DNA of 64,000 nucleotides from Fodinibius sediminis (GTDB lineage Bacteria; Bacteroidota; Rhodothermia; Balneolales; Balneolaceae): NCBI RefSeq assembly GCF_900182555.1, contig NZ_FXTH01000015.1, forward strand, positions 1-64,000, read 5' to 3'. Below are positions 1 through 64,000 of this stretch, piece by piece (the first letter of the stretch is position 1; every line of letters begins with the position of its first letter). A program made the translations under genes and the position numbers. The notes beneath the pieces were generated by a model. The model searched no databases, was not told the origin of the DNA, and saw nothing but the letters and a program-made list of their open reading frames with translations.

Positions 1-1
1 G

Positions 2-64
2 CAGCTAGCCATTCGATTTGGAGATCGGCTGCCACTGGACTTAACCCGTAACCCTGAAAAATAA
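2..64 (+). other. Possible C-terminal tail of a plus-strand gene entering from the left
   Basis: Frame 2 is open from the first base and ends at a TAA at 62-64, giving about 20 residues with a normal composition (ending in LTRNPEK). It would converge on the DUF6527 gene. The stretch is too short to recognise a family, and another frame also stays open for 16 codons, so it may be chance. If real, it belongs to the left part of the island or to the chromosome beyond it. Confidence 0.2.
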
Positions 65-116
65 ACAAACCGGACAGAGTTTAGTTTACACACCCAAATT
101 TTAAGATGAATCAGAA

Positions 117-524
117 TCATTGATTTACGACTGATGGATGTTGGCCAGTATTTTGGCACCACTTAACTACTCCATCTTTTACCCAAAAATGACTCTGGCA
201 TCCTTTATTCCTCCATACTGAAGGATGAAGGGTCGGCCTGCTATTTTTAGAAGTATTAAAAGTTCAATTGGGATTTTGTTCTTTTTTTAGCGGCAAAGTA
301 ATGACCTCATGACAGCCACAAGGGCATTCAAAAAGAGCCCAATACAGTTTGTCTTTATATTTTACAACTATAAACTCTTCAGTATTGACCGAACTTTTTT
401 GGGGAGTTGACTCAACAAATTTTATTGTTTGATAGTAAACATTCCTTGTGCTTTCGTCATCAAAAAGAAATGGTAAAACCCTTTTGATGAAACCGATAAG
501 CTTTTTTTTAAGCCAATTAAACAT
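117..524 (-). pseudogene. DUF6527 protein of a Ubl-conjugation operon, interrupted by an in-frame TGA
   Basis: This is the fourth gene of the ubiquitin-like operon. It starts at ATG 524 and overlaps the end of the JAMM-E1 gene by 8 bases. Codons 1-86 carry a basic, hydrophobic N-terminus and the motif CPCGCH (C67, C69, C71). Codon 87 is TGA (264-266). Reading on in the same frame for 48 codons, to a TGA at 117-119, restores the rest of the family pattern: HPSVW (from H100), CQSHF (from C109) and WC (122-123). In relatives as I remember them, a Trp stands where the stop is, so a TGG to TGA change is the simplest explanation. DUF6527 proteins accompany E1/E2/Ubl genes and, from memory, are metal-dependent peptidases or accessory factors (BubD) in Bub pathways. 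The 86-residue product would lack the second half of the metal and active-site motifs. A sequencing error or readthrough cannot be excluded. Confidence 0.8.
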
Positions 525-1977
525 TACTCGGGACTTTGCCTAATTGTGGAGTTTCCAGCCGATTTTTCCCTTCATCTTTAAGTAGTATAGTGCCTTCTTG
601 ACAATAGATGCACTCAGAATCTATCCTGGGCTTATTACTATGAATATCCATATGTACAAAATCAATCCAGATGTTGTCTTGCCTTAAATCCGAAGGTAAT
701 TTTCTAAATTGACTTATCAAATTCATTAATGTTGCAACAGCATTATTTGCGGTTGCACTCGTAAAAGGACCTATGCCCGGCGATTGTACGTCACTTCCAA
801 AGATATAGTAATCTTTTGCTAAGGTCTCGGAATCTAACTCTCTTAGCTCTGGATTTTCCTTTAACTTCTGTTCTCTATAAAGCTTCTGATTATTTACTAC
901 ATTTTGGCATCTTAAACACGCTCCCGACTCAGGTAATATACAACTGACTCGACCTTTCTGAGTTCTTAAACGAGGAATTCCGTTAGAGTCATCTTCTACA
1001 TTCCCAGACATCCCAGAGTCTATATATACTTGACCATAATAATACATCGCTTGATTTAGATAATCTCTGCTTTGAACACTATCTGTGCACCCAAATATGA
1101 TATCAGCACTGGATAAAGCATCTATAGCTTTTCCTGTTTCACCTAAGTATTCCGGTATTGCTTTCACAGTTACCTCTAAACCTAAATCTTCAATAAATGA
1201 AGATAATGCCTCAGCTTTATTTGAGGATATGTCCTTATTAACATAGCCCCTGACTCGATTCATATTAGTTTTATCTAGCTCATCACCATCAATAAGTATT
1301 AGTTCGCCAATCCCTGTTCTTGCTAATAGGGTTGCAACTGGTGAGCCCGTTCCACCTAAGCCTACCACTGCAACTCGGAGTGATTGAAGTTTTGCGTTAA
1401 ATGGCTTGCCAAATGCTGCTTCTTGACGTTTAAGATTTTTAGATGTTTGATTCGGCGTTTTAATTCCTTGAAGATCTACCTTGTCTGAAAGGATACCTAT
1501 ATGCCTTACCTTTTTAGCCTGGCTTGGTTGTTGGCCATGTCTGACTCTTCCAATCCATTGCCTATCAACCAGTACCAATGATACCAAATAAGAGCCTTCC
1601 CCATTGCAACCAGACAAACCATAAAGAATATTTTTCTCGTTAGTGTCATCTCTCGAAGAAAAATCTACAAATCCATCTGGATGATTGTGGACGAAACCTA
1701 ATTCCAGGTTTTCATTTTCACAACGGTAATATATTTCTGGAAATTGACGCATATTTATCTTCATATGCGTTTTTGAGCTCTCAATTATCCACTCCTCGGT
1801 CATCTTTATTATATCAACAGCAACGAACCTATCTGACTTTGGAAGATCCTTAATAGGTCTTGAAAACCGTCGGAATAAAATAATTGCACCCCGCTCATGT
1901 CCATGGGGATGTCCAGTTAACCAATCTTTAAGATCTTCTTCCTGCGAACCTAGTAAGGTTATTCTTGGGTTGTTCAT
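517..1977 (-). CDS. JAMM peptidase-E1 (ThiF-like) fusion of a bacterial ubiquitin-like conjugation system
   Basis: The 486-residue protein has two enzymes in one chain. Residues about 20-150 form a JAB/JAMM metalloprotease: E28, then H97-N-H99-P with S107 and D110, a perfect HxH-x7-SxxD zinc motif. JAMM enzymes trim Ubl precursors or remove Ubl from targets. Residues about 185-460 form an E1/ThiF adenylating domain: nucleotide loop GLGGTG at 206-211, D230 and D232, the conserved N..R ending at R241, C297-T-D299, and two zinc-type CxxC pairs (C354/C357 and C456/C459). An E1 activates the Ubl C-terminus with ATP. Its ATGA start overlaps the E2 stop, so translation is probably coupled. The gene is AT-rich compared with the chromosome to the right. 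The family match is clear from motifs. The target proteins and the biological role (phage defence is proposed for relatives) are inference. Confidence 0.9.
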   Translation of the reverse strand: MNNPRITLLGSQEEDLKDWLTGHPHGHERGAIILFRRFSRPIKDLPKSDRFVAVDIIKMTEEWIIESSKTHMKINMRQFPEIYYRCENENLELGFVHNHPDGFVDFSSRDDTNEKNILYGLSGCNGEGSYLVSLVLVDRQWIGRVRHGQQPSQAKKVRHIGILSDKVDLQGIKTPNQTSKNLKRQEAAFGKPFNAKLQSLRVAVVGLGGTGSPVATLLARTGIGELILIDGDELDKTNMNRVRGYVNKDISSNKAEALSSFIEDLGLEVTVKAIPEYLGETGKAIDALSSADIIFGCTDSVQSRDYLNQAMYYYGQVYIDSGMSGNVEDDSNGIPRLRTQKGRVSCILPESGACLRCQNVVNNQKLYREQKLKENPELRELDSETLAKDYYIFGSDVQSPGIGPFTSATANNAVATLMNLISQFRKLPSDLRQDNIWIDFVHMDIHSNKPRIDSECIYCQEGTILLKDEGKNRLETPQLGKVPSNV

Positions 1978-2393
1978 TGATTAGTATCTGGTTTGGTTAA
2001 AGCCCAAGTAATTCGATCAATAATTTTTTGAATATTATCTTCTTTTGGTTTCCAGGATTTGGGTTTATTCCAATGCCTTGACCATCGACAATATTCTTTA
2101 CCATCATAATGACGTGGATCAGTGCCATTTACATCAGAAGCTCTAGGAATGGCCTTGCCATCTGCTCTCTTTAAAACAGGATGTGTCCAAAACATGTTGT
2201 TACCCTGGGTATTATAGTTAGGTGGGATTTCTACTAAAACCTCCACCTCAGTCAGCGGGTCCCCGTCATGGACATATAATCCATCTTTTAAGGGGAAGTT
2301 TTTGAGAATTAAATACCTCTTGGACTCTTCTTCCTCATATTCTAATCCTGAACTCTCAAGAATTTCATAGTCTTCATCCAATAACAATGCCAT
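1974..2393 (-). CDS. E2-like protein (Prok-E2_E family)
   Basis: About 139 residues from ATG 2393; an in-frame GTG one codon earlier is possible. The upstream Ubl stop and this start share bases (TGATG) and the downstream start overlaps the stop (ATGA), so the three genes are coupled. Recognisable E2-fold pieces are the IPPNY strand-turn (about 57-61), a hydrophobic FWTHP segment (about 68-72) and the C-terminal block YCRWSRHW (about 101-108). This matches the bacterial E2 family found with Multi_ubiq proteins and JAMM-E1 fusions. The single cysteine (C102, or C103 from the GTG) is next to the WSRH motif and not in a canonical UBC active-site context, so whether the carrier residue is Cys or Ser/His is open. 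It would receive the Ubl from the E1 and pass it on. No separate E3 gene is seen. Confidence 0.85.
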   Translation of the reverse strand: MALLLDEDYEILESSGLEYEEEESKRYLILKNFPLKDGLYVHDGDPLTEVEVLVEIPPNYNTQGNNMFWTHPVLKRADGKAIPRASDVNGTDPRHYDGKEYCRWSRHWNKPKSWKPKEDNIQKIIDRITWALTKPDTNQ

Positions 2394-2632
2394 CACGAAC
2401 CAGGGGTTGAATCTGCAACTTGTGAGTAAAACTTCTCAATTCCGGGATCATCCAAATCTATCTTGTCGTCATCTTCTATTAATTCACCAGGTTCGCCGCG
2501 TCTTTTCAGAAATAAATCCATATTGTCAGGAATGCCTGGTGGTATTTCCCGTACTTCTTTTCCCGTGATATATTGCTTATCCCATTTATGGGGCTCATTT
2601 TCAATTTTAAACTGGAACTTGTCTTTAGACAT
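2393..2632 (-). CDS. Ubiquitin-like modifier (Multi_ubiq-type, single domain)
   Basis: The 79-residue protein is the first gene of the operon. It has the Multi_ubiq pattern: FKIENEPHKWDKQYITGKE, a central L-F-x-K-R-R-G segment, then DKIDLDDPGIEKF, which together predict one beta-grasp domain. The chain ends STPGS, a single glycine followed by serine, not the naked GG of ubiquitin. The glycine may become the reactive end after one residue is trimmed, possibly by the JAMM domain or DUF6527, or serine may be the true end; this is inference. The start follows a short AT-rich leader without a clear Shine-Dalgarno site. The gene precedes and overlaps the E2 gene. Confidence 0.85.
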   Translation of the reverse strand: MSKDKFQFKIENEPHKWDKQYITGKEVREIPPGIPDNMDLFLKRRGEPGELIEDDDKIDLDDPGIEKFYSQVADSTPGS

Positions 2633-2666
2633 AATACATCTGTTTTAATTAGATTTAATCGCTCAG

Positions 2667-2734
2667 AGATAGTTCCCTCTCGAAAAACTATCTGTGCATT
2701 AAACCTAAAGGGCAATGTGACAACATCCTGTCAC
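2667..2734. promoter_or_regulatory. Two perfect palindromes upstream of the Ubl operon
   Basis: The gap between the Ubl start (2632) and the next gene holds AGATAGTT (2667-2674) paired with AACTATCT (2686-2693), an 8-bp perfect inverted repeat with an 11-base spacer, and GTGACA (2717-2722) paired with TGTCAC (2729-2734), a 6-bp repeat with a 6-base spacer. Neither is followed by a T-run in either direction that would make a strong terminator. Their position suggests operator sites or a leader hairpin controlling the conjugation operon. The regulator is unknown. Confidence 0.4.
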
Positions 2735-2753
2735 CCCACTTGATTAGAAATTG

Positions 2754-3293
2754 TTAATAAAGAGAAGCTGAACAATTTACCGGCAAGGATTTAATCCCAA
2801 TCTGCTTCGCCACAAAATAGGTCGAATTTCCATCTATGATATCAAAAAGACCTTTTTCTTCTTCACTTGGTCTAATAGAAATAGGCTTTCGCCTAGGCAT
2901 TATCCCCTGATACGCTTGTCTCATGTAGATAAACCCATTGACAATGCCCTTCTGGCGCTTTCTTGTCAGCCGAAGCCAGCTGATAGGCACAATGGCCGTA
3001 GCTTTATTCATATCAAAGAAACAATCTAGCCGGTTGGGGTCCATGCAGAACATACGCTGGTAATTTTGGAGGTACGTCCCAACTTGTTCCATATTGATCC
3101 AACCAGTGAGAGGTACCTCTACTAGCTCATTATTAGTATAGCTGATTTGTATTAACTGACCTGTTTTATCTAAACATAGATACAGTTTATTGTAGTCATG
3201 ATACTGGCGGTTGATTTCATTGAGATGATCAGTGAAATTGTGCAACAAAGTAGATGGATTACTGGTATCGGCAGTTGCTTTCATATATACCAT
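2754..3293 (-). CDS. Uncharacterised protein with a C-terminal ParB/Srx-like nuclease-type domain
   Basis: 179 residues. The N-terminal 130 residues are unrecognised. Near the C-terminus, residues about 138-172 read like the core of ParB/sulfiredoxin-fold domains: a PISI strand, a short acidic loop, then FDIIDGNSTYF (150-160) with D154-G-N156, followed by VAKQIGIKSLPV. ParB-like domains bind nucleotides and act in partitioning, DNA modification or nicking. Only the core motif is visible, so the activity is uncertain. The gene abuts the upstream gene (TAG directly followed by ATG) and so is co-transcribed with it. Its stop is about 120 bases before the Ubl gene in the same orientation, so read-through into the conjugation operon is possible. 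Confidence 0.55.
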   Translation of the reverse strand: MVYMKATADTSNPSTLLHNFTDHLNEINRQYHDYNKLYLCLDKTGQLIQISYTNNELVEVPLTGWINMEQVGTYLQNYQRMFCMDPNRLDCFFDMNKATAIVPISWLRLTRKRQKGIVNGFIYMRQAYQGIMPRRKPISIRPSEEEKGLFDIIDGNSTYFVAKQIGIKSLPVNCSASLY

Positions 3294-3608
3294 CTATAGG
3301 TTTTCCTCCTGCGGATTATCCCTAATTAGCCTAATTATGTTATCCACTTCCGACTTTTTGCAAAGCTTAATAGCTTTTCGACCATTTTGGATGTTTCGAC
3401 CATAGCTTCGGACCGTCAACAGCTCGCGATATCCGCATCGATAGAAAGAGGTGCGGGAAATACGGCCGAGCTGCTCACACATATAACTGATCGCTTCTCC
3501 AATCGTCATGAAATCCTCGTTTTGGGAGGGGTTGTTTGGGACTGGAGAGAGCTGGTTTTCAGGATTTTCGAAATTAGACATAACCTTTCTTATTTTCTTA
3601 GACGCCAT
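3294..3608 (-). CDS. Small probable DNA-binding protein (helix-turn-helix)
   Basis: 104 residues, starting at ATG 3608; a second Met is 9 codons later. The central segment (about residues 32-75: MTIGEAISYMCEQLGRISR and what follows) resembles excisionase/MerR-type wHTH proteins, with a basic tail. It starts inside the TCTTAG repeat zone and is transcribed away from the AAA+ replication gene, so it may bind or regulate the repeats. It abuts the next gene without a gap. The family cannot be named. Confidence 0.5.
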   Translation of the reverse strand: MASKKIRKVMSNFENPENQLSPVPNNPSQNEDFMTIGEAISYMCEQLGRISRTSFYRCGYRELLTVRSYGRNIQNGRKAIKLCKKSEVDNIIRLIRDNPQEENL

Positions 3609-3641
3609 AGTTAAGTGTAGTAAAAACTGATAGTTAACCGC

Positions 3642-3721
3642 CTAAGAAATCGCCAAAGATTCATCTTAGATGTCTTAGGCCAATCTTAGAGTTCTTAGGC
3701 GCTTCTTAGGTGATTTCTTAG
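3642..3721. repeat. TCTTAG iteron-like array with AT-rich flank (candidate origin of the element)
   Basis: TCTTAG occurs at 3664, 3673, 3684, 3693, 3704 and 3716. The first five form a 20-base period of paired hexamers, e.g. TCTTAGATGTCTTAGGC then TCTTAGAGTTCTTAGGC. Inverted copies (CTAAGA) lie at 3642 and 3794, and another direct copy lies at 3596. From 3722 to about 3765 the sequence is almost pure A/T. Repeats plus an AT-rich tract just downstream of a replication-type AAA+ gene is the layout of iteron origins. An operator array for a regulator is the alternative. Confidence 0.6.
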
Positions 3722-3854
3722 ATATATTATTATTAACTAACTTATTATTTATTATATACTTACAGGGGGTTGTTTTGTGGTAGAAATGAGGATCTAAGAA
3801 AATAAGATGCTTTTTTATAATTCTTGGATAATCTCATATTTCCCAAAAAAACTC

Positions 3855-5993
3855 CTAAAATGGAGGTTCAATTTTTGAACCATTCATTACAATGTGTTCA
3901 TCCTTTTGTTTGGATTGTTGTTTCATCATGATCACCGCTTCTTCTCGTTTGCCAAAGGCCCGAAGCCAGGAGGGTGTTAAGTTTTTTCTGGGCAAGTGAT
4001 ACCCGTGTCGGTTTTCTTGGACAGTTCCTTTTACGGGATCTTCATAGCTGTAATAATTGGTTTTTGCCTTTCCGTGCAGGTCTAAGGCTTCTATTTCTTC
4101 ACGGACAATATCCTGACTGATATACTCGCGTCCTTTATTGTAATTGGTGTAAGCGTCCCAGATACCGCTCCAATACATGACGAGTCCATCTTTGCTGTTC
4201 CATCCATAGTAGCGTTTCGGCAGTTCCCCGTTATCATTCATGATCTCAATACTGGCCAAAAACTGTTGCAGAGGTGTTTGGTGGACTTCCTTTTCAGCTG
4301 AATTAGCTAAAAAAGTTACTCCGTAGCGGAATATTTCTGTGGATGTGCGATTCTCACGGAGCAGTTGTTGCATCTCCTGCCGATCTTCGGGGCTTACTGT
4401 ATGTTTGTTATCCTCCTCCAAGGATTGTTGAACAAATTCCGCGAATTCCACATCACTGGGCCGACAAACAAATAGATCCACCGTAATAAGGGCCGCCATA
4501 TTTTCAATTTGACGGTCTTTAATCTGGAACCGAACCCCTTCCTGGTCACTTCTCCGTTCTAACTCTTCCTCCACGGCTTCGGTCAGCAGGCGTTTGATCC
4601 AAAGCAGCTCATTTTTGAATAGCTTTCGATTGAAGTCATTAAACTTGTAGAGCAAAGACAGAAAGAGCTGCTGCATTTCCTTTTTATGATTATCAAACCA
4701 CCACAGGTTGTGAACTGAACCCCGTTTTTCTTTGGCATATTCAATCATGATACATCGCGACCGGAAGTGGTCTTCGGTCGGTTTGTAGTTTGAGATGAAC
4801 ATGAGCTGCGATCGTACGGGGCTCCAGGCGTTTTTAGATCGATCATGGGAGGCACTAACCCCACGTTGTCGCAACTCGTACCACATGTTAAATACCTGTG
4901 GCGTGATCTTGCCTTTGCCGGGGACAAACTCGTCCATGATCACGGGAATCTTACTGTGGTTGGCCAGTTTGTTTTCTGCGGACTTAAGCGTAGGATTGGA
5001 ATCTACATCTGTAAACGATTGCCCAAAGAAATTGAGCATAATTTGAGACAATTGTCCTTTACCCGTGGAGGGTTCTCCATACAGGTATAGAAAAACTACA
5101 TGTTTAAACACATCGTAGGTCTCGTCGAAAAACAGAAAGGAGAGCATATAGGAGAAAATAAGATAGCCCTCGGCCTTCTTCTCAGGTTGTTGCCCAGCAA
5201 TTAGTTCTCCGAATTTATCACGGACTGTGTCAGTAAAATACCGGAGCTCATTACCGGTAAAAAGCTGATGTTCGTCGTCGGTATGAAATCCATCCTTGGC
5301 TGGGAGCAAATCTAATAGTGGCGCCGGTTCAATCCGGCCAGGCTTCACGTAAAAGGTGGTGTCGGCAGCTACCATCGGGAACAGCCCGGAATCCGGATTT
5401 GGGGCGATGATATACTGGGGTTCCCTCAGGTGATCATTGGGGATGTTGATAAGTGCATTTCGGGTTAGGTAAAACTTGTAGCCGTGATGCTCGATAAATC
5501 CGTAATAATTGAACTCATACACCGTCTGGGGCTGCCACCGGTTACACAAGAAGCTCATAAAGAAGAGGATTTCATCATCGGATTTGAACCGGGCCGACTG
5601 GTAGGAATGCTTAAAGATCTGAATCTGGAATGCCTTCTTGGACAACAGGTCCTCCGGTTCCAGTACGAAGAGCTCGCTTTGAGTCAGGGTCCTCGACTCT
5701 GGGGTAAGCCAGCTCACCTGGCATTCGTAAAGCGTAGAATCCCATTTAAGGGTCTCGGGATTGTAGCGGATAATCTTGGAGTGGATTTCAATGTCGAAGG
5801 TACCGATTCGGCGGCTGGTGCCATCGGTTTCATTACGGTACCATCCAAAATCCAGTGGATCGGAGCTGTCGATATATTCAAACGGTTCTTTTTGCGTATC
5901 AGAAAGAGCAGATGGTTCAGAGTCATCTGGGCTGTTTCGAGTGTTAGATGATAGGAGCTTCAGAGAGCCTTCCCGGGTGTTGCTGCTGCTCAT
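3855..5993 (-). CDS. D5/SF3-like AAA+ replication ATPase of the mobile element
   Basis: 712 residues. Residues 1-290 have no clear family. A P-loop ATPase core follows: Walker A GEPSTGKG (306-313), Walker B VIMDEF (351-356, with D354-E355), sensor FISNY (399-403) and a likely arginine finger at R411/R413. A helical C-terminal region of about 270 residues follows, ending in basic and Lys/Gln-rich segments. This is the pattern of phage/plasmid D5-like or DUF5906-type primase-associated helicases used to start replication of mobile elements. No primase active site is recognisable in the N-terminus, though a divergent one cannot be excluded. It ends 130 bases before the TCTTAG array. The first 50 bases overlap the upstream small gene, so it is co-transcribed with it. 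Confidence 0.7.
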   Translation of the reverse strand: MSSSNTREGSLKLLSSNTRNSPDDSEPSALSDTQKEPFEYIDSSDPLDFGWYRNETDGTSRRIGTFDIEIHSKIIRYNPETLKWDSTLYECQVSWLTPESRTLTQSELFVLEPEDLLSKKAFQIQIFKHSYQSARFKSDDEILFFMSFLCNRWQPQTVYEFNYYGFIEHHGYKFYLTRNALINIPNDHLREPQYIIAPNPDSGLFPMVAADTTFYVKPGRIEPAPLLDLLPAKDGFHTDDEHQLFTGNELRYFTDTVRDKFGELIAGQQPEKKAEGYLIFSYMLSFLFFDETYDVFKHVVFLYLYGEPSTGKGQLSQIMLNFFGQSFTDVDSNPTLKSAENKLANHSKIPVIMDEFVPGKGKITPQVFNMWYELRQRGVSASHDRSKNAWSPVRSQLMFISNYKPTEDHFRSRCIMIEYAKEKRGSVHNLWWFDNHKKEMQQLFLSLLYKFNDFNRKLFKNELLWIKRLLTEAVEEELERRSDQEGVRFQIKDRQIENMAALITVDLFVCRPSDVEFAEFVQQSLEEDNKHTVSPEDRQEMQQLLRENRTSTEIFRYGVTFLANSAEKEVHQTPLQQFLASIEIMNDNGELPKRYYGWNSKDGLVMYWSGIWDAYTNYNKGREYISQDIVREEIEALDLHGKAKTNYYSYEDPVKGTVQENRHGYHLPRKNLTPSWLRAFGKREEAVIMMKQQSKQKDEHIVMNGSKIEPPF

Positions 5994-6201
5994 GTAGTTG
6001 TTGTTGAGATATTAAAATTTTGTGTTCGCTCACATAGCTGAGCTTGTAGAGATCATTTCCATACCCATGGATCACCCACAGATCGTAGCCTTCGACGATC
6101 TGTGTTTCGATGAGACGGACAGTTTCTTTGCAATGGATACCATCGCCGTTAAGAAATTCAATGGTATCCCCAAGGGTATAGCGGGTGCGTATAGTAGCCA
6201 T
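5944..6201 (-). CDS. Small hypothetical protein of the element
   Basis: 85 residues, unrecognised. The first 60 residues look like a small beta-barrel (alternating hydrophobics: DTIEFLNGDG, ETVRLIETQI, DLWVIHGYG). The tail is Gln/His-rich. It overlaps the AAA+ gene by 50 bases and follows the 6210-6509 gene by 8 bases, so it sits in the middle of a three-gene replication or early operon. The overlap is long, so either its stop or the next start could be misjudged. Confidence 0.5.
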   Translation of the reverse strand: MATIRTRYTLGDTIEFLNGDGIHCKETVRLIETQIVEGYDLWVIHGYGNDLYKLSYVSEHKILISQQQLHEQQQHPGRLSEAPII

Positions 6202-6209
6202 GGTATTTG

Positions 6210-6509
6210 TCAGGTAGATAATTGAATGCCTTTGGCCTTGCGAAGAGCGTCAATAGAAAGATCGAACTCATCGGTAAGCCGAGAGGTGAGCGTCTGCTCT
6301 GAAATCCCTAATGCCTGCTCCATGTTACACAAGCGCTGGTCTGAAATGTAGTATGGTTTTTTGAACCACTGCCGAAAAGTGTTAAGCTTTATCTGAGGGT
6401 ATACGGCCCTCCGAAACTCATCAATGGTGTCGTATTGATCGATTATCTGGCCTTTGATGATGCTTAGCCGTAGCCGGTTTATATCATATTTAGTTATAGC
6501 TGAGTACAC
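6210..6509 (-). CDS. Small hypothetical protein, probable DNA-binding early gene
   Basis: 99 residues from a GTG start at 6509. The helical region IKLNTFRQWFKKPYYISDQR (about residues 40-59) followed by a predicted helix resembles a helix-turn-helix, as in phage antirepressor or Cro-like proteins, but I cannot assign a family. It is transcribed divergently from the repressor at 6705 across a palindromic operator, the position where a lysogeny-control partner or first early gene would be expected. Confidence 0.5.
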   Translation of the reverse strand: MYSAITKYDINRLRLSIIKGQIIDQYDTIDEFRRAVYPQIKLNTFRQWFKKPYYISDQRLCNMEQALGISEQTLTSRLTDEFDLSIDALRKAKGIQLST

Positions 6510-6561
6510 TGAAAAATTCTCTTTTTAATAATGTTGGTTAGCAGTATTATAAGCGCGTTAT

Positions 6562-6582
6562 CGGTAAACATTACCGTTACCG
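6562..6582. promoter_or_regulatory. Operator between divergent repressor and early genes
   Basis: CGGTAA-ACA-TTACCG is a perfect inverted repeat (6562-6576), immediately followed by another TTACCG half-site (6577-6582). It lies in the 195-base gap between the GTG starts of the minus-strand early operon (6509) and the plus-strand repressor (6705). This is the expected binding site of the Cro/CI-type protein, by analogy with phage switches. Confidence 0.55.
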
Positions 6583-6704
6583 CAGGGCCTAATTTAGTGA
6601 CGCGAAAACAACGAAACAATATAAATATGTCGCGATTACAACATTATGCTATGAAGAGAGAATGCAAGTACGGCTAAAACAATCACTTAAGTAAGGACAA
6701 AAAA

Positions 6705-7115
6705 GTGGAAGAAATTGAACAGGATATCCTCCAGGAAAATATTCAATATCTGCTGGATGAATACTATGATGGGAACGTTTCAGAAATGCAACGCCAAACG
6801 GGAGCGAATCGCTCCGTCATATCTGAGCTGAAGAATGGCACGAAAAGTGAAGTGAATAGCTCCACGTTACGTCATTTTGCGGAGGCAGGTATTAATATAA
6901 ATTGGCTGTTGACTGGAGAAGGGGCCCATTTTGTGATCGGCAATGAGGAGGAACTTAAAACCGAGCTGAAGCAAAAGCAGCTGCTTGAGAATAGAATGGT
7001 GGAGATCAAAGGATTGGTGTCAGAGATCGATCAGCAGTTGGAAGAACATCCGGAGCTAAAACTGGATCCGGATGTTATGTCAGCACTGTTGGACTTGCTT
7101 AAAAGAGCACTGTAG
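6705..7115 (+). CDS. Cro/CI-type repressor with coiled-coil C-terminus
   Basis: 136 residues, starting at GTG 6705 with an AAGGA site about 8 bases upstream. Residues about 10-65 form an XRE-like helix-turn-helix (SEMQRQTGANRSVISELKNG as the recognition unit), ending in the typical NWLLTGEG turn of Bacteroidota phage-type repressors. Residues about 80-135 are charged and heptad-like, a probable dimerising coiled coil, with no LexA-like protease domain. It is the only plus-strand gene of the island, divergent from the replication operon. It most likely holds the element in the integrated state by binding the CGGTAA palindrome. Confidence 0.75.
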   Translation: MEEIEQDILQENIQYLLDEYYDGNVSEMQRQTGANRSVISELKNGTKSEVNSSTLRHFAEAGININWLLTGEGAHFVIGNEEELKTELKQKQLLENRMVEIKGLVSEIDQQLEEHPELKLDPDVMSALLDLLKRAL

Positions 7116-7129
7116 GAGCGACTGCCAGT

Positions 7130-7411
7130 TTAGCCATTCTGTTTAAACATCCGTTCGATCACACGCCGCTCAAAGTATTTTCGACGAGCCCCTGCCTGAA
7201 AACTAGGAATATGTTTTTTATGACCCGGAAGGAAATTGCTCCGGTTTAAAATCGTGCGATGCGAAATGCCAAACTCGGCCTGAATCTCTTGTGCCGTCAT
7301 ATATTTCGATTTGTCGGGTTGTACCATGATGGAGTCTAAAACAAAATCGAGCTTGGCTTCCAGGGTAGCTATAGTTTGGAGAAGAGAATCCTTGGGGTCT
7401 TGTGCTGTCAT
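7130..7411 (-). CDS. Small wHTH protein (excisionase-like)
   Basis: 93 residues from ATG 7411, chosen because AAAGGA lies 7-8 bases upstream; a longer reading to 7468 lacks such a site. Residues about 8-28 are a short helical/coiled segment. Residues about 38-60 (YMTAQEIQAEFGISHRTILN) are a helix-turn-helix of the excisionase/MerR type, followed by a basic beta-wing-like region and an R/K-rich end. It sits between repressor and integrase and is convergent with the repressor. This is the usual place for a recombination directionality factor, but the role is inferred. Confidence 0.6.
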   Translation of the reverse strand: MTAQDPKDSLLQTIATLEAKLDFVLDSIMVQPDKSKYMTAQEIQAEFGISHRTILNRSNFLPGHKKHIPSFQAGARRKYFERRVIERMFKQNG

Positions 7412-7506
7412 GAACATTCCTTTGATGCGTTTATTTTTGCCGCAAAAAGAAATGACATTTCCGAACAAAATGCACTTTTTAAATCAACATTTTTTAACAA
7501 AAACCT

Positions 7507-8673
7507 CTAACCAACCTGACTTTTTATAAGCCCATTTCTACTGGCGGTATTGAGCAAATCATTAGCAACCAGGTGGACATATTTGTTGGTTACCTCCAAG
7601 CTTTTGTGTCCCAACATATTCTTCACTTCTATTACATTAAATCCGTTGCGTAATAGAAAGGTAGCACAAGAGTGCCGGAGACCGTGAAAATGGATAGAGT
7701 CTTTTAGCTTGGCTTCTTCGGTTGCGTAATACTTGAAGCGTTTTGATACATTATCACCCATCATAGCAAGTTCACCATTGGGTATGGATCGGGGGCTGGG
7801 GAAAACAAGTCCCTTTTTAGGTTTCCCATTAAATTTGTGCCACTTACTTAATTCCTTATACAGCTTATCAAAAATGGGAACCGTACGTTCATAACCATTT
7901 TTTGTGTCGGTAACTCTGAGAAATCGATTCTTCAGATTTACATGCTCCCATCGAAGTTGAATAATCTCTTTTCTGCGAAGTCCGGTGTAAAAGGCTAAGG
8001 TAATAAGCGGGATAAACCAATGTTGTTTTTGCTCATAGGTAGAGATCGCGCCAGACTTTTGGTGTTTCTTCTGATATGCCTTGAACTTTTTAAAAATTTC
8101 GTTGAGCTCTTCTTCATCAATGATTTTGTCAACAAGATTATCTCTGGTCTTAGGCAAGCCGACCTTGTCACAAGGATTGACTTCTAACACTTCCTTTTCG
8201 ACGATCCAGTTAAAGAAAGCTTTTAAGTGTTTTAGGTAGTTCCTTTTTGAAGCGTTTGCCAATTTAGGTCGTAGGCAAAAAGATCTGATATCATTGGCAT
8301 CAATCATTGTGACTGGCATACTATGGCCAACCTGATCCATGAATTGCCGAATGATGTATTTATATGTTCTTCTCGTTTTCTCAGTAACGTTAGTTTTCTC
8401 CCTCAAGAATTGCTTCTGAAGGGTATTGATTATTGGACTGGTTAGAGAAGTTCCTTCGAGCTCTTGCTCTTTTTCATAATCCTGCAGATTCCAATTGTCA
8501 TCAAATGGATTTATTTGACCGGCATCATAAAGCTTCTCGTATTCAAGCTTCTTTTGCTCGGCTATCTTTTTGTATTTCGTACCGAGGGCATAGGTCTTTT
8601 TATAAGACTTACCATTTAAGGTGGATTTAAAAACTATCGAGTAGTACCCGTTTCTCTTGGTTAAACTTGCCAT
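7507..8673 (-). CDS. int: Tyrosine recombinase (integrase)
   Basis: 388 residues, full length. It has an N-terminal Arm-type region (about 1-60), a SAM-like core-binding domain (about 80-175) and a catalytic domain with all expected residues: R233 (GLRRKE), K258, H330-x-x-R333 (HFHGLRH), H355 (LGHKS) and nucleophile Y365 (NKYVH). It inserts and excises circular DNA at an att site. It lies about 190 bases from the 3' end of tRNA-Arg and points away from it, the classic arrangement of an element integrated at a tRNA gene. All catalytic residues are present, so it may still be active. Confidence 0.93.
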   Translation of the reverse strand: MASLTKRNGYYSIVFKSTLNGKSYKKTYALGTKYKKIAEQKKLEYEKLYDAGQINPFDDNWNLQDYEKEQELEGTSLTSPIINTLQKQFLREKTNVTEKTRRTYKYIIRQFMDQVGHSMPVTMIDANDIRSFCLRPKLANASKRNYLKHLKAFFNWIVEKEVLEVNPCDKVGLPKTRDNLVDKIIDEEELNEIFKKFKAYQKKHQKSGAISTYEQKQHWFIPLITLAFYTGLRRKEIIQLRWEHVNLKNRFLRVTDTKNGYERTVPIFDKLYKELSKWHKFNGKPKKGLVFPSPRSIPNGELAMMGDNVSKRFKYYATEEAKLKDSIHFHGLRHSCATFLLRNGFNVIEVKNMLGHKSLEVTNKYVHLVANDLLNTASRNGLIKSQVG

Positions 8674-8807
8674 GATAAATTGGTTCGGATTTGTTTAGGT
8701 GTACACCAGTAATGTAGTACCATATGTAGTACCGAACAAGGAAAATAGGGGCTATTTGGGAAAAGGTTTCCCGAAAAGTGATAGGGGTAGATATGGTATA
8801 TACCAAC

Positions 8808-8844
8808 AAAAAACCCCGCCTATCGTTAAATAAGCGGGGTTTTT
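8808..8844 (-). terminator. Rho-independent terminator after tRNA-Arg (bidirectional)
   Basis: AAACCCCGC (8811-8819) pairs with GCGGGGTTT (8834-8842), with a 14-base loop. The minus-strand transcript ends in a U-run (8813-8808), and the plus strand also carries T residues at 8840-8844. It stands 18 bases beyond the tRNA 3' end and would stop tRNA transcription entering the integrase gene. Confidence 0.8.
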
Positions 8845-8861
8845 GAAGTGTTTTAGAGGAG

Positions 8862-8935
8862 TACGCCCGGAAGGATTCGAACCCTCAGCCTTCTGATCCG
8901 AAGTCAGACGCTCTATCCAGTTGAGCTACGGGCGC
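8862..8935 (-). tRNA. tRNA-Arg (anticodon TCG)
   Basis: A 74-base cloverleaf: acceptor stem GCGCCCG/CGGGCGT (first pair G-T), D-arm GCTC..GAGC, anticodon stem TCTGA/TCAGA with loop CTTCGGA (anticodon TCG), T-arm GAGGG-TTCGAAT-CCTTC. CCA is not encoded. Its 3' end faces the integrase, so it is the probable attachment gene, with the 3' half restored by the element. Confidence 0.95.
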
Positions 8936-9230
8936 ATACAAAATTTGTCAAAAGTAACCTGCCTTGGTGTTAGTCATCCGTAAAAGTGTTTGGATGAATT
9001 GTAACTGCAGGTCCTGTAAAAAAGGATTCTAAATATCCCGCTTTGCAAGACAAATTACAACCTTCAATTCTTTGTTTTTGAATTGCCCCTTGAATGCCCT
9101 TGCAAAGAAATAATGAAGACGGTTTATATCTTTTTACGCTGTATATTGGTAATTATCGAACGATTCGCGTTATTTGTTAATTCAATAATATGTCGGTTTG
9201 AATGAAAATATTAGCGATTACGAGGTCATT
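8936..9230. other. Intergenic region between tRNA-Arg and sugar dehydrogenase
   Basis: About 295 bases. It should hold the tRNA promoter (minus strand) and the promoter of the quinoprotein gene (plus strand). I see no clear promoter match, repeat or RNA gene. It marks the start of the ordinary chromosome right of the island. Confidence 0.4.
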
Positions 9231-10364
9231 ATGTATAAATATTTGTCGATGTTATTAGCTGTAGTTTTGATTACAGCCTGTAATGCAAACACAGAACCTG
9301 ATAAAGAAGCAGAAAGTGCGGATGCTGGTCAGGAGTATACCATGGAGACCATCATCACCGAAATTGATGTGCCGTGGGGATTGGATTGGTTGCCGGATGG
9401 AGATATGTTAGTTACAGCTCGAAGCGGTGATTTATGGTTGTACAGTGATGGAAGTTTGGCCGAAGAGCCCGTTGCGGGCGTGCCCGAGGTTTGGTCCAAT
9501 GGTCAGGGCGGTCTGCTTGATGTTAAAGCCCATCCCAATTATGAGCAAAATGGCTGGATTTACCTGACGTACTCCAGTCCCGAGGGAAGTGAGCCCGGGG
9601 CCAATACCGCACTGATGCGTGCCAAGCTCAATGAGGATAGAACTTCACTGGTAAATCAGGAAATATTGTATAAGGCGGAGCCTAATACTGAGCGGGGTCA
9701 GCACTTCGGCAGTCGGATTGTCTTTGATAATAATGGACACGTCTTTTTTGGGATCGGTGATCGTGGTGCCCGGGATGTAAACCCGCAGGATATAACACGT
9801 GATGCCGGTAAAATCTATCGCCTTAATGACGATGGGAGCATTCCCCAGGATAATCCCTTTGTAGGCAAAGAGGGAAAGGATGCCATTTTTGCTTACGGGG
9901 TACGAAACCCGCAGGGGATGGCTTTGCATCCTGAAACTGGAGAGCTATGGGAGAATGAGCACGGTCCCCGGGGCGGTGACGAGGTAAATATTATCAAGCC
10001 GGGAAATAATTATGGCTGGCCCGAAATAAGTTTTGGCATCAATTATAACGGAACTTCTTTTACCGATGATACGGCCAAGGCTGGGATGGAGCAGCCCGAA
10101 TGGTATTGGGATCCTTCTATTGCGCCGTCGGGGATGACGTTTGTCACCAGTGAAAGGTACCCCGACTGGCAGGGCGACTTGCTGGTGGGATCACTGAAAT
10201 TCAGCTACCTGGTGCTGTGCACGGTGGAAGATGGGGGCATCACGGAGGAAGAAATTCTCTTTGAAGAGATCGGCCGGGTGCGCAATATTGAGCAGGGGCC
10301 CGACGGCTACCTGTATGTTGCCACCGAGGGTAACGGTATCAAGCGGATCATAGCTGAACAATAA
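9231..10364 (+). CDS. PQQ-dependent aldose sugar dehydrogenase, lipoprotein
   Basis: 377 residues from ATG 9231, preferred over an in-frame ATG at 9198 because CGAGG precedes it and it begins directly with a lipoprotein signal (lipobox LITAC, Cys at about 17). The rest is a six-bladed GSDH/soluble quinoprotein glucose dehydrogenase propeller: VPWGLDWLPDG, GQGGLLDV, GSRIVFDNNGHVFFGIGDRG, YGVRNPQGMALHPETGELW, GPRGGDEVN, NYGWP. Such YliI/Asd-type enzymes oxidise aldoses at C1 in the periplasm using PQQ. No PQQ synthesis genes are in the window. It converges on the 10395 gene with only 30 bases between stops. Confidence 0.9.
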   Translation: MYKYLSMLLAVVLITACNANTEPDKEAESADAGQEYTMETIITEIDVPWGLDWLPDGDMLVTARSGDLWLYSDGSLAEEPVAGVPEVWSNGQGGLLDVKAHPNYEQNGWIYLTYSSPEGSEPGANTALMRAKLNEDRTSLVNQEILYKAEPNTERGQHFGSRIVFDNNGHVFFGIGDRGARDVNPQDITRDAGKIYRLNDDGSIPQDNPFVGKEGKDAIFAYGVRNPQGMALHPETGELWENEHGPRGGDEVNIIKPGNNYGWPEISFGINYNGTSFTDDTAKAGMEQPEWYWDPSIAPSGMTFVTSERYPDWQGDLLVGSLKFSYLVLCTVEDGGITEEEILFEEIGRVRNIEQGPDGYLYVATEGNGIKRIIAEQ

Positions 10365-10394
10365 GTCATTCGCTTTGTACGATAACCTATTGGA

Positions 10395-11420
10395 TCAGGC
10401 AGGGGAGGGAGCTTCCACCCCCTGCTCATCCAAATTTTCCACTTCATCCACTTCTTCAAGCTTGAGGTAATCGACCAGCTCTTCTTGTAGCGAATCCATG
10501 ATACGATCCGGGTGCGTTATTTTGGTATAGAAAATGGTAAAGTAAATTACCTTGATGCCGGTTACAGTACGCTCGATAACACTGCTGAACAGCTTGCCCA
10601 TCCACAGGGCGATGATGACGGGAATCCAACTGAACTGAAGAGTTTCAAACCAGTAGTCTGTCGGGACCTCAGCGCCCTGTATAACCGTGGAGGGCAGGGA
10701 GCCGGCGAGGTAAATGCCCAGGGCGATGGATACGATGCCGAGTCCAAAATAGATGGGAAGCACAATCTTGCGGGTCACGCTGCCCAGAAAGTCGATGCCG
10801 AAAACTCCCACCAGTGATTCGGGAACCTGGTCTTTCAGTTTTTTCATTTTCTTGACAGCCGGTGTAATATCCAGGTGGTCGACGGCAACCGAAGGTAGCA
10901 GGTAGTGGTTGATCAGGTCCCACACCTCTTCAACGCCGTTGATAAAAAAACGGATGAGGGTCATCAGGAATCCCCCGCCGGACTGTTGTTTGGCTTTGCC
11001 TACAAAGGCCATCCCGATATCGATCCATGCAATTTTCCGGGTCTGCGACTGGATGGGTTTGCAGGCCGCTACGGCCGAGGTAAAAGAGGGGTCGTTGCCG
11101 ATAATGGTTTCGTAGACGATATGACTCAGCCGAACCTCCTGCTTGTTATAGTAGAAATATTTGTAGAAGAAAAGGGCGATGGCCAGGAAAAGGCTCCATC
11201 CTTCTAGTGGAAGGTCGTACCACCAGCCCAGCCAAGCATAAAAAAGACCGCTCACCATGATGAGGTTGTAGATCAGCATGCGTATCCACGGCTTAATGAT
11301 ATCCTCGTCTTTCCCGATGATGGTAAAGGTGTGTTTGACCAGGTTGCCAATCGATTTCAGCCGTTCTGAAAAAGATAAGTTATCCAAGGCCTGTTCGGCT
11401 TTTTTAAAGTCCAGATCCAT
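10395..11420 (-). CDS. Integral membrane protein of unknown function
   Basis: 341 residues. Hydrophobic segments at about 48-66, 74-90, 220-242 and 260-308 suggest four or five membrane helices, with a long amphipathic cytosolic stretch between (about 95-215) and an acidic Glu/Asp-rich C-terminal tail. No family motif is recognised. It is monocistronic, diverges from the dienelactone hydrolase gene and converges with the sugar dehydrogenase. Confidence 0.7.
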   Translation of the reverse strand: MDLDFKKAEQALDNLSFSERLKSIGNLVKHTFTIIGKDEDIIKPWIRMLIYNLIMVSGLFYAWLGWWYDLPLEGWSLFLAIALFFYKYFYYNKQEVRLSHIVYETIIGNDPSFTSAVAACKPIQSQTRKIAWIDIGMAFVGKAKQQSGGGFLMTLIRFFINGVEEVWDLINHYLLPSVAVDHLDITPAVKKMKKLKDQVPESLVGVFGIDFLGSVTRKIVLPIYFGLGIVSIALGIYLAGSLPSTVIQGAEVPTDYWFETLQFSWIPVIIALWMGKLFSSVIERTVTGIKVIYFTIFYTKITHPDRIMDSLQEELVDYLKLEEVDEVENLDEQGVEAPSPA

Positions 11421-11561
11421 ATCCCGTCCTGTTTTGTTGATGATAGATTGCTATTTAGATATACGTAAAGGCGGGCAAAAATAGCTCAAAGTACCGGTAC
11501 AACTTTGGTCTCATTATTTTTACATTGATGCATTAACCGCAATCAAAAGAGGAGAGGGATT

Positions 11562-12416
11562 ATGGAAAAGGCAAAAAAGCTCTGGTGGTGCCTCGGGTTG
11601 GCACTGGTGATGATGAGTTGCAACGCCGGGGAGAGTGATGAATTTATTGACCGCATGGATAAAGAACACAAAGGGGATAAGCCTGTGGCCAACGCCTCCA
11701 CGCAAGCGGATGGGATGTCGAACATCGCTGGTGAAGAAGTGTCCTATGCTACCGTTGACGGCAGGGAGATCACCGGCTATCTGGCCAGGCCGGAAGATAC
11801 GGAAGAAGACGGACCCGCGCTGATTGTGATCCACGAGTGGTGGGGGCTGAATGATAATATTCGCATGATGACGGACAGGCTGGCCGGGGAGGGATATACG
11901 GCGCTGGCTGTGGACCTCTACAACGGGAAAGTTGCAGACGCTCCCGACAGTGCCGGCACTTATGCCCGGTCGGTGGAGCAGCAGCAGGCGCTTGACAACC
12001 TCCGCCAGGCCTATGCGTACCTTGCCGAAGAACAGCGCGCGCAAAACATAGGAACCATCGGCTGGTGTTTCGGTGGCGGATGGTCGTTGCAAACCGCACT
12101 GGCCCTGCCCGAGCAGGTTGATGCCGCCGTGATCTATTATGGGCGCCTGATTACGGACGCGGAACGGCTTGCAAAGCTCCAGATGCCGGTGCTGGGTATT
12201 TTCGGTGCGGAGGACAGTGGCATTCCCCCGGAGCAGGTCAAAAGATTTGAGTCGGCACTTAATGAAGCAGGCGTCACGAATAGTATCCATATTTACGAGG
12301 GGGCCGATCATGCCTTCGCCAACCCCTCCGGCACGCGCTACAATAAAGAGGCGGCCGAAGATGCCTGGCAAAAGACAGTTGCTTTCCTGGCCCGTACCCT
12401 GAAGCAGGAACCGTAA
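11562..12416 (+). CDS. Dienelactone hydrolase family protein, lipoprotein
   Basis: 284 residues with a strong AGGAGAGGG site before ATG 11562. The N-terminus is a lipoprotein signal (MMSC, Cys20), so it is membrane-anchored in the periplasm or outer membrane. The alpha/beta-hydrolase part begins at about residue 60: HEWWGLND (91-98) and the Cys nucleophile in GWCFGG (C169), D218 (GAED) and H250 (GADHAF), the complete Cys-Asp-His triad of the family. It hydrolyses lactone or ester substrates. The true substrate is unknown. The flavin reductase follows 93 bases downstream. Confidence 0.88.
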   Translation: MEKAKKLWWCLGLALVMMSCNAGESDEFIDRMDKEHKGDKPVANASTQADGMSNIAGEEVSYATVDGREITGYLARPEDTEEDGPALIVIHEWWGLNDNIRMMTDRLAGEGYTALAVDLYNGKVADAPDSAGTYARSVEQQQALDNLRQAYAYLAEEQRAQNIGTIGWCFGGGWSLQTALALPEQVDAAVIYYGRLITDAERLAKLQMPVLGIFGAEDSGIPPEQVKRFESALNEAGVTNSIHIYEGADHAFANPSGTRYNKEAAEDAWQKTVAFLARTLKQEP

Positions 12417-12509
12417 TGGCCAGCCATTAGGTTTTTATGGTTGGGATGAATGAAGAAGTGATGAAATGCATTGTATAGAAATCATAAGTAATGAATAAAC
12501 AAGAGGACT

Positions 12510-13181
12510 ATGAGTCATACGGTAAGTATTCGCAATATTCGCCAAGTCACCCACGATGTCAAGGAGTTCAAGGTGGACAAACCCGATGAATTTGAATTTG
12601 TTCCCGGCCAGGCTACGGAGGTATCGATCGACAAACCCGGGTGGAGAGATGAAAAACGCCCATTTACCTTTACAAGCCTGAATGGGGAGCCCGATCTGGA
12701 GTTTACCATCAAGATATATGATGACCATGAGGGCGTAACCAATGAGCTGGATTCCCTTCATGTCGGCGATCAGTTGATTATCCGGGAACCGTGGGGAACC
12801 ATCCAGTACAAGGGACCCGGGATCTTTTTAGCCGGCGGCGCCGGCGTGACGCCTTTTATTGCCATTTTGCGGCGCCTGGCCCGCGAAGAGCAGCTGGAGG
12901 GCAACCGTCTTATCTTTTCAAACAAGACCGAAGAGGATGTCATTCTCCAGGAGGAGTTTGAAGCCATGCTGGGCAGGAATTTCACCAGCGTGCTCACCGA
13001 CGAGCCCGCCGATGGTCATGTGTACCAGGATGGCTTTATTGACAAGGCGTTCCTGGAAGAGCATATTTCGGACTTCGATCAGCCTTTTTATGTATGTGGT
13101 CCCATGCCGTTTAACGAGGCGATGCTGGGTTATCTGAAGGAGCTTGGAGCCGATCCGGATGCCCTCGTTTTTGAGGAGTAG
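12510..13181 (+). CDS. FAD/NAD(P)-binding oxidoreductase (ferredoxin-NADP reductase-like)
   Basis: 223 residues, AGAGGACT site before ATG 12510. An FAD-binding beta-barrel spans about residues 1-100 with the flavin motif R50-PFTFT. The NAD(P) domain follows with GGAGVTPF (109-116) and C196-G-P. There is no 2Fe-2S domain, so it is a stand-alone flavin reductase that passes electrons between NAD(P)H and an unknown carrier. No obvious partner is adjacent. Confidence 0.85.
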   Translation: MSHTVSIRNIRQVTHDVKEFKVDKPDEFEFVPGQATEVSIDKPGWRDEKRPFTFTSLNGEPDLEFTIKIYDDHEGVTNELDSLHVGDQLIIREPWGTIQYKGPGIFLAGGAGVTPFIAILRRLAREEQLEGNRLIFSNKTEEDVILQEEFEAMLGRNFTSVLTDEPADGHVYQDGFIDKAFLEEHISDFDQPFYVCGPMPFNEAMLGYLKELGADPDALVFEE

Positions 13182-13265
13182 TATCCAGAGGCCGTTCCTT
13201 TTTTAAAACCGGTTGAAGCAATAGCCTGCTTCGGCAGATTCACAGGAATGTATTAGATATGATTG

Positions 13266-14069
13266 ATGGCAGTTAACATAAGGCAGCTTACAGGCATAAC
13301 CGAAACATTGCTGATCCCGCTGATGGGAAGAGCGCTGGAAACCCGGAAAGGGGATGGTATTCTGAGTGATCCCAAATCACTGGAGATTTTCCAGTCACTA
13401 AACTACGATTTTGAGAAATTCCGTGACCCGGGCTCCCGTCGAAGCATGCAGCGAACGACGATACGAACAGCCATCATCGATAGTATGGTCCGGGAGGTGC
13501 TGGACCGGCATCCGCAGACAACCATTGTGGAACTGGGGTGCGGGCTCAATTCCCGCTTTGAACGGCTGGACAACGGTCGTCTGCAATGGTATGACCTTGA
13601 TGTGCCGGAGGTGTATGAGGTATGGAGGGCGTTTTTTAATGAGTCGGACCGACGGACTTTTCTGCCCTGCTCTGCCTTTGAGGAAGACTGGATACGGCAG
13701 CTGAAGAAAGAACAAGCCGGCCCTTTTTTATTTATTTCTGAGGCATCGGTCATCTATTTCCCGGAACGGAAGGTACAGGCGCTCTTCAGAAACCTGCATA
13801 TAAATTTTGCCGGTAGCTATTACCTGTTCGACAGCGCTACCCCGGCTTTCCTGCATGATTTACAGGACCATGATGATGCACTCCGGTACTGCAGTGCCCG
13901 GCTGCAGTGGTCTATTGAACACCCGGAACTGATTAGGGAATGGGTGCGGGATATAGAAATTATCAAGACGATAGATTTGGAACATTCGGACCACCGGTTC
14001 CGTCACTTTTATCCGCCCGATTTCAAAGAGGGCACCAGGGGGTATCGATTGAATTTGGCCAGACTGTGA
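13266..14069 (+). CDS. SAM-dependent methyltransferase, leucine carboxyl methyltransferase (LCMT) type
   Basis: 267 residues from ATG 13266, just after an in-frame TTG. Motifs of the LCMT/PpmA-like family are visible: IVELGCGLNSRFERL (SAM loop, about residues 80-94) and WYDLDVPEV, then FISEASVIYF. These enzymes methylate carboxyl or hydroxyl oxygens; bacterial relatives are often annotated as polyketide O-methyltransferases, but the substrate is not predictable here. AACCGGTT (13207-13214) lies upstream and resembles the core of the LacI-type operator described at 14225. Confidence 0.8.
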   Translation: MAVNIRQLTGITETLLIPLMGRALETRKGDGILSDPKSLEIFQSLNYDFEKFRDPGSRRSMQRTTIRTAIIDSMVREVLDRHPQTTIVELGCGLNSRFERLDNGRLQWYDLDVPEVYEVWRAFFNESDRRTFLPCSAFEEDWIRQLKKEQAGPFLFISEASVIYFPERKVQALFRNLHINFAGSYYLFDSATPAFLHDLQDHDDALRYCSARLQWSIEHPELIREWVRDIEIIKTIDLEHSDHRFRHFYPPDFKEGTRGYRLNLARL

Positions 14070-14536
14070 AAAATGCCTGCCTGCTTATTGGCGTTTCTGT
14101 CGGTGCACGAGGGAAGCGTGCGCTTCTTCCAGCATCGGGGCCCGACTCCGGTACTACGGGGAAAATTCAAGTGGATAAAAAAGCATTTTATTGAAAAATT
14201 AAATATTTCATGTTATATATAAAGTAACCGGTTAAATAGGTTGACAGAATATCTTTTATAACTGCCTGCTGTACAGATGATAAGGGGACTGTCGGGATGT
14301 GATAATGCAGCATTGTTGTGTGCCGGGCATATTGAATAAAGGGAAAGCCGCCTGAGGGATGGGCTGCTATACTGCAGTATACAGCTGTCGGTCGTGGGCG
14401 TCGTCCTGGATTAATGGCAGAGGCAGGAGTTCTTGAAATAGTATTTCAGTGTTGAACAACCCAGGGCAGCGTTCGGAAGACAAGCGCGGTATGGGTGGAA
14501 ACTTTAAACTAAATAAAACTTAAATAAGGGAAAGAT
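14070..14536. other. 467-base regulatory gap before the Gfo/Idh/MocA gene
   Basis: It has no convincing ORF. It contains an A/T-rich block at about 14175-14225 leading into the TAACCGGTTA palindrome and a TTGACA at 14241-14246, though no properly spaced -10 is seen. The remainder is unremarkable. The promoter of the oxidoreductase gene is most likely around the palindrome, leaving a leader of up to about 280 bases. Confidence 0.45.
14225..14234. promoter_or_regulatory. Candidate LacI-family operator TAACCGGTTA (copy 1)
   Basis: A perfect 10-bp palindrome with the central CG typical of LacI/PurR-family sites. The identical sequence stands upstream of susC (21366-21375), and a LacI-family regulator is encoded between them. 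It probably controls the oxidoreductase gene 300 bases downstream. Confidence 0.6.
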
Positions 14537-15961
14537 ATGACACGTAAAAATATAACACGGAAGGACTTCTTGAAGAACGCAACAGGTGCCCTGGCAGGCG
14601 GTATGCTGGCCAAACCGATGGGCGCTTTTGCGGGCGCTCCCAAACAGGCGGCGAAAAGAAGAGTCGCGCTGGTTGGTACGGGTATTCGGGGAATCACATT
14701 CTGGGGGAATACGGTGCGCGAGCGCTATGGTGATATTATAGAGTTTGTCGGGCTGTGTGATATCAATCCCGGCCGTCTTGAATATGGCAAGGAGTATATC
14801 GGCGCCGATTGCCCGACCTTTACTGATTTCGATGAAATGATGGATACGGTGGAGCCGGATATGCTGATTGTGACAACGGTAGACGCCACCCACCACATGT
14901 TCATTATTGGTGGTCTTGAGCGTGGCGTCGATGTACTGACCGAGAAGCCGATGACCACCGACGAGCGCAAGTGCCAGGCTATCCTGGATGCGGAGGAGCA
15001 GTCGGATGCCGAACTGATTGTCGGTTTCAACTACCGCTACAGCCCGCATCACACCAAGCTAAAAGAATTACTGGTCAATCGCCGGGTGGGTAAGGTAACT
15101 TCGGTAGATTTCCACTGGTACCTGAATGTATATCACGGGGCGTCCTATTTCCGGCGCTGGCACGGAGAAATCTCAAGCAGCGGATCGCTGCTTGTTCACA
15201 AGGCCACCCACCATTTCGACCTGCTGAACTGGTGGCTGGACTCCGATCCGGTTGAGGTATATGCCGAGGCTTCGCTCGAGCATTATGGTTCCAATCACCC
15301 ATTCAGGGGGAACAAGTGCCGTACATGTCCCCATCAGGACAAGTGCCGTTTTTACTGGGATATCACCCAGAACGACACCTATATGGATCTGTATGTGGAT
15401 AACGAGCAGCACGACGGCTATATCAGGGACAACTGTCTCTGGAGGCATGAGATTGATACCTATGATAAGATGTCGGTACAGATTCAGTATGCCAATGATG
15501 TGCAGGTGACCTATTCGCTGACCACCTATTCGCCATATGAAGGGATGGAAATCGCCTTCAACGGTTTTGACGGGCGAATCGATGCCTGGCATGGCATCCC
15601 CTGGAGGGAACAGGAAAAAGTAAACCAGGCGGAGCTGCACAGCCAGGAGATGTCGCAGGATGAGATGGAAGAGGCTACAAACTATGAAGAAATTATGGTG
15701 ATGGACAACTTCAGCAGCCAACACGAGCAGATCAAGGTCTTCCAGGAAAGCGGTGGTCATGGCGGTGGTGATGTACGGCTGCAGGACCAGATATTCCGCA
15801 ATCCCGATATGGAGGATCCACTCGAGCACTCGGCTGGAAAACGAGACGGAGCCATGTCCATACTGATTGGTATCGCCGCCCGGAAAAGCATCGAATCGGG
15901 CGAGCCGGTGCGTATTGAGGATTTAACCTCCATTAAGCCGCATCCGAGCCGGGGGACATAA
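14537..15961 (+). CDS. Gfo/Idh/MocA family oxidoreductase with Tat-like signal
   Basis: 474 residues, GGGAAAG site before ATG 14537. The N-terminus ITRKDFLKNATGALAGG resembles Tat substrates of this family (RK not RR) and would send it to the periplasm. A Rossmann fold follows (ALVGTGIRG at about 44-52), then the EKP motif (TEKPMTTD), GFNYRYSP, and the catalytic-domain HHFDLLNWW. A CxxC-x5-C cluster (CRTCPHQDKC) is inserted in the C-terminal half, as in a subset of Bacteroidota and Planctomycetota members, and may bind metal. These enzymes oxidise or isomerise sugars and inositols with tightly bound NAD(P). It is the first structural gene of the LacI/SusCD locus. Confidence 0.87.
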   Translation: MTRKNITRKDFLKNATGALAGGMLAKPMGAFAGAPKQAAKRRVALVGTGIRGITFWGNTVRERYGDIIEFVGLCDINPGRLEYGKEYIGADCPTFTDFDEMMDTVEPDMLIVTTVDATHHMFIIGGLERGVDVLTEKPMTTDERKCQAILDAEEQSDAELIVGFNYRYSPHHTKLKELLVNRRVGKVTSVDFHWYLNVYHGASYFRRWHGEISSSGSLLVHKATHHFDLLNWWLDSDPVEVYAEASLEHYGSNHPFRGNKCRTCPHQDKCRFYWDITQNDTYMDLYVDNEQHDGYIRDNCLWRHEIDTYDKMSVQIQYANDVQVTYSLTTYSPYEGMEIAFNGFDGRIDAWHGIPWREQEKVNQAELHSQEMSQDEMEEATNYEEIMVMDNFSSQHEQIKVFQESGGHGGGDVRLQDQIFRNPDMEDPLEHSAGKRDGAMSILIGIAARKSIESGEPVRIEDLTSIKPHPSRGT

Positions 15962-16257
15962 ATGTATAGACAGGAACCTCCTTTTCCTGCTGTGAAAGGG
16001 GAGCCATGCCAGGTGGTTCCCTCCGGCCGACGTTCGGCCGGTCATCTGGGGAAGGGAGGGTCTTTATATTTCAGGACATCACTCGGCTGCACTCTGCCGG
16101 GAGAAGTGGGCTGTTTAGCTCTTTTGTGGAGTATATCTTAACTTTGGATAAAACAAGTGCGTGGCTGTATTTCGAAAGTTCAAAGCAAGCAGCAGGGAAA
16201 ACCGTAAAAAACGGAGATCAGCACTTCTGGTTATTTTTAATCTTTAAAGGAAGATTA
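15962..16257. other. Leader region of the LacI-family gene
   Basis: 296 bases. TAACTTTG at 16139-16146 fits the Bacteroidota -7 consensus TANNTTTG, with GTTTAG about 21 bases upstream as a possible -33 element, so transcription could start near 16153. The open frame running in from 16006 is not needed: the LacI helix-turn-helix begins only at 16258. Confidence 0.35.
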
Positions 16258-17250
16258 ATGAAAAATGTACGGCTGAAGGACATCGCTGAGCGGTTGGATC
16301 TGACGAAAGTGAGTGTATCCAAGGCTCTAAGAGATCATTCTGATATATCAGATGAAACCAAGAGAAGAGTGAAGAAAATGGCTGAAGAGATGGGGTATCG
16401 CCCCAATCTTGTAGCCCGGTCCCTGACTTCCAATAAAACACAGATCGTCGGTGTCATTGTCCCGAAGATTGCTCATTCCTTTTTTTCTTCTGTTATAGAA
16501 GGTATTTACCAGGCGGCCCTGAAGAGCGATTATGAGGTTATTCTCGGGGTCTCGATGGAGGACGACAAACTTGAGAGAAAACATATAGAATCCATGCTCG
16601 ATATGCGGGTGGAGGGACTGCTGATCTCGGTTTCCGAGAAAACGAAATCGGTGGATCAGTTCGACCTTGTCAAAAGAATGGATGCCAACCTGGTGTTTTT
16701 TGACCGGGGATTTAGCGGTTCCAGTTATACTTACCTGAAGGTGAACGACCGGGAAGGGGCAAAGAGGGGGGTTCGCCATATGATAGAGCGCGGATATGAG
16801 AAAATTGGCCATCTCTCGGGCTTTATGAGCATTGAAATTGGCAAAGATCGGCGCCTCGGGTACCAGGATGCGCTGGAGGAAGCAGGACGGAAGGTCAACC
16901 AGGCAGGTATTGTTGAAGCGGGATTCAGTGAAGAAGACGGATACAGGGGATTTGCGCAGCTTATGGAGCAGTACGGGAAGCCGGATGCCGTATTCTGCGT
17001 AACCTATCCTGTCGGGCTGGGGGTGCTCCAGTATATGAAAGACCATGAGATTGATCCCTCGGAAATCGCTATTCTGTCATTCGGAAGCAGTGAGTTCAAC
17101 CAGTACCTGGCGAACCCCTTTACCTGTATCGATCAGTCGACCTTTGAGCTGGGGTACCGCGCGTTTGAGCAGCTGGTTTCAGAGATAGAGTCGGATGAAG
17201 AGGTTGTGCCGCAGCTCATCTCCCTGGAAGCTGATATCCTTGACAATTAG
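16258..17250 (+). CDS. LacI-family transcriptional regulator
   Basis: 330 residues from ATG 16258, chosen because AAAGGAAG precedes it and the canonical LacI headpiece starts there: VRLKDIAERLDLTKVSVSKA, then YRPNLVARSL as hinge helix. The periplasmic-binding-protein-like domain starts QIVGVIVPKIAHSFFS and carries GLLISVSEKT, FDRGF and the INQ-like segment CIDQSTFELG near the end. It should bind a palindrome with a central CG; TAACCGGTTA upstream of 14537 and of susC fits. The inducer is probably a sugar imported by the SusCD pair, which is inference. Confidence 0.9.
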   Translation: MKNVRLKDIAERLDLTKVSVSKALRDHSDISDETKRRVKKMAEEMGYRPNLVARSLTSNKTQIVGVIVPKIAHSFFSSVIEGIYQAALKSDYEVILGVSMEDDKLERKHIESMLDMRVEGLLISVSEKTKSVDQFDLVKRMDANLVFFDRGFSGSSYTYLKVNDREGAKRGVRHMIERGYEKIGHLSGFMSIEIGKDRRLGYQDALEEAGRKVNQAGIVEAGFSEEDGYRGFAQLMEQYGKPDAVFCVTYPVGLGVLQYMKDHEIDPSEIAILSFGSSEFNQYLANPFTCIDQSTFELGYRAFEQLVSEIESDEEVVPQLISLEADILDN

Positions 17251-17390
17251 GGCAACAGGACAACAGCAACAAATAAATGATATGAATAGGGAATCCAACA
17301 TCCGCAGACAAGGCTTTTCTGTAATCATGTGGATGGAGGGCCTCGCTTCGTGTATTCATTGGATGAACATCAGCATGATTAATTAAAAAG

Positions 17391-20300
17391 ATGAAGACTT
17401 CAAACAGTCAAAAGGTGCATCATGCTTCGCCTGTCATGTTCTCTCGCCTCACCTACTTCCTGCTGTTAGCGGCGATTGTGGGCTGTACTTCGTCACCGGA
17501 GCTGAGCTGGCATGAGGAAAAGTATGTTCGCTGGGCTGCGCTTCCCGAGGGCTCTCCGGCCGACTATGGGTTTGAACGGCTAACCAGTTCAGCCACGGGA
17601 ATATCCTTCAATAACCGAATGGGGCGGGAGGAACTGGCCGATAATCGTCATTATCTGAATGGATCCGGGGTTGCCGCCGGCGATGTGGACGGTGATGGGC
17701 TGGTAGATCTTTATTTTGCCGGTTTAAAAACGCCCAACCGGCTGTACAAAAATATGGGAGGGATGGAATTCAGGGATATTACCGAAAAGGCGGGGGTCGC
17801 CCATGAGGAGTATTACTCAACCGGGGCGGTATTTGCAGATGTTAACAGCGACGGTCATCTCGACCTCCTGGTGACCTCCGTCTATAAGGATAATACGCTG
17901 TATATCAATGACGGGAAGGGGAATTTCAAGCTTCGTAAAAACAGCGGACTGGGTCCCGGCAGAGGCAGTACTACGATGACCCTCGCAGATATCGACGGGG
18001 ACCGGGACCTGGATCTTTATGTGGCGAAGTACAAGGAAAAGTCGGTCAAAGATAGGTATTCCACCGAAGAGCTGGATTGGAATAAGATCCTGAATGAACC
18101 CTATACCGAACAGCAGCAGACAGGCCCTTATACTCTGGTACCTCCGTTTGACAAACATTATCAAATTTTCATGACAGAAGATAATCGCCTGGCCGGTCTG
18201 GCAGAAACGGGGGCGGTGGACGAGTTGTATCTTAATAAGGGCGGGCGGTTTGAAAAGGTATCCGATAGCCGGGAGGTATTTCGGGATGAACAGGGCAATC
18301 CCCTTGGACTACAGCCGGATTGGGGTCTGACGGCCCGTTTCCAGGACCTGAACGGCGACAGGCTTCCGGACCTGTATGTTTGCAATGATTTTTTTACCAA
18401 AGACCGGGTATGGATTAACCAGGGAGAGGGTACGTTCAGGCGGATCAACAAATGGGCCATCCGAAACCTTAGTTTTGCCTGTATGGGAGTCGATTTCTCG
18501 GATATCAACAGGGATGGACTGCTCGATATATTTACCGCGGAAATGCTGAGCTCCGAGCATAGCCAGCGACTTCAGCAGGTGGGGTCGGATGATCCGCATC
18601 CTGAGCGGTACAGGGAAACGGGAACCCGGCCTACCTACAACCGGAACTCCCTGTACCTCGGGCGTAACGATCATACGTACGCCGAAATAGCTTATTTGAG
18701 CGGCGTGGAAGCTACCGGCTGGTCATGGGATGCTACGTTTATGGATATTGACCTGGATGGCTACGAAGATCTTATTGTCAACAACGGCTACCTCTATCAT
18801 ATCCTGGATATGGATGCACAGATAAATATGATGCGCAAGGGTAGAAATATGGATGAGCACTTTACTGAATTTATGCAGGGGGCGCCATCGCTGGAACTGC
18901 GCAACCGGGTCTTTATGAACAGCGGAGACTTAACCTTTAAGGAGGATGGCACAGCGCTCGGCTTTACCGAGAAGGATATCTCGCACGGGATGGCAGTAGC
19001 TGATCTGAATAACGATGGCTCGCTGGACCTGGCCACCAACCGCATGAATGATGAGGCTGGCATTTACCTGAATCAAAGCAGTGCTCCCCGTATAGCCGTT
19101 CGGCTCAATGGAAAAGCACCCAATACGCAGGCGATTGGCGCGAAGATTGAGTTGCGGGGAGGACCCACGCGTCAGCAGCAGGAGGTAGTGGCAGGGGGTG
19201 ATTATCTTTCGGGCTCCGATCCGCTGGTCACTTTTGCCGCCAACCCGGATAATGCGAACCACCAGTTGATCGTCTCCTGGCCGGGTGGCGGACGAACGAG
19301 AATAGACAGTATTTCTGCCAACCGTATCTACGAGATTGATGAAGCGGGAAATGTGGAATCAACTGTGGACGTTAAGGAGACAGGAGAGCCGGAAAATCAG
19401 AGCCCCCTGTTCAAAGAGGTATCCGGCCGGATCGACCATTCCCACCGGGAAAATGCTTTCGATGATTTTCAGCTGCAGCCCCTGCTCCCCCTGGGCCTCG
19501 GTCGGCTCGGTCCGGGCATCTCCTGGGTGGATCTCGACCGCGACGGGGATGATGATCTGGTGATCGGCACCGGGAAGGGAGGAACGACAGCCATCTATGA
19601 AAACGGCGGGGATGGCTCCTTTCAGCCGTGGGATCTGCCCTTGCTCGATCGGGAAGCCCCGGGTGATCAAACAGGCATTATCGGTTGGACACAGAACGGT
19701 CATACCAATCTTATGATCGGCAATGCCAATTACGAGCAGGGAAATCTTCAGGCGCCTTCGGCCTACCAGTACCGGATGGATGGTCGCAATAATACATTCA
19801 TTGACTCACTGCCCCATAATATTTCAACCACAGGACCCCTGGCTGCATCCGACTATGACGGGGATGGAGACCTGGACCTTTTTGTGGGGGGTGGCTTTAT
19901 CCCCGGGCACTACCCGATGGACGCCCCCTCGCGCCTGCTGGTTAACGAAGCCGGTTCGTTTGTCCCGGATAAGAGGAACAGCCGTGCCGTTCGTCGTGCG
20001 GGGCTGATTACAGGGGCGGTATTTACTGATTATGATCAGGATGGAGACCCTGACCTGGTTCTGAGCCGGGCCTGGGATTCTATTCTGATCCTGGAAAATA
20101 ATGGCGGAGCCTTCAGCGCGGCGTCGGAGAAACTTGGTCTATCGGGTATCAAGGGTTGGTGGAACGGGATTGCCAGTGGTGATTTTAACAATGACGGAAG
20201 GCCTGATCTTGTTGCAACCAACTGGGGGCAGAATAGCCCCTACCAGATGGAAGGGAACCTGCCCCTGCGCATGTACCATGATGATTTTAATCGGGATACA

Positions 20301-21143
20301 TGGATAGATATTATTGAAACGCATGGCACTGCCGGAGGCGACTATGTGCCGCGCAGGCGGCTGTTCCATTATGGGGCGGTGCCGGCTGTTGCCAACCGGA
20401 TGCACAGCCATGAGCAATTTGCAAATTCGACGATGGCAGAACTGTTCGGGAACCGCTTGTCTGTCATATCCTACAAGGAAGTCAACACCCTGCAGCACCA
20501 GGTTTTTGTGAATACCGGGGATGGATTTGCCCCCCGCCCCCTGCCCGGTGTGTCGCAGTTTAGTGCGGCTTTCCATGCGGGTGTGGCTGATATGGATAAT
20601 GACGGGAATGAAGATCTGTTTTTGAGCCAGAATTTTTTTGCCGTGCCCCGGCAGGTGCCCCGACAGGATGCCGGAAGAGGCATATGGCTCAAGGGAGACG
20701 GGAAGGGAGGTTTTACGGCCGTGCCGGGAAGCGAGTCTGGAATAAAAATATATGGAGAGCAGCGGGGAGCGGCCTTCAGTGATTTCAACGGGGACGGTAA
20801 AATAGATTTGGCCGTGTCTCAGAATAATGCCGGCACCAGACTCTTTGTCAACCAGGCAGACAGCCGCGGGTATCGCATCACGCTGGCAGGGCCCCCGGAA
20901 AACAGCAGCGGGATTGGTTCTGCTGTGCGCCTGGTGTACCAGGATGGCCGAAAAGGGCCGTTGCGTGAAGTTCAGGCGGGAAGCGGTTACTGGTCGCAGA
21001 ACAGTGCGACCCAGGTGTTGGGGGATGAAGGAACGGTCGATAAAATATCGATCCGCTGGCCCGACGGGCACCATCAAGTCTTAAAGGTCGAGAAGGGAAA
21101 AAAAGAATACCGGATCTTCCATCCCTCAGCAGAAGGGCATTGA
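17391..21143 (+). CDS. VCBS/FG-GAP repeat lipoprotein with ASPIC/UnbV domains
   Basis: 1250 residues. A signal peptide with lipobox (AAIVGC) begins either at ATG 17391 or at the internal Met 22; neither has a clear ribosome site. Many Asp-rich calcium loops of FG-GAP/VCBS repeats occur across the protein (DVDGDGLVDLYFAG, DINRDGLLDIF, DLDRDGDDDLVIG, DFNGDGKIDLAVS), which should fold as beta-propeller blades. ASPIC/UnbV-type segments (QAIGAKIEL.., SGIGSAVRL..) follow each of two repeat halves, so the protein looks internally duplicated. Such proteins stand next to SusC/SusD genes in Bacteroidota and are thought to act at the cell surface in polymer binding; the exact role is not known. Confidence 0.85.
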   Translation: MKTSNSQKVHHASPVMFSRLTYFLLLAAIVGCTSSPELSWHEEKYVRWAALPEGSPADYGFERLTSSATGISFNNRMGREELADNRHYLNGSGVAAGDVDGDGLVDLYFAGLKTPNRLYKNMGGMEFRDITEKAGVAHEEYYSTGAVFADVNSDGHLDLLVTSVYKDNTLYINDGKGNFKLRKNSGLGPGRGSTTMTLADIDGDRDLDLYVAKYKEKSVKDRYSTEELDWNKILNEPYTEQQQTGPYTLVPPFDKHYQIFMTEDNRLAGLAETGAVDELYLNKGGRFEKVSDSREVFRDEQGNPLGLQPDWGLTARFQDLNGDRLPDLYVCNDFFTKDRVWINQGEGTFRRINKWAIRNLSFACMGVDFSDINRDGLLDIFTAEMLSSEHSQRLQQVGSDDPHPERYRETGTRPTYNRNSLYLGRNDHTYAEIAYLSGVEATGWSWDATFMDIDLDGYEDLIVNNGYLYHILDMDAQINMMRKGRNMDEHFTEFMQGAPSLELRNRVFMNSGDLTFKEDGTALGFTEKDISHGMAVADLNNDGSLDLATNRMNDEAGIYLNQSSAPRIAVRLNGKAPNTQAIGAKIELRGGPTRQQQEVVAGGDYLSGSDPLVTFAANPDNANHQLIVSWPGGGRTRIDSISANRIYEIDEAGNVESTVDVKETGEPENQSPLFKEVSGRIDHSHRENAFDDFQLQPLLPLGLGRLGPGISWVDLDRDGDDDLVIGTGKGGTTAIYENGGDGSFQPWDLPLLDREAPGDQTGIIGWTQNGHTNLMIGNANYEQGNLQAPSAYQYRMDGRNNTFIDSLPHNISTTGPLAASDYDGDGDLDLFVGGGFIPGHYPMDAPSRLLVNEAGSFVPDKRNSRAVRRAGLITGAVFTDYDQDGDPDLVLSRAWDSILILENNGGAFSAASEKLGLSGIKGWWNGIASGDFNNDGRPDLVATNWGQNSPYQMEGNLPLRMYHDDFNRDTWIDIIETHGTAGGDYVPRRRLFHYGAVPAVANRMHSHEQFANSTMAELFGNRLSVISYKEVNTLQHQVFVNTGDGFAPRPLPGVSQFSAAFHAGVADMDNDGNEDLFLSQNFFAVPRQVPRQDAGRGIWLKGDGKGGFTAVPGSESGIKIYGEQRGAAFSDFNGDGKIDLAVSQNNAGTRLFVNQADSRGYRITLAGPPENSSGIGSAVRLVYQDGRKGPLREVQAGSGYWSQNSATQVLGDEGTVDKISIRWPDGHHQVLKVEKGKKEYRIFHPSAEGH

Positions 21144-21365
21144 TATTAATATTGATATTATGATTCAATGCTTGTTTGTGAGTGGAATAAAATAATGGTT
21201 ATTGATAGAAAAAAAGACAAATAGTTTCGAATTATTTTTCACAAGTATTTGCAACTTATATTAAGTTTTTTTAATTAGAAAACCGGGTTAGACTCATAAC
21301 AATAATAAAGTAAGGGAATAAACCAACAAGAATAAGAAGGATCTCTTTTTTTTAACCCGTCTACT

Positions 21366-21375
21366 TAACCGGTTA
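21366..21375. promoter_or_regulatory. Candidate LacI-family operator TAACCGGTTA (copy 2)
   Basis: The palindrome is identical to the one at 14225-14234. It is 64 bases before the susC start, downstream of an A/T-rich tract (21220-21280) that probably holds the promoter. A related AACCGGGTT lies at 21282-21290. The 295-base gap between 21143 and 21439 contains no ORF. Confidence 0.6.
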
Positions 21376-21438
21376 CATTAGCGTTGTGTCTGATGATAGT
21401 CTGGGGATAACCGTAACATTAACTTAGGTGATACTACA

Positions 21439-24435
21439 ATGGGAAAGTTGATTCAAACTACTTTTTTAACATTAATATATCTGGGGGGGATTGTGCTCTG
21501 TGCTGCCATGCCGGCCCATGCACAGCAGGTGAATGGTACCGTCACGGACGATGCAACAGGGGAGCCGATACCCGGAGCCAATATTTATATATCAGAACTG
21601 CAGACAGGAGCGGCCACGAATGCCGAAGGCCAATATGAGATAACCGATATCGAGCCGGGCACCTACACCCTGGTCGCTTCCTATGTGGGATACGAAGAAT
21701 ATGAGACCACCTTTAATATTTCCGAAGGTCAAAGCCTGACGATGGATATTGCACTGAGCCAGCGCGTGGAAATTGGTGAGGAGCTGGTGGTGGTGGGTTA
21801 CGGAACACAGGAAAAGGAGGATGTCACCGGTTCGGTGTCATCAGTTTCTGCGGATGAACTGAATGAATTGTCTATTTCGTCTGTGGATCAGGGTCTGCAG
21901 GGACGGACTGCGGGTGTAGTGGTAACGCAGAGCGGAACAAAACCCGGTTCGGGAGCCAATGTTCGTATCCGGGGCAATCGCTCGATCAATGCGAGCAATG
22001 AGCCGCTCTATGTCGTGGACGGGGTCCCCATATCAGGTGGGCTCAGGGATATCAATCCGTCAAGCATCCAGTCAATTGAGGTATTGAAAGATGCTTCTGC
22101 AACAGCAATTTACGGGGCCCGGGGGTCGAATGGCGTTGTGATTGTGACGACGAACCGCGGTTACGACGGTGATCTGTCAGTGACCTACAACGGATCCATA
22201 GGATTTTCGAAAGCCCTGGACAGAGTGGATCGGATGAACGGTGAGGAGTATGCCGAGCTTAACCGTGAAGCGCACCGGGCGGCCGGAGCATATACCGATG
22301 ACTCGCAGTTTTTTGAACCGGGGGAGCTGGAAAAGCTGAACAACGGGGAATGGGTGGACTATCAGGATATGATCCTTCAGACCGGAATTCGGCATAATCA
22401 TAATCTGGGCATTTCCGGGGGGAATGAGAATACAAAATTCCATGTATCCTTCGGGGGGCTTCAGGAGCAGGGGATTCTCGAGCCGGAGAAATTCAGCCGG
22501 TATAATATCCAGATTAACCTGGATATGAAGGTTACCGATAATCTCACCATAGGAACAACGACGCTGGGAAGTTACAGTATCCAGGACGGAGGCGATAGGA
22601 ATTTCTACAGTGAGGCGTTAAACAACAGTCCGCTGGGTTCCCCTTTTGACGAAAACGGCAACCTGGTGTTTCAGCCGATCAATGACGGGCAGCGCTCGAA
22701 CCCCCTTATCGAGGTACTGCCGGACACGTATGTGGATGAGGAGAAACGACAGCGCATCCTGAGTAATGTGTTTGCGGAATACAGCTTTACCGACAATCTC
22801 AGCTTCCGGATGAATTTTGCGCCGGACATCCGTTATGAACGGGACAGTGATTTCCAGGCGTCACGCTCCCGCTCCCAGTTCATGGGGCCTTCCGCTGCGC
22901 AGAAATCCGAGGATTTCATTTTTGAATATACCTGGGAGAATATTGTGGAATATGAACAGGCGTTTGCTGACAAGCATACCCTTGCCCTGACGGGACTGTT
23001 CAGTATCCAGGAGCAGCAGGTCGAATTATCAAGCATGGAGGTGAGGGGCATTCCCATCCAGTCGATGGAGCATTACAATTTCGGAGCCGCCCAGGATATT
23101 CTGGGTACGGATACAAGTTTCGAGAAGTGGAACCTGCTGTCCACCATGCTCCGGGCCAATTACAACTATGATGACCGTTACCTGCTGACGGCTACCGGAC
23201 GGGTGGATGGTTCCTCCCGTTTCGGGGACAACCACAAGTACGGGGTCTTTCCTTCGGTGGCGTTTTCCTGGAATATTGCCAACGAAACTTTTTTCAGCAG
23301 GGAAGGCTTGTTCAGCGATCTGCGGCTGCGGATCAGCTGGGGTGAAACCGGGCAGACGGGAATCTCCCCCTATCAAACCCTGGCATTGCTGGGACGTACC
23401 ACCTATAACTATGGTGATGATCTGGCCTACGGCTACCAGCCTTCCCAGATTGCCAATCCGGACCTGAAGTGGGAAACGACAGCCACAACCAATATTGGTC
23501 TGGAGTTCGGTATCCTTGATTCTCGCATTACCGGAAGCGTGGATGTTTACCGGCAGGACACCAAGGATTTGCTGCTGGAGCGGCAGCTGCCCCCTACCAG
23601 CGGATACGGAAGTATTCTGGAGAATGTGGGCTCTACACGCAATACGGGTATTGAAGTGGGACTTTCCACGGTTAATATCCAGTCGGGAAGCGGTGACGGC
23701 TTTCAGTGGACAACCGACCTAAATTTTTCTTCCAACAAGGAGGAGATTGTTGAACTTTATGGAGGCGGGGAAGACGATGTCGGTAACGAATGGTTTATTG
23801 GTGAGCCGATTAATGTCTTTTACGAATACGACCAGGTCGGCGTCTGGCAAACGGATGAAGAAAGCGTAGCTGCTGAATACAATCAAATTCCGGGTGAAAT
23901 CCGGGTCCGGGATGTCAATGGGGATGGCCAGATCAACGCGGCGGACCGTACCATCGTGGGCCAGGAGATGCCTAAATTTACAGGTGGAATGACCAACAGG
24001 TTCAGTTACAAGGGCATCGACCTGTCGGTATTCCTGTATGCGAGCTTTGGAAATACCATCTTTAGCGGAATTCACAGCACAGCCCTGGTCGGCCGTTATA
24101 ACGAGCATGATATAAATTACTGGACGCCTGATAATCCGGTCAACCGGCATCCGCGTCCCACTATCAACAGGGAGTATCCGGTATACAACGATGCTCGCCT
24201 GCTGTATGATGGCAGCTTTATCAAAGTCCGCAACGTTCAGCTGGGGTACAACCTCCCCTTCGATATCGTGCAGAATGTGCTGGGAGCACAGTCGCTCCGG
24301 ATATACGCCAGTGCGGATCAGCCGTTTATTTCCTCTCCTTATGTCCGAAAGCACGGAGGGATCGACCCGGAAAATCCGGGTACGGGCACCCCGGCGCGCT
24401 GGCAGATGAATTTTGGAATCAATTTAACATTTTAA
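21439..24435 (+). CDS. SusC/RagA-type TonB-dependent outer-membrane transporter
   Basis: 998 residues with an AGGTGA site before the start. A Sec signal ends at about AHAQQ. Next come a CarboxypepD_reg-like domain (VNGTVTDDATGEPIPGANIY), a TonB-box region (EELVVVGYGTQEKEDVTG) and a plug domain (VRIRGNRSINASNEPLYVVDGV, with ATAIYGARGSNGVVIVTT). A 22-strand barrel follows, ending in the typical aromatic terminus (MNFGINLTF). It imports oligosaccharides or other large ligands with the SusD lipoprotein. It is 17 bases from susD and probably under LacI-type control. Confidence 0.95.
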   Translation: MGKLIQTTFLTLIYLGGIVLCAAMPAHAQQVNGTVTDDATGEPIPGANIYISELQTGAATNAEGQYEITDIEPGTYTLVASYVGYEEYETTFNISEGQSLTMDIALSQRVEIGEELVVVGYGTQEKEDVTGSVSSVSADELNELSISSVDQGLQGRTAGVVVTQSGTKPGSGANVRIRGNRSINASNEPLYVVDGVPISGGLRDINPSSIQSIEVLKDASATAIYGARGSNGVVIVTTNRGYDGDLSVTYNGSIGFSKALDRVDRMNGEEYAELNREAHRAAGAYTDDSQFFEPGELEKLNNGEWVDYQDMILQTGIRHNHNLGISGGNENTKFHVSFGGLQEQGILEPEKFSRYNIQINLDMKVTDNLTIGTTTLGSYSIQDGGDRNFYSEALNNSPLGSPFDENGNLVFQPINDGQRSNPLIEVLPDTYVDEEKRQRILSNVFAEYSFTDNLSFRMNFAPDIRYERDSDFQASRSRSQFMGPSAAQKSEDFIFEYTWENIVEYEQAFADKHTLALTGLFSIQEQQVELSSMEVRGIPIQSMEHYNFGAAQDILGTDTSFEKWNLLSTMLRANYNYDDRYLLTATGRVDGSSRFGDNHKYGVFPSVAFSWNIANETFFSREGLFSDLRLRISWGETGQTGISPYQTLALLGRTTYNYGDDLAYGYQPSQIANPDLKWETTATTNIGLEFGILDSRITGSVDVYRQDTKDLLLERQLPPTSGYGSILENVGSTRNTGIEVGLSTVNIQSGSGDGFQWTTDLNFSSNKEEIVELYGGGEDDVGNEWFIGEPINVFYEYDQVGVWQTDEESVAAEYNQIPGEIRVRDVNGDGQINAADRTIVGQEMPKFTGGMTNRFSYKGIDLSVFLYASFGNTIFSGIHSTALVGRYNEHDINYWTPDNPVNRHPRPTINREYPVYNDARLLYDGSFIKVRNVQLGYNLPFDIVQNVLGAQSLRIYASADQPFISSPYVRKHGGIDPENPGTGTPARWQMNFGINLTF

Positions 24436-24452
24436 CACAACCGGATAATATT

Positions 24453-26135
24453 ATGTACAAGTATTTAACAATTATCACTTCAGTACTGATAGCTGGATTG
24501 TTGGTGTCGTGCTCCGATCTGCTTGAGGAGGAGGTGCATACCGAGGTAAGCGATACGCGCTATAATACGCCTGATGGCTTCAATGAGGCGGTGAATGCCG
24601 CTTATTATCCGCTCCGTAGCTTTTACGGTACAGAGCAGGGACTGACGGCAACGGTTTTTGGAACCGATACCTACCGGGAGGGAGCCGACGGCGATTTCAA
24701 GTATATGAACCGCTACAGCAACGAACTGGACGCTTTTGATTACATAAGCGAATGGATATGGCAGAATATGTATGAGGGTATCAATATTGCTAATACCGTG
24801 GTTGCACGTGCCGAGGCAGGCGTAGATGGTGTAAGTGAGGATGAATTGACACGACGCTCGGCCGAAGCTCGTTTCCTGCGCGCGCACTATTATTTTATAC
24901 TGGTTCAGCTGTTTGGCCCCGTTCACCTCACTACCGAAGAAACCGAGGGCGTAGAGCTTGAGGCTTCGCGTGCTCCTGTTGGCCAGGTATACGACCAGAT
25001 TATTTCGGATCTGGAGTCCGCCATTGCCAATCTGCCGGTGGAGGCGGAACAGTACGGCAGGGCCACCAAGCCGGCTTCAGAACATCTTTTGGCCCGCGTT
25101 TACCTCACAAGAGCCACTTCGGAGGCCGCCGGTTCTGATGATTATCAGCAGGCAGCCGGTCTGGCGGAAACGGTAATTAATGAGTACAATTTTCGTCTGC
25201 TCGAGGATTTTGCCGATGTTCATGCCGTAGGCAACGAACGGAATGCCGAAGTTATCTGGGCCGTACAGTTTTCTGAAAACCCACTTGCCAACGAGTCGGC
25301 TGATGGCAAGAATGGCAACTCCTCGCACCTCTATTTCAATTTTCCTTATGACCAGGAGCCGGGGCTGTTTCGAACGGTGGAATTCGGTCGCCCGTTCCGT
25401 CGTTTCCGTCCCACTAAGTTTACCACCCAGGAGATGTTCAACCTGGATGACCGCGATGTGGACTCGCGCTATAAAAAATCCTTCAAGGATGCGTTCCGTG
25501 TTATCGACCCCGGGGTGTATGAGATAGACGGGGTTGAAAAAGATCTTGCCGAGGGGGATACGGCCATCTGGTTCCCCGGCTATAATATGCCGCTGGAGCA
25601 GCAACAGCAAAAGGATATGCAGGTTATTACGCCCGAGGAGTATAATTCCATTAATTTCCCGCCACTGTGGAAACATATGGATCCCAACCGGGCCGGGGTG
25701 AATGTAACGGCCGGCTCGCGCGACTGGCTCGCCTTTCGCCTTGCAGAAACCCATCTGATAGCCGCCGAAGCCTACTTTTATATGGACGGCGCCTCTTCCG
25801 TGAATGCGGTCAATCACCTGAATGTAGTCCGGGAACGGGGGGCGTGGCCGGGCGAAGAGGCTACCGTTACGGCCCGCACGGCCCCGGCACTGGCAAGCGA
25901 GGGGATAGACTTCATACTGGATGAACGGGGACGGGAGTTACTCGGCGAGGGCTTCCGCTGGTTCGATTTGGTACGAACCAACAAGCTTTTGGAACGGGCA
26001 AAAGCACACAATCCGGATGTAGTGCCCCCGCTGGGCAACCTGCAGGAGTATCACCGGTTCAGACCGATTCCCCAGGCACAGATTGACCGTACGGAAGGAG
26101 GAAGTGAGGCCTTTCCGCAGAATCCGGGGTATTAA
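24453..26135 (+). CDS. SusD/RagB-type nutrient-binding lipoprotein
   Basis: 560 residues. The lipoprotein signal ends at LLVSC (Cys about 20). The SusD fold is recognised by the TPR-like N-terminal half (ARFLRAHYYFILVQLFGPVHL, AEHLLARVYLTRA) and the C-terminal FILDERGRELLGEGFRWFDL block, ending in the usual FPQNPGY. It forms a lid over the preceding SusC and binds the substrate at the surface. A strong terminator follows 26 bases downstream, so susCD ends this transcript. Confidence 0.95.
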   Translation: MYKYLTIITSVLIAGLLVSCSDLLEEEVHTEVSDTRYNTPDGFNEAVNAAYYPLRSFYGTEQGLTATVFGTDTYREGADGDFKYMNRYSNELDAFDYISEWIWQNMYEGINIANTVVARAEAGVDGVSEDELTRRSAEARFLRAHYYFILVQLFGPVHLTTEETEGVELEASRAPVGQVYDQIISDLESAIANLPVEAEQYGRATKPASEHLLARVYLTRATSEAAGSDDYQQAAGLAETVINEYNFRLLEDFADVHAVGNERNAEVIWAVQFSENPLANESADGKNGNSSHLYFNFPYDQEPGLFRTVEFGRPFRRFRPTKFTTQEMFNLDDRDVDSRYKKSFKDAFRVIDPGVYEIDGVEKDLAEGDTAIWFPGYNMPLEQQQQKDMQVITPEEYNSINFPPLWKHMDPNRAGVNVTAGSRDWLAFRLAETHLIAAEAYFYMDGASSVNAVNHLNVVRERGAWPGEEATVTARTAPALASEGIDFILDERGRELLGEGFRWFDLVRTNKLLERAKAHNPDVVPPLGNLQEYHRFRPIPQAQIDRTEGGSEAFPQNPGY

Positions 26136-26160
26136 GAAGCTGATGATCCTATCCATGCCT

Positions 26161-26194
26161 GCTGGCAAGTCCCCCGTGGCTTGCCAGCTTTTTT
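26161..26194 (+). terminator. Rho-independent terminator after susD
   Basis: A perfect 9-bp stem GCTGGCAAG (26161-26169)/CTTGCCAGC (26180-26188) with a 10-base loop, followed by six T residues. Confidence 0.9.
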
Positions 26195-26319
26195 ATTTGG
26201 AGGGTAAATGTAAGAAGTGTGTCTTAATGGGTGAAATATTTGCCGTTTCGCAATATAAACGATATCCTTTCAGCCTCTGTTAATTAAACAGAAGTAATTC
26301 TAAATAAAGAATAAAAAAG

Positions 26320-26697
26320 ATGAAGTTAGTTGATCCCTCTGGCAACGAGGTAACAAGCAAGGAGAATAAAGACGCCAAAGAGCTGGAAAAGCAGATGTCC
26401 AAGAAGATCGAAGCACTGCTTGAACCGGTCATGAACAAGGTGAAGCTGTCCGGGGCACAAGTTCCACAGCAGCAGCTGATGCAGCTCAGTTCCGCAGCAC
26501 AGCAGATGTTGTTTAACCGCATGATTTATAACCTGCTCCAGAAAGTCGGAGTTGAAAGCCTGGACGAAGTGCTGTCAGAAGATGATGTGGAGGAGCTGTC
26601 AACTTCGCTGAAAAACCAGGTGAAGATGGTAGACAACAGCGATATGCAGGAACAGATGAAACAGATGCAGCAACAGCAGCAAAACCCGGAGGACTAG
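26320..26697 (+). CDS. Small hypothetical cytosolic protein
   Basis: 125 residues, unrecognised. It is soluble and helical, with a charged N-terminus, a conserved-looking centre (MLFNRMIYNLLQKVGVESLD) and a Met/Gln-rich tail (QEQMKQMQQQQQ). No signal peptide. It has its own promoter region after the susD terminator and converges on queA. Confidence 0.55.
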   Translation: MKLVDPSGNEVTSKENKDAKELEKQMSKKIEALLEPVMNKVKLSGAQVPQQQLMQLSSAAQQMLFNRMIYNLLQKVGVESLDEVLSEDDVEELSTSLKNQVKMVDNSDMQEQMKQMQQQQQNPED

Positions 26698-26755
26698 CGG
26701 CTTATTCTGCTTGCCTTTTTGGGTATTGCAGATGTGCAGCTAAGCACACACTGCC

Positions 26756-27769
26756 CTATACTATCAGCATGGCATCACCGAAGGAATAGAATCGGTATTC
26801 CTCACTGATGGCATGCTGGTATATTTTTTTCATGTTCTCATATCCTGTGAAGGCGGCTACGAGCATAAGCAGGGTGCTTTTGGGGAGATGGAAATTGGTA
26901 ATGAGCGCATCGGTGGCCTGGAAAGTAAAGCCCGGACGTATGAAAATGTCCGTTTTCATGGCTGTGGATGAAAAATGATTGTTGTGCTGTGCGCACGACT
27001 CCAGTACGCGCACACTGGTGGTGCCTACTGCTGTAATATGAGCTGCTTCATTCAGCTGTTGCGCTGTTTCCCGCCGAAGCCTGAACCATTCAGCGTGCAT
27101 GGTGTGTTCGTCAATGGTTTCTGACTTGACTGGTGCAAAGGTCCCCAGCCCCACATGAAGGGTGACTTCTGCTTTTGCGATCCCGGCACGACTGATTCTG
27201 GCAAGCAGTTCATCCGTAAAATGAAGCCCTGCTGTGGGTGCCGCCTTGCTTCCTCCTGAAGAGTCGGGACGGGCATAGACCGTCTGGTATTCTTCAGAAA
27301 GTGATTCATTTTGCTCAATATAGGGAGGGAAGGGTGTGTGTTTGAATTCCTCGTAGAGCTTATGGCTCAGAGAGGGGGTGAGCTCCAGCATGCGTATTCC
27401 TTCTTCATCAATATCTTGGACGGTCGCTGATATTCCGTCGGCAAGTTGAACGGTCCGCCCCTTTTTGAATTTTTTTCCCGGCCGGACAAGAGCGCGCACG
27501 GTAGTGTCATTGACGGCATCCAGGATGAAAATCTCCTTTTTTCCGTCATCAAACAGCAGCCGGCATTTTTCAACCTTGCTGTTGTTGAGCACCAGCGTGG
27601 TCTCTTCGGGCAGGTAGTCCGGAAGATTGTAAAAGTAATCGTCGGTAATCGTATCTGCAGACCGGTTGTAGATCAGCAGCCGGGCATGGTCGCGCGGCTG
27701 CGCCGGTTCCTGGGCAATCAATTCTTCTGGAAGATCGTAATCAAAATCCGAAAGGGAGTAACTCATCAT
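26756..27769 (-). CDS. queA: S-adenosylmethionine:tRNA ribosyltransferase-isomerase
   Basis: 337 residues, the normal size. It makes epoxyqueuosine in tRNA by transferring the ribosyl part of SAM to preQ1. Family motifs are DFDYDLPEELIAQEPAQPRD at the N-terminus, RPGKKFKKG, APTAGLHFTDELL (about 185-197), HVGLGTF, the VGTTSVRVLES block and LITNFHLPKSTLLMLVAAF near the end. Two Met codons begin the frame (27769 and 27766); either is possible. dinB lies upstream on the same strand. Confidence 0.95.
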   Translation of the reverse strand: MMSYSLSDFDYDLPEELIAQEPAQPRDHARLLIYNRSADTITDDYFYNLPDYLPEETTLVLNNSKVEKCRLLFDDGKKEIFILDAVNDTTVRALVRPGKKFKKGRTVQLADGISATVQDIDEEGIRMLELTPSLSHKLYEEFKHTPFPPYIEQNESLSEEYQTVYARPDSSGGSKAAPTAGLHFTDELLARISRAGIAKAEVTLHVGLGTFAPVKSETIDEHTMHAEWFRLRRETAQQLNEAAHITAVGTTSVRVLESCAQHNNHFSSTAMKTDIFIRPGFTFQATDALITNFHLPKSTLLMLVAAFTGYENMKKIYQHAISEEYRFYSFGDAMLIV

Positions 27770-27903
27770 ACTGTTATTTTCCGCAGGCTACCGCGGATTA
27801 ATCTATTCTTGTGTGACAACGGGCAGAAAATAAGAAAATAGCTGTTTGTTTGTAGAAGAGCTTCCAAAATAAAAAAAGACAGCAAAAACGGCCGACAACT
27901 GGG

Positions 27904-29007
27904 TTATTCAAATGGTATCTCCAGCTGTCGAAAGTGTCCGCCTTCGCTCAGATTCAGGTTTGAGAGCGTAATTCCCAGCAGGCGCACCTTGCGGCTGCCC
28001 GTTTCCGTGTCCTTCAGAAGCTGTATGGCTGTACGGGTAATATCTTCGGCATCATTGATATAATGGTTGAAGGAAGTGCTCCGGGTAAGTGTCTCGAAGT
28101 CAGCATAGCGTACTTTCAGTGTTACCGTCTTGCCGGCCGCCTGTTTGTCTTTCATGCTTTCTGCAACTTTTTGGGACAGATCGGATAGAAAATTTCGAAT
28201 CCAGGCAAGGTCGTCCACATCCTCAGAGAAGGTGCGTTCCTTGCCTATGGATTTCCGGATGCGGTGCGGCTTGACTCTGCGATGGTCGATGCCGCGCACA
28301 ATGCGGTAGTAATGGCGGCCAACTTTTCCGAACTTTTCAATAAGTTCCAGCTCCGACCACTCCTTCAGATCGCTGCCCATAAAAATACCCAGGGCATGCA
28401 TTTTCGATTCTGTGGCCTCCCCCACGCCGTGAAAAGCACCGATTTCGAGGTTGGCCAGGAAGTCTTCAGCCTCTTCCGGTAAAATGACGGCAAGACCATC
28501 CGGTTTGTCCAGGTCGGAAGCGATTTTTGCCAGGAACTTGTTGTGCGCCACTCCCGCCGAGGCAGTCAAACGGGTTTCTTCCTTGATAAGATGCCTGATT
28601 TTCCGCGCAATCAGCGTTGCCGAAGGCAATCCGATGTGGTTCTCGGTGACATCGAGGTAGGCTTCATCGAGTGAAAGGGGTTCTACCAGGTCCGTGAAAC
28701 GGAAAAAGATGTCACGGATCTGGCTGGAAACTTTGCGGTATACTTCGAATCGCGGTTTCACAAACACCGCATGCGGGCAGAGCCGAATGGCACGGGCAGC
28801 GGGCATGGCGGAATGTACCCCGAATTTGCGCACTTCATAACTTGCGGCCGCCACGACCCCCCGGCCTTCGGGAGAACCGCCGACAATCAGTGGTTTGCCG
28901 CGGTATTCTGGAAAATCGCGCTGCTCTACCGAAGCATAGAAGGCATCCATGTCTATATGGATAATTTTACGGGTTGACTTATCAGTCATCTGCTCAGGCC
29001 GTGGCAT
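27904..29007 (-). CDS. dinB: DNA polymerase IV (Y family)
   Basis: 367 residues; Met7 (28989) is an alternative start. The catalytic palm motifs are IIHIDMDAFYASVEQRD (first Asp, steric gate region) and SLDEAYLDVT (catalytic D-E). GVAHNKFLAKIASDLDKPDG and FHGVGEAT.. form the thumb HhH, and the little-finger domain follows. The C-terminus RQLEIPFE contains a beta-clamp-binding-like QLxIPF, so it should use the DnaN encoded at 45890. It performs translesion synthesis. Confidence 0.95.
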   Translation of the reverse strand: MPRPEQMTDKSTRKIIHIDMDAFYASVEQRDFPEYRGKPLIVGGSPEGRGVVAAASYEVRKFGVHSAMPAARAIRLCPHAVFVKPRFEVYRKVSSQIRDIFFRFTDLVEPLSLDEAYLDVTENHIGLPSATLIARKIRHLIKEETRLTASAGVAHNKFLAKIASDLDKPDGLAVILPEEAEDFLANLEIGAFHGVGEATESKMHALGIFMGSDLKEWSELELIEKFGKVGRHYYRIVRGIDHRRVKPHRIRKSIGKERTFSEDVDDLAWIRNFLSDLSQKVAESMKDKQAAGKTVTLKVRYADFETLTRSTSFNHYINDAEDITRTAIQLLKDTETGSRKVRLLGITLSNLNLSEGGHFRQLEIPFE

Positions 29008-29102
29008 GATCTGTTGTAGATCCGGATATTAGAATTCCAAATTCGATAAAAAAAAGTTATTTTCCGCTTTCGTAATTTTAAACATAAAACAGCGAAAGTC
29101 GA

Positions 29103-29363
29103 ATGGAAGTTTTGGATGGCACTACAATATTTTGGTTGTTAGCCCTCGGGTTGCTTGTAGGAGGGGTTGTAAAACTGGTGATGTGGAATACAACGGTTGA
29201 TCTGATTTATAACCTGGCGGCAGGAGTAGTCGGCTCCATTCTTGTTGGTGGACTGACGGTGGCTCTTGATTTGCCCGGGGGAATGCTTTTTGCATTTCTG
29301 GGCAGCCTTTCCATTCTCTTTATATTAAATGTTTTTCACATGCAGAGCCAGAAGGCGCACTGA
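29103..29363 (+). CDS. Small membrane protein, GlsB/YeaQ/YmgE-like
   Basis: 86 residues that are nearly all hydrophobic: three predicted membrane helices at about 8-28, 33-55 and 58-80, with glycine-rich packing (GLLVGGVVKL, AAGVVGSILVGG) as in transglycosylase-associated/GlsB small proteins linked to stress responses. The match is by pattern only. It diverges from dinB with about 95 bases between starts. Confidence 0.6.
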   Translation: MEVLDGTTIFWLLALGLLVGGVVKLVMWNTTVDLIYNLAAGVVGSILVGGLTVALDLPGGMLFAFLGSLSILFILNVFHMQSQKAH

Positions 29364-29894
29364 ATACCGGGCGGCCTGTAGGGGCTGAAAGATCCGGCTT
29401 TGTGCTCTTGCGCCGGGTGGTTTTGACAAGCGAAAATAACCGAAACTTCCTGGTATGCTGGAGGTTGGAGCTGTAATGCGCTGGCAGAGCCCCGCCTGAG
29501 GCACTACGTAGGGAGGCGGACAGGTTCTCCCCCGATGGTGTCATTTTTTTAAATTTGTATTGGCATCTTATCACAATTTTTTTAAGATTGCTTTCAGGGA
29601 TTGTGATGAGGTGTACAAAAAAGGACTCCGACACAGGTTGGAGTCCTTTTTTATTTTCATGCCATTCTATGGGAGAGGTATCAGTGCCGGCTATACCATT
29701 GAACAGCACGGTAACTAGGTGTATCTGAAGTCACTCATCTATATATAATATGAGTATTATATCGTTGACTGATTAGAAAAACTCTTTTAGCTTATTGTTG
29801 TGGTGTTATGCAATCCCATTCCCGGACGTAAGGGAAAGTTTGTCCGGTGAATGAATACTGTGTCCTCATTTATAATTAAGATTGGAGGGGTTAT
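29364..29894. other. 531-base gap with a GC-rich structured segment
   Basis: No convincing CDS. The first part (about 29353-29560) is GC-rich and full of complementary segments: GGCGCA (29355-29360) with TGCGCC (29409-29414), and CCGCCT with AGGCGG near 29493-29519, followed by a T-run (29543-29549). It lacks the signatures of tmRNA, SRP RNA or RNase P RNA. It may be an unrecognised small RNA, a dispersed repeat or only 3' UTR hairpins. The second part holds a terminator (29621-29652) and an A/T-rich block at about 29735-29765 that probably carries the promoter of the next gene. Confidence 0.4.
29621..29652. terminator. Rho-independent terminator, orphan, bidirectional
   Basis: AAGGACTCC (29621-29629) pairs with GGAGTCCTT (29640-29648) over a 10-base loop, with T-run on the right and A-run on the left. 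It is 260 bases beyond the nearest upstream stop codon, which suggests that an unannotated transcript ends here. Confidence 0.75.
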
Positions 29895-30413
29895 ATGTCA
29901 GCATCGTCAGTCTACTCGCTTTGGCTGCAGCCAAGTGGGGATGTCGCCTTTCGTTTACAGGAACGCATTAATAAAATGAGTGAAAAATATGAAACGCCCG
30001 CCTTTGCGCCTCACATTACACTGCTTGGCGGATTGGAATTATCTGAGACGGAACTGATTTCACTGACTGATACACTTGCCGCCTCACTTCATCCTTTTGA
30101 AGTTACGCTCACAAAGGCGGGCTATCATGACCAGTTTTACCAATCGCTTTTCATCCATGTTCGAAATAATAAAAGCCTGAATGCAGCACGGGATAGGGCG
30201 TGCCAGCTGTTTGATCTGGAGGATAATGGATATATGCCCCACCTGAGCCTGTTGTATGGCAATTTGTCTCAGAATGAAAAGGAGCGCATTCTGAACATAA
30301 CGGGCCGGGAATTTTATATTACCTTTCCTGTGAAGAGTGTTGTGCTCATGCAAACCGAGGGCCGCCCGAGAGAATGGAGGAAAATTAATACGGCTGTGTT
30401 TAAGCTGAAATAA
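29895..30413 (+). CDS. 2H phosphoesterase (cyclic phosphodiesterase / LigT-like)
   Basis: 172 residues with GGAGGGG 6 bases before ATG 29895. Two H-x-T/S motifs 76 residues apart define the 2H superfamily: H40-I-T42 (FAPHITLLGG) and H116-L-S118 (MPHLSLLYG). The closest type is the plant/yeast cyclic phosphodiesterase (opens ADP-ribose 1'',2''-cyclic phosphate or 2',3'-cyclic ends). The exact substrate is not known. Monocistronic. Confidence 0.82.
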   Translation: MSASSVYSLWLQPSGDVAFRLQERINKMSEKYETPAFAPHITLLGGLELSETELISLTDTLAASLHPFEVTLTKAGYHDQFYQSLFIHVRNNKSLNAARDRACQLFDLEDNGYMPHLSLLYGNLSQNEKERILNITGREFYITFPVKSVVLMQTEGRPREWRKINTAVFKLK

Positions 30414-30518
30414 TGACAGACTATTGGAGTTGATACTCTTAGGTAATATTCCGATTCTCATTTACTGTTGAGATTTACCAGATGACAACGTAATTAATCA
30501 TCGAAAGGATTATTATTT

Positions 30519-31922
30519 ATGTCTGAATATAAATTTTTTAAGCAGGTGAATCGGGCCTTCGATGAGGCTGCAAAACATTCTCGTTTCAAGAGAGGACTGC
30601 TGGATCAGATAAAAATTTGCAATAATATCTACCACATTACTTTTCCCTTGGAGCGCGATGATGGCACTATTGAGGTTATCCACGGGTGGCGGGTCGAGCA
30701 CAGCCACCATAAACTGCCTACCAAGGGTGGCATTCGGTTCAGCATGACGGTCAATGAAGATGAGACCATGGCCCTCGCCGCCCTGATGACCTATAAATGT
30801 GCCGTGGTGGATGTTCCTTTCGGTGGAGCCAAGGGAGGAATCAAGATTGACCGGACCAATTATTCCGATAGGGAAATCGAGCGTATTACCCGGCGCTATG
30901 CCTATGAGCTTATCAAGAAAGGGTTTTTAGGTCCCGGGACAGATGTGCCGGCCCCGGATTACGGGACAGGGGCCAGGGAAATGGGGTGGGTGCTAGATAC
31001 CTACCGCCAGCTCAAGTCAGATTTGAATGCGGAGGCCTGCGTTACGGGCAAACCCATTCCTCAGGGAGGCGTTCGGGGCCGTACAGAAGCAACTGGCCGC
31101 GGGGTCTATTTTGGTATCCGGCAGGCCTGCAGTAATGCCGGGGACATGAAGGAACTGGGGCTGGAGCCCGGTATAGAAGGCAAGACGTTTGTTATTCAGG
31201 GACTGGGGAATGTAGGCTATCATGCCGCCAAGTATATGACCGAGGGGGGCGCTACGATGGTTGGAGTGGCTGAGATTGAAGGTTCTATTTATGATCCCGA
31301 CGGCATAGACCTGGAAAAATTGATGGCTTACAGGGAAGAGACGGGTTCCATCATGGGTTTTGAAGACAGCCGGGCTCTGGAGAATAATACCGCTGTTTTA
31401 GAGGCCGAGTGTGATATATTGATTCCCGCCGCACTCGAAAATCAGATCAATGAGAGTAACGCCGCGAATATAAAGGCAAAGATATTGGGCGAGGCCGCCA
31501 ATGGGCCGACAACGGCAAGTGCTCATGAGACCCTGAAGGAGAAGGGAGTGCTCATTATTCCCGATAACTACCTGAATGCCGGTGGGGTGACCGTTTCCTA
31601 TTTCGAGTGGCTGAAAAATCTGTCTCATGTCCGTTTTGGACGCATGGAGAAACGATTTGAAGAAGGGAGCTACAGAAAGATCCTGAATGTTATTGAAAAC
31701 AGCTCCGATCGGTCGTTTACGGAAGAAGAACTCAAGGAGCTAGCACACGGTGCCGATGAATATGACCTGGTTGATTCCGGGCTGGAAGAAACGATGATTA
31801 ATTCGTATGATCAGTTGAGTGAGCTTCGTAAAAAACATGATATCGATCTGCGTACTGCTGCTTTTCTCAATGCCATTGAGAAAGTGGGCGTAATGTATGA
31901 GCAAATGGGAATTTTCCCATAA
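30519..31922 (+). CDS. gdhA: Glutamate (Glu/Leu/Phe/Val-type) dehydrogenase
   Basis: 467 residues, AAAGGA site 8-9 bases before ATG 30519. Substrate and catalytic motifs are PTKGGIRFS, YKCAVVDVPFGGAKGGI (catalytic Lys region) and GPGTDVPAPDYGT. The NAD(P) domain has the GLGNVGYHAA loop. It interconverts glutamate and 2-oxoglutarate plus ammonia. The C-terminus (about 430-467) is longer than in the 420-residue bacterial enzymes. A weak hairpin follows (31945-31964). Confidence 0.9.
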   Translation: MSEYKFFKQVNRAFDEAAKHSRFKRGLLDQIKICNNIYHITFPLERDDGTIEVIHGWRVEHSHHKLPTKGGIRFSMTVNEDETMALAALMTYKCAVVDVPFGGAKGGIKIDRTNYSDREIERITRRYAYELIKKGFLGPGTDVPAPDYGTGAREMGWVLDTYRQLKSDLNAEACVTGKPIPQGGVRGRTEATGRGVYFGIRQACSNAGDMKELGLEPGIEGKTFVIQGLGNVGYHAAKYMTEGGATMVGVAEIEGSIYDPDGIDLEKLMAYREETGSIMGFEDSRALENNTAVLEAECDILIPAALENQINESNAANIKAKILGEAANGPTTASAHETLKEKGVLIIPDNYLNAGGVTVSYFEWLKNLSHVRFGRMEKRFEEGSYRKILNVIENSSDRSFTEEELKELAHGADEYDLVDSGLEETMINSYDQLSELRKKHDIDLRTAAFLNAIEKVGVMYEQMGIFP

Positions 31923-31944
31923 AATAAGACAGGAGAAGAAGATA

Positions 31945-31964
31945 GCCCGGATGTCAGTCCGGGC
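31945..31964 (+). terminator. Weak hairpin after glutamate dehydrogenase
   Basis: GCCCGGA (31945-31951) pairs with TCCGGGC (31958-31964) around a 6-base loop. No T-run follows, so termination may be Rho-dependent or incomplete. Confidence 0.4.
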
Positions 31965-32166
31965 GTTACTGTTACCTGATTCAATTATGAACAGGCAGAG
32001 ATAGGCCGGATGCAATGACCCTGCACCTGGAACTAACGCATACTGACAGGCAAGGTCGCATATATTGACGATTGCTTTTTGCCTTGCTTAAGTATTGGCC
32101 GGGGAGGGGCGTTTGCAGGCATGTCAGGGTATTTACACGAGCATATATAACTGAATGGAGTTACGG

Positions 32167-34026
32167 ATGGAGAAAAGGCTGACTACTGAGCGTATTAAAC
32201 AATGGAATGAAGGGGTATACCACAAAGCATTTACTATTCTGGGGGCCCATACCACAGAGGAGGGCACTCATTTTGCCGTCTGGGCCCCCCATGCCCATTC
32301 GGTGAGTGTGGTTGGTGAATTTAACAGTTGGGATGGTCGTAAAAATCCCATGGAAAAAGAGGACTCCACCGGAATTTGGACGACCTTTGTTCCCGGTGTG
32401 GAACAGTGGGCCTTGTACAAGTATGAGCTTAAGACCGCAGAAGAGGCCCCGCCCTTCCTCAAATCAGATCCCTATGCGCGGGTCGCGGAAGTGAGGCCCA
32501 AGACGGCTTCCCTGGTATACGATCTCGATGGCTTTGAGTGGGAGGATCAGAGCTGGTTGGATAACCGGGAGGAGCTGCAGTCTTTCCGAAAACCCATCTC
32601 CATTTATGAAGTTTATCTGGCTTCCTGGAAAAGGAAAGGTCCCGATAACAATGAATACCTCAGCTACCGGGAATTGGCCCGGGAGCTGGTACCCTATGTC
32701 AAGGAGTCCGGATTTACCCATATTGAATTGATGCCCATCGCTGAACATCCGTACGACCCTTCCTGGGGCTATCAGATAACCGGCTACTATGCTCCAACCA
32801 GCCGGTTCGGTGAACCCAAGGATCTGATGTATTTTATCAATGAGTGTCACAAGCACGGCATTGGTGTGATCGTGGACTGGGTGCCCGGGCACTTTCCGAA
32901 AGACGAGCAGGGGCTGCAGATGTTTGACAGTACGCCTCTCTACGAGTACGCCGATCCCCGCAAAAGGGAACAGAAGGAGTGGGGCACCTATATTTTTGAC
33001 TACGGGAAGCCCGGCGTTCGCAACTTTTTGCTGTCGAATGCCCAGTACTGGTGCGAAAAGTTTCATATTGACGGGCTCCGCGTGGATGCAGTGGCTTCCA
33101 TGCTGTACCTGGATTATTCCAAGAAAGAGGGCGAATGGACGCCCAATAAGTACGGGGGCAATGAGCACCTGGAGGCAATCGATTTCCTGAAAGATTTCAA
33201 TACCATTATCCATCGCGAGTTTCCGGGCATCCTTACCCTGGCTGAAGAATCAACCTCGTGGGAGGGGGTTACCAAACCCGTACATCACGGGGGGCTTGGA
33301 TTTGACTATAAGTGGAATATGGGCTGGATGCATGACACGCTGAGTTATATCAAGAAGCAACCGGAGCAGCGAAGCGAAGATCCCGATAAGATTACCTTTC
33401 CCATGATGTACAACTATTCGGAGAATTTTCTGCTTCCCTTCTCGCACGATGAAGTGGTCCATATGAAAAATCCCATGGTTTGGAAGAGCTCGGGCAGTGA
33501 GCAGCAGCAATTTGCCAATCTTCGTCTGCTTTATACCTATTTTTTCAGTCATCCCGGCAAGAAACTGTTGTTTATGGGCAATGAATTTGCCGAAACGTCA
33601 GAATGGTCGGAAGACTTCGCGCTGCACTGGCACCTGCTGGACCATGAACGCCACCGGGGAGTCAAGAGAATGGTCAGTGATCTTAACCGGCTGTACCAAA
33701 AAGAGGCATCATTGCATGAGATAGACCGCGAAAACGAGGGATTTGAATGGATAGAGCTGGGCCGCGAAACGCCCTGCTTTTTCGCCTTTTTGCGCAAGGC
33801 GAAGGACCCCTCGGATCATCTCCTGGCTATTTTGAATTTTGCCGACTATTCCATCGACAATTATCATCTGGGGCCGTTCGACGGGGTGCAGTACGACATC
33901 ATATTCAATAGTGATTCGGAATACTACGGGGGACAAAACCGGGGTTCTCACTACGGACAGATGGGTAAACAGCATGTTTCTGTTCCTTCTTTTACAGGTC
34001 TGTTGCTGAAGCCTGTTGATCAGTAG
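32167..34026 (+). CDS. glgB: 1,4-alpha-glucan branching enzyme
   Basis: 619 residues from ATG 32167, chosen because GGAG lies 6 bases upstream; an in-frame ATG at 32155 is 4 codons earlier. It has an N-terminal CBM48 (HFAVWAPHAHSVSVVGEFNSW), then the GH13 barrel: ELMPIAEHPYDPSWGYQ, the nucleophile Asp in GLRVDAVASML, the acid Glu in LAEESTSWEGV and the HDEVVH motif. A C-terminal beta domain follows. It makes alpha-1,6 branches in glycogen. It is 207 bases before the ComA-like gene and two genes before a GT5-type glycogen synthase fragment. Confidence 0.95.
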   Translation: MEKRLTTERIKQWNEGVYHKAFTILGAHTTEEGTHFAVWAPHAHSVSVVGEFNSWDGRKNPMEKEDSTGIWTTFVPGVEQWALYKYELKTAEEAPPFLKSDPYARVAEVRPKTASLVYDLDGFEWEDQSWLDNREELQSFRKPISIYEVYLASWKRKGPDNNEYLSYRELARELVPYVKESGFTHIELMPIAEHPYDPSWGYQITGYYAPTSRFGEPKDLMYFINECHKHGIGVIVDWVPGHFPKDEQGLQMFDSTPLYEYADPRKREQKEWGTYIFDYGKPGVRNFLLSNAQYWCEKFHIDGLRVDAVASMLYLDYSKKEGEWTPNKYGGNEHLEAIDFLKDFNTIIHREFPGILTLAEESTSWEGVTKPVHHGGLGFDYKWNMGWMHDTLSYIKKQPEQRSEDPDKITFPMMYNYSENFLLPFSHDEVVHMKNPMVWKSSGSEQQQFANLRLLYTYFFSHPGKKLLFMGNEFAETSEWSEDFALHWHLLDHERHRGVKRMVSDLNRLYQKEASLHEIDRENEGFEWIELGRETPCFFAFLRKAKDPSDHLLAILNFADYSIDNYHLGPFDGVQYDIIFNSDSEYYGGQNRGSHYGQMGKQHVSVPSFTGLLLKPVDQ

Positions 34027-34092
34027 CTTTGCGGGACGGTATTTCACCGCGGTATTCTTTTGGGCGGAAACAGGGCCTTCTCCGCTTGTAAA

Positions 34093-34134
34093 GCCAGGCG
34101 GGGGAACAAGCCTGGCGGAACAATTTTGTTCTTT
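34093..34134 (+). terminator. Two consecutive hairpins after glgB
   Basis: GCCAGGC (34093-34099) pairs with GCCTGGC (34110-34116). GAACAA (34118-34123) then pairs with TTGTTC (34126-34131), ending in TTT. The second stem is short, so termination strength is doubtful. The remainder of the gap to 34234 is A/T-rich and has TATATTTG at 34195-34202, a TANNTTTG-type -7 element for the next gene. Confidence 0.4.
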
Positions 34135-34233
34135 ATGAGCTAAACCGTTTGTGAATAAGATCGGGTTTCATTTTATTACCAAGCTGTATTTTAGTATATT
34201 TGTTCGTTTAATTTGTCAAAATTGTAATGTTCA

Positions 34234-35052
34234 ATGGCTTTCAAGCTTAATCATCTTCCCAGTCGTACTGAAAAACCCCGCGAAAAAGGAATGACACTCA
34301 TCCTGGATAAGGGATTGAGCGTCCGCCAGGTCGAAGACTTTTGCGAGTCCTGTTCCAATTATATAGATATCGTGAAGCTGGGGTGGGGTACCAGTTATGT
34401 TACTCAAAACCTTGAAGATAAACTTGCCGTATATGCCAATGCGGACATCCCCGTGTACTTCGGGGGCACGTTGTTTGAAGCCTATGTACTGCGTGACCAG
34501 CTGGATGCCTATATGAAGCTGCTGGATCGATTCAAGATTGGCCATGCCGAAGTTTCAAACGGCACGATCTGGCTTTCCGACCAGCGAAAGGTGGAGATAA
34601 TTCAGCTTATGAGTAAGCACTTTACAATTTTGTCAGAAATTGGCAGTAAAAATCCCAATGATATCATCCCTCCCTACAAATGGGTGAAAATGATTGAGCG
34701 AGAGCTCGATGCAGGGGCGTGGAAGGTGATTTGCGAGGCCCGGGAAAGCGGAACTGTGGGGGTTTTCCGACCCAACGGGGAAGTGCGGTCCGGTCTCATC
34801 GATGAAATTGCTGATCAGGTTCCGGTGGAAAATCTTATCTTTGAGGCTCCACAGAAAGAGCAGCAGGTTTGGTTTATCCGCAAATTCGGAAGCAACGTAA
34901 ACCTGGGCAACGTCCAGCCGTCGGAAGTAATACCGGTGGAAACCCTTCGGTTGGGGCTTCGGGGCGACACCCTTTTTGATTTTTATTCTCTTGATGATGA
35001 GGATATGAATCAGCTCTATCCCGACCGCGAGAACAGCAAGTCGGAAGATTAA
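34234..35052 (+). CDS. comA: Phosphosulfolactate synthase-like (ComA family)
   Basis: 272 residues. The ComA family adds sulfite to phosphoenolpyruvate to give phosphosulfolactate, first step of coenzyme M synthesis in methanogens and of sulfolactate in some bacteria. Family motifs are REKGMTLILDKGLSVRQVED, IVKLGWGTSYV, IPVYFGGTLFE, HAEVSNGTIWL, LSEIGSKNP, KVICEARESG, LIFEAPQKEQQVWFI and the C-terminal ETLRLGLRGDTL. The TIM-barrel is complete. No other coenzyme M genes are nearby, so the product may feed sulfolactate or sulfonolipid metabolism; this is inference. A 36-base gap separates it from the next gene, suggesting an operon. Confidence 0.88.
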   Translation: MAFKLNHLPSRTEKPREKGMTLILDKGLSVRQVEDFCESCSNYIDIVKLGWGTSYVTQNLEDKLAVYANADIPVYFGGTLFEAYVLRDQLDAYMKLLDRFKIGHAEVSNGTIWLSDQRKVEIIQLMSKHFTILSEIGSKNPNDIIPPYKWVKMIERELDAGAWKVICEARESGTVGVFRPNGEVRSGLIDEIADQVPVENLIFEAPQKEQQVWFIRKFGSNVNLGNVQPSEVIPVETLRLGLRGDTLFDFYSLDDEDMNQLYPDRENSKSED

Positions 35053-35088
35053 ATCAATGAAATACCAACGAAGTTACTCCTATAACAT

Positions 35089-35907
35089 ATGAAAGTTTTA
35101 TACGCTGCAGCTGAGATCTCTCCCTTTGCCCGAATGACGCATACAGCAGATCTGCTGCGTTTTTTACCGGCATCATTACAGGATAAGGGGTATGAAATTC
35201 GTATTCTGTTACCAAAATACGGTACCATTAACGATCGTAGAAACCGGCTGCATGAAGTAATTCGGCTCTCCGGCATTGAAGTTGAGGTGGGTGACAAGAT
35301 TGAAAGCATGCGCATCAAGGTGGCAAGCATTCCGAACGCCAAGCTGCAGGTTTATTTCTTGGATAACGACACCTATTTCGAGCGGAAGGCGATGTTTATG
35401 AATCCTGACAATGGCGAGCATTACGACGACAATGATGAGCGCATCGTCTTTTACAGCAAAGGCGTCCTGGAAACTGTGAAGAAGCTGGGGTGGAAGCCCG
35501 ATATTATTCATTGCCACGACTGGCCGGCGGGACTCATTCCATTGCTGGTCAAAGAAAAATATAATGATCTGGATCTTTTCAAGGATACACAGCTTATATA
35601 TAATATCCATCATCCGGAGAATAATGGTGTATTTAATAAAAAGCTGCTCGACCTTATTGGGTTGCCGGATTCTTTTAACAAGGACAATCTTGTTGAGGGT
35701 GACAACGTTGACCTTCGCACCCTTGGTCTGAAATACAGCGATCACGTGGTCACCGGAAACCATCTGACCGATCAGCTGGATGATCTTTTTGCGAAGCTCA
35801 ATATTACGCCAAAGAAAATTCAGGGTTCCCCGGAGAATGTATCCGACAAGTTCGCACGGTACTACGATGAGATAGCCGGGACTGAGGAAGAAACTGAAGA
35901 ATCCTAA
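35089..35907 (+). CDS. Glycogen/starch synthase N-terminal-domain protein (GT5, half-length)
   Basis: 272 residues. The sequence begins KVLYAAAEISPFARMTHTAD, the ADP-glucose GT5 start, except that the catalytic KxGGL loop is replaced (MTHTADL). It continues DIIHCHDWPAGLIPLLVKEK and IYNIHHPENNGVF and ends with SDHVVTGNHLTDQ. A complete GlgA is about 470-500 residues with a second Rossmann domain holding the nucleotide-sugar site; that half is absent and no remnant follows. Half-length forms of this type occur in Bacteroidota-related genomes beside DUF4270 genes, so this is likely a stable, possibly non-catalytic protein, not a recent truncation. The tail is acidic. Confidence 0.8.
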   Translation: MKVLYAAAEISPFARMTHTADLLRFLPASLQDKGYEIRILLPKYGTINDRRNRLHEVIRLSGIEVEVGDKIESMRIKVASIPNAKLQVYFLDNDTYFERKAMFMNPDNGEHYDDNDERIVFYSKGVLETVKKLGWKPDIIHCHDWPAGLIPLLVKEKYNDLDLFKDTQLIYNIHHPENNGVFNKKLLDLIGLPDSFNKDNLVEGDNVDLRTLGLKYSDHVVTGNHLTDQLDDLFAKLNITPKKIQGSPENVSDKFARYYDEIAGTEEETEES

Positions 35908-35943
35908 TAAAATTATTAGAGTAGCATTTTGTTGCAAAAGATA

Positions 35944-37146
35944 ATGAGCAGCACCCTTCGAAGTGCCGAAATAGTTCCTTTTCTAGTTGTTTTCGGCATG
36001 GCAGTAGCTCTGGCAAGTTGTGAAAGTCCCGGTTCGGTTGGTAGTGGATTGAGTGACTCCAAGGCCCAGGTTCAGGTTGTCCGTGATACGATTGAGGTGG
36101 TCGATACGACCGGCTTTAATTCGTTTTCGGGGCGTTATGCCTACTTTTCGGCCGGGGGCTTCAGTGATCCGCTATTTGGAGATCTGGCAGCCACGGGCCT
36201 TGTAAAACCATCTCTGCCCTCTCCGGATGACAGCCTCGAGGAGAATGCCACCATGAAGATGCGTATCATTTTTGACTCGCAGAATGTCTACGGGGATACA
36301 CTGGCTAACCAGAGCTTCGAGATTTATCGAATTACGGAATACTGGCGCGACAAGGCCATTAAGTTGAAGGATAATCTGACCCTTGATGAGAGCCAGTCGC
36401 TGGCTACGTTCACGGTGGAACAGGAGGATTCCCTGGATGTGCCGCTGGATCCTGCCTGGGTAAGCAATTATTATCGCAAGTATGCGGAGTCCGATGATGC
36501 CAATGCGGATTCAGTCTATGCCAACGAAGTGCACGGCCTGGCACTGGTTCCAACCGGAAGTAATAAAATTATTCCTCTCGATGCACAGTCCACCCGGTTT
36601 GTGATAGAAAACCCGGAAACGGACACTTTTCAGGTGGCCAGCAGCCAGTGGGCGTATCAGCTCAAGCGGCAGAATGAACCGGCGACTGCCGAGGGAAAGG
36701 CTGCAGTCTATAATATGCTGGAGCAGATTCTGCACTTCCAGCTGGACATCTCCGATGTCGATATTACGGGACCCAGTATTGCCAAAGCGGAGCTCGTCTT
36801 TCACCAGGATGAGTTGATGATGGAACAATCTGTTTCCGGCTCGGTCAGACGCGCCCGGTCGCGTTCAGCCCAGCTGCACTTTGTAAGTCCGGAACAGACA
36901 CCGGATAACCTTATAGCCGGCACGCCCGTCTCTACAGGCATCTATTCGGAGGAGGACCAGGCTTTTCATTTTAATGTGACAGCTTTTATGCAAAATGCCT
37001 TCATCAACGGATTTCCGGAGAATCGGAAATTTTATCTGATGCTGCCCGCTGATGGTGCAGTAAGGGCAAGCCTGTTGACGATTGATCCGGACAGTATTAA
37101 TGCTCCAGAACTTGTAATTACCTATTTAAACAACAGCACTGACTAA
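35944..37146 (+). CDS. DUF4270-like lipoprotein
   Basis: 400 residues from ATG 35944; an in-frame TTG lies 5 codons earlier. The lipoprotein signal is FGMAVALASC (Cys about 25). The body is beta-rich with a Tyr/Ser/Asp-heavy composition and ends LVITYLNN. In Bacteroidota a DUF4270 lipoprotein regularly follows the glycogen synthase gene, and the position and look of this protein agree, though I cannot align it. Its function is unknown. The next gene begins 2 bases after its stop. Confidence 0.6.
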   Translation: MSSTLRSAEIVPFLVVFGMAVALASCESPGSVGSGLSDSKAQVQVVRDTIEVVDTTGFNSFSGRYAYFSAGGFSDPLFGDLAATGLVKPSLPSPDDSLEENATMKMRIIFDSQNVYGDTLANQSFEIYRITEYWRDKAIKLKDNLTLDESQSLATFTVEQEDSLDVPLDPAWVSNYYRKYAESDDANADSVYANEVHGLALVPTGSNKIIPLDAQSTRFVIENPETDTFQVASSQWAYQLKRQNEPATAEGKAAVYNMLEQILHFQLDISDVDITGPSIAKAELVFHQDELMMEQSVSGSVRRARSRSAQLHFVSPEQTPDNLIAGTPVSTGIYSEEDQAFHFNVTAFMQNAFINGFPENRKFYLMLPADGAVRASLLTIDPDSINAPELVITYLNNSTD

Positions 37147-37148
37147 CG

Positions 37149-38453
37149 TTGAAAAAACTTCTATTTGTAGCGTTACTTTTATGTTTTTGCAGTACTGCAG
37201 CACTAGCCCAGTCGGAGGACCAGCAGGCTACCAGTGGGTCCGTATATTCTAAATTGGGCATTGGATTCCCGTCGGGCACAGCCAACATTTCGTCCCGGTC
37301 AATGGGGCTAACGGGGGTGTCGTATGATGAAACATCGGTTGCCAGTCTCACAAATCCCGCTCACTGGGGTAATACGGTATATGGACTGGGATATGGCGGT
37401 GTGGGAATCACCTCATATACGGCCAGCGAGGGAAATTCCGAAGCCACGAATGTTAATTTTGGCATGAGTCAATTCCAGCTGCAGCTGCCACTTGTCAGGG
37501 GCAGGTTTGGGATGTCTGCCTCTTTTAGCCCGGTGACACAGTCAAATTTCAGAAATTACCAGGAAAATGTTAAATATGTAGGCGAAGGGGCCGCCCAGGA
37601 TACGCTGCTTTACGGTATTGAAAACCGTGGTAACGGCGGTGCCAACCGGGCGGAACTGGGCTTTGGATGGCGCATTACGCCAAACATATCAGTAGGATAT
37701 GCGGCTTCTGTTGTTTTTGTTTCTCTTGATGATGCCTATACGGGCGTTTTTGCCAATACCGACTACCAGGCCGTCGGCTATACCCTTGAAACCAGCGGCA
37801 GTGGGTTTGGGAATCGGTTTGGAGCCCATATTCGCGTGCCCGGACTGCTGGGGTCGGAAGATCAGCTCGGAATAGGGGCCAGCGTAAATCTCCCTGTTTC
37901 TGTTGATGCAGAACGCAAACAAACCGCTGATATGGGCGTGCGTTCCCTTTCCACAAAGGATGGGGAAAACCTGGGAAGCGGAACCATTACCCTCCCCATG
38001 ACCATCAATGCCGGTTTGAGTTATCATCCGAACAGGTTGACGATGTTTGCAACCGAGGGAACCTATGAGCGGTGGTCGAACTTTGACAACGATTTTAAGC
38101 CCTCGGAGAGTGATTTATTTGTCGATCGCTATAAATTTGGTTTGGGATTCCAATATTTTCCTTACATTACAGGTTCCAACAAGTTTTTATCGCAGTTTAA
38201 GTATCGCATAGGGGGTTCATACGATACAGGGCACTTGCAGATCCAGGGAGAAAAAATCAATACCTTAAAACTTTCTGTAGGACTGGGCATCCTGTCCCCG
38301 GGCTCAAATACGTCTAATTCTTCTATTGATTTAAGCTTTGAATACGGAATTCGTGGAACAAAAAGCACGGATTTGGTCAAAGAACAGATATGGGGTGTGC
38401 GCTTATCCCTGAATCTATCAGAATTAATGTTTTACCGGCCAAAATTGCAGTAG
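37149..38453 (+). CDS. Outer-membrane beta-barrel protein (OmpP1/FadL- or PorV-like)
   Basis: 434 residues from a TTG start at 37149, 2 bases after the DUF4270-like stop (translational coupling). It has a Sec signal (LLCFCSTAALAQ). Alternating aromatic/glycine strands, an N-terminal SRSMGLTGVSYDETSVASLTNPA segment typical of OmpP1/FadL-type or PorV-like barrels, and a C-terminal strand rich in aromatics (SLNLSELMFYRPKLQ) support an outer-membrane barrel. The cargo is unknown. Confidence 0.7.
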   Translation: MKKLLFVALLLCFCSTAALAQSEDQQATSGSVYSKLGIGFPSGTANISSRSMGLTGVSYDETSVASLTNPAHWGNTVYGLGYGGVGITSYTASEGNSEATNVNFGMSQFQLQLPLVRGRFGMSASFSPVTQSNFRNYQENVKYVGEGAAQDTLLYGIENRGNGGANRAELGFGWRITPNISVGYAASVVFVSLDDAYTGVFANTDYQAVGYTLETSGSGFGNRFGAHIRVPGLLGSEDQLGIGASVNLPVSVDAERKQTADMGVRSLSTKDGENLGSGTITLPMTINAGLSYHPNRLTMFATEGTYERWSNFDNDFKPSESDLFVDRYKFGLGFQYFPYITGSNKFLSQFKYRIGGSYDTGHLQIQGEKINTLKLSVGLGILSPGSNTSNSSIDLSFEYGIRGTKSTDLVKEQIWGVRLSLNLSELMFYRPKLQ

Positions 38454-38513
38454 ACAAAATAAATGGTGCGGAAACGAGTTTATAACATGAACCATAGATA
38501 AAAAATACGAGTT

Positions 38514-39836
38514 ATGAAAAAGCTACTTCTTTTATCGGCTTTTATCTTATTCAGCAGTAGCTGGGCTACGGCACAATCTACCCAGGAGCCGCCAAGTGGG
38601 ATGAGTGAGATACAAGCTTATTCTATATTTTACGAAAATTATAAAAATGAGTCCTATGAAGGGGCACTACAGTTCGGCCGGTGGATCTGGAAGGGCATGC
38701 CGGAAACCATCGAGGGGTATCCCAAATTCGATCTGAAGCGTAACCTGCGCCGTCTCATCACAATTTATTCAAAACTCGGTGAGAATGCGACTGACCCGGC
38801 TGTGGCTGAAGCCTATGCGGATACGGCTCTGACCATATTTGACAAGGTTTCCGAGAAATACGGGAGTGACCTGGATGCCTACCAGTGGTCGGTGCGAAAG
38901 GGCCGTTTCTATGAAACTCATGCCGATAATATAGAAGATGCCTCTGCCAAAGCCGCCGCGGAATACAAGAAGGCGTTTGAACAGAAACCCGAGGAGTTTA
39001 CTAAAATGGGTGACGGTTACTATGTGCAGTCCATGCTGCAGAATCTGATTGCACAGGATAAAAAAGATGAGGCGCTGGCCATAATCGAAAAAGCTGAACC
39101 GCATGCCCCCGAAAAGCTCCAGAATTATTTCAGTAATGCACGAAATAAGCTGTTCGATTCTCCGGATGAACGCATCGCTTTTCTGGAGGGAGAGCTGGCG
39201 GATGACCCGGAAAATGAAGAGCTTTTGAAACAGCTTCAGGACATCTATGAGAGCCAGGACATGGTTGCCAAGTTGACCGAGATAAATAAAAAGCTGTACG
39301 AGATTAACCCGAATTACGAAAACAGCCTGGCGCTTGGAGAAAGTGCACAGAGTGATGCCCGCTACAGCGAGGCCATTGAATATTTCAAGGAGGCGCTGGA
39401 CAAGGCTGAAAATGCTGATCAGAAAGCCGCTATCGCCCTGAATATTTCAAGCGCTTATTTAAACAGCGATCAGCTGCAGAGTGCACGGCAGTATGCCCGA
39501 ACGGCGCTGGAGCACGACAGCGACTGGGGGAAACCCTATATCAACATTGCGGATGCCTATTCTCAGGCTGTGAACCAGTGTACCAGCAACCGAAAACTGG
39601 AAGTGGAAGACCGGGTTGTATACTGGCTGGTCCTGGATTATCTGAATAAGGCAAAGAGTGTTGACAGTTCCGTCAGCAGTGAAGCCAATAATAAAATTAA
39701 TGCTTATGCGCCGGTAACACCGACTACCGAGCAGCAGTTTTTCAAAAACTGGAAAGAAGGCCAGCAGATCAGTGTTGATGCTTCTTTGAACTCCTGCTAT
39801 GGTTGGATTGGCGAAAGCACAACCGTTCGCCGATAA
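38514..39836 (+). CDS. Secreted tetratricopeptide-repeat protein
   Basis: 440 residues with a Sec signal (FILFSSSWATAQ). TPR-like helical pairs are seen at about 215-360: AEDDPENEELLKQLQDIYE-type, NPNYENSLALGESAQSDARY, YSEAIEYFKEALDKAENADQ, AALNISSAYLNSDQLQSARQ. Three cysteines fall in the last third, two of them near the end (QCTSN and NSCYGW), possibly a disulfide. It probably works in the periplasm as a protein-interaction scaffold. It is followed by a terminator at 39881. Confidence 0.75.
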   Translation: MKKLLLLSAFILFSSSWATAQSTQEPPSGMSEIQAYSIFYENYKNESYEGALQFGRWIWKGMPETIEGYPKFDLKRNLRRLITIYSKLGENATDPAVAEAYADTALTIFDKVSEKYGSDLDAYQWSVRKGRFYETHADNIEDASAKAAAEYKKAFEQKPEEFTKMGDGYYVQSMLQNLIAQDKKDEALAIIEKAEPHAPEKLQNYFSNARNKLFDSPDERIAFLEGELADDPENEELLKQLQDIYESQDMVAKLTEINKKLYEINPNYENSLALGESAQSDARYSEAIEYFKEALDKAENADQKAAIALNISSAYLNSDQLQSARQYARTALEHDSDWGKPYINIADAYSQAVNQCTSNRKLEVEDRVVYWLVLDYLNKAKSVDSSVSSEANNKINAYAPVTPTTEQQFFKNWKEGQQISVDASLNSCYGWIGESTTVRR

Positions 39837-39880
39837 GTTTTAACTGTTGGCAAAACTTTTTATCTTTACATACTTCAATA

Positions 39881-39914
39881 AATAGTGCAGCGGATGAGCG
39901 CTGCACTATTTATT
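39881..39914 (+). terminator. Rho-independent terminator before rho
   Basis: AATAGTGCAGC (39881-39891) pairs with GCTGCACTATT (39900-39910), an 11-bp perfect stem with an 8-base loop, followed by TATTT. Confidence 0.85.
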
Positions 39915-40015
39915 TCCTCCTTCCAGTTTTTTAATTCAAAAAAAAATCATTTCATGTTCCTGCCGCAGAATGACGGACAGGAATATTAGACTTTAAGCTA
40001 AAATCACCGGATGTA

Positions 40016-41212
40016 ATGGGACGTTCAAGAAATAACAGAAATCGGGGTCGCAATAATAACAAAAATGTATTCGTGCCACGATTTAACGACAATCAACAGG
40101 TAGAAGTGGCAGGCCGATACCGGGGTGTTGTGGAAATCAATGCCAAAGGGTATGGTTTTGCCCGCCAAGTGGACCATGAGTTCAGTTATGAACCCAGTGA
40201 TCCTTTCCTGAAGCCGGATGAGGTAAAGCACCACAATTTACGGCCGGGATTGGTAATTGAAGGGGAATATGAAGAGGATAACCGCGGGCACCGCCATATT
40301 TATTCGATTGAAAAGATCAATGACCGCGACCCGATGGATTGGCAGCGGTCCACGCGTTTCGAACTCCAGACCCCCATCATGCCGGTCGATTACCTGAAAC
40401 TGGGCCAGGAACCCGATAATATTGAGATGCGGGTGCTTGACCTGGTAGCCCCCATAGGAAAGGGACAGCGGGCCCTGATTGTGGCTCCACCACGAACGGG
40501 AAAGACGGTCTTGCTGAAAAAAATAGCCGAATCGGTGACGGCCCATTACCCGGATGTTACCACCGGCGTGCTGCTGGTTGATGAACGCCCGGAAGAGGTC
40601 ACCGACTTCCTTCGGACGACAGATGCCGAAGTATTTGCTTCGTCCAATGACAAATCAACGGAGAGTCATATTCGAATTACGGAACTGGCACTCGGCTATG
40701 TAAAGCGAAAGGCGGAAATGGGGGAAGACGCCGTGCTGCTGGTTGATTCCATCACACGGCTGGGTAGGGCCTATAACAATGCACAGGAAAGCAGTGGGCG
40801 GACCCTGTCAGGCGGGCTTGACATACGCGCGCTTGAAATCCCCAAAAAGATATTCGGATCGGCCCGTAAAATTGAGGGCGGGGGATCACTGACCATTATA
40901 GCCACCTGCCTTGTCGAGACCAACTCCCGCATGGATGATCTCATTTTCGAGGAGTTCAAAGGAACTGGAAATATGGAGCTGGTCCTCGACCGGGAGCTGG
41001 CCAACGATCGCATCTTCCCGGCGATCAACATCAGCGCTTCCGGAACAAGAAATGAGGATAAATTTATCGGCGGCTCCATTGAAGAGCGTAATATGGTGCG
41101 ACGCTACCTGCTGAAAAAGTCACCCAAGGAATCCATGCAGAGTCTGTTGAAGGTATTGAAGAATACCGATAGCAATGAGGAGCTGCTTAATCAGATTGCC
41201 GCAATGGTGTAA
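40016..41212 (+). CDS. rho: Transcription termination factor Rho
   Basis: 398 residues. An Asn/Arg-rich N-terminal tail (RSRNNRNRGRNNNKN) is short compared with the long inserts of many Bacteroidota Rho proteins. A cold-shock-like RNA-binding domain follows (RGVVEINAKGYGFARQ). The RecA-like ATPase has Walker A APPRTGKTVLLK, VLLVDERPEEVTDF, the Q-loop region and GGSLTIIATCLVET. It forms a hexameric RNA translocase that ends transcription. cutC follows 27 bases downstream. Confidence 0.96.
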   Translation: MGRSRNNRNRGRNNNKNVFVPRFNDNQQVEVAGRYRGVVEINAKGYGFARQVDHEFSYEPSDPFLKPDEVKHHNLRPGLVIEGEYEEDNRGHRHIYSIEKINDRDPMDWQRSTRFELQTPIMPVDYLKLGQEPDNIEMRVLDLVAPIGKGQRALIVAPPRTGKTVLLKKIAESVTAHYPDVTTGVLLVDERPEEVTDFLRTTDAEVFASSNDKSTESHIRITELALGYVKRKAEMGEDAVLLVDSITRLGRAYNNAQESSGRTLSGGLDIRALEIPKKIFGSARKIEGGGSLTIIATCLVETNSRMDDLIFEEFKGTGNMELVLDRELANDRIFPAINISASGTRNEDKFIGGSIEERNMVRRYLLKKSPKESMQSLLKVLKNTDSNEELLNQIAAMV

Positions 41213-41239
41213 GGCTAACGATTCAGGAGGGATACACAA

Positions 41240-41989
41240 TTGACTACGGAAGTTGTTGTTTATAATATTGAGTCAGCTCTGAATGCCCAAGAGGGCGGTG
41301 CAGACCGCGTTGAACTGTGTGATAATCCCGGTGGAGGAGGCACAACCCCTTCTTCAGGGACCATAGCTGTTTTGAGCAAGGAACTCAAAATTTCACTCTT
41401 TGTCATGATTCGCCCCCGGGAGGGTGATTTTTGCTATTCGGATCTTGAATTCGAGGCGATGAAACACGACATCCGGCACGCCCGCGAGCTGGGAGCTGAT
41501 GGCGTGGTTTTTGGAATCCTCTCCCCCGATGGCAGCATTGATATCGAACGAAACCGCGAGCTGGCAGCACTGGCCCGTCCCCTGGAGGTCACCTGCCATC
41601 GTGCTTTTGATATGACGAAAGATCCAATGGCAGCCCTGGAAAGCTGTATCGAGGTTGGGTTTGATCGCATTCTCACCTCCGGCCAGCAGGCCCGGGCCCA
41701 GCAGGGCATTCCACTGATAAGCCGACTTGTAGATGAAGCCGGCGGTCGTGTTTCCATAATGGCCGGCTGTGGAGTCAATGAGGAAACCGTGGAGCAGATT
41801 ATGGAGAAGACCGGCGTTGACGAAGTTCATCTTTCAGCGGAGAGCACCCGTGAGAGTAAGATGAAGTTTCGCAATCATGCGATTGCCGGTATGGGAGCGA
41901 CGACGGGCAAAGAATATCTGCTTGACATTGCCAACGCTGCAAGGGTAAAGGAAATTCGCAGCAGGGCACTGTCTGTCTTTAAAGGTTAG
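41240..41989 (+). CDS. cutC: CutC family protein
   Basis: 249 residues. The start is TTG 41240, supported by a full AGGAGG 9 bases upstream. Family motifs: VELCDNPGGGGTTPSSG, VMIRPREGDFCYS (Cys-containing), GADGVVFGIL, EVTCHRAFDM, RILTSGQQARAQQGI, IMAGCGVNEET and EVHLSAE. It is a TIM barrel historically linked to copper tolerance, though its true enzymatic role is unsettled. Probably cotranscribed with rho. Confidence 0.93.
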   Translation: MTTEVVVYNIESALNAQEGGADRVELCDNPGGGGTTPSSGTIAVLSKELKISLFVMIRPREGDFCYSDLEFEAMKHDIRHARELGADGVVFGILSPDGSIDIERNRELAALARPLEVTCHRAFDMTKDPMAALESCIEVGFDRILTSGQQARAQQGIPLISRLVDEAGGRVSIMAGCGVNEETVEQIMEKTGVDEVHLSAESTRESKMKFRNHAIAGMGATTGKEYLLDIANAARVKEIRSRALSVFKG

Positions 41990-42214
41990 GGTTGCATTCC
42001 GGGGCTGTTATGGTCTGATTACCATTCCCCGGTGATGTCTATGCAACAGATCCCTGACGGGTTATCCGCTTTTGTCGGCGATTGATTTGTGGTAACTGGC
42101 AGGTGATAACTCAAAACCCATGACATTATATATCCCAACAGAATAGCGCTGCTGTTGGTTTCGGATCTGCCGGAGGTACCGCGGTGAGCTTATCAAGGGC
42201 ATGAAGGTGCCGGG

Positions 42215-42541
42215 TTAATAGACAGGCAGGGAGGGGTCGATCTCCTTGGCCCACTGATTGATGCCGCCCTGCAGGTTTTTAACGTCTGAGAATCCTTTCT
42301 CTTCGAGAAGCTGACACGCCTGGGCACTGCGCGATCCGCTCCTGCACAGGCATACGACTTCCTGGTCTTTTTGAGACTCAATTTCATCCAGCCGGCCGGC
42401 CAGTTCACCAACAGGGATGAGCGTGGCATTGCTGTAGTCTATTTTGGACTGGTACTGTTCAAAAGGTTCACGAACATCCAGCAGGAAAACTTCGTTATTG
42501 TCAATCTTTTTTTTCAGCTCCTGAACGGTGATCTCTTTCAT
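42215..42541 (-). CDS. Single-domain rhodanese
   Basis: 108 residues. It has LDVREPFEQ (CH2-type start) and the active-site loop CRSGSRS with catalytic C66, then NLQGGINQWAKEI. It moves sulfane sulfur between donors and thiols, or simply acts as a sulfur-carrier module. It is the last gene of the minus-strand block headed by purS. The 225 bases between it and cutC contain a CCGGGG/CCCCGG inverted repeat near 41999-42042 but no T-run. Confidence 0.9.
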   Translation of the reverse strand: MKEITVQELKKKIDNNEVFLLDVREPFEQYQSKIDYSNATLIPVGELAGRLDEIESQKDQEVVCLCRSGSRSAQACQLLEEKGFSDVKNLQGGINQWAKEIDPSLPVY

Positions 42542-42609
42542 GGATGAGATAATTTTGGGTTAGGGGAATAAAAATAATCGTTTCTTGCGGCTGTATCTGT
42601 TCGAAGGCG

Positions 42610-43377
42610 TTAGCCGTTTTCTTCCGTATTGTAGCGATCCAGGCGAAACTGGCTGCCCAGGTAAAGCCGGCGGGCTTCCTCGTCTTCAGCCAGCTGATCG
42701 GCCGAACCTTCTTTGAGAATGTTTCCCTCGAACATAAGGTAGGCCCGGTCGGTAATGGCGAGCGTCTCATGGACGTTGTGGTCGGTGATGAATATGCCAA
42801 TATTGCGGTGGCGAAGCTGGGCTACAATCTCCTGAATATCTTCCACTGCTATAGGGTCCACGCCGGCAAAGGGCTCGTCAAGCAGTATGAAATTGGGATC
42901 CGTAACCAGTGCGCGGGCAATCTCTGTGCGTCGGCGCTCGCCGCCGGAAAGGCTGTATCCTTTGTTGTTGACGACCTTCTGAAGTCCGAATTCTTCAATG
43001 AGCTGGTCAGTGCGATTCTGTACTTCGGTATCGCCCAGATCAAAGAATTGCAGAATGGATTCCAGGTTTTCGCGTACCGTGAGATTTCGAAACACACTGG
43101 CCTCTTGCGAAAGATAGCCGATACCCAGTCGCGCCCGCTTGTACATGGGCATGCTGGTTAGGTTCTGGTCGTCCAGGAAAATCTGACCGCTTTTGGGGGT
43201 CACAAGCCCCACAAACATGTAAAAAGTGGTGGTTTTTCCCGCGCCGTTGGGCCCGAGGAGGCCCACAATCTCACCCTGGGTAACATTGATGGATACATCC
43301 GAAACAACCGTTCGCCGCTTATAACTTTTCGTCAGTCCCTTGCTGTAGAGCGTCTTTTTGTTGGGTTGTTCCGTCAT
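42610..43377 (-). CDS. lptB: LPS export ABC transporter ATPase LptB
   Basis: 255 residues. It has Walker [10 protein letters not shown] (about 42-50), Q-loop [14 protein letters not shown], signature [17 protein letters not shown], Walker [14 protein letters not shown] and the H-loop [10 protein letters not shown]. The [11 protein letters not shown] and [10 protein letters not shown] variants are characteristic of LptB. It powers transport of lipopolysaccharide from the inner membrane by the LptBFGC complex; the other Lpt genes are not in the window. It confirms a Gram-negative envelope. Confidence 0.94.
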
Positions 43378-43393
43378 GAGAAGACGTTATTTC

Positions 43394-44095
43394 TTAAACC
43401 GCGGCAAGTTCGTTCAGGACCGATTCAAAAATGCGTTTTCCGTCATCAGAGCCGAGGATGCTTTCAACCGCACGTTCGGGATGGGGCATCATGCCCAGGA
43501 CGTTGCGTTTTTCGTTGCAGATGCCTGCTATATTGTCGACCGAGCCGTTAAAATTGGCTTCCTGCGTAGTTTCGCCCCGGCTGTTGCAGTAGCGAAAGAC
43601 AATTTGATCGTTATCCTGTAATTTTTTCAGCTGATCCTCGTCCGTCACATAGTTACCTTCGCCGTGGGCGACGGGCAGCTGAAGCACCTCTCCCTTGTCA
43701 ATCGTTCGCGTAAAGAGGGTGTCCGATGTTTCGCACCGGAGGTGGGTCTGCTTGCAGACGAAGCGAAGTTGCTCGTTATGAAGCATGGCGCCGGGCAGCA
43801 GTCCGGCCTCCAGCAGGATCTGGAAGCCGTTGCAGATACCCAGTACGGGTCCTCCTTTTCGGGCGAAATCAATAACCGACTGCATAATGGGAGAGAAGCG
43901 GGCAATAGCCCCCGAGCGCAGGTAGTCGCCGTAAGAAAATCCGCCGGGCACAAGAAGAAAGTCAATATCCGACAGGTCAGTATCTTTATGCCAGAGAAAC
44001 TGGGCCTTGGCATTCATAACATGCGCCAGTGCATGGTAGGCGTCATGATCGCAGTTCGAACCGGGAAAAACAATTACTCCAAAGTTAGCAGACAC
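43394..44095 (-). CDS. purQ: Phosphoribosylformylglycinamidine synthase subunit PurQ (glutaminase)
   Basis: 233 residues from GTG 44095, chosen because AAAGGAT stands about 8 bases upstream and the family begins here ([19 protein letters not shown]). A class I glutamine amidotransferase: nucleophile Cys in [11 protein letters not shown], and His-Glu in [10 protein letters not shown]. It releases ammonia for FGAR amidation together with PurS (44443-44691) and PurL (not in the window). Its start lies 4 bases from the clpS stop. Confidence 0.94.
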
Positions 44096-44099
44096 GGGT

Positions 44100-44432
44100 T
44101 TATCCTTTAATTTCGGTGATGAGTTGAATTTCTTTGAGCACGCCATTGACTTCGAAGCATTCTTCAAAGCTGCCTTCGAAGACTTCGGCCTTGCCCTCGT
44201 TATGTACTTTATAGGTTAGTTCTTCGGCATGAGACCGATTGCATCCCAATGCTTTTTTGAGTTGACCGATGACTTCTTCGAACGTGTGAACATCGTCGTC
44301 ATAGAGTATAACTCGCCAGGGACTCTTTTCTTGTTCATCTTCCTGTTCTTTTTCAAGAACATCGACGTCAATGCCGGGTGTTTCCTGTTGGCTAGGTTCA
44401 GATCCCCAAACGTTCGCAAGCGGATCACTCAT
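44100..44432 (-). CDS. clpS: ATP-dependent Clp protease adaptor ClpS
   Basis: 110 residues from ATG 44432; longer readings add a non-homologous N-terminus. The ClpS core is [20 protein letters not shown], then a helix with the AL.C turn and [19 protein letters not shown]. It delivers N-degron substrates to ClpAP. The core starts after an acidic, disordered N-terminus. It lies between purS and purQ, which is unusual. Confidence 0.92.
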
Positions 44433-44442
44433 AGCAAAAAAA

Positions 44443-44691
44443 TTAATTTTCGTGAATGGTGATCTCAAAATCCTCCATAACCTCATTAGCCAGCAGTTTT
44501 GTGCAGGCAGTCTCGGCAATATCAAAAGCAGCGTCCTTGCTATCGGCATCGATGTTTAACTCTATGAGCTTGCCAATACGGACGTTTTTGATGTCAGACA
44601 GCCCCAGGTTGGTTAATGCATGGTGTGCTGCTTTGCCTTGTGGATCTAATATGGATTTTCGTAATGTAACGTTGACTGTAGCCTTGTACAT
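44443..44691 (-). CDS. purS: Phosphoribosylformylglycinamidine synthase subunit PurS
   Basis: 82 residues, the full family length. It starts YKATVNVTLRKSILDPQGKA and carries HHALTNLGLSDIKNVRIGKL, ending MEDFEITIHEN. It bridges PurQ and PurL and helps channel ammonia. First gene of the purS-clpS-purQ-lptB-rhodanese block, 38 bases after miaA. Confidence 0.94.
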   Translation of the reverse strand: MYKATVNVTLRKSILDPQGKAAHHALTNLGLSDIKNVRIGKLIELNIDADSKDAAFDIAETACTKLLANEVMEDFEITIHEN

Positions 44692-44729
44692 CAGTATAAA
44701 AAGTTGTGCAAGTTTAAATGAGGGTAAAG

Positions 44730-45659
44730 TTAATCTTTATTTAGCTTAGCTGCTAGCCGTTTACGGATAAAATTCCGGGCTCCTTCCCGCGACAGGTGAT
44801 CAAGGTCAATCCATTGAATAAAATTCCACCGGCGGAACCATGAGAGCTGCCTTTTGGCGTAGCGCCTTGTCTTCGTCTTAATATCTTTAACCATCTGTTC
44901 ACGGCTGATATTGCCTTCCAGGTACTGAATGGTTTGTTTATAGCCGACCGTATTAAGTCCGGGATCCTGCAGGCTGTATCCGCCCTTCAGGATGGCTTCT
45001 GTTTCTTCCAGCAGGCCTTGCTCAAACATGCGGTCCACGCGCCTGTTAATCCGACTATAGAGGACCTGTCGATCGCGTTTCAGACCGAACACAAGCAGGT
45101 CGTCGGGGACGGTAATGGTGTCCTCATCCGAATGAAAGGAGCTGAAGGGTTGTCCGGTCTGCATCCATACGTCAAGCGCACGGATAATCCGCTGGGTATT
45201 CATGCCGTCCATCTTCTGTGCGTATTCGGGATCGACCTTTTTCAACTGCTGGAAAAGGGGTTCAATACCTTCCTGTTCTATTTGAGCTTCGAGCTGTGCC
45301 ACATTGGATGCGCTGGCTTCAGGCACATCATCCAGCGGTTGAATGGTACACTGAACATGCAGCGTACTCCCTCCCACATACAGCACATGGTGCCCGCGTC
45401 GGCTTATTTTCTCCTCCCATTGGCGGGCGCGTTCTTCGTAATTGGCTGCACTGTCTTTAACAGCGGGATCAATAATGGAGAGGTTGTAATGGGGGATGTC
45501 CTGCTGTTCTTCTTTTGAGGGTGTGGCGGTCCCTATATTCAGGTACTTGTAGCATTGACGGGAATCTACAGAAATAATTTCTGCACCCAGGGTGTGAGCT
45601 ATGTCCACAGAGAGAGCCGTTTTGCCGACTGCTGTGGGACCAAGAAGTAAAATACGCAC
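44730..45659 (-). CDS. miaA: tRNA dimethylallyltransferase
   Basis: 309 residues from GTG 45659. P-loop LLGPTAVGKTALSV, then SVDSRQCYKYLNIGTATPS (substrate Asp), HYNLSIIDP, VGGSTLHVQ, and the C-terminal TRRYAKRQLSWFRRW. It isopentenylates A37 of tRNAs reading UNN codons. Divergent from dnaN across 230 bases. Confidence 0.95.
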   Translation of the reverse strand: MRILLLGPTAVGKTALSVDIAHTLGAEIISVDSRQCYKYLNIGTATPSKEEQQDIPHYNLSIIDPAVKDSAANYEERARQWEEKISRRGHHVLYVGGSTLHVQCTIQPLDDVPEASASNVAQLEAQIEQEGIEPLFQQLKKVDPEYAQKMDGMNTQRIIRALDVWMQTGQPFSSFHSDEDTITVPDDLLVFGLKRDRQVLYSRINRRVDRMFEQGLLEETEAILKGGYSLQDPGLNTVGYKQTIQYLEGNISREQMVKDIKTKTRRYAKRQLSWFRRWNFIQWIDLDHLSREGARNFIRKRLAAKLNKD

Positions 45660-45889
45660 AGAAGAAAATTACATTCGTTAATTGCTCGGGAATTGATACC
45701 AATATAAGAAATATGCTCTTAGTTTTTGAATCGTATTCAGGTGGCAAAATTCTGCTTCCCAGCTGCGTTTTTTCTTGTATAAAGGGTGCGTTATTTGGTT
45801 GCTAAGAGAGCGAGGATTTATTAGTATACGGTACTTATTCTGCAGACTGTTTTCCGGTCTGCTAAAACGCTCAGCAAAATATTTTTTCT

Positions 45890-47008
45890 ATGAGATTCAA
45901 TTTATCAAGTAGTGAATTAGTTAAAGCACTCTCAGCCGTTTCGGGGGCTGTTCCTAATAAAGCTACACTTCCTATCCTGGAAACTATTCTTTTCAAGAGT
46001 GAGGATGGTCAACTTCGGCTGACAGCCACTGACCTGGAAATTTCGATTATCGAGTACATGGATGCTGACATTGAAGAAGATGGGGCCGTTGCCATACCGG
46101 CACGACGGTTAACGGAGACCCTGCGTCAGTTGCCGGATATTCCCGTGGCTTTTGAAGTTGATGAGAAATTTAATGTTAAGTTCCGCACCGATAAGGGAAC
46201 CTACAAGCTGGTCGGGGAAGATCCGGATGAATTTCCCGAAGTTCCAAGTCTTGATGAGGGACATACGCTCGAGACAGCCAAGGATGATATGCTCAAAGCC
46301 ATTAATAAAACCCTCTTTGCTGTATCCAACGACGATCTCCGTCCGGCAATGATGGGTGTTTATTTTGATATCGGTTCTGAGGAAAGCAAGTTTGTTGCTA
46401 CGGACGGCCATCGGCTGGTCCGTTATATAAGGCAGGATTTGACCAGCGACAAGGACATTAACTTTATTGTTCCCGAAAAGGCGCTGAGCCTTGTTCAGAA
46501 AGCCCTGCACGGGGAGGAGTGTCTGCTGACCATTACAGAGGACCACGCGCGGTTCAAAAGTGGGAACACCATTGTTATTACCCGTCTGATCAATGAGCAG
46601 TACCCGAATTACGACTCTGTTATCCCTAGGGAAAATGACAAGACATTGATCATTAACAAGGAGCAGATGCTGGCTACGGTCAAGCGTGTAGCTATCTTTT
46701 CAAGCTCAACCACCCGGCAGATTCGGCTGCAGCTTCAGCCCGACAAGTTGACAATCCGGGCTGAGGATATTGATATGAGTAGTGAGGCAAAGGAAACCAT
46801 CGCCTGCGAGTATGACAACGAGGAGGAGATGGAGATCGGTTTTAATGCCAAGTATTTAGCCGATGTATTGGGGAATGTGGATGACGAAGAAGTGCATTTC
46901 GAGTTTTCGACCCCCAACCGGGCAGGTATTGTAAAGCCTTCGGAAGAAGACCAAAATGAGCAAATGCTCATGCTTGTGATGCCGGTGATGCTGAATACCT
47001 ATGCGTAA
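45890..47008 (+). CDS. dnaN: DNA polymerase III beta subunit (sliding clamp)
   Basis: 372 residues, the standard three-domain clamp. It starts MRFNLSSSELVKALSAVSGA, with LRLTATDLEISI, the ATDGHRLVRY segment in domain 2 and the hallmark C-terminus VMPVMLNTYA. No dnaA or recF is adjacent; instead its last 8 bases overlap the SAM adenosyltransferase gene. The 230-base gap upstream is shared with miaA and should hold both promoters. There is no Shine-Dalgarno match before the ATG. Confidence 0.96.
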   Translation: MRFNLSSSELVKALSAVSGAVPNKATLPILETILFKSEDGQLRLTATDLEISIIEYMDADIEEDGAVAIPARRLTETLRQLPDIPVAFEVDEKFNVKFRTDKGTYKLVGEDPDEFPEVPSLDEGHTLETAKDDMLKAINKTLFAVSNDDLRPAMMGVYFDIGSEESKFVATDGHRLVRYIRQDLTSDKDINFIVPEKALSLVQKALHGEECLLTITEDHARFKSGNTIVITRLINEQYPNYDSVIPRENDKTLIINKEQMLATVKRVAIFSSSTTRQIRLQLQPDKLTIRAEDIDMSSEAKETIACEYDNEEEMEIGFNAKYLADVLGNVDDEEVHFEFSTPNRAGIVKPSEEDQNEQMLMLVMPVMLNTYA

Positions 47009-47789
47009 TGTCATAACCCTTACAACCGATTTTGGGCTGAAGGATTATTATGTAAGTGCTATGAAGGCGGTGATGCTTGGCATCGCGCCCGAGGTTCGCC
47101 TGATCGATGTCTCCCACGACATCCCGTCCCAGGATATTATGGCGGGGTCATGGGTGTTGAAAAATTCAGCCATGCTCTTTCCCTCTAAGACGGTGCATGC
47201 GGTGGTTGTAGATCCCGGTGTGGGCACCGAGCGCCACCCGATTGCCCTGAAAGTGGAAGATCAGTTTTTTGTAGGTCCGGATAACGGTATCTTTTCGCTG
47301 CTCACGGCCAGCCGGGAGTATACGGCTGTACGTTTGACCCGCGAGCAATACCTGCGAGACAGTCCCTCTAGTACCTTTCACGGTCGCGATATCTTTGCGC
47401 CGGCAGCGGCTCATCTGAGCAGGGGCGTGCCGCTCGAGGAACTCGGGGAACCTCTCGACGAGCTGGTCAGTTATCGGTGGATGCAGCCGATAGCGGATAA
47501 AGACGGCGTGCAGGGAGCCGTTATTCATATCGACAAATTTGGCAATCTCGTTACCAACATACCGGAAGACCTTATCCATGAGGTAATCGGAAATCAGAAA
47601 GTCAAAATTTATGTTGGAAATGTGATCCTCAACGACATCTCAACCACTTTTGGCGATGTGACGGAAGGGGAGCCGGTGGCCTATATTGGGAGTGCCGGTA
47701 TGCTCGAAGTGGGTATCAACAAGGGGAATGCTGAAGAGATGCTGGGAGTTCAGAAAGGGGCTCAGATATCCCTGGTATTGCAAAAGTAA
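47001..47789 (+). CDS. SAM hydroxide adenosyltransferase (DUF62 / chlorinase-fluorinase family)
   Basis: 262 residues; its ATG lies inside the dnaN stop region (8-base overlap). Family motifs: LTTDFGLKDYYVSAMK (D10), IDVSHDIPSQDI, VVVDPGVGTERHPIAL, FVGPDNGIFSLL and FHGRDIFAPAAAHLSRG, and IDKFGNLVTNI. Members split SAM into adenosine and methionine using water/hydroxide. Halogenation is unlikely without the special halide-site insertion. Coupling to dnaN is notable. Confidence 0.9.
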   Translation: MRNVITLTTDFGLKDYYVSAMKAVMLGIAPEVRLIDVSHDIPSQDIMAGSWVLKNSAMLFPSKTVHAVVVDPGVGTERHPIALKVEDQFFVGPDNGIFSLLTASREYTAVRLTREQYLRDSPSSTFHGRDIFAPAAAHLSRGVPLEELGEPLDELVSYRWMQPIADKDGVQGAVIHIDKFGNLVTNIPEDLIHEVIGNQKVKIYVGNVILNDISTTFGDVTEGEPVAYIGSAGMLEVGINKGNAEEMLGVQKGAQISLVLQK

Positions 47790-47923
47790 GGTTCATTGTA
47801 ACTCTTGCAGCCCATTCACGTATTATTTCTTAGTTCATACATTCACCTGAGTTGTAATGAATATGCCCGGGATCCGGAACGCTGAATAGGGATCTCCTTG
47901 CTGTTCAGAATGACCGAATCGCT

Positions 47924-48736
47924 ATGTCTATGTCTCTCGAAATTCGATCTCCCAAATATGAGCGGGCCGCAATAACCATTCCCGCCGAAGCGGCCAATCT
48001 TCAAAAGAGATTCAACGGTACGGTATGCTCGAGCAAGGGCGATGAGTATGTGATCCGCAACAATATTATTGATCTGCTGGAGGATGACATCCCGGAGATG
48101 TCGTGGGCTCAGAGTTCCAATCACTGGAAAGTGACAGCGGCTTTGTATGAGGATATCTGGCGTAAACGTTCTCTGTCCATTTTATCGGGCGAGGATTTTC
48201 CGATTCAGAAGGAACAGGAGCTGCTGATGAGCTGGCTGAATCCCCAATCACACCATAAATACCTGGACATCGGCTGTTCAACAGCTCTGTACGGCCGGCT
48301 GATTAAAAAAGAGGTGACTGACTGTGAGGTCGTATCGCTGGATTTTTCTCACCAGATGCTCGAGGAGGCGCGAATTAAATCGGAGGTGGAAGGGGTCGAT
48401 CAGTACCTGCTGCGGGCTGATGCACGTCATTTACCGTTCTTCAGTGCCACTTTTGACGGCTTGGCCATGGGCGGGACGCTCAATGAATTGACCGACCCGG
48501 CCAGAGTCTTGTATGAGGCCCGCCGGGTGATAAAAAAGGACGGGGCCTTCTTTATGATGCATTTGATCAAGGCCGACGCCTGGTATGTTCGGCTGCTGCA
48601 GGAATCAGCGGAATTCGGTGGTATCACGTTCTGGTCGACGGAGGAAAGCAATGAACTGTTTGAACAAACCGGCTTCAGGGTCGCTGACCAGTTTAGCAAG
48701 GGCATCGTCTGTTTTACGAAACTTATTCCGGCATAA
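47924..48736 (+). CDS. Class I SAM-dependent methyltransferase
   Basis: 270 residues; ATG 47930 is an alternative two codons on. Residues about 15-60 resemble a Trm112-like/RlmA-type lead-in without cysteine pairs (one Cys only). The methyltransferase core has YLDIGCSTALYGRLI (SAM loop, about 112-126), VVSLDFSHQMLEEAR, LRADARHLPFF and GGTLNELTDPARVLYEARRV. The substrate is not predictable (UbiE/menG-like or small molecule). It converges on argS. Confidence 0.82.
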   Translation: MSMSLEIRSPKYERAAITIPAEAANLQKRFNGTVCSSKGDEYVIRNNIIDLLEDDIPEMSWAQSSNHWKVTAALYEDIWRKRSLSILSGEDFPIQKEQELLMSWLNPQSHHKYLDIGCSTALYGRLIKKEVTDCEVVSLDFSHQMLEEARIKSEVEGVDQYLLRADARHLPFFSATFDGLAMGGTLNELTDPARVLYEARRVIKKDGAFFMMHLIKADAWYVRLLQESAEFGGITFWSTEESNELFEQTGFRVADQFSKGIVCFTKLIPA

Positions 48737-48790
48737 TGAAAACAGATACAGAAGAGCCTGAAGCAGGCCTGCAGCTATGTAATGCGGTAT

Positions 48791-50440
48791 CTACATCTGT
48801 TCGGGGGCACTGATGCCCAGGATGCCAAGGCCGTTGGCCAGGACCTGTGCGGTTGCTTTGGCGAGGGCCGTTCGGGCCTGCACCAGCTTTTCGTCTTCAC
48901 CAAGAATACGGCAGTCGTGATAAAAGGAGGTGAAATGGGATGCCAGGTCATCCAGGTAGTTGATCAGACGGTGCGGCTCACGGCTCTCGGCAGCGCTTTG
49001 AATCATCTCAGGAAAGCGGATCATGCTTTTGATGAGTTTATTCTCCGATTCATGGGTCAGGATGGTTAAGTCCGGTGCTTCCCCAAAGGCGTATTCCTGT
49101 TTCACTTTCCGGAGGATGCTGTGGATCCGCGCATGGGCATATTGCAGATAAAAAACAGGGTTCTTTTCGCCTTCCTCCTTGGCCGCGGCCACGTCAAATT
49201 CCAGGTGGGTGTTGGGCGCCCGCATCAGGAAGAAAAAGCGTGTGACATCCGGGCCCACCTCATCCATTAACTCATCAAGGGTAATGAAATTGGCTTTGCG
49301 GGTGCTCATCTTAAACGGTTTGCCTTCTTTTACGATGGTAACAAACTGGTAGACGATCACATCCACCCTGGATCGGTCATAGCCGAGGGCTTCGAGGCCG
49401 GAGAGGACATCCGGGTAGGTATCGATATGGTCGGCCCCAAAGACATCAATGCACTGGTCATATCCACGCTCCAGCTTGTTGGCATGATAGGCTATATCCG
49501 GGAGGCGATAGGTGGGTTCGCCGGTGCTTTTGACGAGCACGGTGTCTTTTTCCTTGCCGAAGCGGCTGGTTCGAAACCAGGTGGCCCCGTCCTTGTCGTA
49601 CGCCAGGTCTTTCTCGCGGAAGGCGTTTACGACTTGATCAATGGAACCGTCGTCGTAGACTTCCTGCTCGTTGAAGAAGAGGTCCATCTTAATGTTCATC
49701 CGCTGCAGGGTCGCCTGGATTTCCTCGAAGATTAATTGTTCGGCCTTCTCTTTGAAGGCGGTGATGTCGCTGGTGTCCAGAAGGGCTTCGCCGTGTTCCT
49801 CAACAAGGGCATGTGCAATATCACGAATGTATTCTCCCTCATAGCCGTCCTCGGGAAGTTCCGCATCCTGTCCCAGCTCCTGCCGGTAGCGGGCCTGCAC
49901 GCTTTGCCCCAGCATGCGCATTTGACGGCCGGCATTGTTAAAATAATATTCCCGGTCCACCTCAGCCCCGGTCCATTCTAACAGGCGAGCCACCGTATCG
50001 CCCAGGACGGCATTGCGACCGTGCCCAACGGTGAGGGGGCCCGTGGGATTGGCGCTGACAAATTCGATGAGAATGCGCTGCCCGGCCCGTGTTTCTGTTT
50101 CCCCGAAGCGGGCCCCCTGGTCCAAAACACCCTGCAACTCTTCAAATAAATAGTTTTCAGCATAGCGAAAATTGATAAAACCCGGTCCCGCTATCTCAAC
50201 AGCATCAATTTTCCGGGGATCATACTCCATCTTCTCCACGATCTCCTCGGCAATACTCCGGGGATTCATCTTGAGCGTGCCGGCCAGGTTTAGGGCAATA
50301 TTGGAGGCCGAATCGCCGTGTTCGGGCTGGTTCGGTTTTTCAATCTGAATCTCGGGTATCTCCTCCTTCGAGAGGTCGAACTGATTCAGGGCCGTAGTGA
50401 TAATAGAGCGCAGGTAGTCCTTCATGGTTATGGTATTCAT
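48791..50440 (-). CDS. argS: Arginyl-tRNA synthetase
   Basis: 549 residues, class I. The HIGH-type motif is ANPTGPLTVGHGR, the KMSKS-type loop is KMSTRKANF, and the C-terminal anticodon-binding DALR region ends AQVLANGLGILGISAPEQM. An additional-domain N-terminus (EHGDSASNIALNLAG) is present. Met6 (50425) could be the start. It charges, among others, the tRNA-Arg at 8862. Confidence 0.95.
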   Translation of the reverse strand: MNTITMKDYLRSIITTALNQFDLSKEEIPEIQIEKPNQPEHGDSASNIALNLAGTLKMNPRSIAEEIVEKMEYDPRKIDAVEIAGPGFINFRYAENYLFEELQGVLDQGARFGETETRAGQRILIEFVSANPTGPLTVGHGRNAVLGDTVARLLEWTGAEVDREYYFNNAGRQMRMLGQSVQARYRQELGQDAELPEDGYEGEYIRDIAHALVEEHGEALLDTSDITAFKEKAEQLIFEEIQATLQRMNIKMDLFFNEQEVYDDGSIDQVVNAFREKDLAYDKDGATWFRTSRFGKEKDTVLVKSTGEPTYRLPDIAYHANKLERGYDQCIDVFGADHIDTYPDVLSGLEALGYDRSRVDVIVYQFVTIVKEGKPFKMSTRKANFITLDELMDEVGPDVTRFFFLMRAPNTHLEFDVAAAKEEGEKNPVFYLQYAHARIHSILRKVKQEYAFGEAPDLTILTHESENKLIKSMIRFPEMIQSAAESREPHRLINYLDDLASHFTSFYHDCRILGEDEKLVQARTALAKATAQVLANGLGILGISAPEQM

Positions 50441-50647
50441 TTCAATAAATTCAAAATGCTAAATATAACCAGTAGAATTAGGAATTGAGAATTTAGAATG
50501 ATGATTTTTTGGGGTTTTGTTGACAGCACTGCAAGCGGCTGGCAAAGAGGGGTGCGGCGTTCTCGATGAGCGGTCAGCTCAACGTTTACCATTTGGATGG
50601 CCGGGCACTGTGTTTTATCCGGTGCGGGGTTCCCTTATTTTACATCC

Positions 50648-51367
50648 CTAATTCAGATGCCCTTTGGCCCGGAAACTGGTATAACTGTCGCCGGCAATGA
50701 TGATATGGTCATCGACAGGAATTCCCAGTAGTTTTCCTGACTCGGCAATCCGTCTGGTCAGCCGGATGTCTGCCTTTGATTCTTTGTTTTGTCCACTGGG
50801 GTGGTTGTGCAGCAGAAGGATGCTGTTTGCCTCGTTCATCACGGCCTGGCGCATCACCTCGGCCGGGTCCACAATGGTGGCTGTGGCGCCGCCGGAGCTT
50901 ATCTTTTTATGCCCCATGACAATCTTGGCATTATTCAGGAATGCCACGAGGAAGACTTCCCTGGTGAGATCGCGCAATTTGGGCCCGAAATAGGCGACGG
51001 CATCTTCCGGGGAGGTGATCTGGACCTGCTCTCCAAGTCCGGCCACCTGTATGCGTCGTGAGAGTTCAAATACCGCCTCCAGCATGAGCGATTTTACATC
51101 ACCCATGCCTGGTATCACCTTTAGGTCCTGCCATTCTTTGCGTGCGAGATAGCGGAGTCCGTCAAAATGGTTGAGCAGGGCTTGTGCCATTTGAATGACA
51201 TTCATCTTTTTGCTTCCGGTACGCAGGAGTATGGCAAGAAGTTCTGCGTCCGAGAGGCTCTCACTGCCGTAAGTCATGAGTTTTTCCCGGGGCTGTTCAT
51301 CGGGGTTCATCTCCTTGACGGTTCTTCTGAAGAAATGGTCGGCTTCGAACTGTTCTTGGTCAGACAT
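50648..51367 (-). CDS. radC: RadC family JAMM protein
   Basis: 239 residues from ATG 51367; the frame is open to ATG 51424 but the family begins near REKLMTYGSESLSDAELLAILLRTG. It has an HhH-like region (VIPGMGDVKS) followed by a JAMM domain with LLHNHPSGQNKESKADIRLT (HxHP..S..D). Historically called a DNA repair protein; the true role is uncertain. This is the chromosome's own JAMM protein and is unrelated in context to the island's JAMM-E1 fusion. The 207-base gap to argS shows nothing clear. Confidence 0.92.
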   Translation of the reverse strand: MSDQEQFEADHFFRRTVKEMNPDEQPREKLMTYGSESLSDAELLAILLRTGSKKMNVIQMAQALLNHFDGLRYLARKEWQDLKVIPGMGDVKSLMLEAVFELSRRIQVAGLGEQVQITSPEDAVAYFGPKLRDLTREVFLVAFLNNAKIVMGHKKISSGGATATIVDPAEVMRQAVMNEANSILLLHNHPSGQNKESKADIRLTRRIAESGKLLGIPVDDHIIIAGDSYTSFRAKGHLN

Positions 51368-51472
51368 AAGGTTGGACTGTATTTTGAGTTGCCGTTTATA
51401 CAGTAAGACCCCCGAATGCCTCATCCCTTACAAAAAAAATGAGAATGAGGATAATCGGGCCTGGCGACCAGA

Positions 51473-52147
51473 CTATGTCATGAGGTCATGCATGGTTGTT
51501 ATGCCCTTTTGTTTTGCTTTTTTCAATAATTTTAGAAAAAGCTGAGCCGTGAGAAAGGCGTCTCCTGCCGCGGTATGGCGGTCATCCAGGGGGATGTGAT
51601 ACCGCCGGCACAGCGCGTCCAGGCCATAGTCCCTGGCAGGGATGAACTGATGGCCTGCATGCTTTCCCATTTCCAGTCGAATGGCCAGCTTCCGGGTATC
51701 CAGGCGGGCATTGAGCAGTTTCTTCAACCCCAAGGGGCGAACGGCTTTTTCAAGCATGGCGATATCGAAATGTATGTGATGGCCAACGATGATGGCATTT
51801 TCTATATCATCCAGAAAGAGTTTGACAAAATCTCGCAGGGACAGGGCATTCTCCACGTTGATGATCTGGTGAATTTTAATAGCCTCCCGTCCCACTTTTT
51901 TCTGCTTGAGGAAGTAGTGGCGTGCTGAGCTTATGCTGATGGCGTAGTTTTTGACTTTTATGCTCCCGTACGAGATGATATAATCTTTTTTTACATCCAG
52001 ACCTGTAGTTTCGGTATCCAGGATGATAAAAGTCGCGTCCCCAATGCGAGGTGGGTAGACCGGCCCGCCTTCAAATTTTTGGCGATACCGGTCCACAAAG
52101 GACGGCGTATGCATATTGGTTTGGCGGAATAACGATGACCAGTCCAT
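51473..52147 (-). CDS. DnaQ-type 3'-5' exonuclease
   Basis: 224 residues. DEDDh motifs: FIILDTETTGLD (D-x-E), VGHHIHFDIAMLEKA (second D) and RHTAAGDAFLTAQLF (H..D). It belongs to the PolC/DnaQ exonuclease superfamily. It follows the cNMP/CBS/DUF294 gene with overlapping-type spacing (TGATATG), a pair that recurs in proteobacteria and other phyla, where the two act on the same pathway. Confidence 0.9.
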   Translation of the reverse strand: MDWSSLFRQTNMHTPSFVDRYRQKFEGGPVYPPRIGDATFIILDTETTGLDVKKDYIISYGSIKVKNYAISISSARHYFLKQKKVGREAIKIHQIINVENALSLRDFVKLFLDDIENAIIVGHHIHFDIAMLEKAVRPLGLKKLLNARLDTRKLAIRLEMGKHAGHQFIPARDYGLDALCRRYHIPLDDRHTAAGDAFLTAQLFLKLLKKAKQKGITTMHDLMT

Positions 52148-52148
52148 A

Positions 52149-54098
52149 TCAGATACCTAAAAGGTCAAGCTGAAATCTGACCCTGATGATTCTTTGGAGC
52201 TCATGGATCGGGTAAAAGGCATTTTTTAGTAACTGACGCTGCAATTTACCCAGGGAGTCGGGGTCAATATACCGGCCCGAGTCATGTGCTTTCAACCCTT
52301 CCAGGGCCCTGAGGCGCATAAAAATTTCATATGCTTTCCCCGCCTCCAGAAATAATTCAGCCTGGTTGGGCTCCAGATCAGCCAACTTTTCATACCGTTT
52401 GCGAGTATTGGTAATATCGATGATACCATGACCCAGCACCAGCAGCCGGGCCGCATCCACCAGGGGCATCATGGCGCGCCGTTTTATATCAAATTTGTGC
52501 CTGTGGCGTCCCGATTTCTCAACCATCAGGTTTCTGAAAAAGCCGAGTGGCGGGGAATTGAGCAACGCATTTTTGGCCAGGAAATTCAGGAACAGTTCGT
52601 TGTTTTCAATCATGGTGGTGATGTGGTGGCCTAACTGCTCTGCCAGCGATGCATCGCCATGGACCGGACGGAAATCAAAAAAAATAGAGGCGTGCAGGAG
52701 CGCTTTCTCATCCGGAGTCTTGATCCAGTCTCCGAAGCAGTCTTTCCATGCCGACAGGGGTTGACACCAGCGGGGATTGCTGGCCATCATGCCGGCCGGG
52801 CAGTGTTGGAAACCACATCTTGCCAGTATGCTGACCACTTCCCTGGCCAGGGCCTGGAAATAGGCACGGGCGCGGTCGGCCTTGGGGTCCGGTGGGTCTT
52901 CATAGATGAGGGCGTTATCCATGTCTGTACGCAGCAGCTGTTCTTGCCGACCCTCACTTCCCAGCGACAAAAAACAAAATTTCAGATTGTGGACGCCGGG
53001 ATAGTCTGTAGCATGTTTGGCCTGTGCCAGCTCACATGCCTTCTGTATGATAATATCATTAATCTCTGTGATGACATTTGTGATAAAGGGGATGGAGACT
53101 TCATTTTCCAGGTAGTATTCCAACAGCAGTTCGGCCTTGTCTCGCAGCCGTACCAGTTCATTCACGCTGTCTGAGCCGAGCAGCGCTTTGATGATGACTG
53201 CCGGACTATTTCCCTGCGAGAGCAAGAGATCGTGATCCGAGACAATACCGATCACTTTGCTCTGGTCCGATCCGTCCTCGGTTAAAATGAGATGATGCAC
53301 CCGGTGATTGATCATGGTCAAATAGAGGGTGGCAAAATCAGCCTTCTCGTCCAGCGTAATAACCGGGCTGCTCATAATTTCCTTTACCGGCGTGCTGTAG
53401 GACTTGTCGGCGGCTATGACCTTGTTGCGAAGATCCTTATCTGTGATGACCCCCCTGGGGTACCCCTGTTTGTCGACAATGACGATGGAGCCTACTTTCC
53501 GTTCGCTCATCATTCGGGCGGCCTGCCCTACTGTTTCATGGACGGCACAGCTAAGAACATCCCCGGAGAAATGCAGGTCCGATTGGCCCGAGAAAATAGC
53601 CAGTCCCCGCTGATCCGTCTTGCCTGAAAATCCGGTGGTAGCCAACTCAGCCCCCGAAAGATCGCGCTTCACGACGACCTGGCCCGAAGCAAATCCGGCA
53701 GCAAAATATTGGTTAACCCGGTTATTTTCGGTCAGGATTCGTTTAAAAACGGGGGTGGGGATGGCGTAGACCAAACTGTCTTCATCGGCCAGGGCGTCTA
53801 GTACATAAGACCTTCTGCCCAGCAGGGCCCGTACGCCAAAGACATCGCCTTCATCGCAATACGCTACGGGTACAGGCTCTCCCTGCCCATCATCTTCTGT
53901 CAGAACCACGGCTCCCTCCTTGAGGACATAAAAGTGATTTTTAGCGGTCTCACCCGTACGAAAAAGGTACTCACCCTTTGCAAAGTAGATGATTTCTACT
54001 TCGGACGCTACCGTTTGCAGCAGCTCCTCCGAGAGAAAGCTGAACGGAGGGTATTGTTTGAGGTACTCCTTGACCCTGTTAACAATGACATTTGCCAT
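52149..54098 (-). CDS. cNMP-binding / CBS pair / DUF294 nucleotidyltransferase
   Basis: 649 residues. Order: a cyclic-nucleotide-binding domain (about 15-130: KGEYLFRTGETAKNHFYVL, GDVFGVRALLG), two CBS motifs (about 175-300: SERKVGSIVIVDKQGYPRG, TDKDLRNKVI, GIVSDHDLLL), the DUF294 putative nucleotidyltransferase (about 330-470: FLSLGSEGRQEQLLRTDMDN, a G-S-x(n)-DxD pattern) and its DUF294_C partner domain. Probably an adenylyl- or uridylyl-transferase regulated by nucleotides; the target is unknown. It directly precedes the exonuclease gene. Confidence 0.88.
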   Translation of the reverse strand: MANVIVNRVKEYLKQYPPFSFLSEELLQTVASEVEIIYFAKGEYLFRTGETAKNHFYVLKEGAVVLTEDDGQGEPVPVAYCDEGDVFGVRALLGRRSYVLDALADEDSLVYAIPTPVFKRILTENNRVNQYFAAGFASGQVVVKRDLSGAELATTGFSGKTDQRGLAIFSGQSDLHFSGDVLSCAVHETVGQAARMMSERKVGSIVIVDKQGYPRGVITDKDLRNKVIAADKSYSTPVKEIMSSPVITLDEKADFATLYLTMINHRVHHLILTEDGSDQSKVIGIVSDHDLLLSQGNSPAVIIKALLGSDSVNELVRLRDKAELLLEYYLENEVSIPFITNVITEINDIIIQKACELAQAKHATDYPGVHNLKFCFLSLGSEGRQEQLLRTDMDNALIYEDPPDPKADRARAYFQALAREVVSILARCGFQHCPAGMMASNPRWCQPLSAWKDCFGDWIKTPDEKALLHASIFFDFRPVHGDASLAEQLGHHITTMIENNELFLNFLAKNALLNSPPLGFFRNLMVEKSGRHRHKFDIKRRAMMPLVDAARLLVLGHGIIDITNTRKRYEKLADLEPNQAELFLEAGKAYEIFMRLRALEGLKAHDSGRYIDPDSLGKLQRQLLKNAFYPIHELQRIIRVRFQLDLLGI

Positions 54099-54255
54099 GA
54101 CAGAATAGTGGCTTGATAAAAATAGCTGGCTCCTTTACTGACAATGTATAGAAGTAATAACAAAAAAATGACAATAATTGAACCGGGCAAGGCTTTTGCT
54201 CAACGCTCTGCCTCTTGAGCAGAAAAAATGGTTTTCACGGTCAATCCATGGGGCT

Positions 54256-55443
54256 TCATTCATCATCCGGGCCGCCCATCAGGGGCTCGTTCATCGCCCG
54301 GATGCTGGCGTTGGGCAATCCCTCGGGATAGTTGTGTTTGCAGATGTCAAGAACTTCAATGACCATCGCCAGGTGCAGCTGTTTGGAATCTTCGTAAAAC
54401 TGTTGTGCCTCCTCGCTCAGCTTGGGTTTGCCGTGCAGGGGTTTGTCACTCACGCAGAGCAGGGTGGCATTGGGGATGCGGTAGCGATAGCCGTTGGTGG
54501 CCACCGTAGCTGATTCCATGTCCACAGCAATGCTCCTGCTCATGTGGATCTGCTCGACGGTACGTCGTTTTACGAATTCCCAGTTGCGGTTGGCGGTGGT
54601 GTAAATGGTGCCCATCCGGTGACTGCGGTCGTATTTGTCCAGTATTTCCTTCAGGTAGACATTCAGCAGATAATTGGGCGTGATCGGGATGTTGAGCGGC
54701 AGGATATCATCCAGAATACCGTCATTGCGCATGAAGCCGGTTGCCAATACAAAGTCCCCAATATCCTGGTGGTTGCGAAGTCCGCCACAGTGGCCCACCA
54801 TAATCATGGCGTCGGGACGCAGTACTGCGATATGGTCGGTAATGGTTTTGGCGTTGGCGGGCCCCACCCCGATATTTACAAGTGAGATCCCCTTGTTATC
54901 GTCCAGCTTGTGATGGTAGGCCGGCATCTGGACCCCGCTGCGGACGGGACCGGTGCAGTCGGGAAATTTATCCTGGAAGACCTCCACATGCATGTCATAA
55001 TTGGTAAAAAGGATGTAGCGTTGAAAGTCTTCGGGCTTGGTGCCGGTATAATGCTCCAGCCGGTTGAGTGAGATCTCAATGCGTTCGGGGCTGAAAAGAA
55101 ATAACTTCTTTTGCGTGATGTCCCACTGGTCTTCGTCGGTGTTATCCAACAGGCTGGGATCGTTCATGGTCAGCCGCTCGCGCGAGGGGTGGATGTTGAT
55201 TTCCGCTCCCTTCTGGGCCAGTTTCCTGAGTTCGCGCAAGAGGTACCAACGGTAGGATTTCGGGCGTGCCATCTCACCGGTAATCACCGGATTGTGTTTG
55301 GACCACGACCGTTTGACCAGTACATTCGGATAGTCGCCGTTTTCATAAATGGTTTCCATGATATCACACGCTTTCTCAACCCGCTGGTTGATTTCATTCT
55401 CAGAGTGAATATCTTCAGGTTGAAATTTAAAGTGATCAGTCAT
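54256..55443 (-). CDS. amn: AMP nucleosidase
   Basis: 395 residues. It splits AMP into adenine and ribose-5-phosphate. The phosphorylase-fold motifs are VNIGVGPANAKTITDHIAVL, IMVGHCGGLR, ATGFMRNDGILDD, the RTVEQIHMSRSIAVDMESAT block with the purine-site E-S-A-T, and LLCVSDKPLHG. The N-terminal AMN_N-like domain (about 1-190) is present. Its start is only 13 bases from the divergent NUDIX gene, so the two share a very tight promoter region or one starts inside the other's leader. Confidence 0.92.
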   Translation of the reverse strand: MTDHFKFQPEDIHSENEINQRVEKACDIMETIYENGDYPNVLVKRSWSKHNPVITGEMARPKSYRWYLLRELRKLAQKGAEINIHPSRERLTMNDPSLLDNTDEDQWDITQKKLFLFSPERIEISLNRLEHYTGTKPEDFQRYILFTNYDMHVEVFQDKFPDCTGPVRSGVQMPAYHHKLDDNKGISLVNIGVGPANAKTITDHIAVLRPDAMIMVGHCGGLRNHQDIGDFVLATGFMRNDGILDDILPLNIPITPNYLLNVYLKEILDKYDRSHRMGTIYTTANRNWEFVKRRTVEQIHMSRSIAVDMESATVATNGYRYRIPNATLLCVSDKPLHGKPKLSEEAQQFYEDSKQLHLAMVIEVLDICKHNYPEGLPNASIRAMNEPLMGGPDDE

Positions 55444-55456
55444 AAAAAAACGTCTT

Positions 55457-56035
55457 ATGAATAAAAAATCCTTTCAATTTACCATTGAGCCATGGTCGGT
55501 AGAGCATGAAAATAAGGAATATCAGACACCAATATTCAATCTTTTGCAGCGAAAAATGGTACTGGAAGCTGCCGGGGAGTATAATGAGGGTGACTTCTAC
55601 GTGCTGGAAGCTCCTGAATGGGTTAATGTGATCCCGGTGACGACGGATCAGCAGGTTGTGCTGGTCGAGCAATACCGATATGGGATAGAGCAGCCTACAC
55701 TCGAGATTCCCGGCGGGTTGGTTGATCCCGGAGAAACCCCCGGGGAGACAGCGAAGCGCGAACTGGTGGAGGAGACGGGCTACCGCTCGGATTCGTGGAG
55801 CAGCCTGGGCAAAGTTAGCGCCAATCCCGCAATGATGAATAACTTTTCCCATGTTTTTCTGGCCGAAGGCTGCAGGTACGAAAAAAAGCAGAATACCGAC
55901 CAGCACGAGCGCATACATGTCCACCTGCTTCCGATCGACACCTTCCTGGATTATGTAGCCGACGGTACGATTCATCACAGCATCGTGGTGGCTGCCGCCG
56001 CCAAATATTTGCTGTATAAAGGAAGGTACAGCTAA
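55457..56035 (+). CDS. NUDIX hydrolase (ADP-ribose pyrophosphatase-like)
   Basis: 192 residues. The NUDIX box GGLVDPGETPGETAKRELVEETGY (about 94-117) is complete, with upstream APEWVNVIPVTTDQQVVLVEQYRYGIEQPTLEIPG as in ADP-ribose pyrophosphatases. Hydrolysis of nucleoside diphosphate sugars is expected. Together with the divergent AMP nucleosidase it forms a nucleotide-turnover pair. The 257 bases after it carry nothing clear. Confidence 0.92.
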   Translation: MNKKSFQFTIEPWSVEHENKEYQTPIFNLLQRKMVLEAAGEYNEGDFYVLEAPEWVNVIPVTTDQQVVLVEQYRYGIEQPTLEIPGGLVDPGETPGETAKRELVEETGYRSDSWSSLGKVSANPAMMNNFSHVFLAEGCRYEKKQNTDQHERIHVHLLPIDTFLDYVADGTIHHSIVVAAAAKYLLYKGRYS

Positions 56036-56292
56036 TTTCGGATGGAGAGCTATTTCCGCCGCCGGGAGGGGCATGGGTGATCATTTTCCCCTTATGCCGG
56101 CCTATGATGGGGCTGTCCGGCTTCTGGGCTTCATCGAATCTTCAACTTGGCACCGTACCTTTGCTTCATCAAAGAATAATTGCAGTATCAGGGGAATCCC
56201 GTTATTATACAACGGCCGTAAAACAGCCTGGCACAAGTCCAAGATTTCCGGTTCAGATATTTGCCAAATAACCAATCCAAAACAGGTGTAAC

Positions 56293-56766
56293 ATGATAGA
56301 AGTCGGAGCCAAGATTAATACGGATTTTGCGATTGATATCGTTAAAAAGGGGGAAGAGCAAACGGTCATCTTCGACGAACTGCTTGACCGGCCAACCATT
56401 GTTTCGGTCTATATGCGAAATAATACTTCGGGCTGTGACAAACAGAACAAGAGTCTGGCCGCCGAGGCCGACTGGTTTGATGAGCAGGGCTACAACCTGG
56501 TAGCAATAAGCAAGGATACCTGCGGCTCGCACAAGAACTATGCAGAAAAGCTGGGCATCAACTATGTACTGGCTTCTGATCCCGAGTATAAGTTTGCCGA
56601 AGCCACCGACTCCATTGTGGAAAAAAATATGTTTGGCAATACGTACGAAGCTCCGACCCGGTCGGCCTACCTCATTGATACCGATGGGACGGTCAGGGCC
56701 GTTATAGAAAAAGTAAATACTAAAGATCATGCCGGAGAGTTAAAGGATATGATCAAGAATTTGTAG
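56293..56766 (+). CDS. Peroxiredoxin (AhpC/TSA, Bcp-like)
   Basis: 157 residues. The peroxidatic motif is RNNTSGCDKQ with C48, and a second cysteine C77 (SKDTCGSHKNY) could resolve it within one chain. A thioredoxin-like fold follows, with a C-terminal VRAVIEKVNTKDH. It detoxifies peroxides. It begins 12 bases before topA, so the two are probably cotranscribed. Confidence 0.88.
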   Translation: MIEVGAKINTDFAIDIVKKGEEQTVIFDELLDRPTIVSVYMRNNTSGCDKQNKSLAAEADWFDEQGYNLVAISKDTCGSHKNYAEKLGINYVLASDPEYKFAEATDSIVEKNMFGNTYEAPTRSAYLIDTDGTVRAVIEKVNTKDHAGELKDMIKNL

Positions 56767-56778
56767 AAAAAGTATTAT

Positions 56779-59328
56779 ATGAAGTCTCTTGTAATTGTAG
56801 AGTCACCTACTAAAATTAAAACGCTCAAAAAGTATTTGCCGGGCGACTATGTCATTGATTCGTCGATGGGACATATCCGTGATCTCCCGGCCAATGCCAA
56901 GGAGATCCCCAAGAAATTCAAGGGGAAGGACTGGGCAAACCTGGGGGTGAATACGGAGGAGGATTTTGAGCCCCTGTATGTGATTCCATCCAGTAAAAAG
57001 AAAGTGGTTAAGCGCCTGAAAAAAGAGCTGAAGGATGCTGATGAACTTATCCTGGCGACGGATGAAGATCGCGAGGGTGAAGCTATCTCCTGGCATCTGA
57101 CGGAGATTCTGAAACCAAAGGTGCCGGTTAAGCGAATGGTGTTTCGTGAGATTACCAAGGAAGCCATACAGGAAGCCCTGAATCATTTTCGGGATATCGA
57201 TCTTAACCTGGTCAATGCCCAGGAGGCGCGCCGGATTATCGACCGCCTGGCCGGTTATACCATTTCTCCCCTCCTCTGGAAAAAGATTGCTCCTGGCCTA
57301 TCGGCTGGACGCGTGCAGTCGGTGGCTGTACGATTCCTGGTGGAGCGCGAACGGGAGCGCATGAAGTTCCGCTCGGCCCGCTACTGGGATTTGAAGGCCC
57401 GTCTCCATAAAACAGGCCAGGAAACAATTTTTGAAGCTGACCTGACGCACCTGGATGGCAAACGACTGGCTTCCGGCAAGGATTTTGATGAAAATACCGG
57501 AAAGCTCAAAAAGCCTGAAAAGGTTGTCCTGCTGGATGATGAGTCGGCCGCTGAGCTCCGTGATGACCTGGACAAGGCGCAGTGGAAGGTTTCAGAAGTC
57601 AAGAAAAACCGTAAGAAGCGGAACCCTTCGCCCGCTTTTATTACGTCAACGCTGCAGCAGGAGGCAAACCGGAAATTGAATTTTTCGGCCAAGCAGACTA
57701 TGGGCGTCGCTCAGAAGCTCTATGAAAATGGGTATATCACCTACATGCGTACCGACTCTGCACGCTTGTCCGGCCAGGCCATTAATGCAGCGCGCAATGC
57801 GGTGAAACAGGAGTACGGGGATGAGTACCTTTTTGAACGCGTTCGAAATTACGGCGGCGGCTCCAAAGGGGCCCAGGAAGCACATGAGGCTATCCGGCCG
57901 GCCGGCAGCAGTTTCCGAAAGCCTGAGAAGACGGGTCTTCGGGGCGCTCAGTTTAAACTTTATGATCTTATCTGGAAACGCACGATTGCGACCCAGATGG
58001 CCCGGGCAGAGCTCGAGTTTACCAATGTCACCATCGAAGCTAAAGCGGATGGGAAGGTTGCTGAATTCAGAACCAGCGGGAAGAAGATTATATTTCCGGG
58101 TTTCTTCCGCGCTTATGTGGAGGGCAGTGATGATCCGGATGCGGCCCTGGAGAACCAGGAGAAATTTCTGCCTGTATTAAGTGAAGGGGAAGAAGTGAGC
58201 GAGGAAGGCATAGAGCCGATATCGCACGAGACCAAGCCCCCGGCCCGCTACACCGAGGCCACGCTCGTTAAAGAATTGGAAAAACGGGGCGTGGGTCGTC
58301 CGAGTACGTATGCCTCTATTATCAGTACCGTTCAGAACCGCGGTTACGTGGAAGCTGACGGGAAAACCCTGGTGCCCACCTTCACCGCCTTTGCTGTTAC
58401 CGAGCTGCTCGAAAAGAACCTGCATGATGTGGTAGACAGTGATTTTACATCCGAAATGGAGTCCAGGCTGGATGAAATTGCCCGCGGCAAGCTGGATACG
58501 AATCAGTACCTGGACACCTATTACAATGGGAAACAGGGACTCAAGGCGAAGGTTGATGAGCAGGAAGACAAGATTAATCCCCGGGAGGCTCGTCATCTCG
58601 ATCTGCCGCTGCCCAATTTGAACGGTATCAAGGTTTTTGTGGGCCGATATGGTCCCTACATCAAGACGGAGAAAGACGACGAGGAAATTACGACCTCCAT
58701 CCCCGAGAGCTGGAAACCCAGCGACATTACTGTTGAAAAGCTGGAGGAATTGATCAAGACGGAGGAAGAGGGGCCGAAGTCCATCGGTAAACATCCTGAA
58801 ACGGACGAGCCGGTGTATGTGCTCAACGGCCGCTACGGTCCTTATGTCCAGGTTGGCGAAGTCACCGACGACAACAAGAAACCGCAGCGCGCTTCACTGC
58901 TCAAAGGCATGAAGCCCGAGGATGTAGACCTGGAGCTGGCCCTTCGGCTGCTGGAGCTGCCCCGTCCGCTGGGCAAGCATCCCGAAACCGGCAAGGTGAT
59001 CAAGGCCGGGGTTGGGCGTTATGGTCCGTTTGTGGTGCACGACGGCAATTTTGCTTCGCTCAGGCGCAGTGATCATGTGCTGGATGTTGAGCTGGACCGG
59101 GCCGTGGAACTGTTGGAAAACAAGAAGAAGAAAAAATCCAAAAGCAGTTCGGTTATCAAGGAGCTGGGCAAGCACCCGGACAACGGGAAAAAGGTTCGGG
59201 TAATGGACGGCCGCTACGGCCCGTATATCAAATACGGTAAAAAGAACATCAGCTTGCCGGATGACTTCGACCCGGAGGATGTGTCGATGGATATTGCAGT
59301 GCAGCTGATCGAGGAAAAGGGTAAATAA
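56779..59328 (+). CDS. topA: DNA topoisomerase I
   Basis: 849 residues, type IA. Toprim: SLVIVESPTKIKTLKKYL and LATDEDREGEAISWHL. The active-site Tyr is Y322 in GYITYMRTDSARLS. The core ends at about 600. The C-terminus has no zinc-finger cysteines but repeats of a GRYGPYI-type unit (about 618, 678, 755 and 812 by pattern), as in many Bacteroidota and Actinobacteria enzymes. It relaxes negative supercoils. Confidence 0.95.
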   Translation: MKSLVIVESPTKIKTLKKYLPGDYVIDSSMGHIRDLPANAKEIPKKFKGKDWANLGVNTEEDFEPLYVIPSSKKKVVKRLKKELKDADELILATDEDREGEAISWHLTEILKPKVPVKRMVFREITKEAIQEALNHFRDIDLNLVNAQEARRIIDRLAGYTISPLLWKKIAPGLSAGRVQSVAVRFLVERERERMKFRSARYWDLKARLHKTGQETIFEADLTHLDGKRLASGKDFDENTGKLKKPEKVVLLDDESAAELRDDLDKAQWKVSEVKKNRKKRNPSPAFITSTLQQEANRKLNFSAKQTMGVAQKLYENGYITYMRTDSARLSGQAINAARNAVKQEYGDEYLFERVRNYGGGSKGAQEAHEAIRPAGSSFRKPEKTGLRGAQFKLYDLIWKRTIATQMARAELEFTNVTIEAKADGKVAEFRTSGKKIIFPGFFRAYVEGSDDPDAALENQEKFLPVLSEGEEVSEEGIEPISHETKPPARYTEATLVKELEKRGVGRPSTYASIISTVQNRGYVEADGKTLVPTFTAFAVTELLEKNLHDVVDSDFTSEMESRLDEIARGKLDTNQYLDTYYNGKQGLKAKVDEQEDKINPREARHLDLPLPNLNGIKVFVGRYGPYIKTEKDDEEITTSIPESWKPSDITVEKLEELIKTEEEGPKSIGKHPETDEPVYVLNGRYGPYVQVGEVTDDNKKPQRASLLKGMKPEDVDLELALRLLELPRPLGKHPETGKVIKAGVGRYGPFVVHDGNFASLRRSDHVLDVELDRAVELLENKKKKKSKSSSVIKELGKHPDNGKKVRVMDGRYGPYIKYGKKNISLPDDFDPEDVSMDIAVQLIEEKGK

Positions 59329-59331
59329 CCG

Positions 59332-59372
59332 GGCGGCAGCGGAGAATGTTTTCGGCCGCCTGCTAAATTTTT
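59332..59372 (+). terminator. Weak hairpin after topA
   Basis: GGCGGC (59332-59337) pairs with GCCGCC (59355-59360); the T-rich stretch ATTTTT comes only about 7 bases later, so it may be a weak terminator. Confidence 0.35.
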
Positions 59373-59411
59373 ACATGACAATGATCTGTTAGTTTTCTAA
59401 TTTGGGGAGTC

Positions 59412-59981
59412 ATGAAAAAAACGTCTGAACATTATTTCCAATATCCGGGCAATCTGCATGAGATCGACCTGGCTACGCTGGTTTCAATGTATCGTGACCG
59501 GGGTATTCCCAAAAAGGCGAAACCGGGCGAATATTTTGCCTGCGCCGCCACTGGAAATCTTATCAAGGGCGGCAAATGGTGGTTTGGACAGTATTACGAC
59601 CAGAAGGCGTGGGACCGGACCCTGACCAAGGGGTGCGAAGGATACCCGCTTACGGAAGTGGAGATGAATATCCTGGGCATGGCCTATGCATCTGAGGGCG
59701 AAGCACCACAACGCAGCTATGTGGAGCAGAATGCAGGTGTCATTAACAAGCTCTCCTATATGATCGTGAATGATTTGAAGGAGTTTGGTTTTCTCTCCAT
59801 CGACGACCAGAAAAGACTGCTCATTACTCCGCGGGGGGAGAAAGCGCTGCAGGGTATTGCCAAGCGCATCTACGGGAAAAAATTCCACCCCGATATGCTG
59901 AAAATAAACCAGGAGGACGTTGTCCAGCCTGTTATGGAGCGAGCCCAGAAAGAAGACAGCGAGCAGGCCAGCCTGTTTTAA
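59412..59981 (+). CDS. Conserved-looking hypothetical protein
   Basis: 189 residues, unrecognised and without signal peptide. It has Cys residues in YFACAATGNLIKG and KGCEGYPLTEVE, several aromatic pairs (KWWFGQYYDQKAW) and a C-terminal wHTH-like half (AGVINKLSYMIVNDLKEFGF, then LLITPRGEKALQGI), suggesting a winged-helix. It ends in a disordered Glu/Gln tail. A regulator or nucleic-acid-binding role is only a guess. Confidence 0.5.
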   Translation: MKKTSEHYFQYPGNLHEIDLATLVSMYRDRGIPKKAKPGEYFACAATGNLIKGGKWWFGQYYDQKAWDRTLTKGCEGYPLTEVEMNILGMAYASEGEAPQRSYVEQNAGVINKLSYMIVNDLKEFGFLSIDDQKRLLITPRGEKALQGIAKRIYGKKFHPDMLKINQEDVVQPVMERAQKEDSEQASLF

Positions 59982-60067
59982 CTTCAATTCTCCCAATCTG
60001 CCTGTCTTTATTTCTAGACAATATGGCCATGGCCAAGCCCCATTATTTTATCGGATTCCATCGGCAT

Positions 60068-60100
60068 AAAAAAGCCCCGCAAGGCCGGCGACTGCGGGGC
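60068..60100 (-). terminator. Rho-independent terminator after the M1 peptidase gene
   Basis: On the minus strand GCCCCGCA (60100-60093) pairs with TGCGGGGC (60081-60074) around an 11-base loop, followed by a U-run (60073-60068). It lies 50 bases beyond the stop of the 60152 gene. Confidence 0.85.
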
Positions 60101-60151
60101 AGTATTCTATCTGTGCTGTAGCTGAATGCGTTCAGTCCGGGCTGTTGCTTA

Positions 60152-62047
60152 TCAGGGCGTTCGCGTACTGTCCATGCGCTGGGCAGTGTCGATGATGTTG
60201 TTATCCCGGTCAATGTCGGCCAGCCGCATGCTGGGATCTATTTCAATACGCTTGATGGAAGAAGCAGGCTGCGAGATCTCCAGCGTATAGGTGGGATTGA
60301 CCCAGGGCCAGTCGGAGGCGGTGGTCCGGGGGATGTCATTATGCTCTTTCTCCTTGGTTCCCCGCATGATGCGAAGGGGAATATAGAAAAGCTCCTGCGA
60401 GCCATCCTTGTATTCGACTATCAGGTCGATGGGCATGGGTGTAAGACCGATGCGTTCCAGCGTCACATAGGTGGTGCTGGAGCCGCTGAGTACCGACTGA
60501 ATGCCGTAGTCGATCGTCTTGGTTGTTTCAATAAAGTACTCGTAGTACCAGTCTAACACCATGTTGGATTCCTTCTCCATAACACGAAGGAAATCGCGTC
60601 CGTCGGGATGTTTGAATTTCCAGGTATTGAAATATCGGTTCATGCCGCGGTTGAAGGCCTCCGTACCCACAATATAGCGCAGCTGGTTTAAGAAGACGGC
60701 CCCGGTCGAATAAGAGGCTACCCCGTAACCGGCGTTGGTCTCAAAATGATCGGCATGCGTATCCAGCGCCTCAAACCGTCCGCTTCGGTGCATCCTGTAG
60801 TAGGATCGGTAGGAGTTTTCATGTGGATGCTCGCTCTTGCCCTCATTGAACAGGTGATCCATGGTCAGGGACGAGGTATAAGTCGTGAACCCTTCGTCCA
60901 TCCAGGGGAAACGGCTTTCGTTGGTGCCCAGCACCCCGTAGTACCAGTTATGGATAAACTCATGCACGGTGACGCCTACAAGACTTCCGAGTGAGCGGTT
61001 GCCGGTAATCAGGGTGGCCATGGGATATTCCATGCCCCCGTCGCCCCCCTGGATGACCGTAAACTTGTCGTAGGGATACTTTCCAAAATTCCGGTTCATA
61101 AACTGGAAGGCTTTGACGGTATATTCGGGGAGCTGTTTCCAGTTTTCAAGCAGCTGCTGCTGCGAATAGCGCTCCGCATTTTCTGCAACGGGGTCCGTCT
61201 GATACAGGAAATGCAGCGTGGGGCCGTCTGGAACCTGGGCCGTGGTATGGGTAAAATCAGGATCGGCTCCCCACATAAAATCGTGTACCCGGTCGGCCTT
61301 CCAGTGCCAGGTGATTTTGTCGGAATCCGGGCGTTCATACTCTTCGGCATAGCCGTGGCCTATTTCATCGGCATTCTGCAGGCGGCCGGTGGCTCCCATG
61401 ACGTAGGAGCTGTCGATGGAAATTTTCACATCAAAGCTGCCCCAGACTCCGTAGAATTCCCGCCCGATGTAGGGGTTGGGATGCCAGCCGTTTTCATCGT
61501 ATTCCGAAATTTTGGGATACCACTGGCTCATGGAGAATTCCACGCCCTCCTTGTTGTCCCAGCCTGAGCGTCTGATCTGCCGGGGCACCTGGCTGTCAAA
61601 GGTCATTTCAAATGTAGCGGTTTCACCGGGCAAGATCGGGTCCTGCAGGGTTACTTCAAGAATAGTGCCGTCGACCATATAATCAAGGGCTTCCCCGTTA
61701 CGGGTCAGGCTGTTGATGTGGTGATAGCCGATTTCATCCTGCGGCAGCTCTGAAATACGGCTGCCCACCCGGCTGTCGGGGTCCTCAATGGACCGCGAGC
61801 GTACATCCATCATACTCCCGGGCTGAAAGGCATTGAAATACAGGTGGTAGAAAACCCGGTTGAGCGTGTCGGGTGAATGGTTGGTGTAGACCGCTTTTTG
61901 GGTGCCGCTGAATTGATGACTGGCCGCATCGACGTCGATTTCCATTTCGTAGTCGACCTCCTGCTGCCAGTAGCCGTTTTGCTGGCCTGACGCGGTCGTG
62001 AAAAGGGATAGAAAGAGGATGCCGAGAAGGGTAGCTTTGATTTTCAT
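60152..62047 (-). CDS. Secreted M1-family metallopeptidase
   Basis: 631 residues with a Sec signal (LGILFLSLFTTASGQ). The zinc site is H362-E363-F-I-H366 with E385 (WMDEGFTTY), the HExxH-x18-E gluzincin pattern, and GMEYPMATLI upstream matches the exopeptidase GxMEN-like loop. The N-terminal beta domain is typical (HQFSGTQKAVYTNHSPDTLN). It trims peptides in the periplasm or outside. Two genes upstream is recR; the gap of 88 bases suggests a separate promoter. Confidence 0.92.
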   Translation of the reverse strand: MKIKATLLGILFLSLFTTASGQQNGYWQQEVDYEMEIDVDAASHQFSGTQKAVYTNHSPDTLNRVFYHLYFNAFQPGSMMDVRSRSIEDPDSRVGSRISELPQDEIGYHHINSLTRNGEALDYMVDGTILEVTLQDPILPGETATFEMTFDSQVPRQIRRSGWDNKEGVEFSMSQWYPKISEYDENGWHPNPYIGREFYGVWGSFDVKISIDSSYVMGATGRLQNADEIGHGYAEEYERPDSDKITWHWKADRVHDFMWGADPDFTHTTAQVPDGPTLHFLYQTDPVAENAERYSQQQLLENWKQLPEYTVKAFQFMNRNFGKYPYDKFTVIQGGDGGMEYPMATLITGNRSLGSLVGVTVHEFIHNWYYGVLGTNESRFPWMDEGFTTYTSSLTMDHLFNEGKSEHPHENSYRSYYRMHRSGRFEALDTHADHFETNAGYGVASYSTGAVFLNQLRYIVGTEAFNRGMNRYFNTWKFKHPDGRDFLRVMEKESNMVLDWYYEYFIETTKTIDYGIQSVLSGSSTTYVTLERIGLTPMPIDLIVEYKDGSQELFYIPLRIMRGTKEKEHNDIPRTTASDWPWVNPTYTLEISQPASSIKRIEIDPSMRLADIDRDNNIIDTAQRMDSTRTP

Positions 62048-62135
62048 ACCTTGTGATTTAATTAAAAATTGCTGTTGCGTATCGGGATGGGAATGAAGTT
62101 ATAGCCGAATGCCAGCGAGCCCAGGTCGATGGTTC

Positions 62136-62744
62136 TCAGAAGGTATTGCGGCTTGCAAAAGCCCGGCTGAGCGTGGCTTCGTCGATGAACTCGAGTTCCG
62201 TTCCCATGGGGATGCCGTAGGCAATGCGGGTGACGGTGATGTTATCAAATGGGTTGAGCAGCTTATTGATATAATAAGCCGTTGCCTCTCCCTCGGAATC
62301 CGGGTTGAGTGCCAGGATGACCTCGTCGACCGACTCTTCTGGATCGTTGACCCGCTGCATCAGCTGTTTGATGCGTACGTCATCGGGGCCGATGTTATCC
62401 AGGGGTGAAATGACTCCGCCCAGTACATGGTAGCGTCCACGGAACTCGTTGGTTTTCTCAATAAGGAAGACATCCTGCGACTCTTCAACCACGCAAATTT
62501 GTCCCGTCTCGCGCTTGATATCGCTGCAGATCGAGCATGGGTCACCATCGCTGATAACCCCGCAGGCTTCGCACCGCGTGATGGACTGTTTAAGGGCCAC
62601 GAGGGCATCAGCGAGCGTTACCACTGATTCTTCATTCTGTTTGAGCAGGTAGAGGGCAATGCGCCGTGCTGATTTACGTCCCGTCCCGGGGAGTTTGGCC
62701 AGCTGCTCTATGGCCTGTTCAAGTATCTCGGAAGTTCCTTTCAT
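62136..62744 (-). CDS. recR: Recombination protein RecR
   Basis: 202 residues. HhH LAKLPGTGRKSARRIALYLL, the C4 zinc motif CEACG...CSIC and the Toprim domain (QICVVEESQDVFLIEKTNEF, VILALNPDSEGEATAYYI) are complete. It works with RecO and RecF in gap repair. Part of the dnaX-ybaB-recR cluster. Confidence 0.96.
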   Translation of the reverse strand: MKGTSEILEQAIEQLAKLPGTGRKSARRIALYLLKQNEESVVTLADALVALKQSITRCEACGVISDGDPCSICSDIKRETGQICVVEESQDVFLIEKTNEFRGRYHVLGGVISPLDNIGPDDVRIKQLMQRVNDPEESVDEVILALNPDSEGEATAYYINKLLNPFDNITVTRIAYGIPMGTELEFIDEATLSRAFASRNTF

Positions 62745-62803
62745 ATTGTTGATCGTCGATTAACAGTCATTCATAGTGCCTGCCCAATGGCTGTTAACGA
62801 AAG

Positions 62804-63145
62804 TTACAGGCCCAGTTTGCTCAGGTCCATGCCGGGAATGCCGCCGCCGGGCATCATGTCTTTATAGGTTTCCTGCATGCGCTGCTGGGCCGCCTCTTCG
62901 GCTTTGTCCAGTGCCTTGTTGACGCCGGCGACCACCAGGTCTTCCAGCATTTCGGCATCCTCGGGATCGATCACATCCTTGTCGAGCTCAATGCCCAGGA
63001 TTTTGCGTTCGCCATTGGCTTTGACCTTTACCATGCCGCCGCCGGCTTCAGCCTCGACTTCCAGCTTGGCAAGTTCCTGTTTCGCCTCTTCTACTTTGGA
63101 TTGCAGTTCGGAAAATTTCCCGAACATATCTGCCATGTTATTCAT
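62804..63145 (-). CDS. ybaB: YbaB/EbfC nucleoid-associated protein
   Basis: 113 residues, helical core flanked by a beta hinge: MADMFGKFSELQSKVEEAKQ, GGGMVKVKANGERKILGIEL, ALDKAEEAAQQRMQETYKDM. It binds DNA as a tweezer-like dimer. It lies between dnaX and recR as in most bacteria. It ends Gly-rich (MPGGGIPGMDL). Confidence 0.95.
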   Translation of the reverse strand: MNNMADMFGKFSELQSKVEEAKQELAKLEVEAEAGGGMVKVKANGERKILGIELDKDVIDPEDAEMLEDLVVAGVNKALDKAEEAAQQRMQETYKDMMPGGGIPGMDLSKLGL

Positions 63146-63214
63146 AATGGGATATCTTTTAAGTTTAGATTCGTGTAGTTAAAACGGAAAGCAAGCTCCG
63201 TTCATTCTGTGTCG

Positions 63215-64000
63215 TTATTGATTTAGATTATAGTCAAGTTCGGCCCCAAAAAGTTCAACCAGCGTTTTTATGGTCGGGTCGCGTTCCTGCAGTTTCTTGA
63301 ACCGCTCATAGGGGCTCATGGATTTTTCCGCGCTGTGTTTATCTTTTTGAACCTGGCAGCGGATACTCAAAAAAGCACCAATCTCACGTTCCAGGATTTT
63401 GCCCAGCCGCCGGTCGTTTTCCTCGACGGTCTTCTTGGCAAAATCATCATTGCAGCGCAGCTGCAGGGTTCCTTTTTGCAGGCTTATCGGTTCCACCCGC
63501 TGCATTTGGAAATAGAGCATCTGCGGGACCTCCTGCCTGAGGAGATCGATATAGCGATCCCAGTGTTCGCTGATTTCTTCCAGTGATACATCCTTGGGAG
63601 GGCGTTTGGGCGCTGAGGGGGCAGCCGTGGAAACCGCTGCCGGGGCCGATTTTGATGCAGACTTCTTTTCCTTTTTCAGCGACGTCCCGTCAAACAGCTG
63701 ATCAAAATCCTCCTCTTCCGGGGAAACGGGTTCCGCTACACCGGGTGCTTCCTCAGCCGGCGACGATAAAGACCGGTCCTCAGGTTTCTTCGGCTCTTCT
63801 TCCTCCGGCCCGGATTCAGTCGCAACCCCGGGCGTGGGTTCATCGGGTTGCGGGGAGGCTCCATTCGAGGACGGTTGTGTGCTGCCTGTCGTCGGTTCGG
63901 TTTTCCCGGATTCCTCATCTGCCGATGCCACAGGGACTTCACGGGAGGTTGCCGGCTCGTCCGATGAGGATTGCTGGCCGTTTGATGAGGTTATGTCCGG
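63215..64000 (-). CDS. dnaX: DNA polymerase III gamma/tau subunit, C-terminal part (cut by the right edge)
   Basis: The frame is open from base 64000 to the stop at 63215-63217 and has no need of a start here; the apparent GTG at 63931 lies in a low-complexity linker. About 261 residues are visible: an acidic, Pro/Ser/Thr-rich linker, then a folded tau-type C-terminal domain (EISEHWDRYIDLLRQEVPQM, RVEPISLQKGTLQLRCNDDF, KKLQERDPTIKTLVELFGAE). The ATPase domains lie beyond the window. It is the first visible gene of the dnaX-ybaB-recR order. Confidence 0.9.
   Translation of the reverse strand, partial: PDITSSNGQQSSSDEPATSREVPVASADEESGKTEPTTGSTQPSSNGASPQPDEPTPGVATESGPEEEEPKKPEDRSLSSPAEEAPGVAEPVSPEEEDFDQLFDGTSLKKEKKSASKSAPAAVSTAAPSAPKRPPKDVSLEEISEHWDRYIDLLRQEVPQMLYFQMQRVEPISLQKGTLQLRCNDDFAKKTVEENDRRLGKILEREIGAFLSIRCQVQKDKHSAEKSMSPYERFKKLQERDPTIKTLVELFGAELDYNLNQ

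Follow-up and report, generated by a model that had tools for sequence, protein, structure and literature searches.

A Bub operon with an interrupted bubE gene as probable exchangeable cargo of an integrative element in Fodinibius sediminis

Introduction

Among the bacterial ubiquitin-like systems, Bil (bacterial ISG15-like) operons are known for their antiphage effect, whilst the E1 and E2 proteins of Bub operons act via oxyester rather than thioester intermediates. A sequence-only reading of the DNA studied here had pointed to related Bil and Bub operons, some of them with antiphage activity, which for Bil agrees with this background. For Bub, however, a 2026 article states that protection against phage has not been demonstrated (PMC13373217). 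According to a review, the main function of such systems, Bub among them, appears to lie in defense against phage (PMC12687455). Here, we describe an operon at the start of a 64,000-nucleotide stretch of the Fodinibius sediminis genome (contig NZ_FXTH01000015.1, positions 1 to 64,000; hereafter the window). It resembles Citrobacter Bub (9EA4, 9EA5, 9EA8, 9EAE, 9EAV) in gene order and in its set of ubiquitin-like protein (Ubl), Prok-E2_E-type E2, JAMM-E1 fusion and DUF6527 protein. The kind of operon is already known; what is new is the slot with its exchangeable contents, together with the lesions in BubE.

Results

The bubA, bubB and bubCD Genes

Three overlapping genes in the window are, as judged from their sequences, the bubA, bubB and bubCD genes of a Bub operon:

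2393..2632, minus strand: bubA, one-domain ubiquitin-like modifier of 79 aa (Multi_ubiq, 1.5e-9)
1974..2396, minus strand: bubB, E2-like protein of 140 aa from a GTG start (Prok-E2_E, 4e-32)
517..1977, minus strand: bubCD, 486-aa fusion of an N-terminal JAMM peptidase domain with a ThiF/E1 domain (ThiF, 3.9e-40)

All three frames are present in the ORF list, the bubB product being 139 aa if started at the ATG overlapping the bubA stop. The start-stop overlaps, read straight from the letters, are TGATG, ATGA and, at the fourth gene, ATGTTTAA, from which co-production of the components may fairly be deduced; the gene order A-B-CD-E recurs in relatives. The three profile matches each exceeded the Pfam cut-off and, with motifs intact and ORFs and Pfam in agreement, the earlier identification of a Multi_ubiq-type Ubl, a Prok-E2_E-type E2 and a JAMM-E1 fusion was upheld. 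The JAB profile itself scored under cut-off (13.8 bits against 25), but the JAMM motif HxHx6-8SxxD was found.

BubA ends in ...ADSTPG-S, i.e., a Gly with a one-residue tail, and its closest PDB chain was the multi-ubiquitin protein 9d59 (6.9e-11). The C-terminal Gly lines up across BubA proteins, as befits the Multi_ubiq-type Ubl of a Bub operon, and a residue tail beyond it was found in 20/25 operons of the window's clade. A sulfur-carrier pathway (ThiS/ThiF, MoaD/MoeB) was rejected, given that BubA ends in TPGS rather than GG and that scans of the element genes and of 12 annotated plasmid neighborhoods detected no thiamine or molybdopterin genes. The reading of bubA, bubB and bubCD withstood this attempt at refutation, a sulfur-carrier or biosynthetic setting being absent from the neighborhoods read.

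BubB, which matches Citrobacter BubB (9eae) at 1e-4, carries a WSRH motif with Ser106; this Bub feature, Ser included, was kept in all 90 operons having an E2 match. A Cys sits three residues ahead of Ser106, as it does in 19/25 operons of the window's clade vs. 0/65 elsewhere. Because this Cys is absent from 6/25 of the clade, the idea that it serves as nucleophile was abandoned.

The nearest solved E1, and best PDB match, to the window BubCD was Citrobacter BubCD (9ea4, 2.7e-21). The 14 BubCD proteins that were aligned all share GxGGxG, the JAMM residues and two CxxC pairs without variation, and HxHx6-8SxxD was present in 91/91 sequences; in the window, the JAMM-E1 fusion typical of Bub has both motifs intact. 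The BubCD loop matched by eye to the ThiF cysteine loop lacks cysteine, as does the presumed E1 loop in each of the 89 sequences (out of 91) that a pattern matched; one-by-one inspection covered the loops of the window's clade only. Amongst 395 genomes of the phylum, 124 matched BubCD at 1e-12, chiefly across the ThiF part; apart from the window's own genome, a close copy was found only in G143 (68%), the next best being at 31-32%. Single-protein queries of IMG/VR, which reach close relatives only, returned none for BubCD, the element ATPase or the element transglutaminase. Fifteen phage-record matches to BubCD were set aside, as they cover 24-35% of the protein, all inside the ThiF region.

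The bubE Lesion

The fourth gene is present in two parts:

264..524, minus strand: bubE (DUF6527), 86-aa product with an in-frame TGA at codon 87 (27.3 bits, cut-off 23.6)
117..263, minus strand: remainder of the bubE frame past the stop, still resembling the second half of DUF6527

The description of the operon as complete therefore has to be withdrawn. A DUF6527 gene does lie in place behind the other three and scores over the Pfam cut-off, as had been proposed, but it is interrupted. Its truncated product matches only DUF6527 profile positions 2-25 of 63, whereas an intact relative of 131 aa (L098/L059) matches across positions 2-63 (1.3e-22). The TGA falls at an otherwise invariant tryptophan, and the invariant Ser and His of BubE are thereby lost. 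Past the stop, the frame continues to codon 117 with the family's conserved second half; it has its own match to positions 78-119 (1.9e-18) of a 120-position BubE profile built from an alignment (A4) that includes the window row, and its identity to five relatives is 50-60%, as compared with 33-43% ahead of the stop. For BubE, neither a solved structure nor a similar fold in the PDB was found (Foldseek gave nothing at an E of 0.001 or lower, and the highest VIA-align Z was 3.3), which does not prove a new fold.

When an intact BubE was defined as a single open frame spanning at least 86 of the 120 profile positions, 86/90 testable operons possessed one; L095 and L097 have BubE although no gene is annotated there. 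As 4/90 operons, the window included, are without an intact copy, an intact BubE is usual but not defining for Bub. In the other three, bubE is broken by frameshifts (L152) or an in-frame TAA (L174), or is missing (L128). We consider it improbable that the window's TGA arose in sequencing or assembly and that the operon is in fact complete: conservation of everything beyond it in the same frame fits such an error, yet BubE is independently damaged in three further operons, though those may hold errors too. Readthrough or recoding of the TGA, giving two BubE forms, might be suggested by the conserved frame past the stop and by the L174 stop, which lies approximately six profile positions away. 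There is, however, no common readthrough signal, since the L174 stop is TAA and the L152 lesions are frameshifts; moreover, bubA of the same operon itself ends in TGA, and we regard this explanation as highly implausible.

A BubE-dependent maturation of BubA was also considered and rejected. Ubl tails and Ubl-E2 fusions co-occur with BubE, but BubE is nearly always present, and the data therefore cannot tell the two peptidases apart.

The Element at tRNA-Arg and Its Cargo Slot

Beyond the operon, the window contains the following features:

8858..8935, minus strand: tRNA-Arg (TCG; 8861-8935) and attachment site (tRNA 3' half), by ARAGORN
7507..8673, minus strand: tyrosine integrase adjoining tRNA-Arg (Phage_integrase, 1.2e-32; phrog_1, 6.7e-57)
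6705..7115, plus strand: HTH repressor-like protein (phrog_8, 8.9e-7; HTH_19, 6e-6, under cut-off)
3855..5993, minus strand: 712-aa primase/helicase-like backbone protein (weak matches: phrog_1829 DNA primase, 0.0027; TIGR01613, 0.017, under cut-off)
3294..3608, minus strand: 104-aa backbone gene, no family match
2754..3293, minus strand: 179-aa backbone gene, its 3' end being the start of the cargo slot
1..95, plus strand: last part of a transposase gene present in several copies (IS256-like as judged by eye)

That the operon is cargo of an AT-rich, tRNA-integrated element, as first proposed, was confirmed by the integrase adjoining tRNA-Arg, the low GC content (0.37-0.39 at positions 1-3000 vs. 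0.44-0.57 beyond 9 kb) and copies of the tRNA-Arg 3' half elsewhere in the same genome (C21:35848 and C18:31286). The sequence after these copies is unlike that of the tRNA; at one of them, L061, ARAGORN still predicted a tRNA-Arg of 78 nt, but at L062 it predicted none. The idea of a viral carrier gained no support: of 20 backbone proteins scanned (10 + 10, with three mutual counterparts, i.e., approximately 17 families), none was recognized as a capsid, portal or terminase protein.

Contig C15 begins with the window, whose positions 1-95 are the end of the transposase gene, so that the element is truncated where the contig stops. This gene end recurs six times over approximately 95 bp, three times at 100% and three times at 85-86%, and at least four of the six copies lie at the ends of contigs; a 409-aa transposase ORF lies at 350-1579 in L177. 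We infer that C15 joins C27, although no overlap between their contig ends was found. The transposase-gene end lies 21 bp past the old bubE stop, and the contig breaks there. Together with the TGA and the BubE losses in L152, L174 and L128, such a neighboring IS might indicate that the system is being lost. We think decay of this kind unlikely, though worth keeping in mind, given that bubA, bubB and bubCD retain full frames and invariant motifs.

Likeness to sister elements ended at 2719-2794 in 7/7 sister loci compared (L052-L058). The 712-aa primase-like gene has 82-96% identical copies in six further genomes of the genus, and a copy is also present in G397. Element copies in 12 genomes of the genus comprised ten with the primase and one remnant, and their slot contents varied: ubiquitin-like operons in four (three kinds), a ThiF gene in one, restriction-modification (R-M) with AbiE genes or fragments in five and nothing recognized in one (n = 11). 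The three Multi_ubiq loci detected in these 12 genomes all lie on elements of this family, one of which is decayed, and slot partners in sister elements include R-M, AbiE, Gabija-like and RT genes. Sequence comparison shows that the slot occupied by the operon is filled differently in sister elements, in large part with defense genes.

Two L052 matches, those of the Ubl to DUF2604 (21.3 bits, cut-off 25) and of the E2 part to UQ_con (19.5 bits, cut-off 27), were under the Pfam cut-offs, with ThiF and Prok-JAB over theirs; CapS there is a winged-helix match alone, and CapK, without a Pfam match, was named by gene order and length. The slot kinds entering the joint reading discussed below are Bub, Ubl/E2-E1/JAB, Ubl/DUF6791-E1/DUF6527 and the ThiF gene. 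In 6/10 more distant copies (L183, L186-L190) the slot looks empty, with a 331-aa gene family approximately 0.75 kb after the primase gene; this gene was not found in the other four (L181, L182, L184, L185) within the stretch fetched.

The Bub Clade and Its Neighborhoods

Operon counts are based on 78 loci, i.e., the best 80 of 389 relative-encoding stretches amongst at least 593 matched in a genome-contig scan, plus 12 of 298 plasmid records. In a quick tree of 90 rows, the window operon fell in a deep clade (24/90 rows, SH-aLRT 100) whose members are labeled in their records as Rhodothermota, Bacteroidota, Bacillota, Thermodesulfobacteriota, Myxococcota and Pseudomonadota. The clade crosses phyla, so that frequent transfer is favored.

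Neighbors of same-clade operons, spotted by eye and then identified with Pfam, were WYL (L103, L118), GHKL ATPase (L104, L114), an OLD-type nuclease (L121) and an HsdR-like protein (L114). The neighborhood survey that had been suggested thus bore out the expectation, some related operons lying near defense genes and regulators of kinds reported to be DNA-damage-responsive. Regulator queries gave no match in window positions 1-6000, nor in 22 of 24 other clade loci (taken by identity), and the upstream proteins in L110 and L120 had no Pfam match. A conjugation system by which host or element responds to stress in general or to DNA damage, rather than to phage, would accord with the WYL, HTH/ImmA or GHKL regulators adjoining related operons, and PMC13373217 leaves such a role open. 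The slot partners in sister elements are nevertheless classical defense genes (R-M, AbiE, Gabija-like, RT), and we hold the stress-response explanation possible but rather unlikely.

Discussion

The window thus carries intact bubA, bubB and bubCD genes and an interrupted bubE, and we consider it probable that this Bub operon is exchangeable cargo of an integrative element, its last gene disabled. In the mechanism that we envisage, the JAMM domain of BubCD would trim the terminal Ser of BubA to expose Gly78, the ThiF domain would adenylate Gly78 using ATP, and the modifier would be handed to BubB and onward to targets. The E1/E2 step is likely to be an oxyester rather than a thioester, because the BubCD loop lacks cysteine and the invariant BubB motif residue is a serine. 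BubE presumably dismantles or trims conjugates normally; without it, the JAMM domain would be the sole remaining reverser of tagging. Defense appears to be the likeliest role of the operon, which would probably act in a stress-triggered defense of the element's host. Alternatively, opposed conjugating and deconjugating activities might hold the element in its host, an addiction-type stabilization that PMC1779556 puts forward generally for such operons and that suits a mobile-element setting. We judge this quite improbable: a strict pair would not tolerate a broken or missing BubE in 4/90 operons, although the objection is weak since the JAMM domain remains.

A wider reading, which we advance tentatively, is that one tRNA-Arg element family has a dedicated slot repeatedly taking mechanistically different ubiquitin-like operons, which would make tagging a standard weapon in element-phage conflict, and that Bub may be able to run one-way. 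A one-way tagger is conceivable because, among 90 operons, there have been up to four losses of BubE with the conjugation genes largely intact. The slot of these closely related elements, in which Bub gives way to other ubiquitin-like operons, to R-M or to AbiE, provides a natural set in which to compare phage defense by cargo, and operons with conjugation genes but without BubE permit a test of BubE's purpose.

Amongst known systems, Bil operons, as we take them to be laid out, share with the window a Ubl, an E1, an E2 and a JAB-type peptidase, the latter presumably as a separate protein. In the window, by contrast, the JAMM domain is in the same frame as the E1 (517-1977), and the best solved relatives of its BubCD and BubB are Bub proteins; BubA is distantly like Methylobacterium BilA (8u38, 0.047). 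Ubl/DUF6791-ThiF/DUF6527 operons, found in the sister elements L176 (by Pfam) and L203 (by phmmer) and in L204 and L205 (by Multi_ubiq search, the rest by eye), have Multi_ubiq and DUF6527 in common with the window, but contain DUF6791 instead of an E2 gene and a visible JAMM. They probably correspond to type 6e with "domain X", going by PMC1779556. Type 6e (Iyer et al., 2006; PMC1779556) combines a polyUbl with an E2/RWD-like domain, a JAB-E1 fusion and, as its fourth component, a protein that binds metal, as here, with a solo Ubl mentioned for one species; the E2-like domain is called inactive there, and the window differs in having a solo Ubl on an integrative element and a broken fourth gene. 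Finally, as compared with Citrobacter Bub, the window operon belongs to a deep separate clade, 9ea4 matching its BubCD at 2.7e-21 vs. 2.3e-39 for Enterobacter L146 of the other clade, and is distinguished by one Ubl domain, the clade-typical Cys before the E2 Ser and an interrupted bubE.

The Bub operon and its DUF6527 gene

The window opens contig C15 (92 kb) of a 4.43-Mb genome in 50 contigs, and its first 95 nucleotides form the last part of a multicopy transposase gene, which accounts for the contig break there. The operon that follows comprises four overlapping genes:

2393-2632, minus strand: bubA (Ubl), overlapping bubB
1974-2396, minus strand: bubB (E2-like), overlapping bubCD
517-1977, minus strand: bubCD (JAMM-E1 fusion), overlapping bubE
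264-524, old frame to 117, minus strand: bubE (DUF6527), interrupted, read in frame

Pfam searches backed the Multi_ubiq, Prok-E2_E, ThiF and DUF6527 assignments of the sequence-only reading; the JAB domain of BubCD scored under the Pfam cut-off, although its motif is present. The JAMM motif HxHx6-8SxxD was found in 91/91 BubCD sequences, and JAB residues E28, H97, H99, S107 and D110 were invariant in all 14 aligned proteins. Among solved structures, Citrobacter BubCD (2.7e-21) and BubB (1e-4) were the best relatives of the E1 and E2, respectively. The nearest same-family relative carrying Bub is genome G143 (locus L098; 68% identity). Upstream of its operon (L059:13529-15033), a WYL-type regulator and an LRAT-like protein were named by eye.

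The operon had been described as complete, a description that fails at bubE, which is interrupted by a TGA at codon 87 with the second half of the family continuing beyond it. This codon aligns with a Trp kept in 11/11 other BubE proteins. Eight residues are invariant in 71 intact BubE proteins; they include this Trp, a Pro-Ser pair and a His, the invariant Ser and His being Ser98 and His108 of L098. Structure prediction for L098 BubE (mean pLDDT 85.7) places four of the eight strands past the position of the stop, so that the 86-residue product would lack about half of the domain. No trace of long decay was seen in the frame past the stop, and the lesion is therefore either recent or an error. 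Compared with five relatives, identity was 50-60% after the stop versus 33-43% before it, but the second half of BubE may just be better conserved.

An intact BubE was present in 86 of the 90 operons that could be tested, i.e., 74/77 genome loci (78 minus L117, which its contig end cuts), 12/12 plasmid loci and 0/1 for the window. It is broken by frameshifts in L152 and by an in-frame TAA in L174, and is lost in L128, where the end of BubCD is also altered. The lesions of L152, L174 and the window all fall inside about ten profile positions, a clustering that, with n=3, may be chance. At L105:4995-6836, BubCD and BubE are fused in a single 613-aa frame.

The carrier element and its cargo slot

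The carrier is integrated at a tRNA-Arg gene, and its backbone consists of an integrase, a primase-like protein and small genes, with close copies within the genus (primase 82-96%). DNA similarity between the window and its sisters stops at 2719-2794, just upstream of bubA, in 7/7 sister loci compared. In the sisters, the cargo is followed by another conserved module, which encodes a 331-aa protein, a transglutaminase, a peptidoglycan-binding protein, an ATPase, a transglycosylase and a 2,421-aa DarB-like protein. This module was found in sister elements L065, L066, L067-L070 and L193 and, in the window's genome, on contig C27; no capsid or terminase was recognised in it, and no overlap joining C27 to C15 was found. 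The ATPase is weakly like KaiC/Pox_A32, and the 2,421-aa protein combines DarB-like, methylase and helicase parts. At the C27 end that forms the far end of the slot lies a pentapeptide-repeat protein (L077:3014-4135, plus strand of C27), its C-terminal part hydrophobic by eye.

Slot contents were surveyed in 11 elements from 12 genomes of the genus, ten with the primase and one decayed. G397 and G395 were added after the first set, G395 being chosen for its Multi_ubiq match.

Contents of the cargo slot in the genus
G000 (window): Bub
G364, first copy (L052:2459-6453; primase 96%): CapK/CapS-like genes followed downstream by Ubl, E2-E1 fusion and JAB (Ubl and E2 from matches under Pfam cut-offs); split R-M, AbiEi
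G364, second copy: Multi_ubiq, DUF6791-ThiF, DUF6527, with AbiE genes or fragments
G395 (decayed): as G364, second copy
G286 (L053:143-2410): 387-aa ThiF protein beside HTH and ImmA-like genes; slot cut by contig start
G348: R-M with AbiE genes or fragments
G151: as G348, plus YobI-ATPase
G250: as G348, plus Gabija-like genes
G081: as G348, plus RT
G397, one copy: as G348
G397, second copy: no cargo recognised by the queries used

A ubiquitin-like operon thus occupies the slot in 4/11 elements, and a fifth element has a ThiF gene there. Multi_ubiq occurred in 5/92 genomes of the family and in 3/12 of the genus, all three on this element family. In G297, the two Multi_ubiq loci lie on contigs other than its primase-bearing ones, and G143 had no match to the element primase. 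In six of ten more distant copies, the 331-aa gene family follows the primase gene by about 0.75 kb, as an empty slot would predict; it was not found in the stretches fetched for the remaining four.

In G364, about 44 kb separate tRNA-Arg from the next tRNA-Arg-like copy. Elsewhere in the window's genome (C21:35848 and C18:31286; L061, L062, L064), several repeats of the tRNA-Arg 3' half run into unrelated sequence, which suggests that integration at this target has been repeated or tandem. The host chromosome beyond the element (9000-64000) was scanned for composition and tRNAs.

Relatives and neighbouring genes

In a quick maximum-likelihood tree of BubCD (90 rows, midpoint root), the window fell in a 24-row clade (SH-aLRT 100, branch 1.49) and, within a set of five, grouped with L098, L099, L100 and L101 (support 97). 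By record titles, which may be wrong for MAGs, the clade spans Rhodothermota, Bacteroidota, Bacillota, Thermodesulfobacteriota, Myxococcota and Pseudomonadota. Neighbours were tested with Pfam at seven clade loci, picked because the genes resembled defence or regulatory ones. WYL regulators adjoin the operons of L103 and L118, GHKL ATPases lie near those of L104 and L114, the latter also with an HsdR-like protein, and an OLD-type nuclease lies near that of L121; neighbour proteins of L110 and L120 gave no Pfam match.

According to existing annotation, an ImmA/IrrE peptidase lies upstream of the Ubl gene in 9/12 plasmid regions, and likely defence genes lie within about 3.5 kb in three of the 12: L086 (DUF4433 and a macro domain, which we read as a DarT/DarG-like pair), L093 (restriction enzyme plus methylase; nucleotidyltransferase plus SAVED protein) and L097 (an anti-phage dCTP deaminase).

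Probable conjugation by the Bub proteins

Bub conjugation probably runs through a serine ester, and BubE is probably a serine peptidase in these systems. BubA ends in a single Gly plus a tail, of 1-6 residues in 20/25 operons of the window's clade and of one Ser in the window, so prior cleavage by a peptidase is required, for which the JAMM domain of BubCD would be the likely enzyme. GxGGxG, the Asp of CTD and two CxxC pairs, all features of an E1, are retained in BubCD. In the loop matched by eye to the ThiF cysteine, no Cys was found in any of the 89 sequences, out of 91, to which the search pattern applied. WSRH was present in BubB of 90/90 operons with an E2 match, and a Cys three residues before the Ser in 19/25 operons of the window's clade and 0/65 outside it.

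Comparison with known systems

Among the literature matches listed, which leave most subscription papers outside coverage, none described a slot with exchangeable ubiquitin-like cargo or the loss of BubE. PMC13373217 counts 544 Bub operons and states that phage protection by Bub is not demonstrated, and a review (PMC12687455) holds that such systems seem to work chiefly in phage defence. Operons of this type (6e), their mobility and a solo Ubl were already described by Iyer et al. (2006; PMC1779556), who read the fourth protein of the operon as a metal-binding finger.
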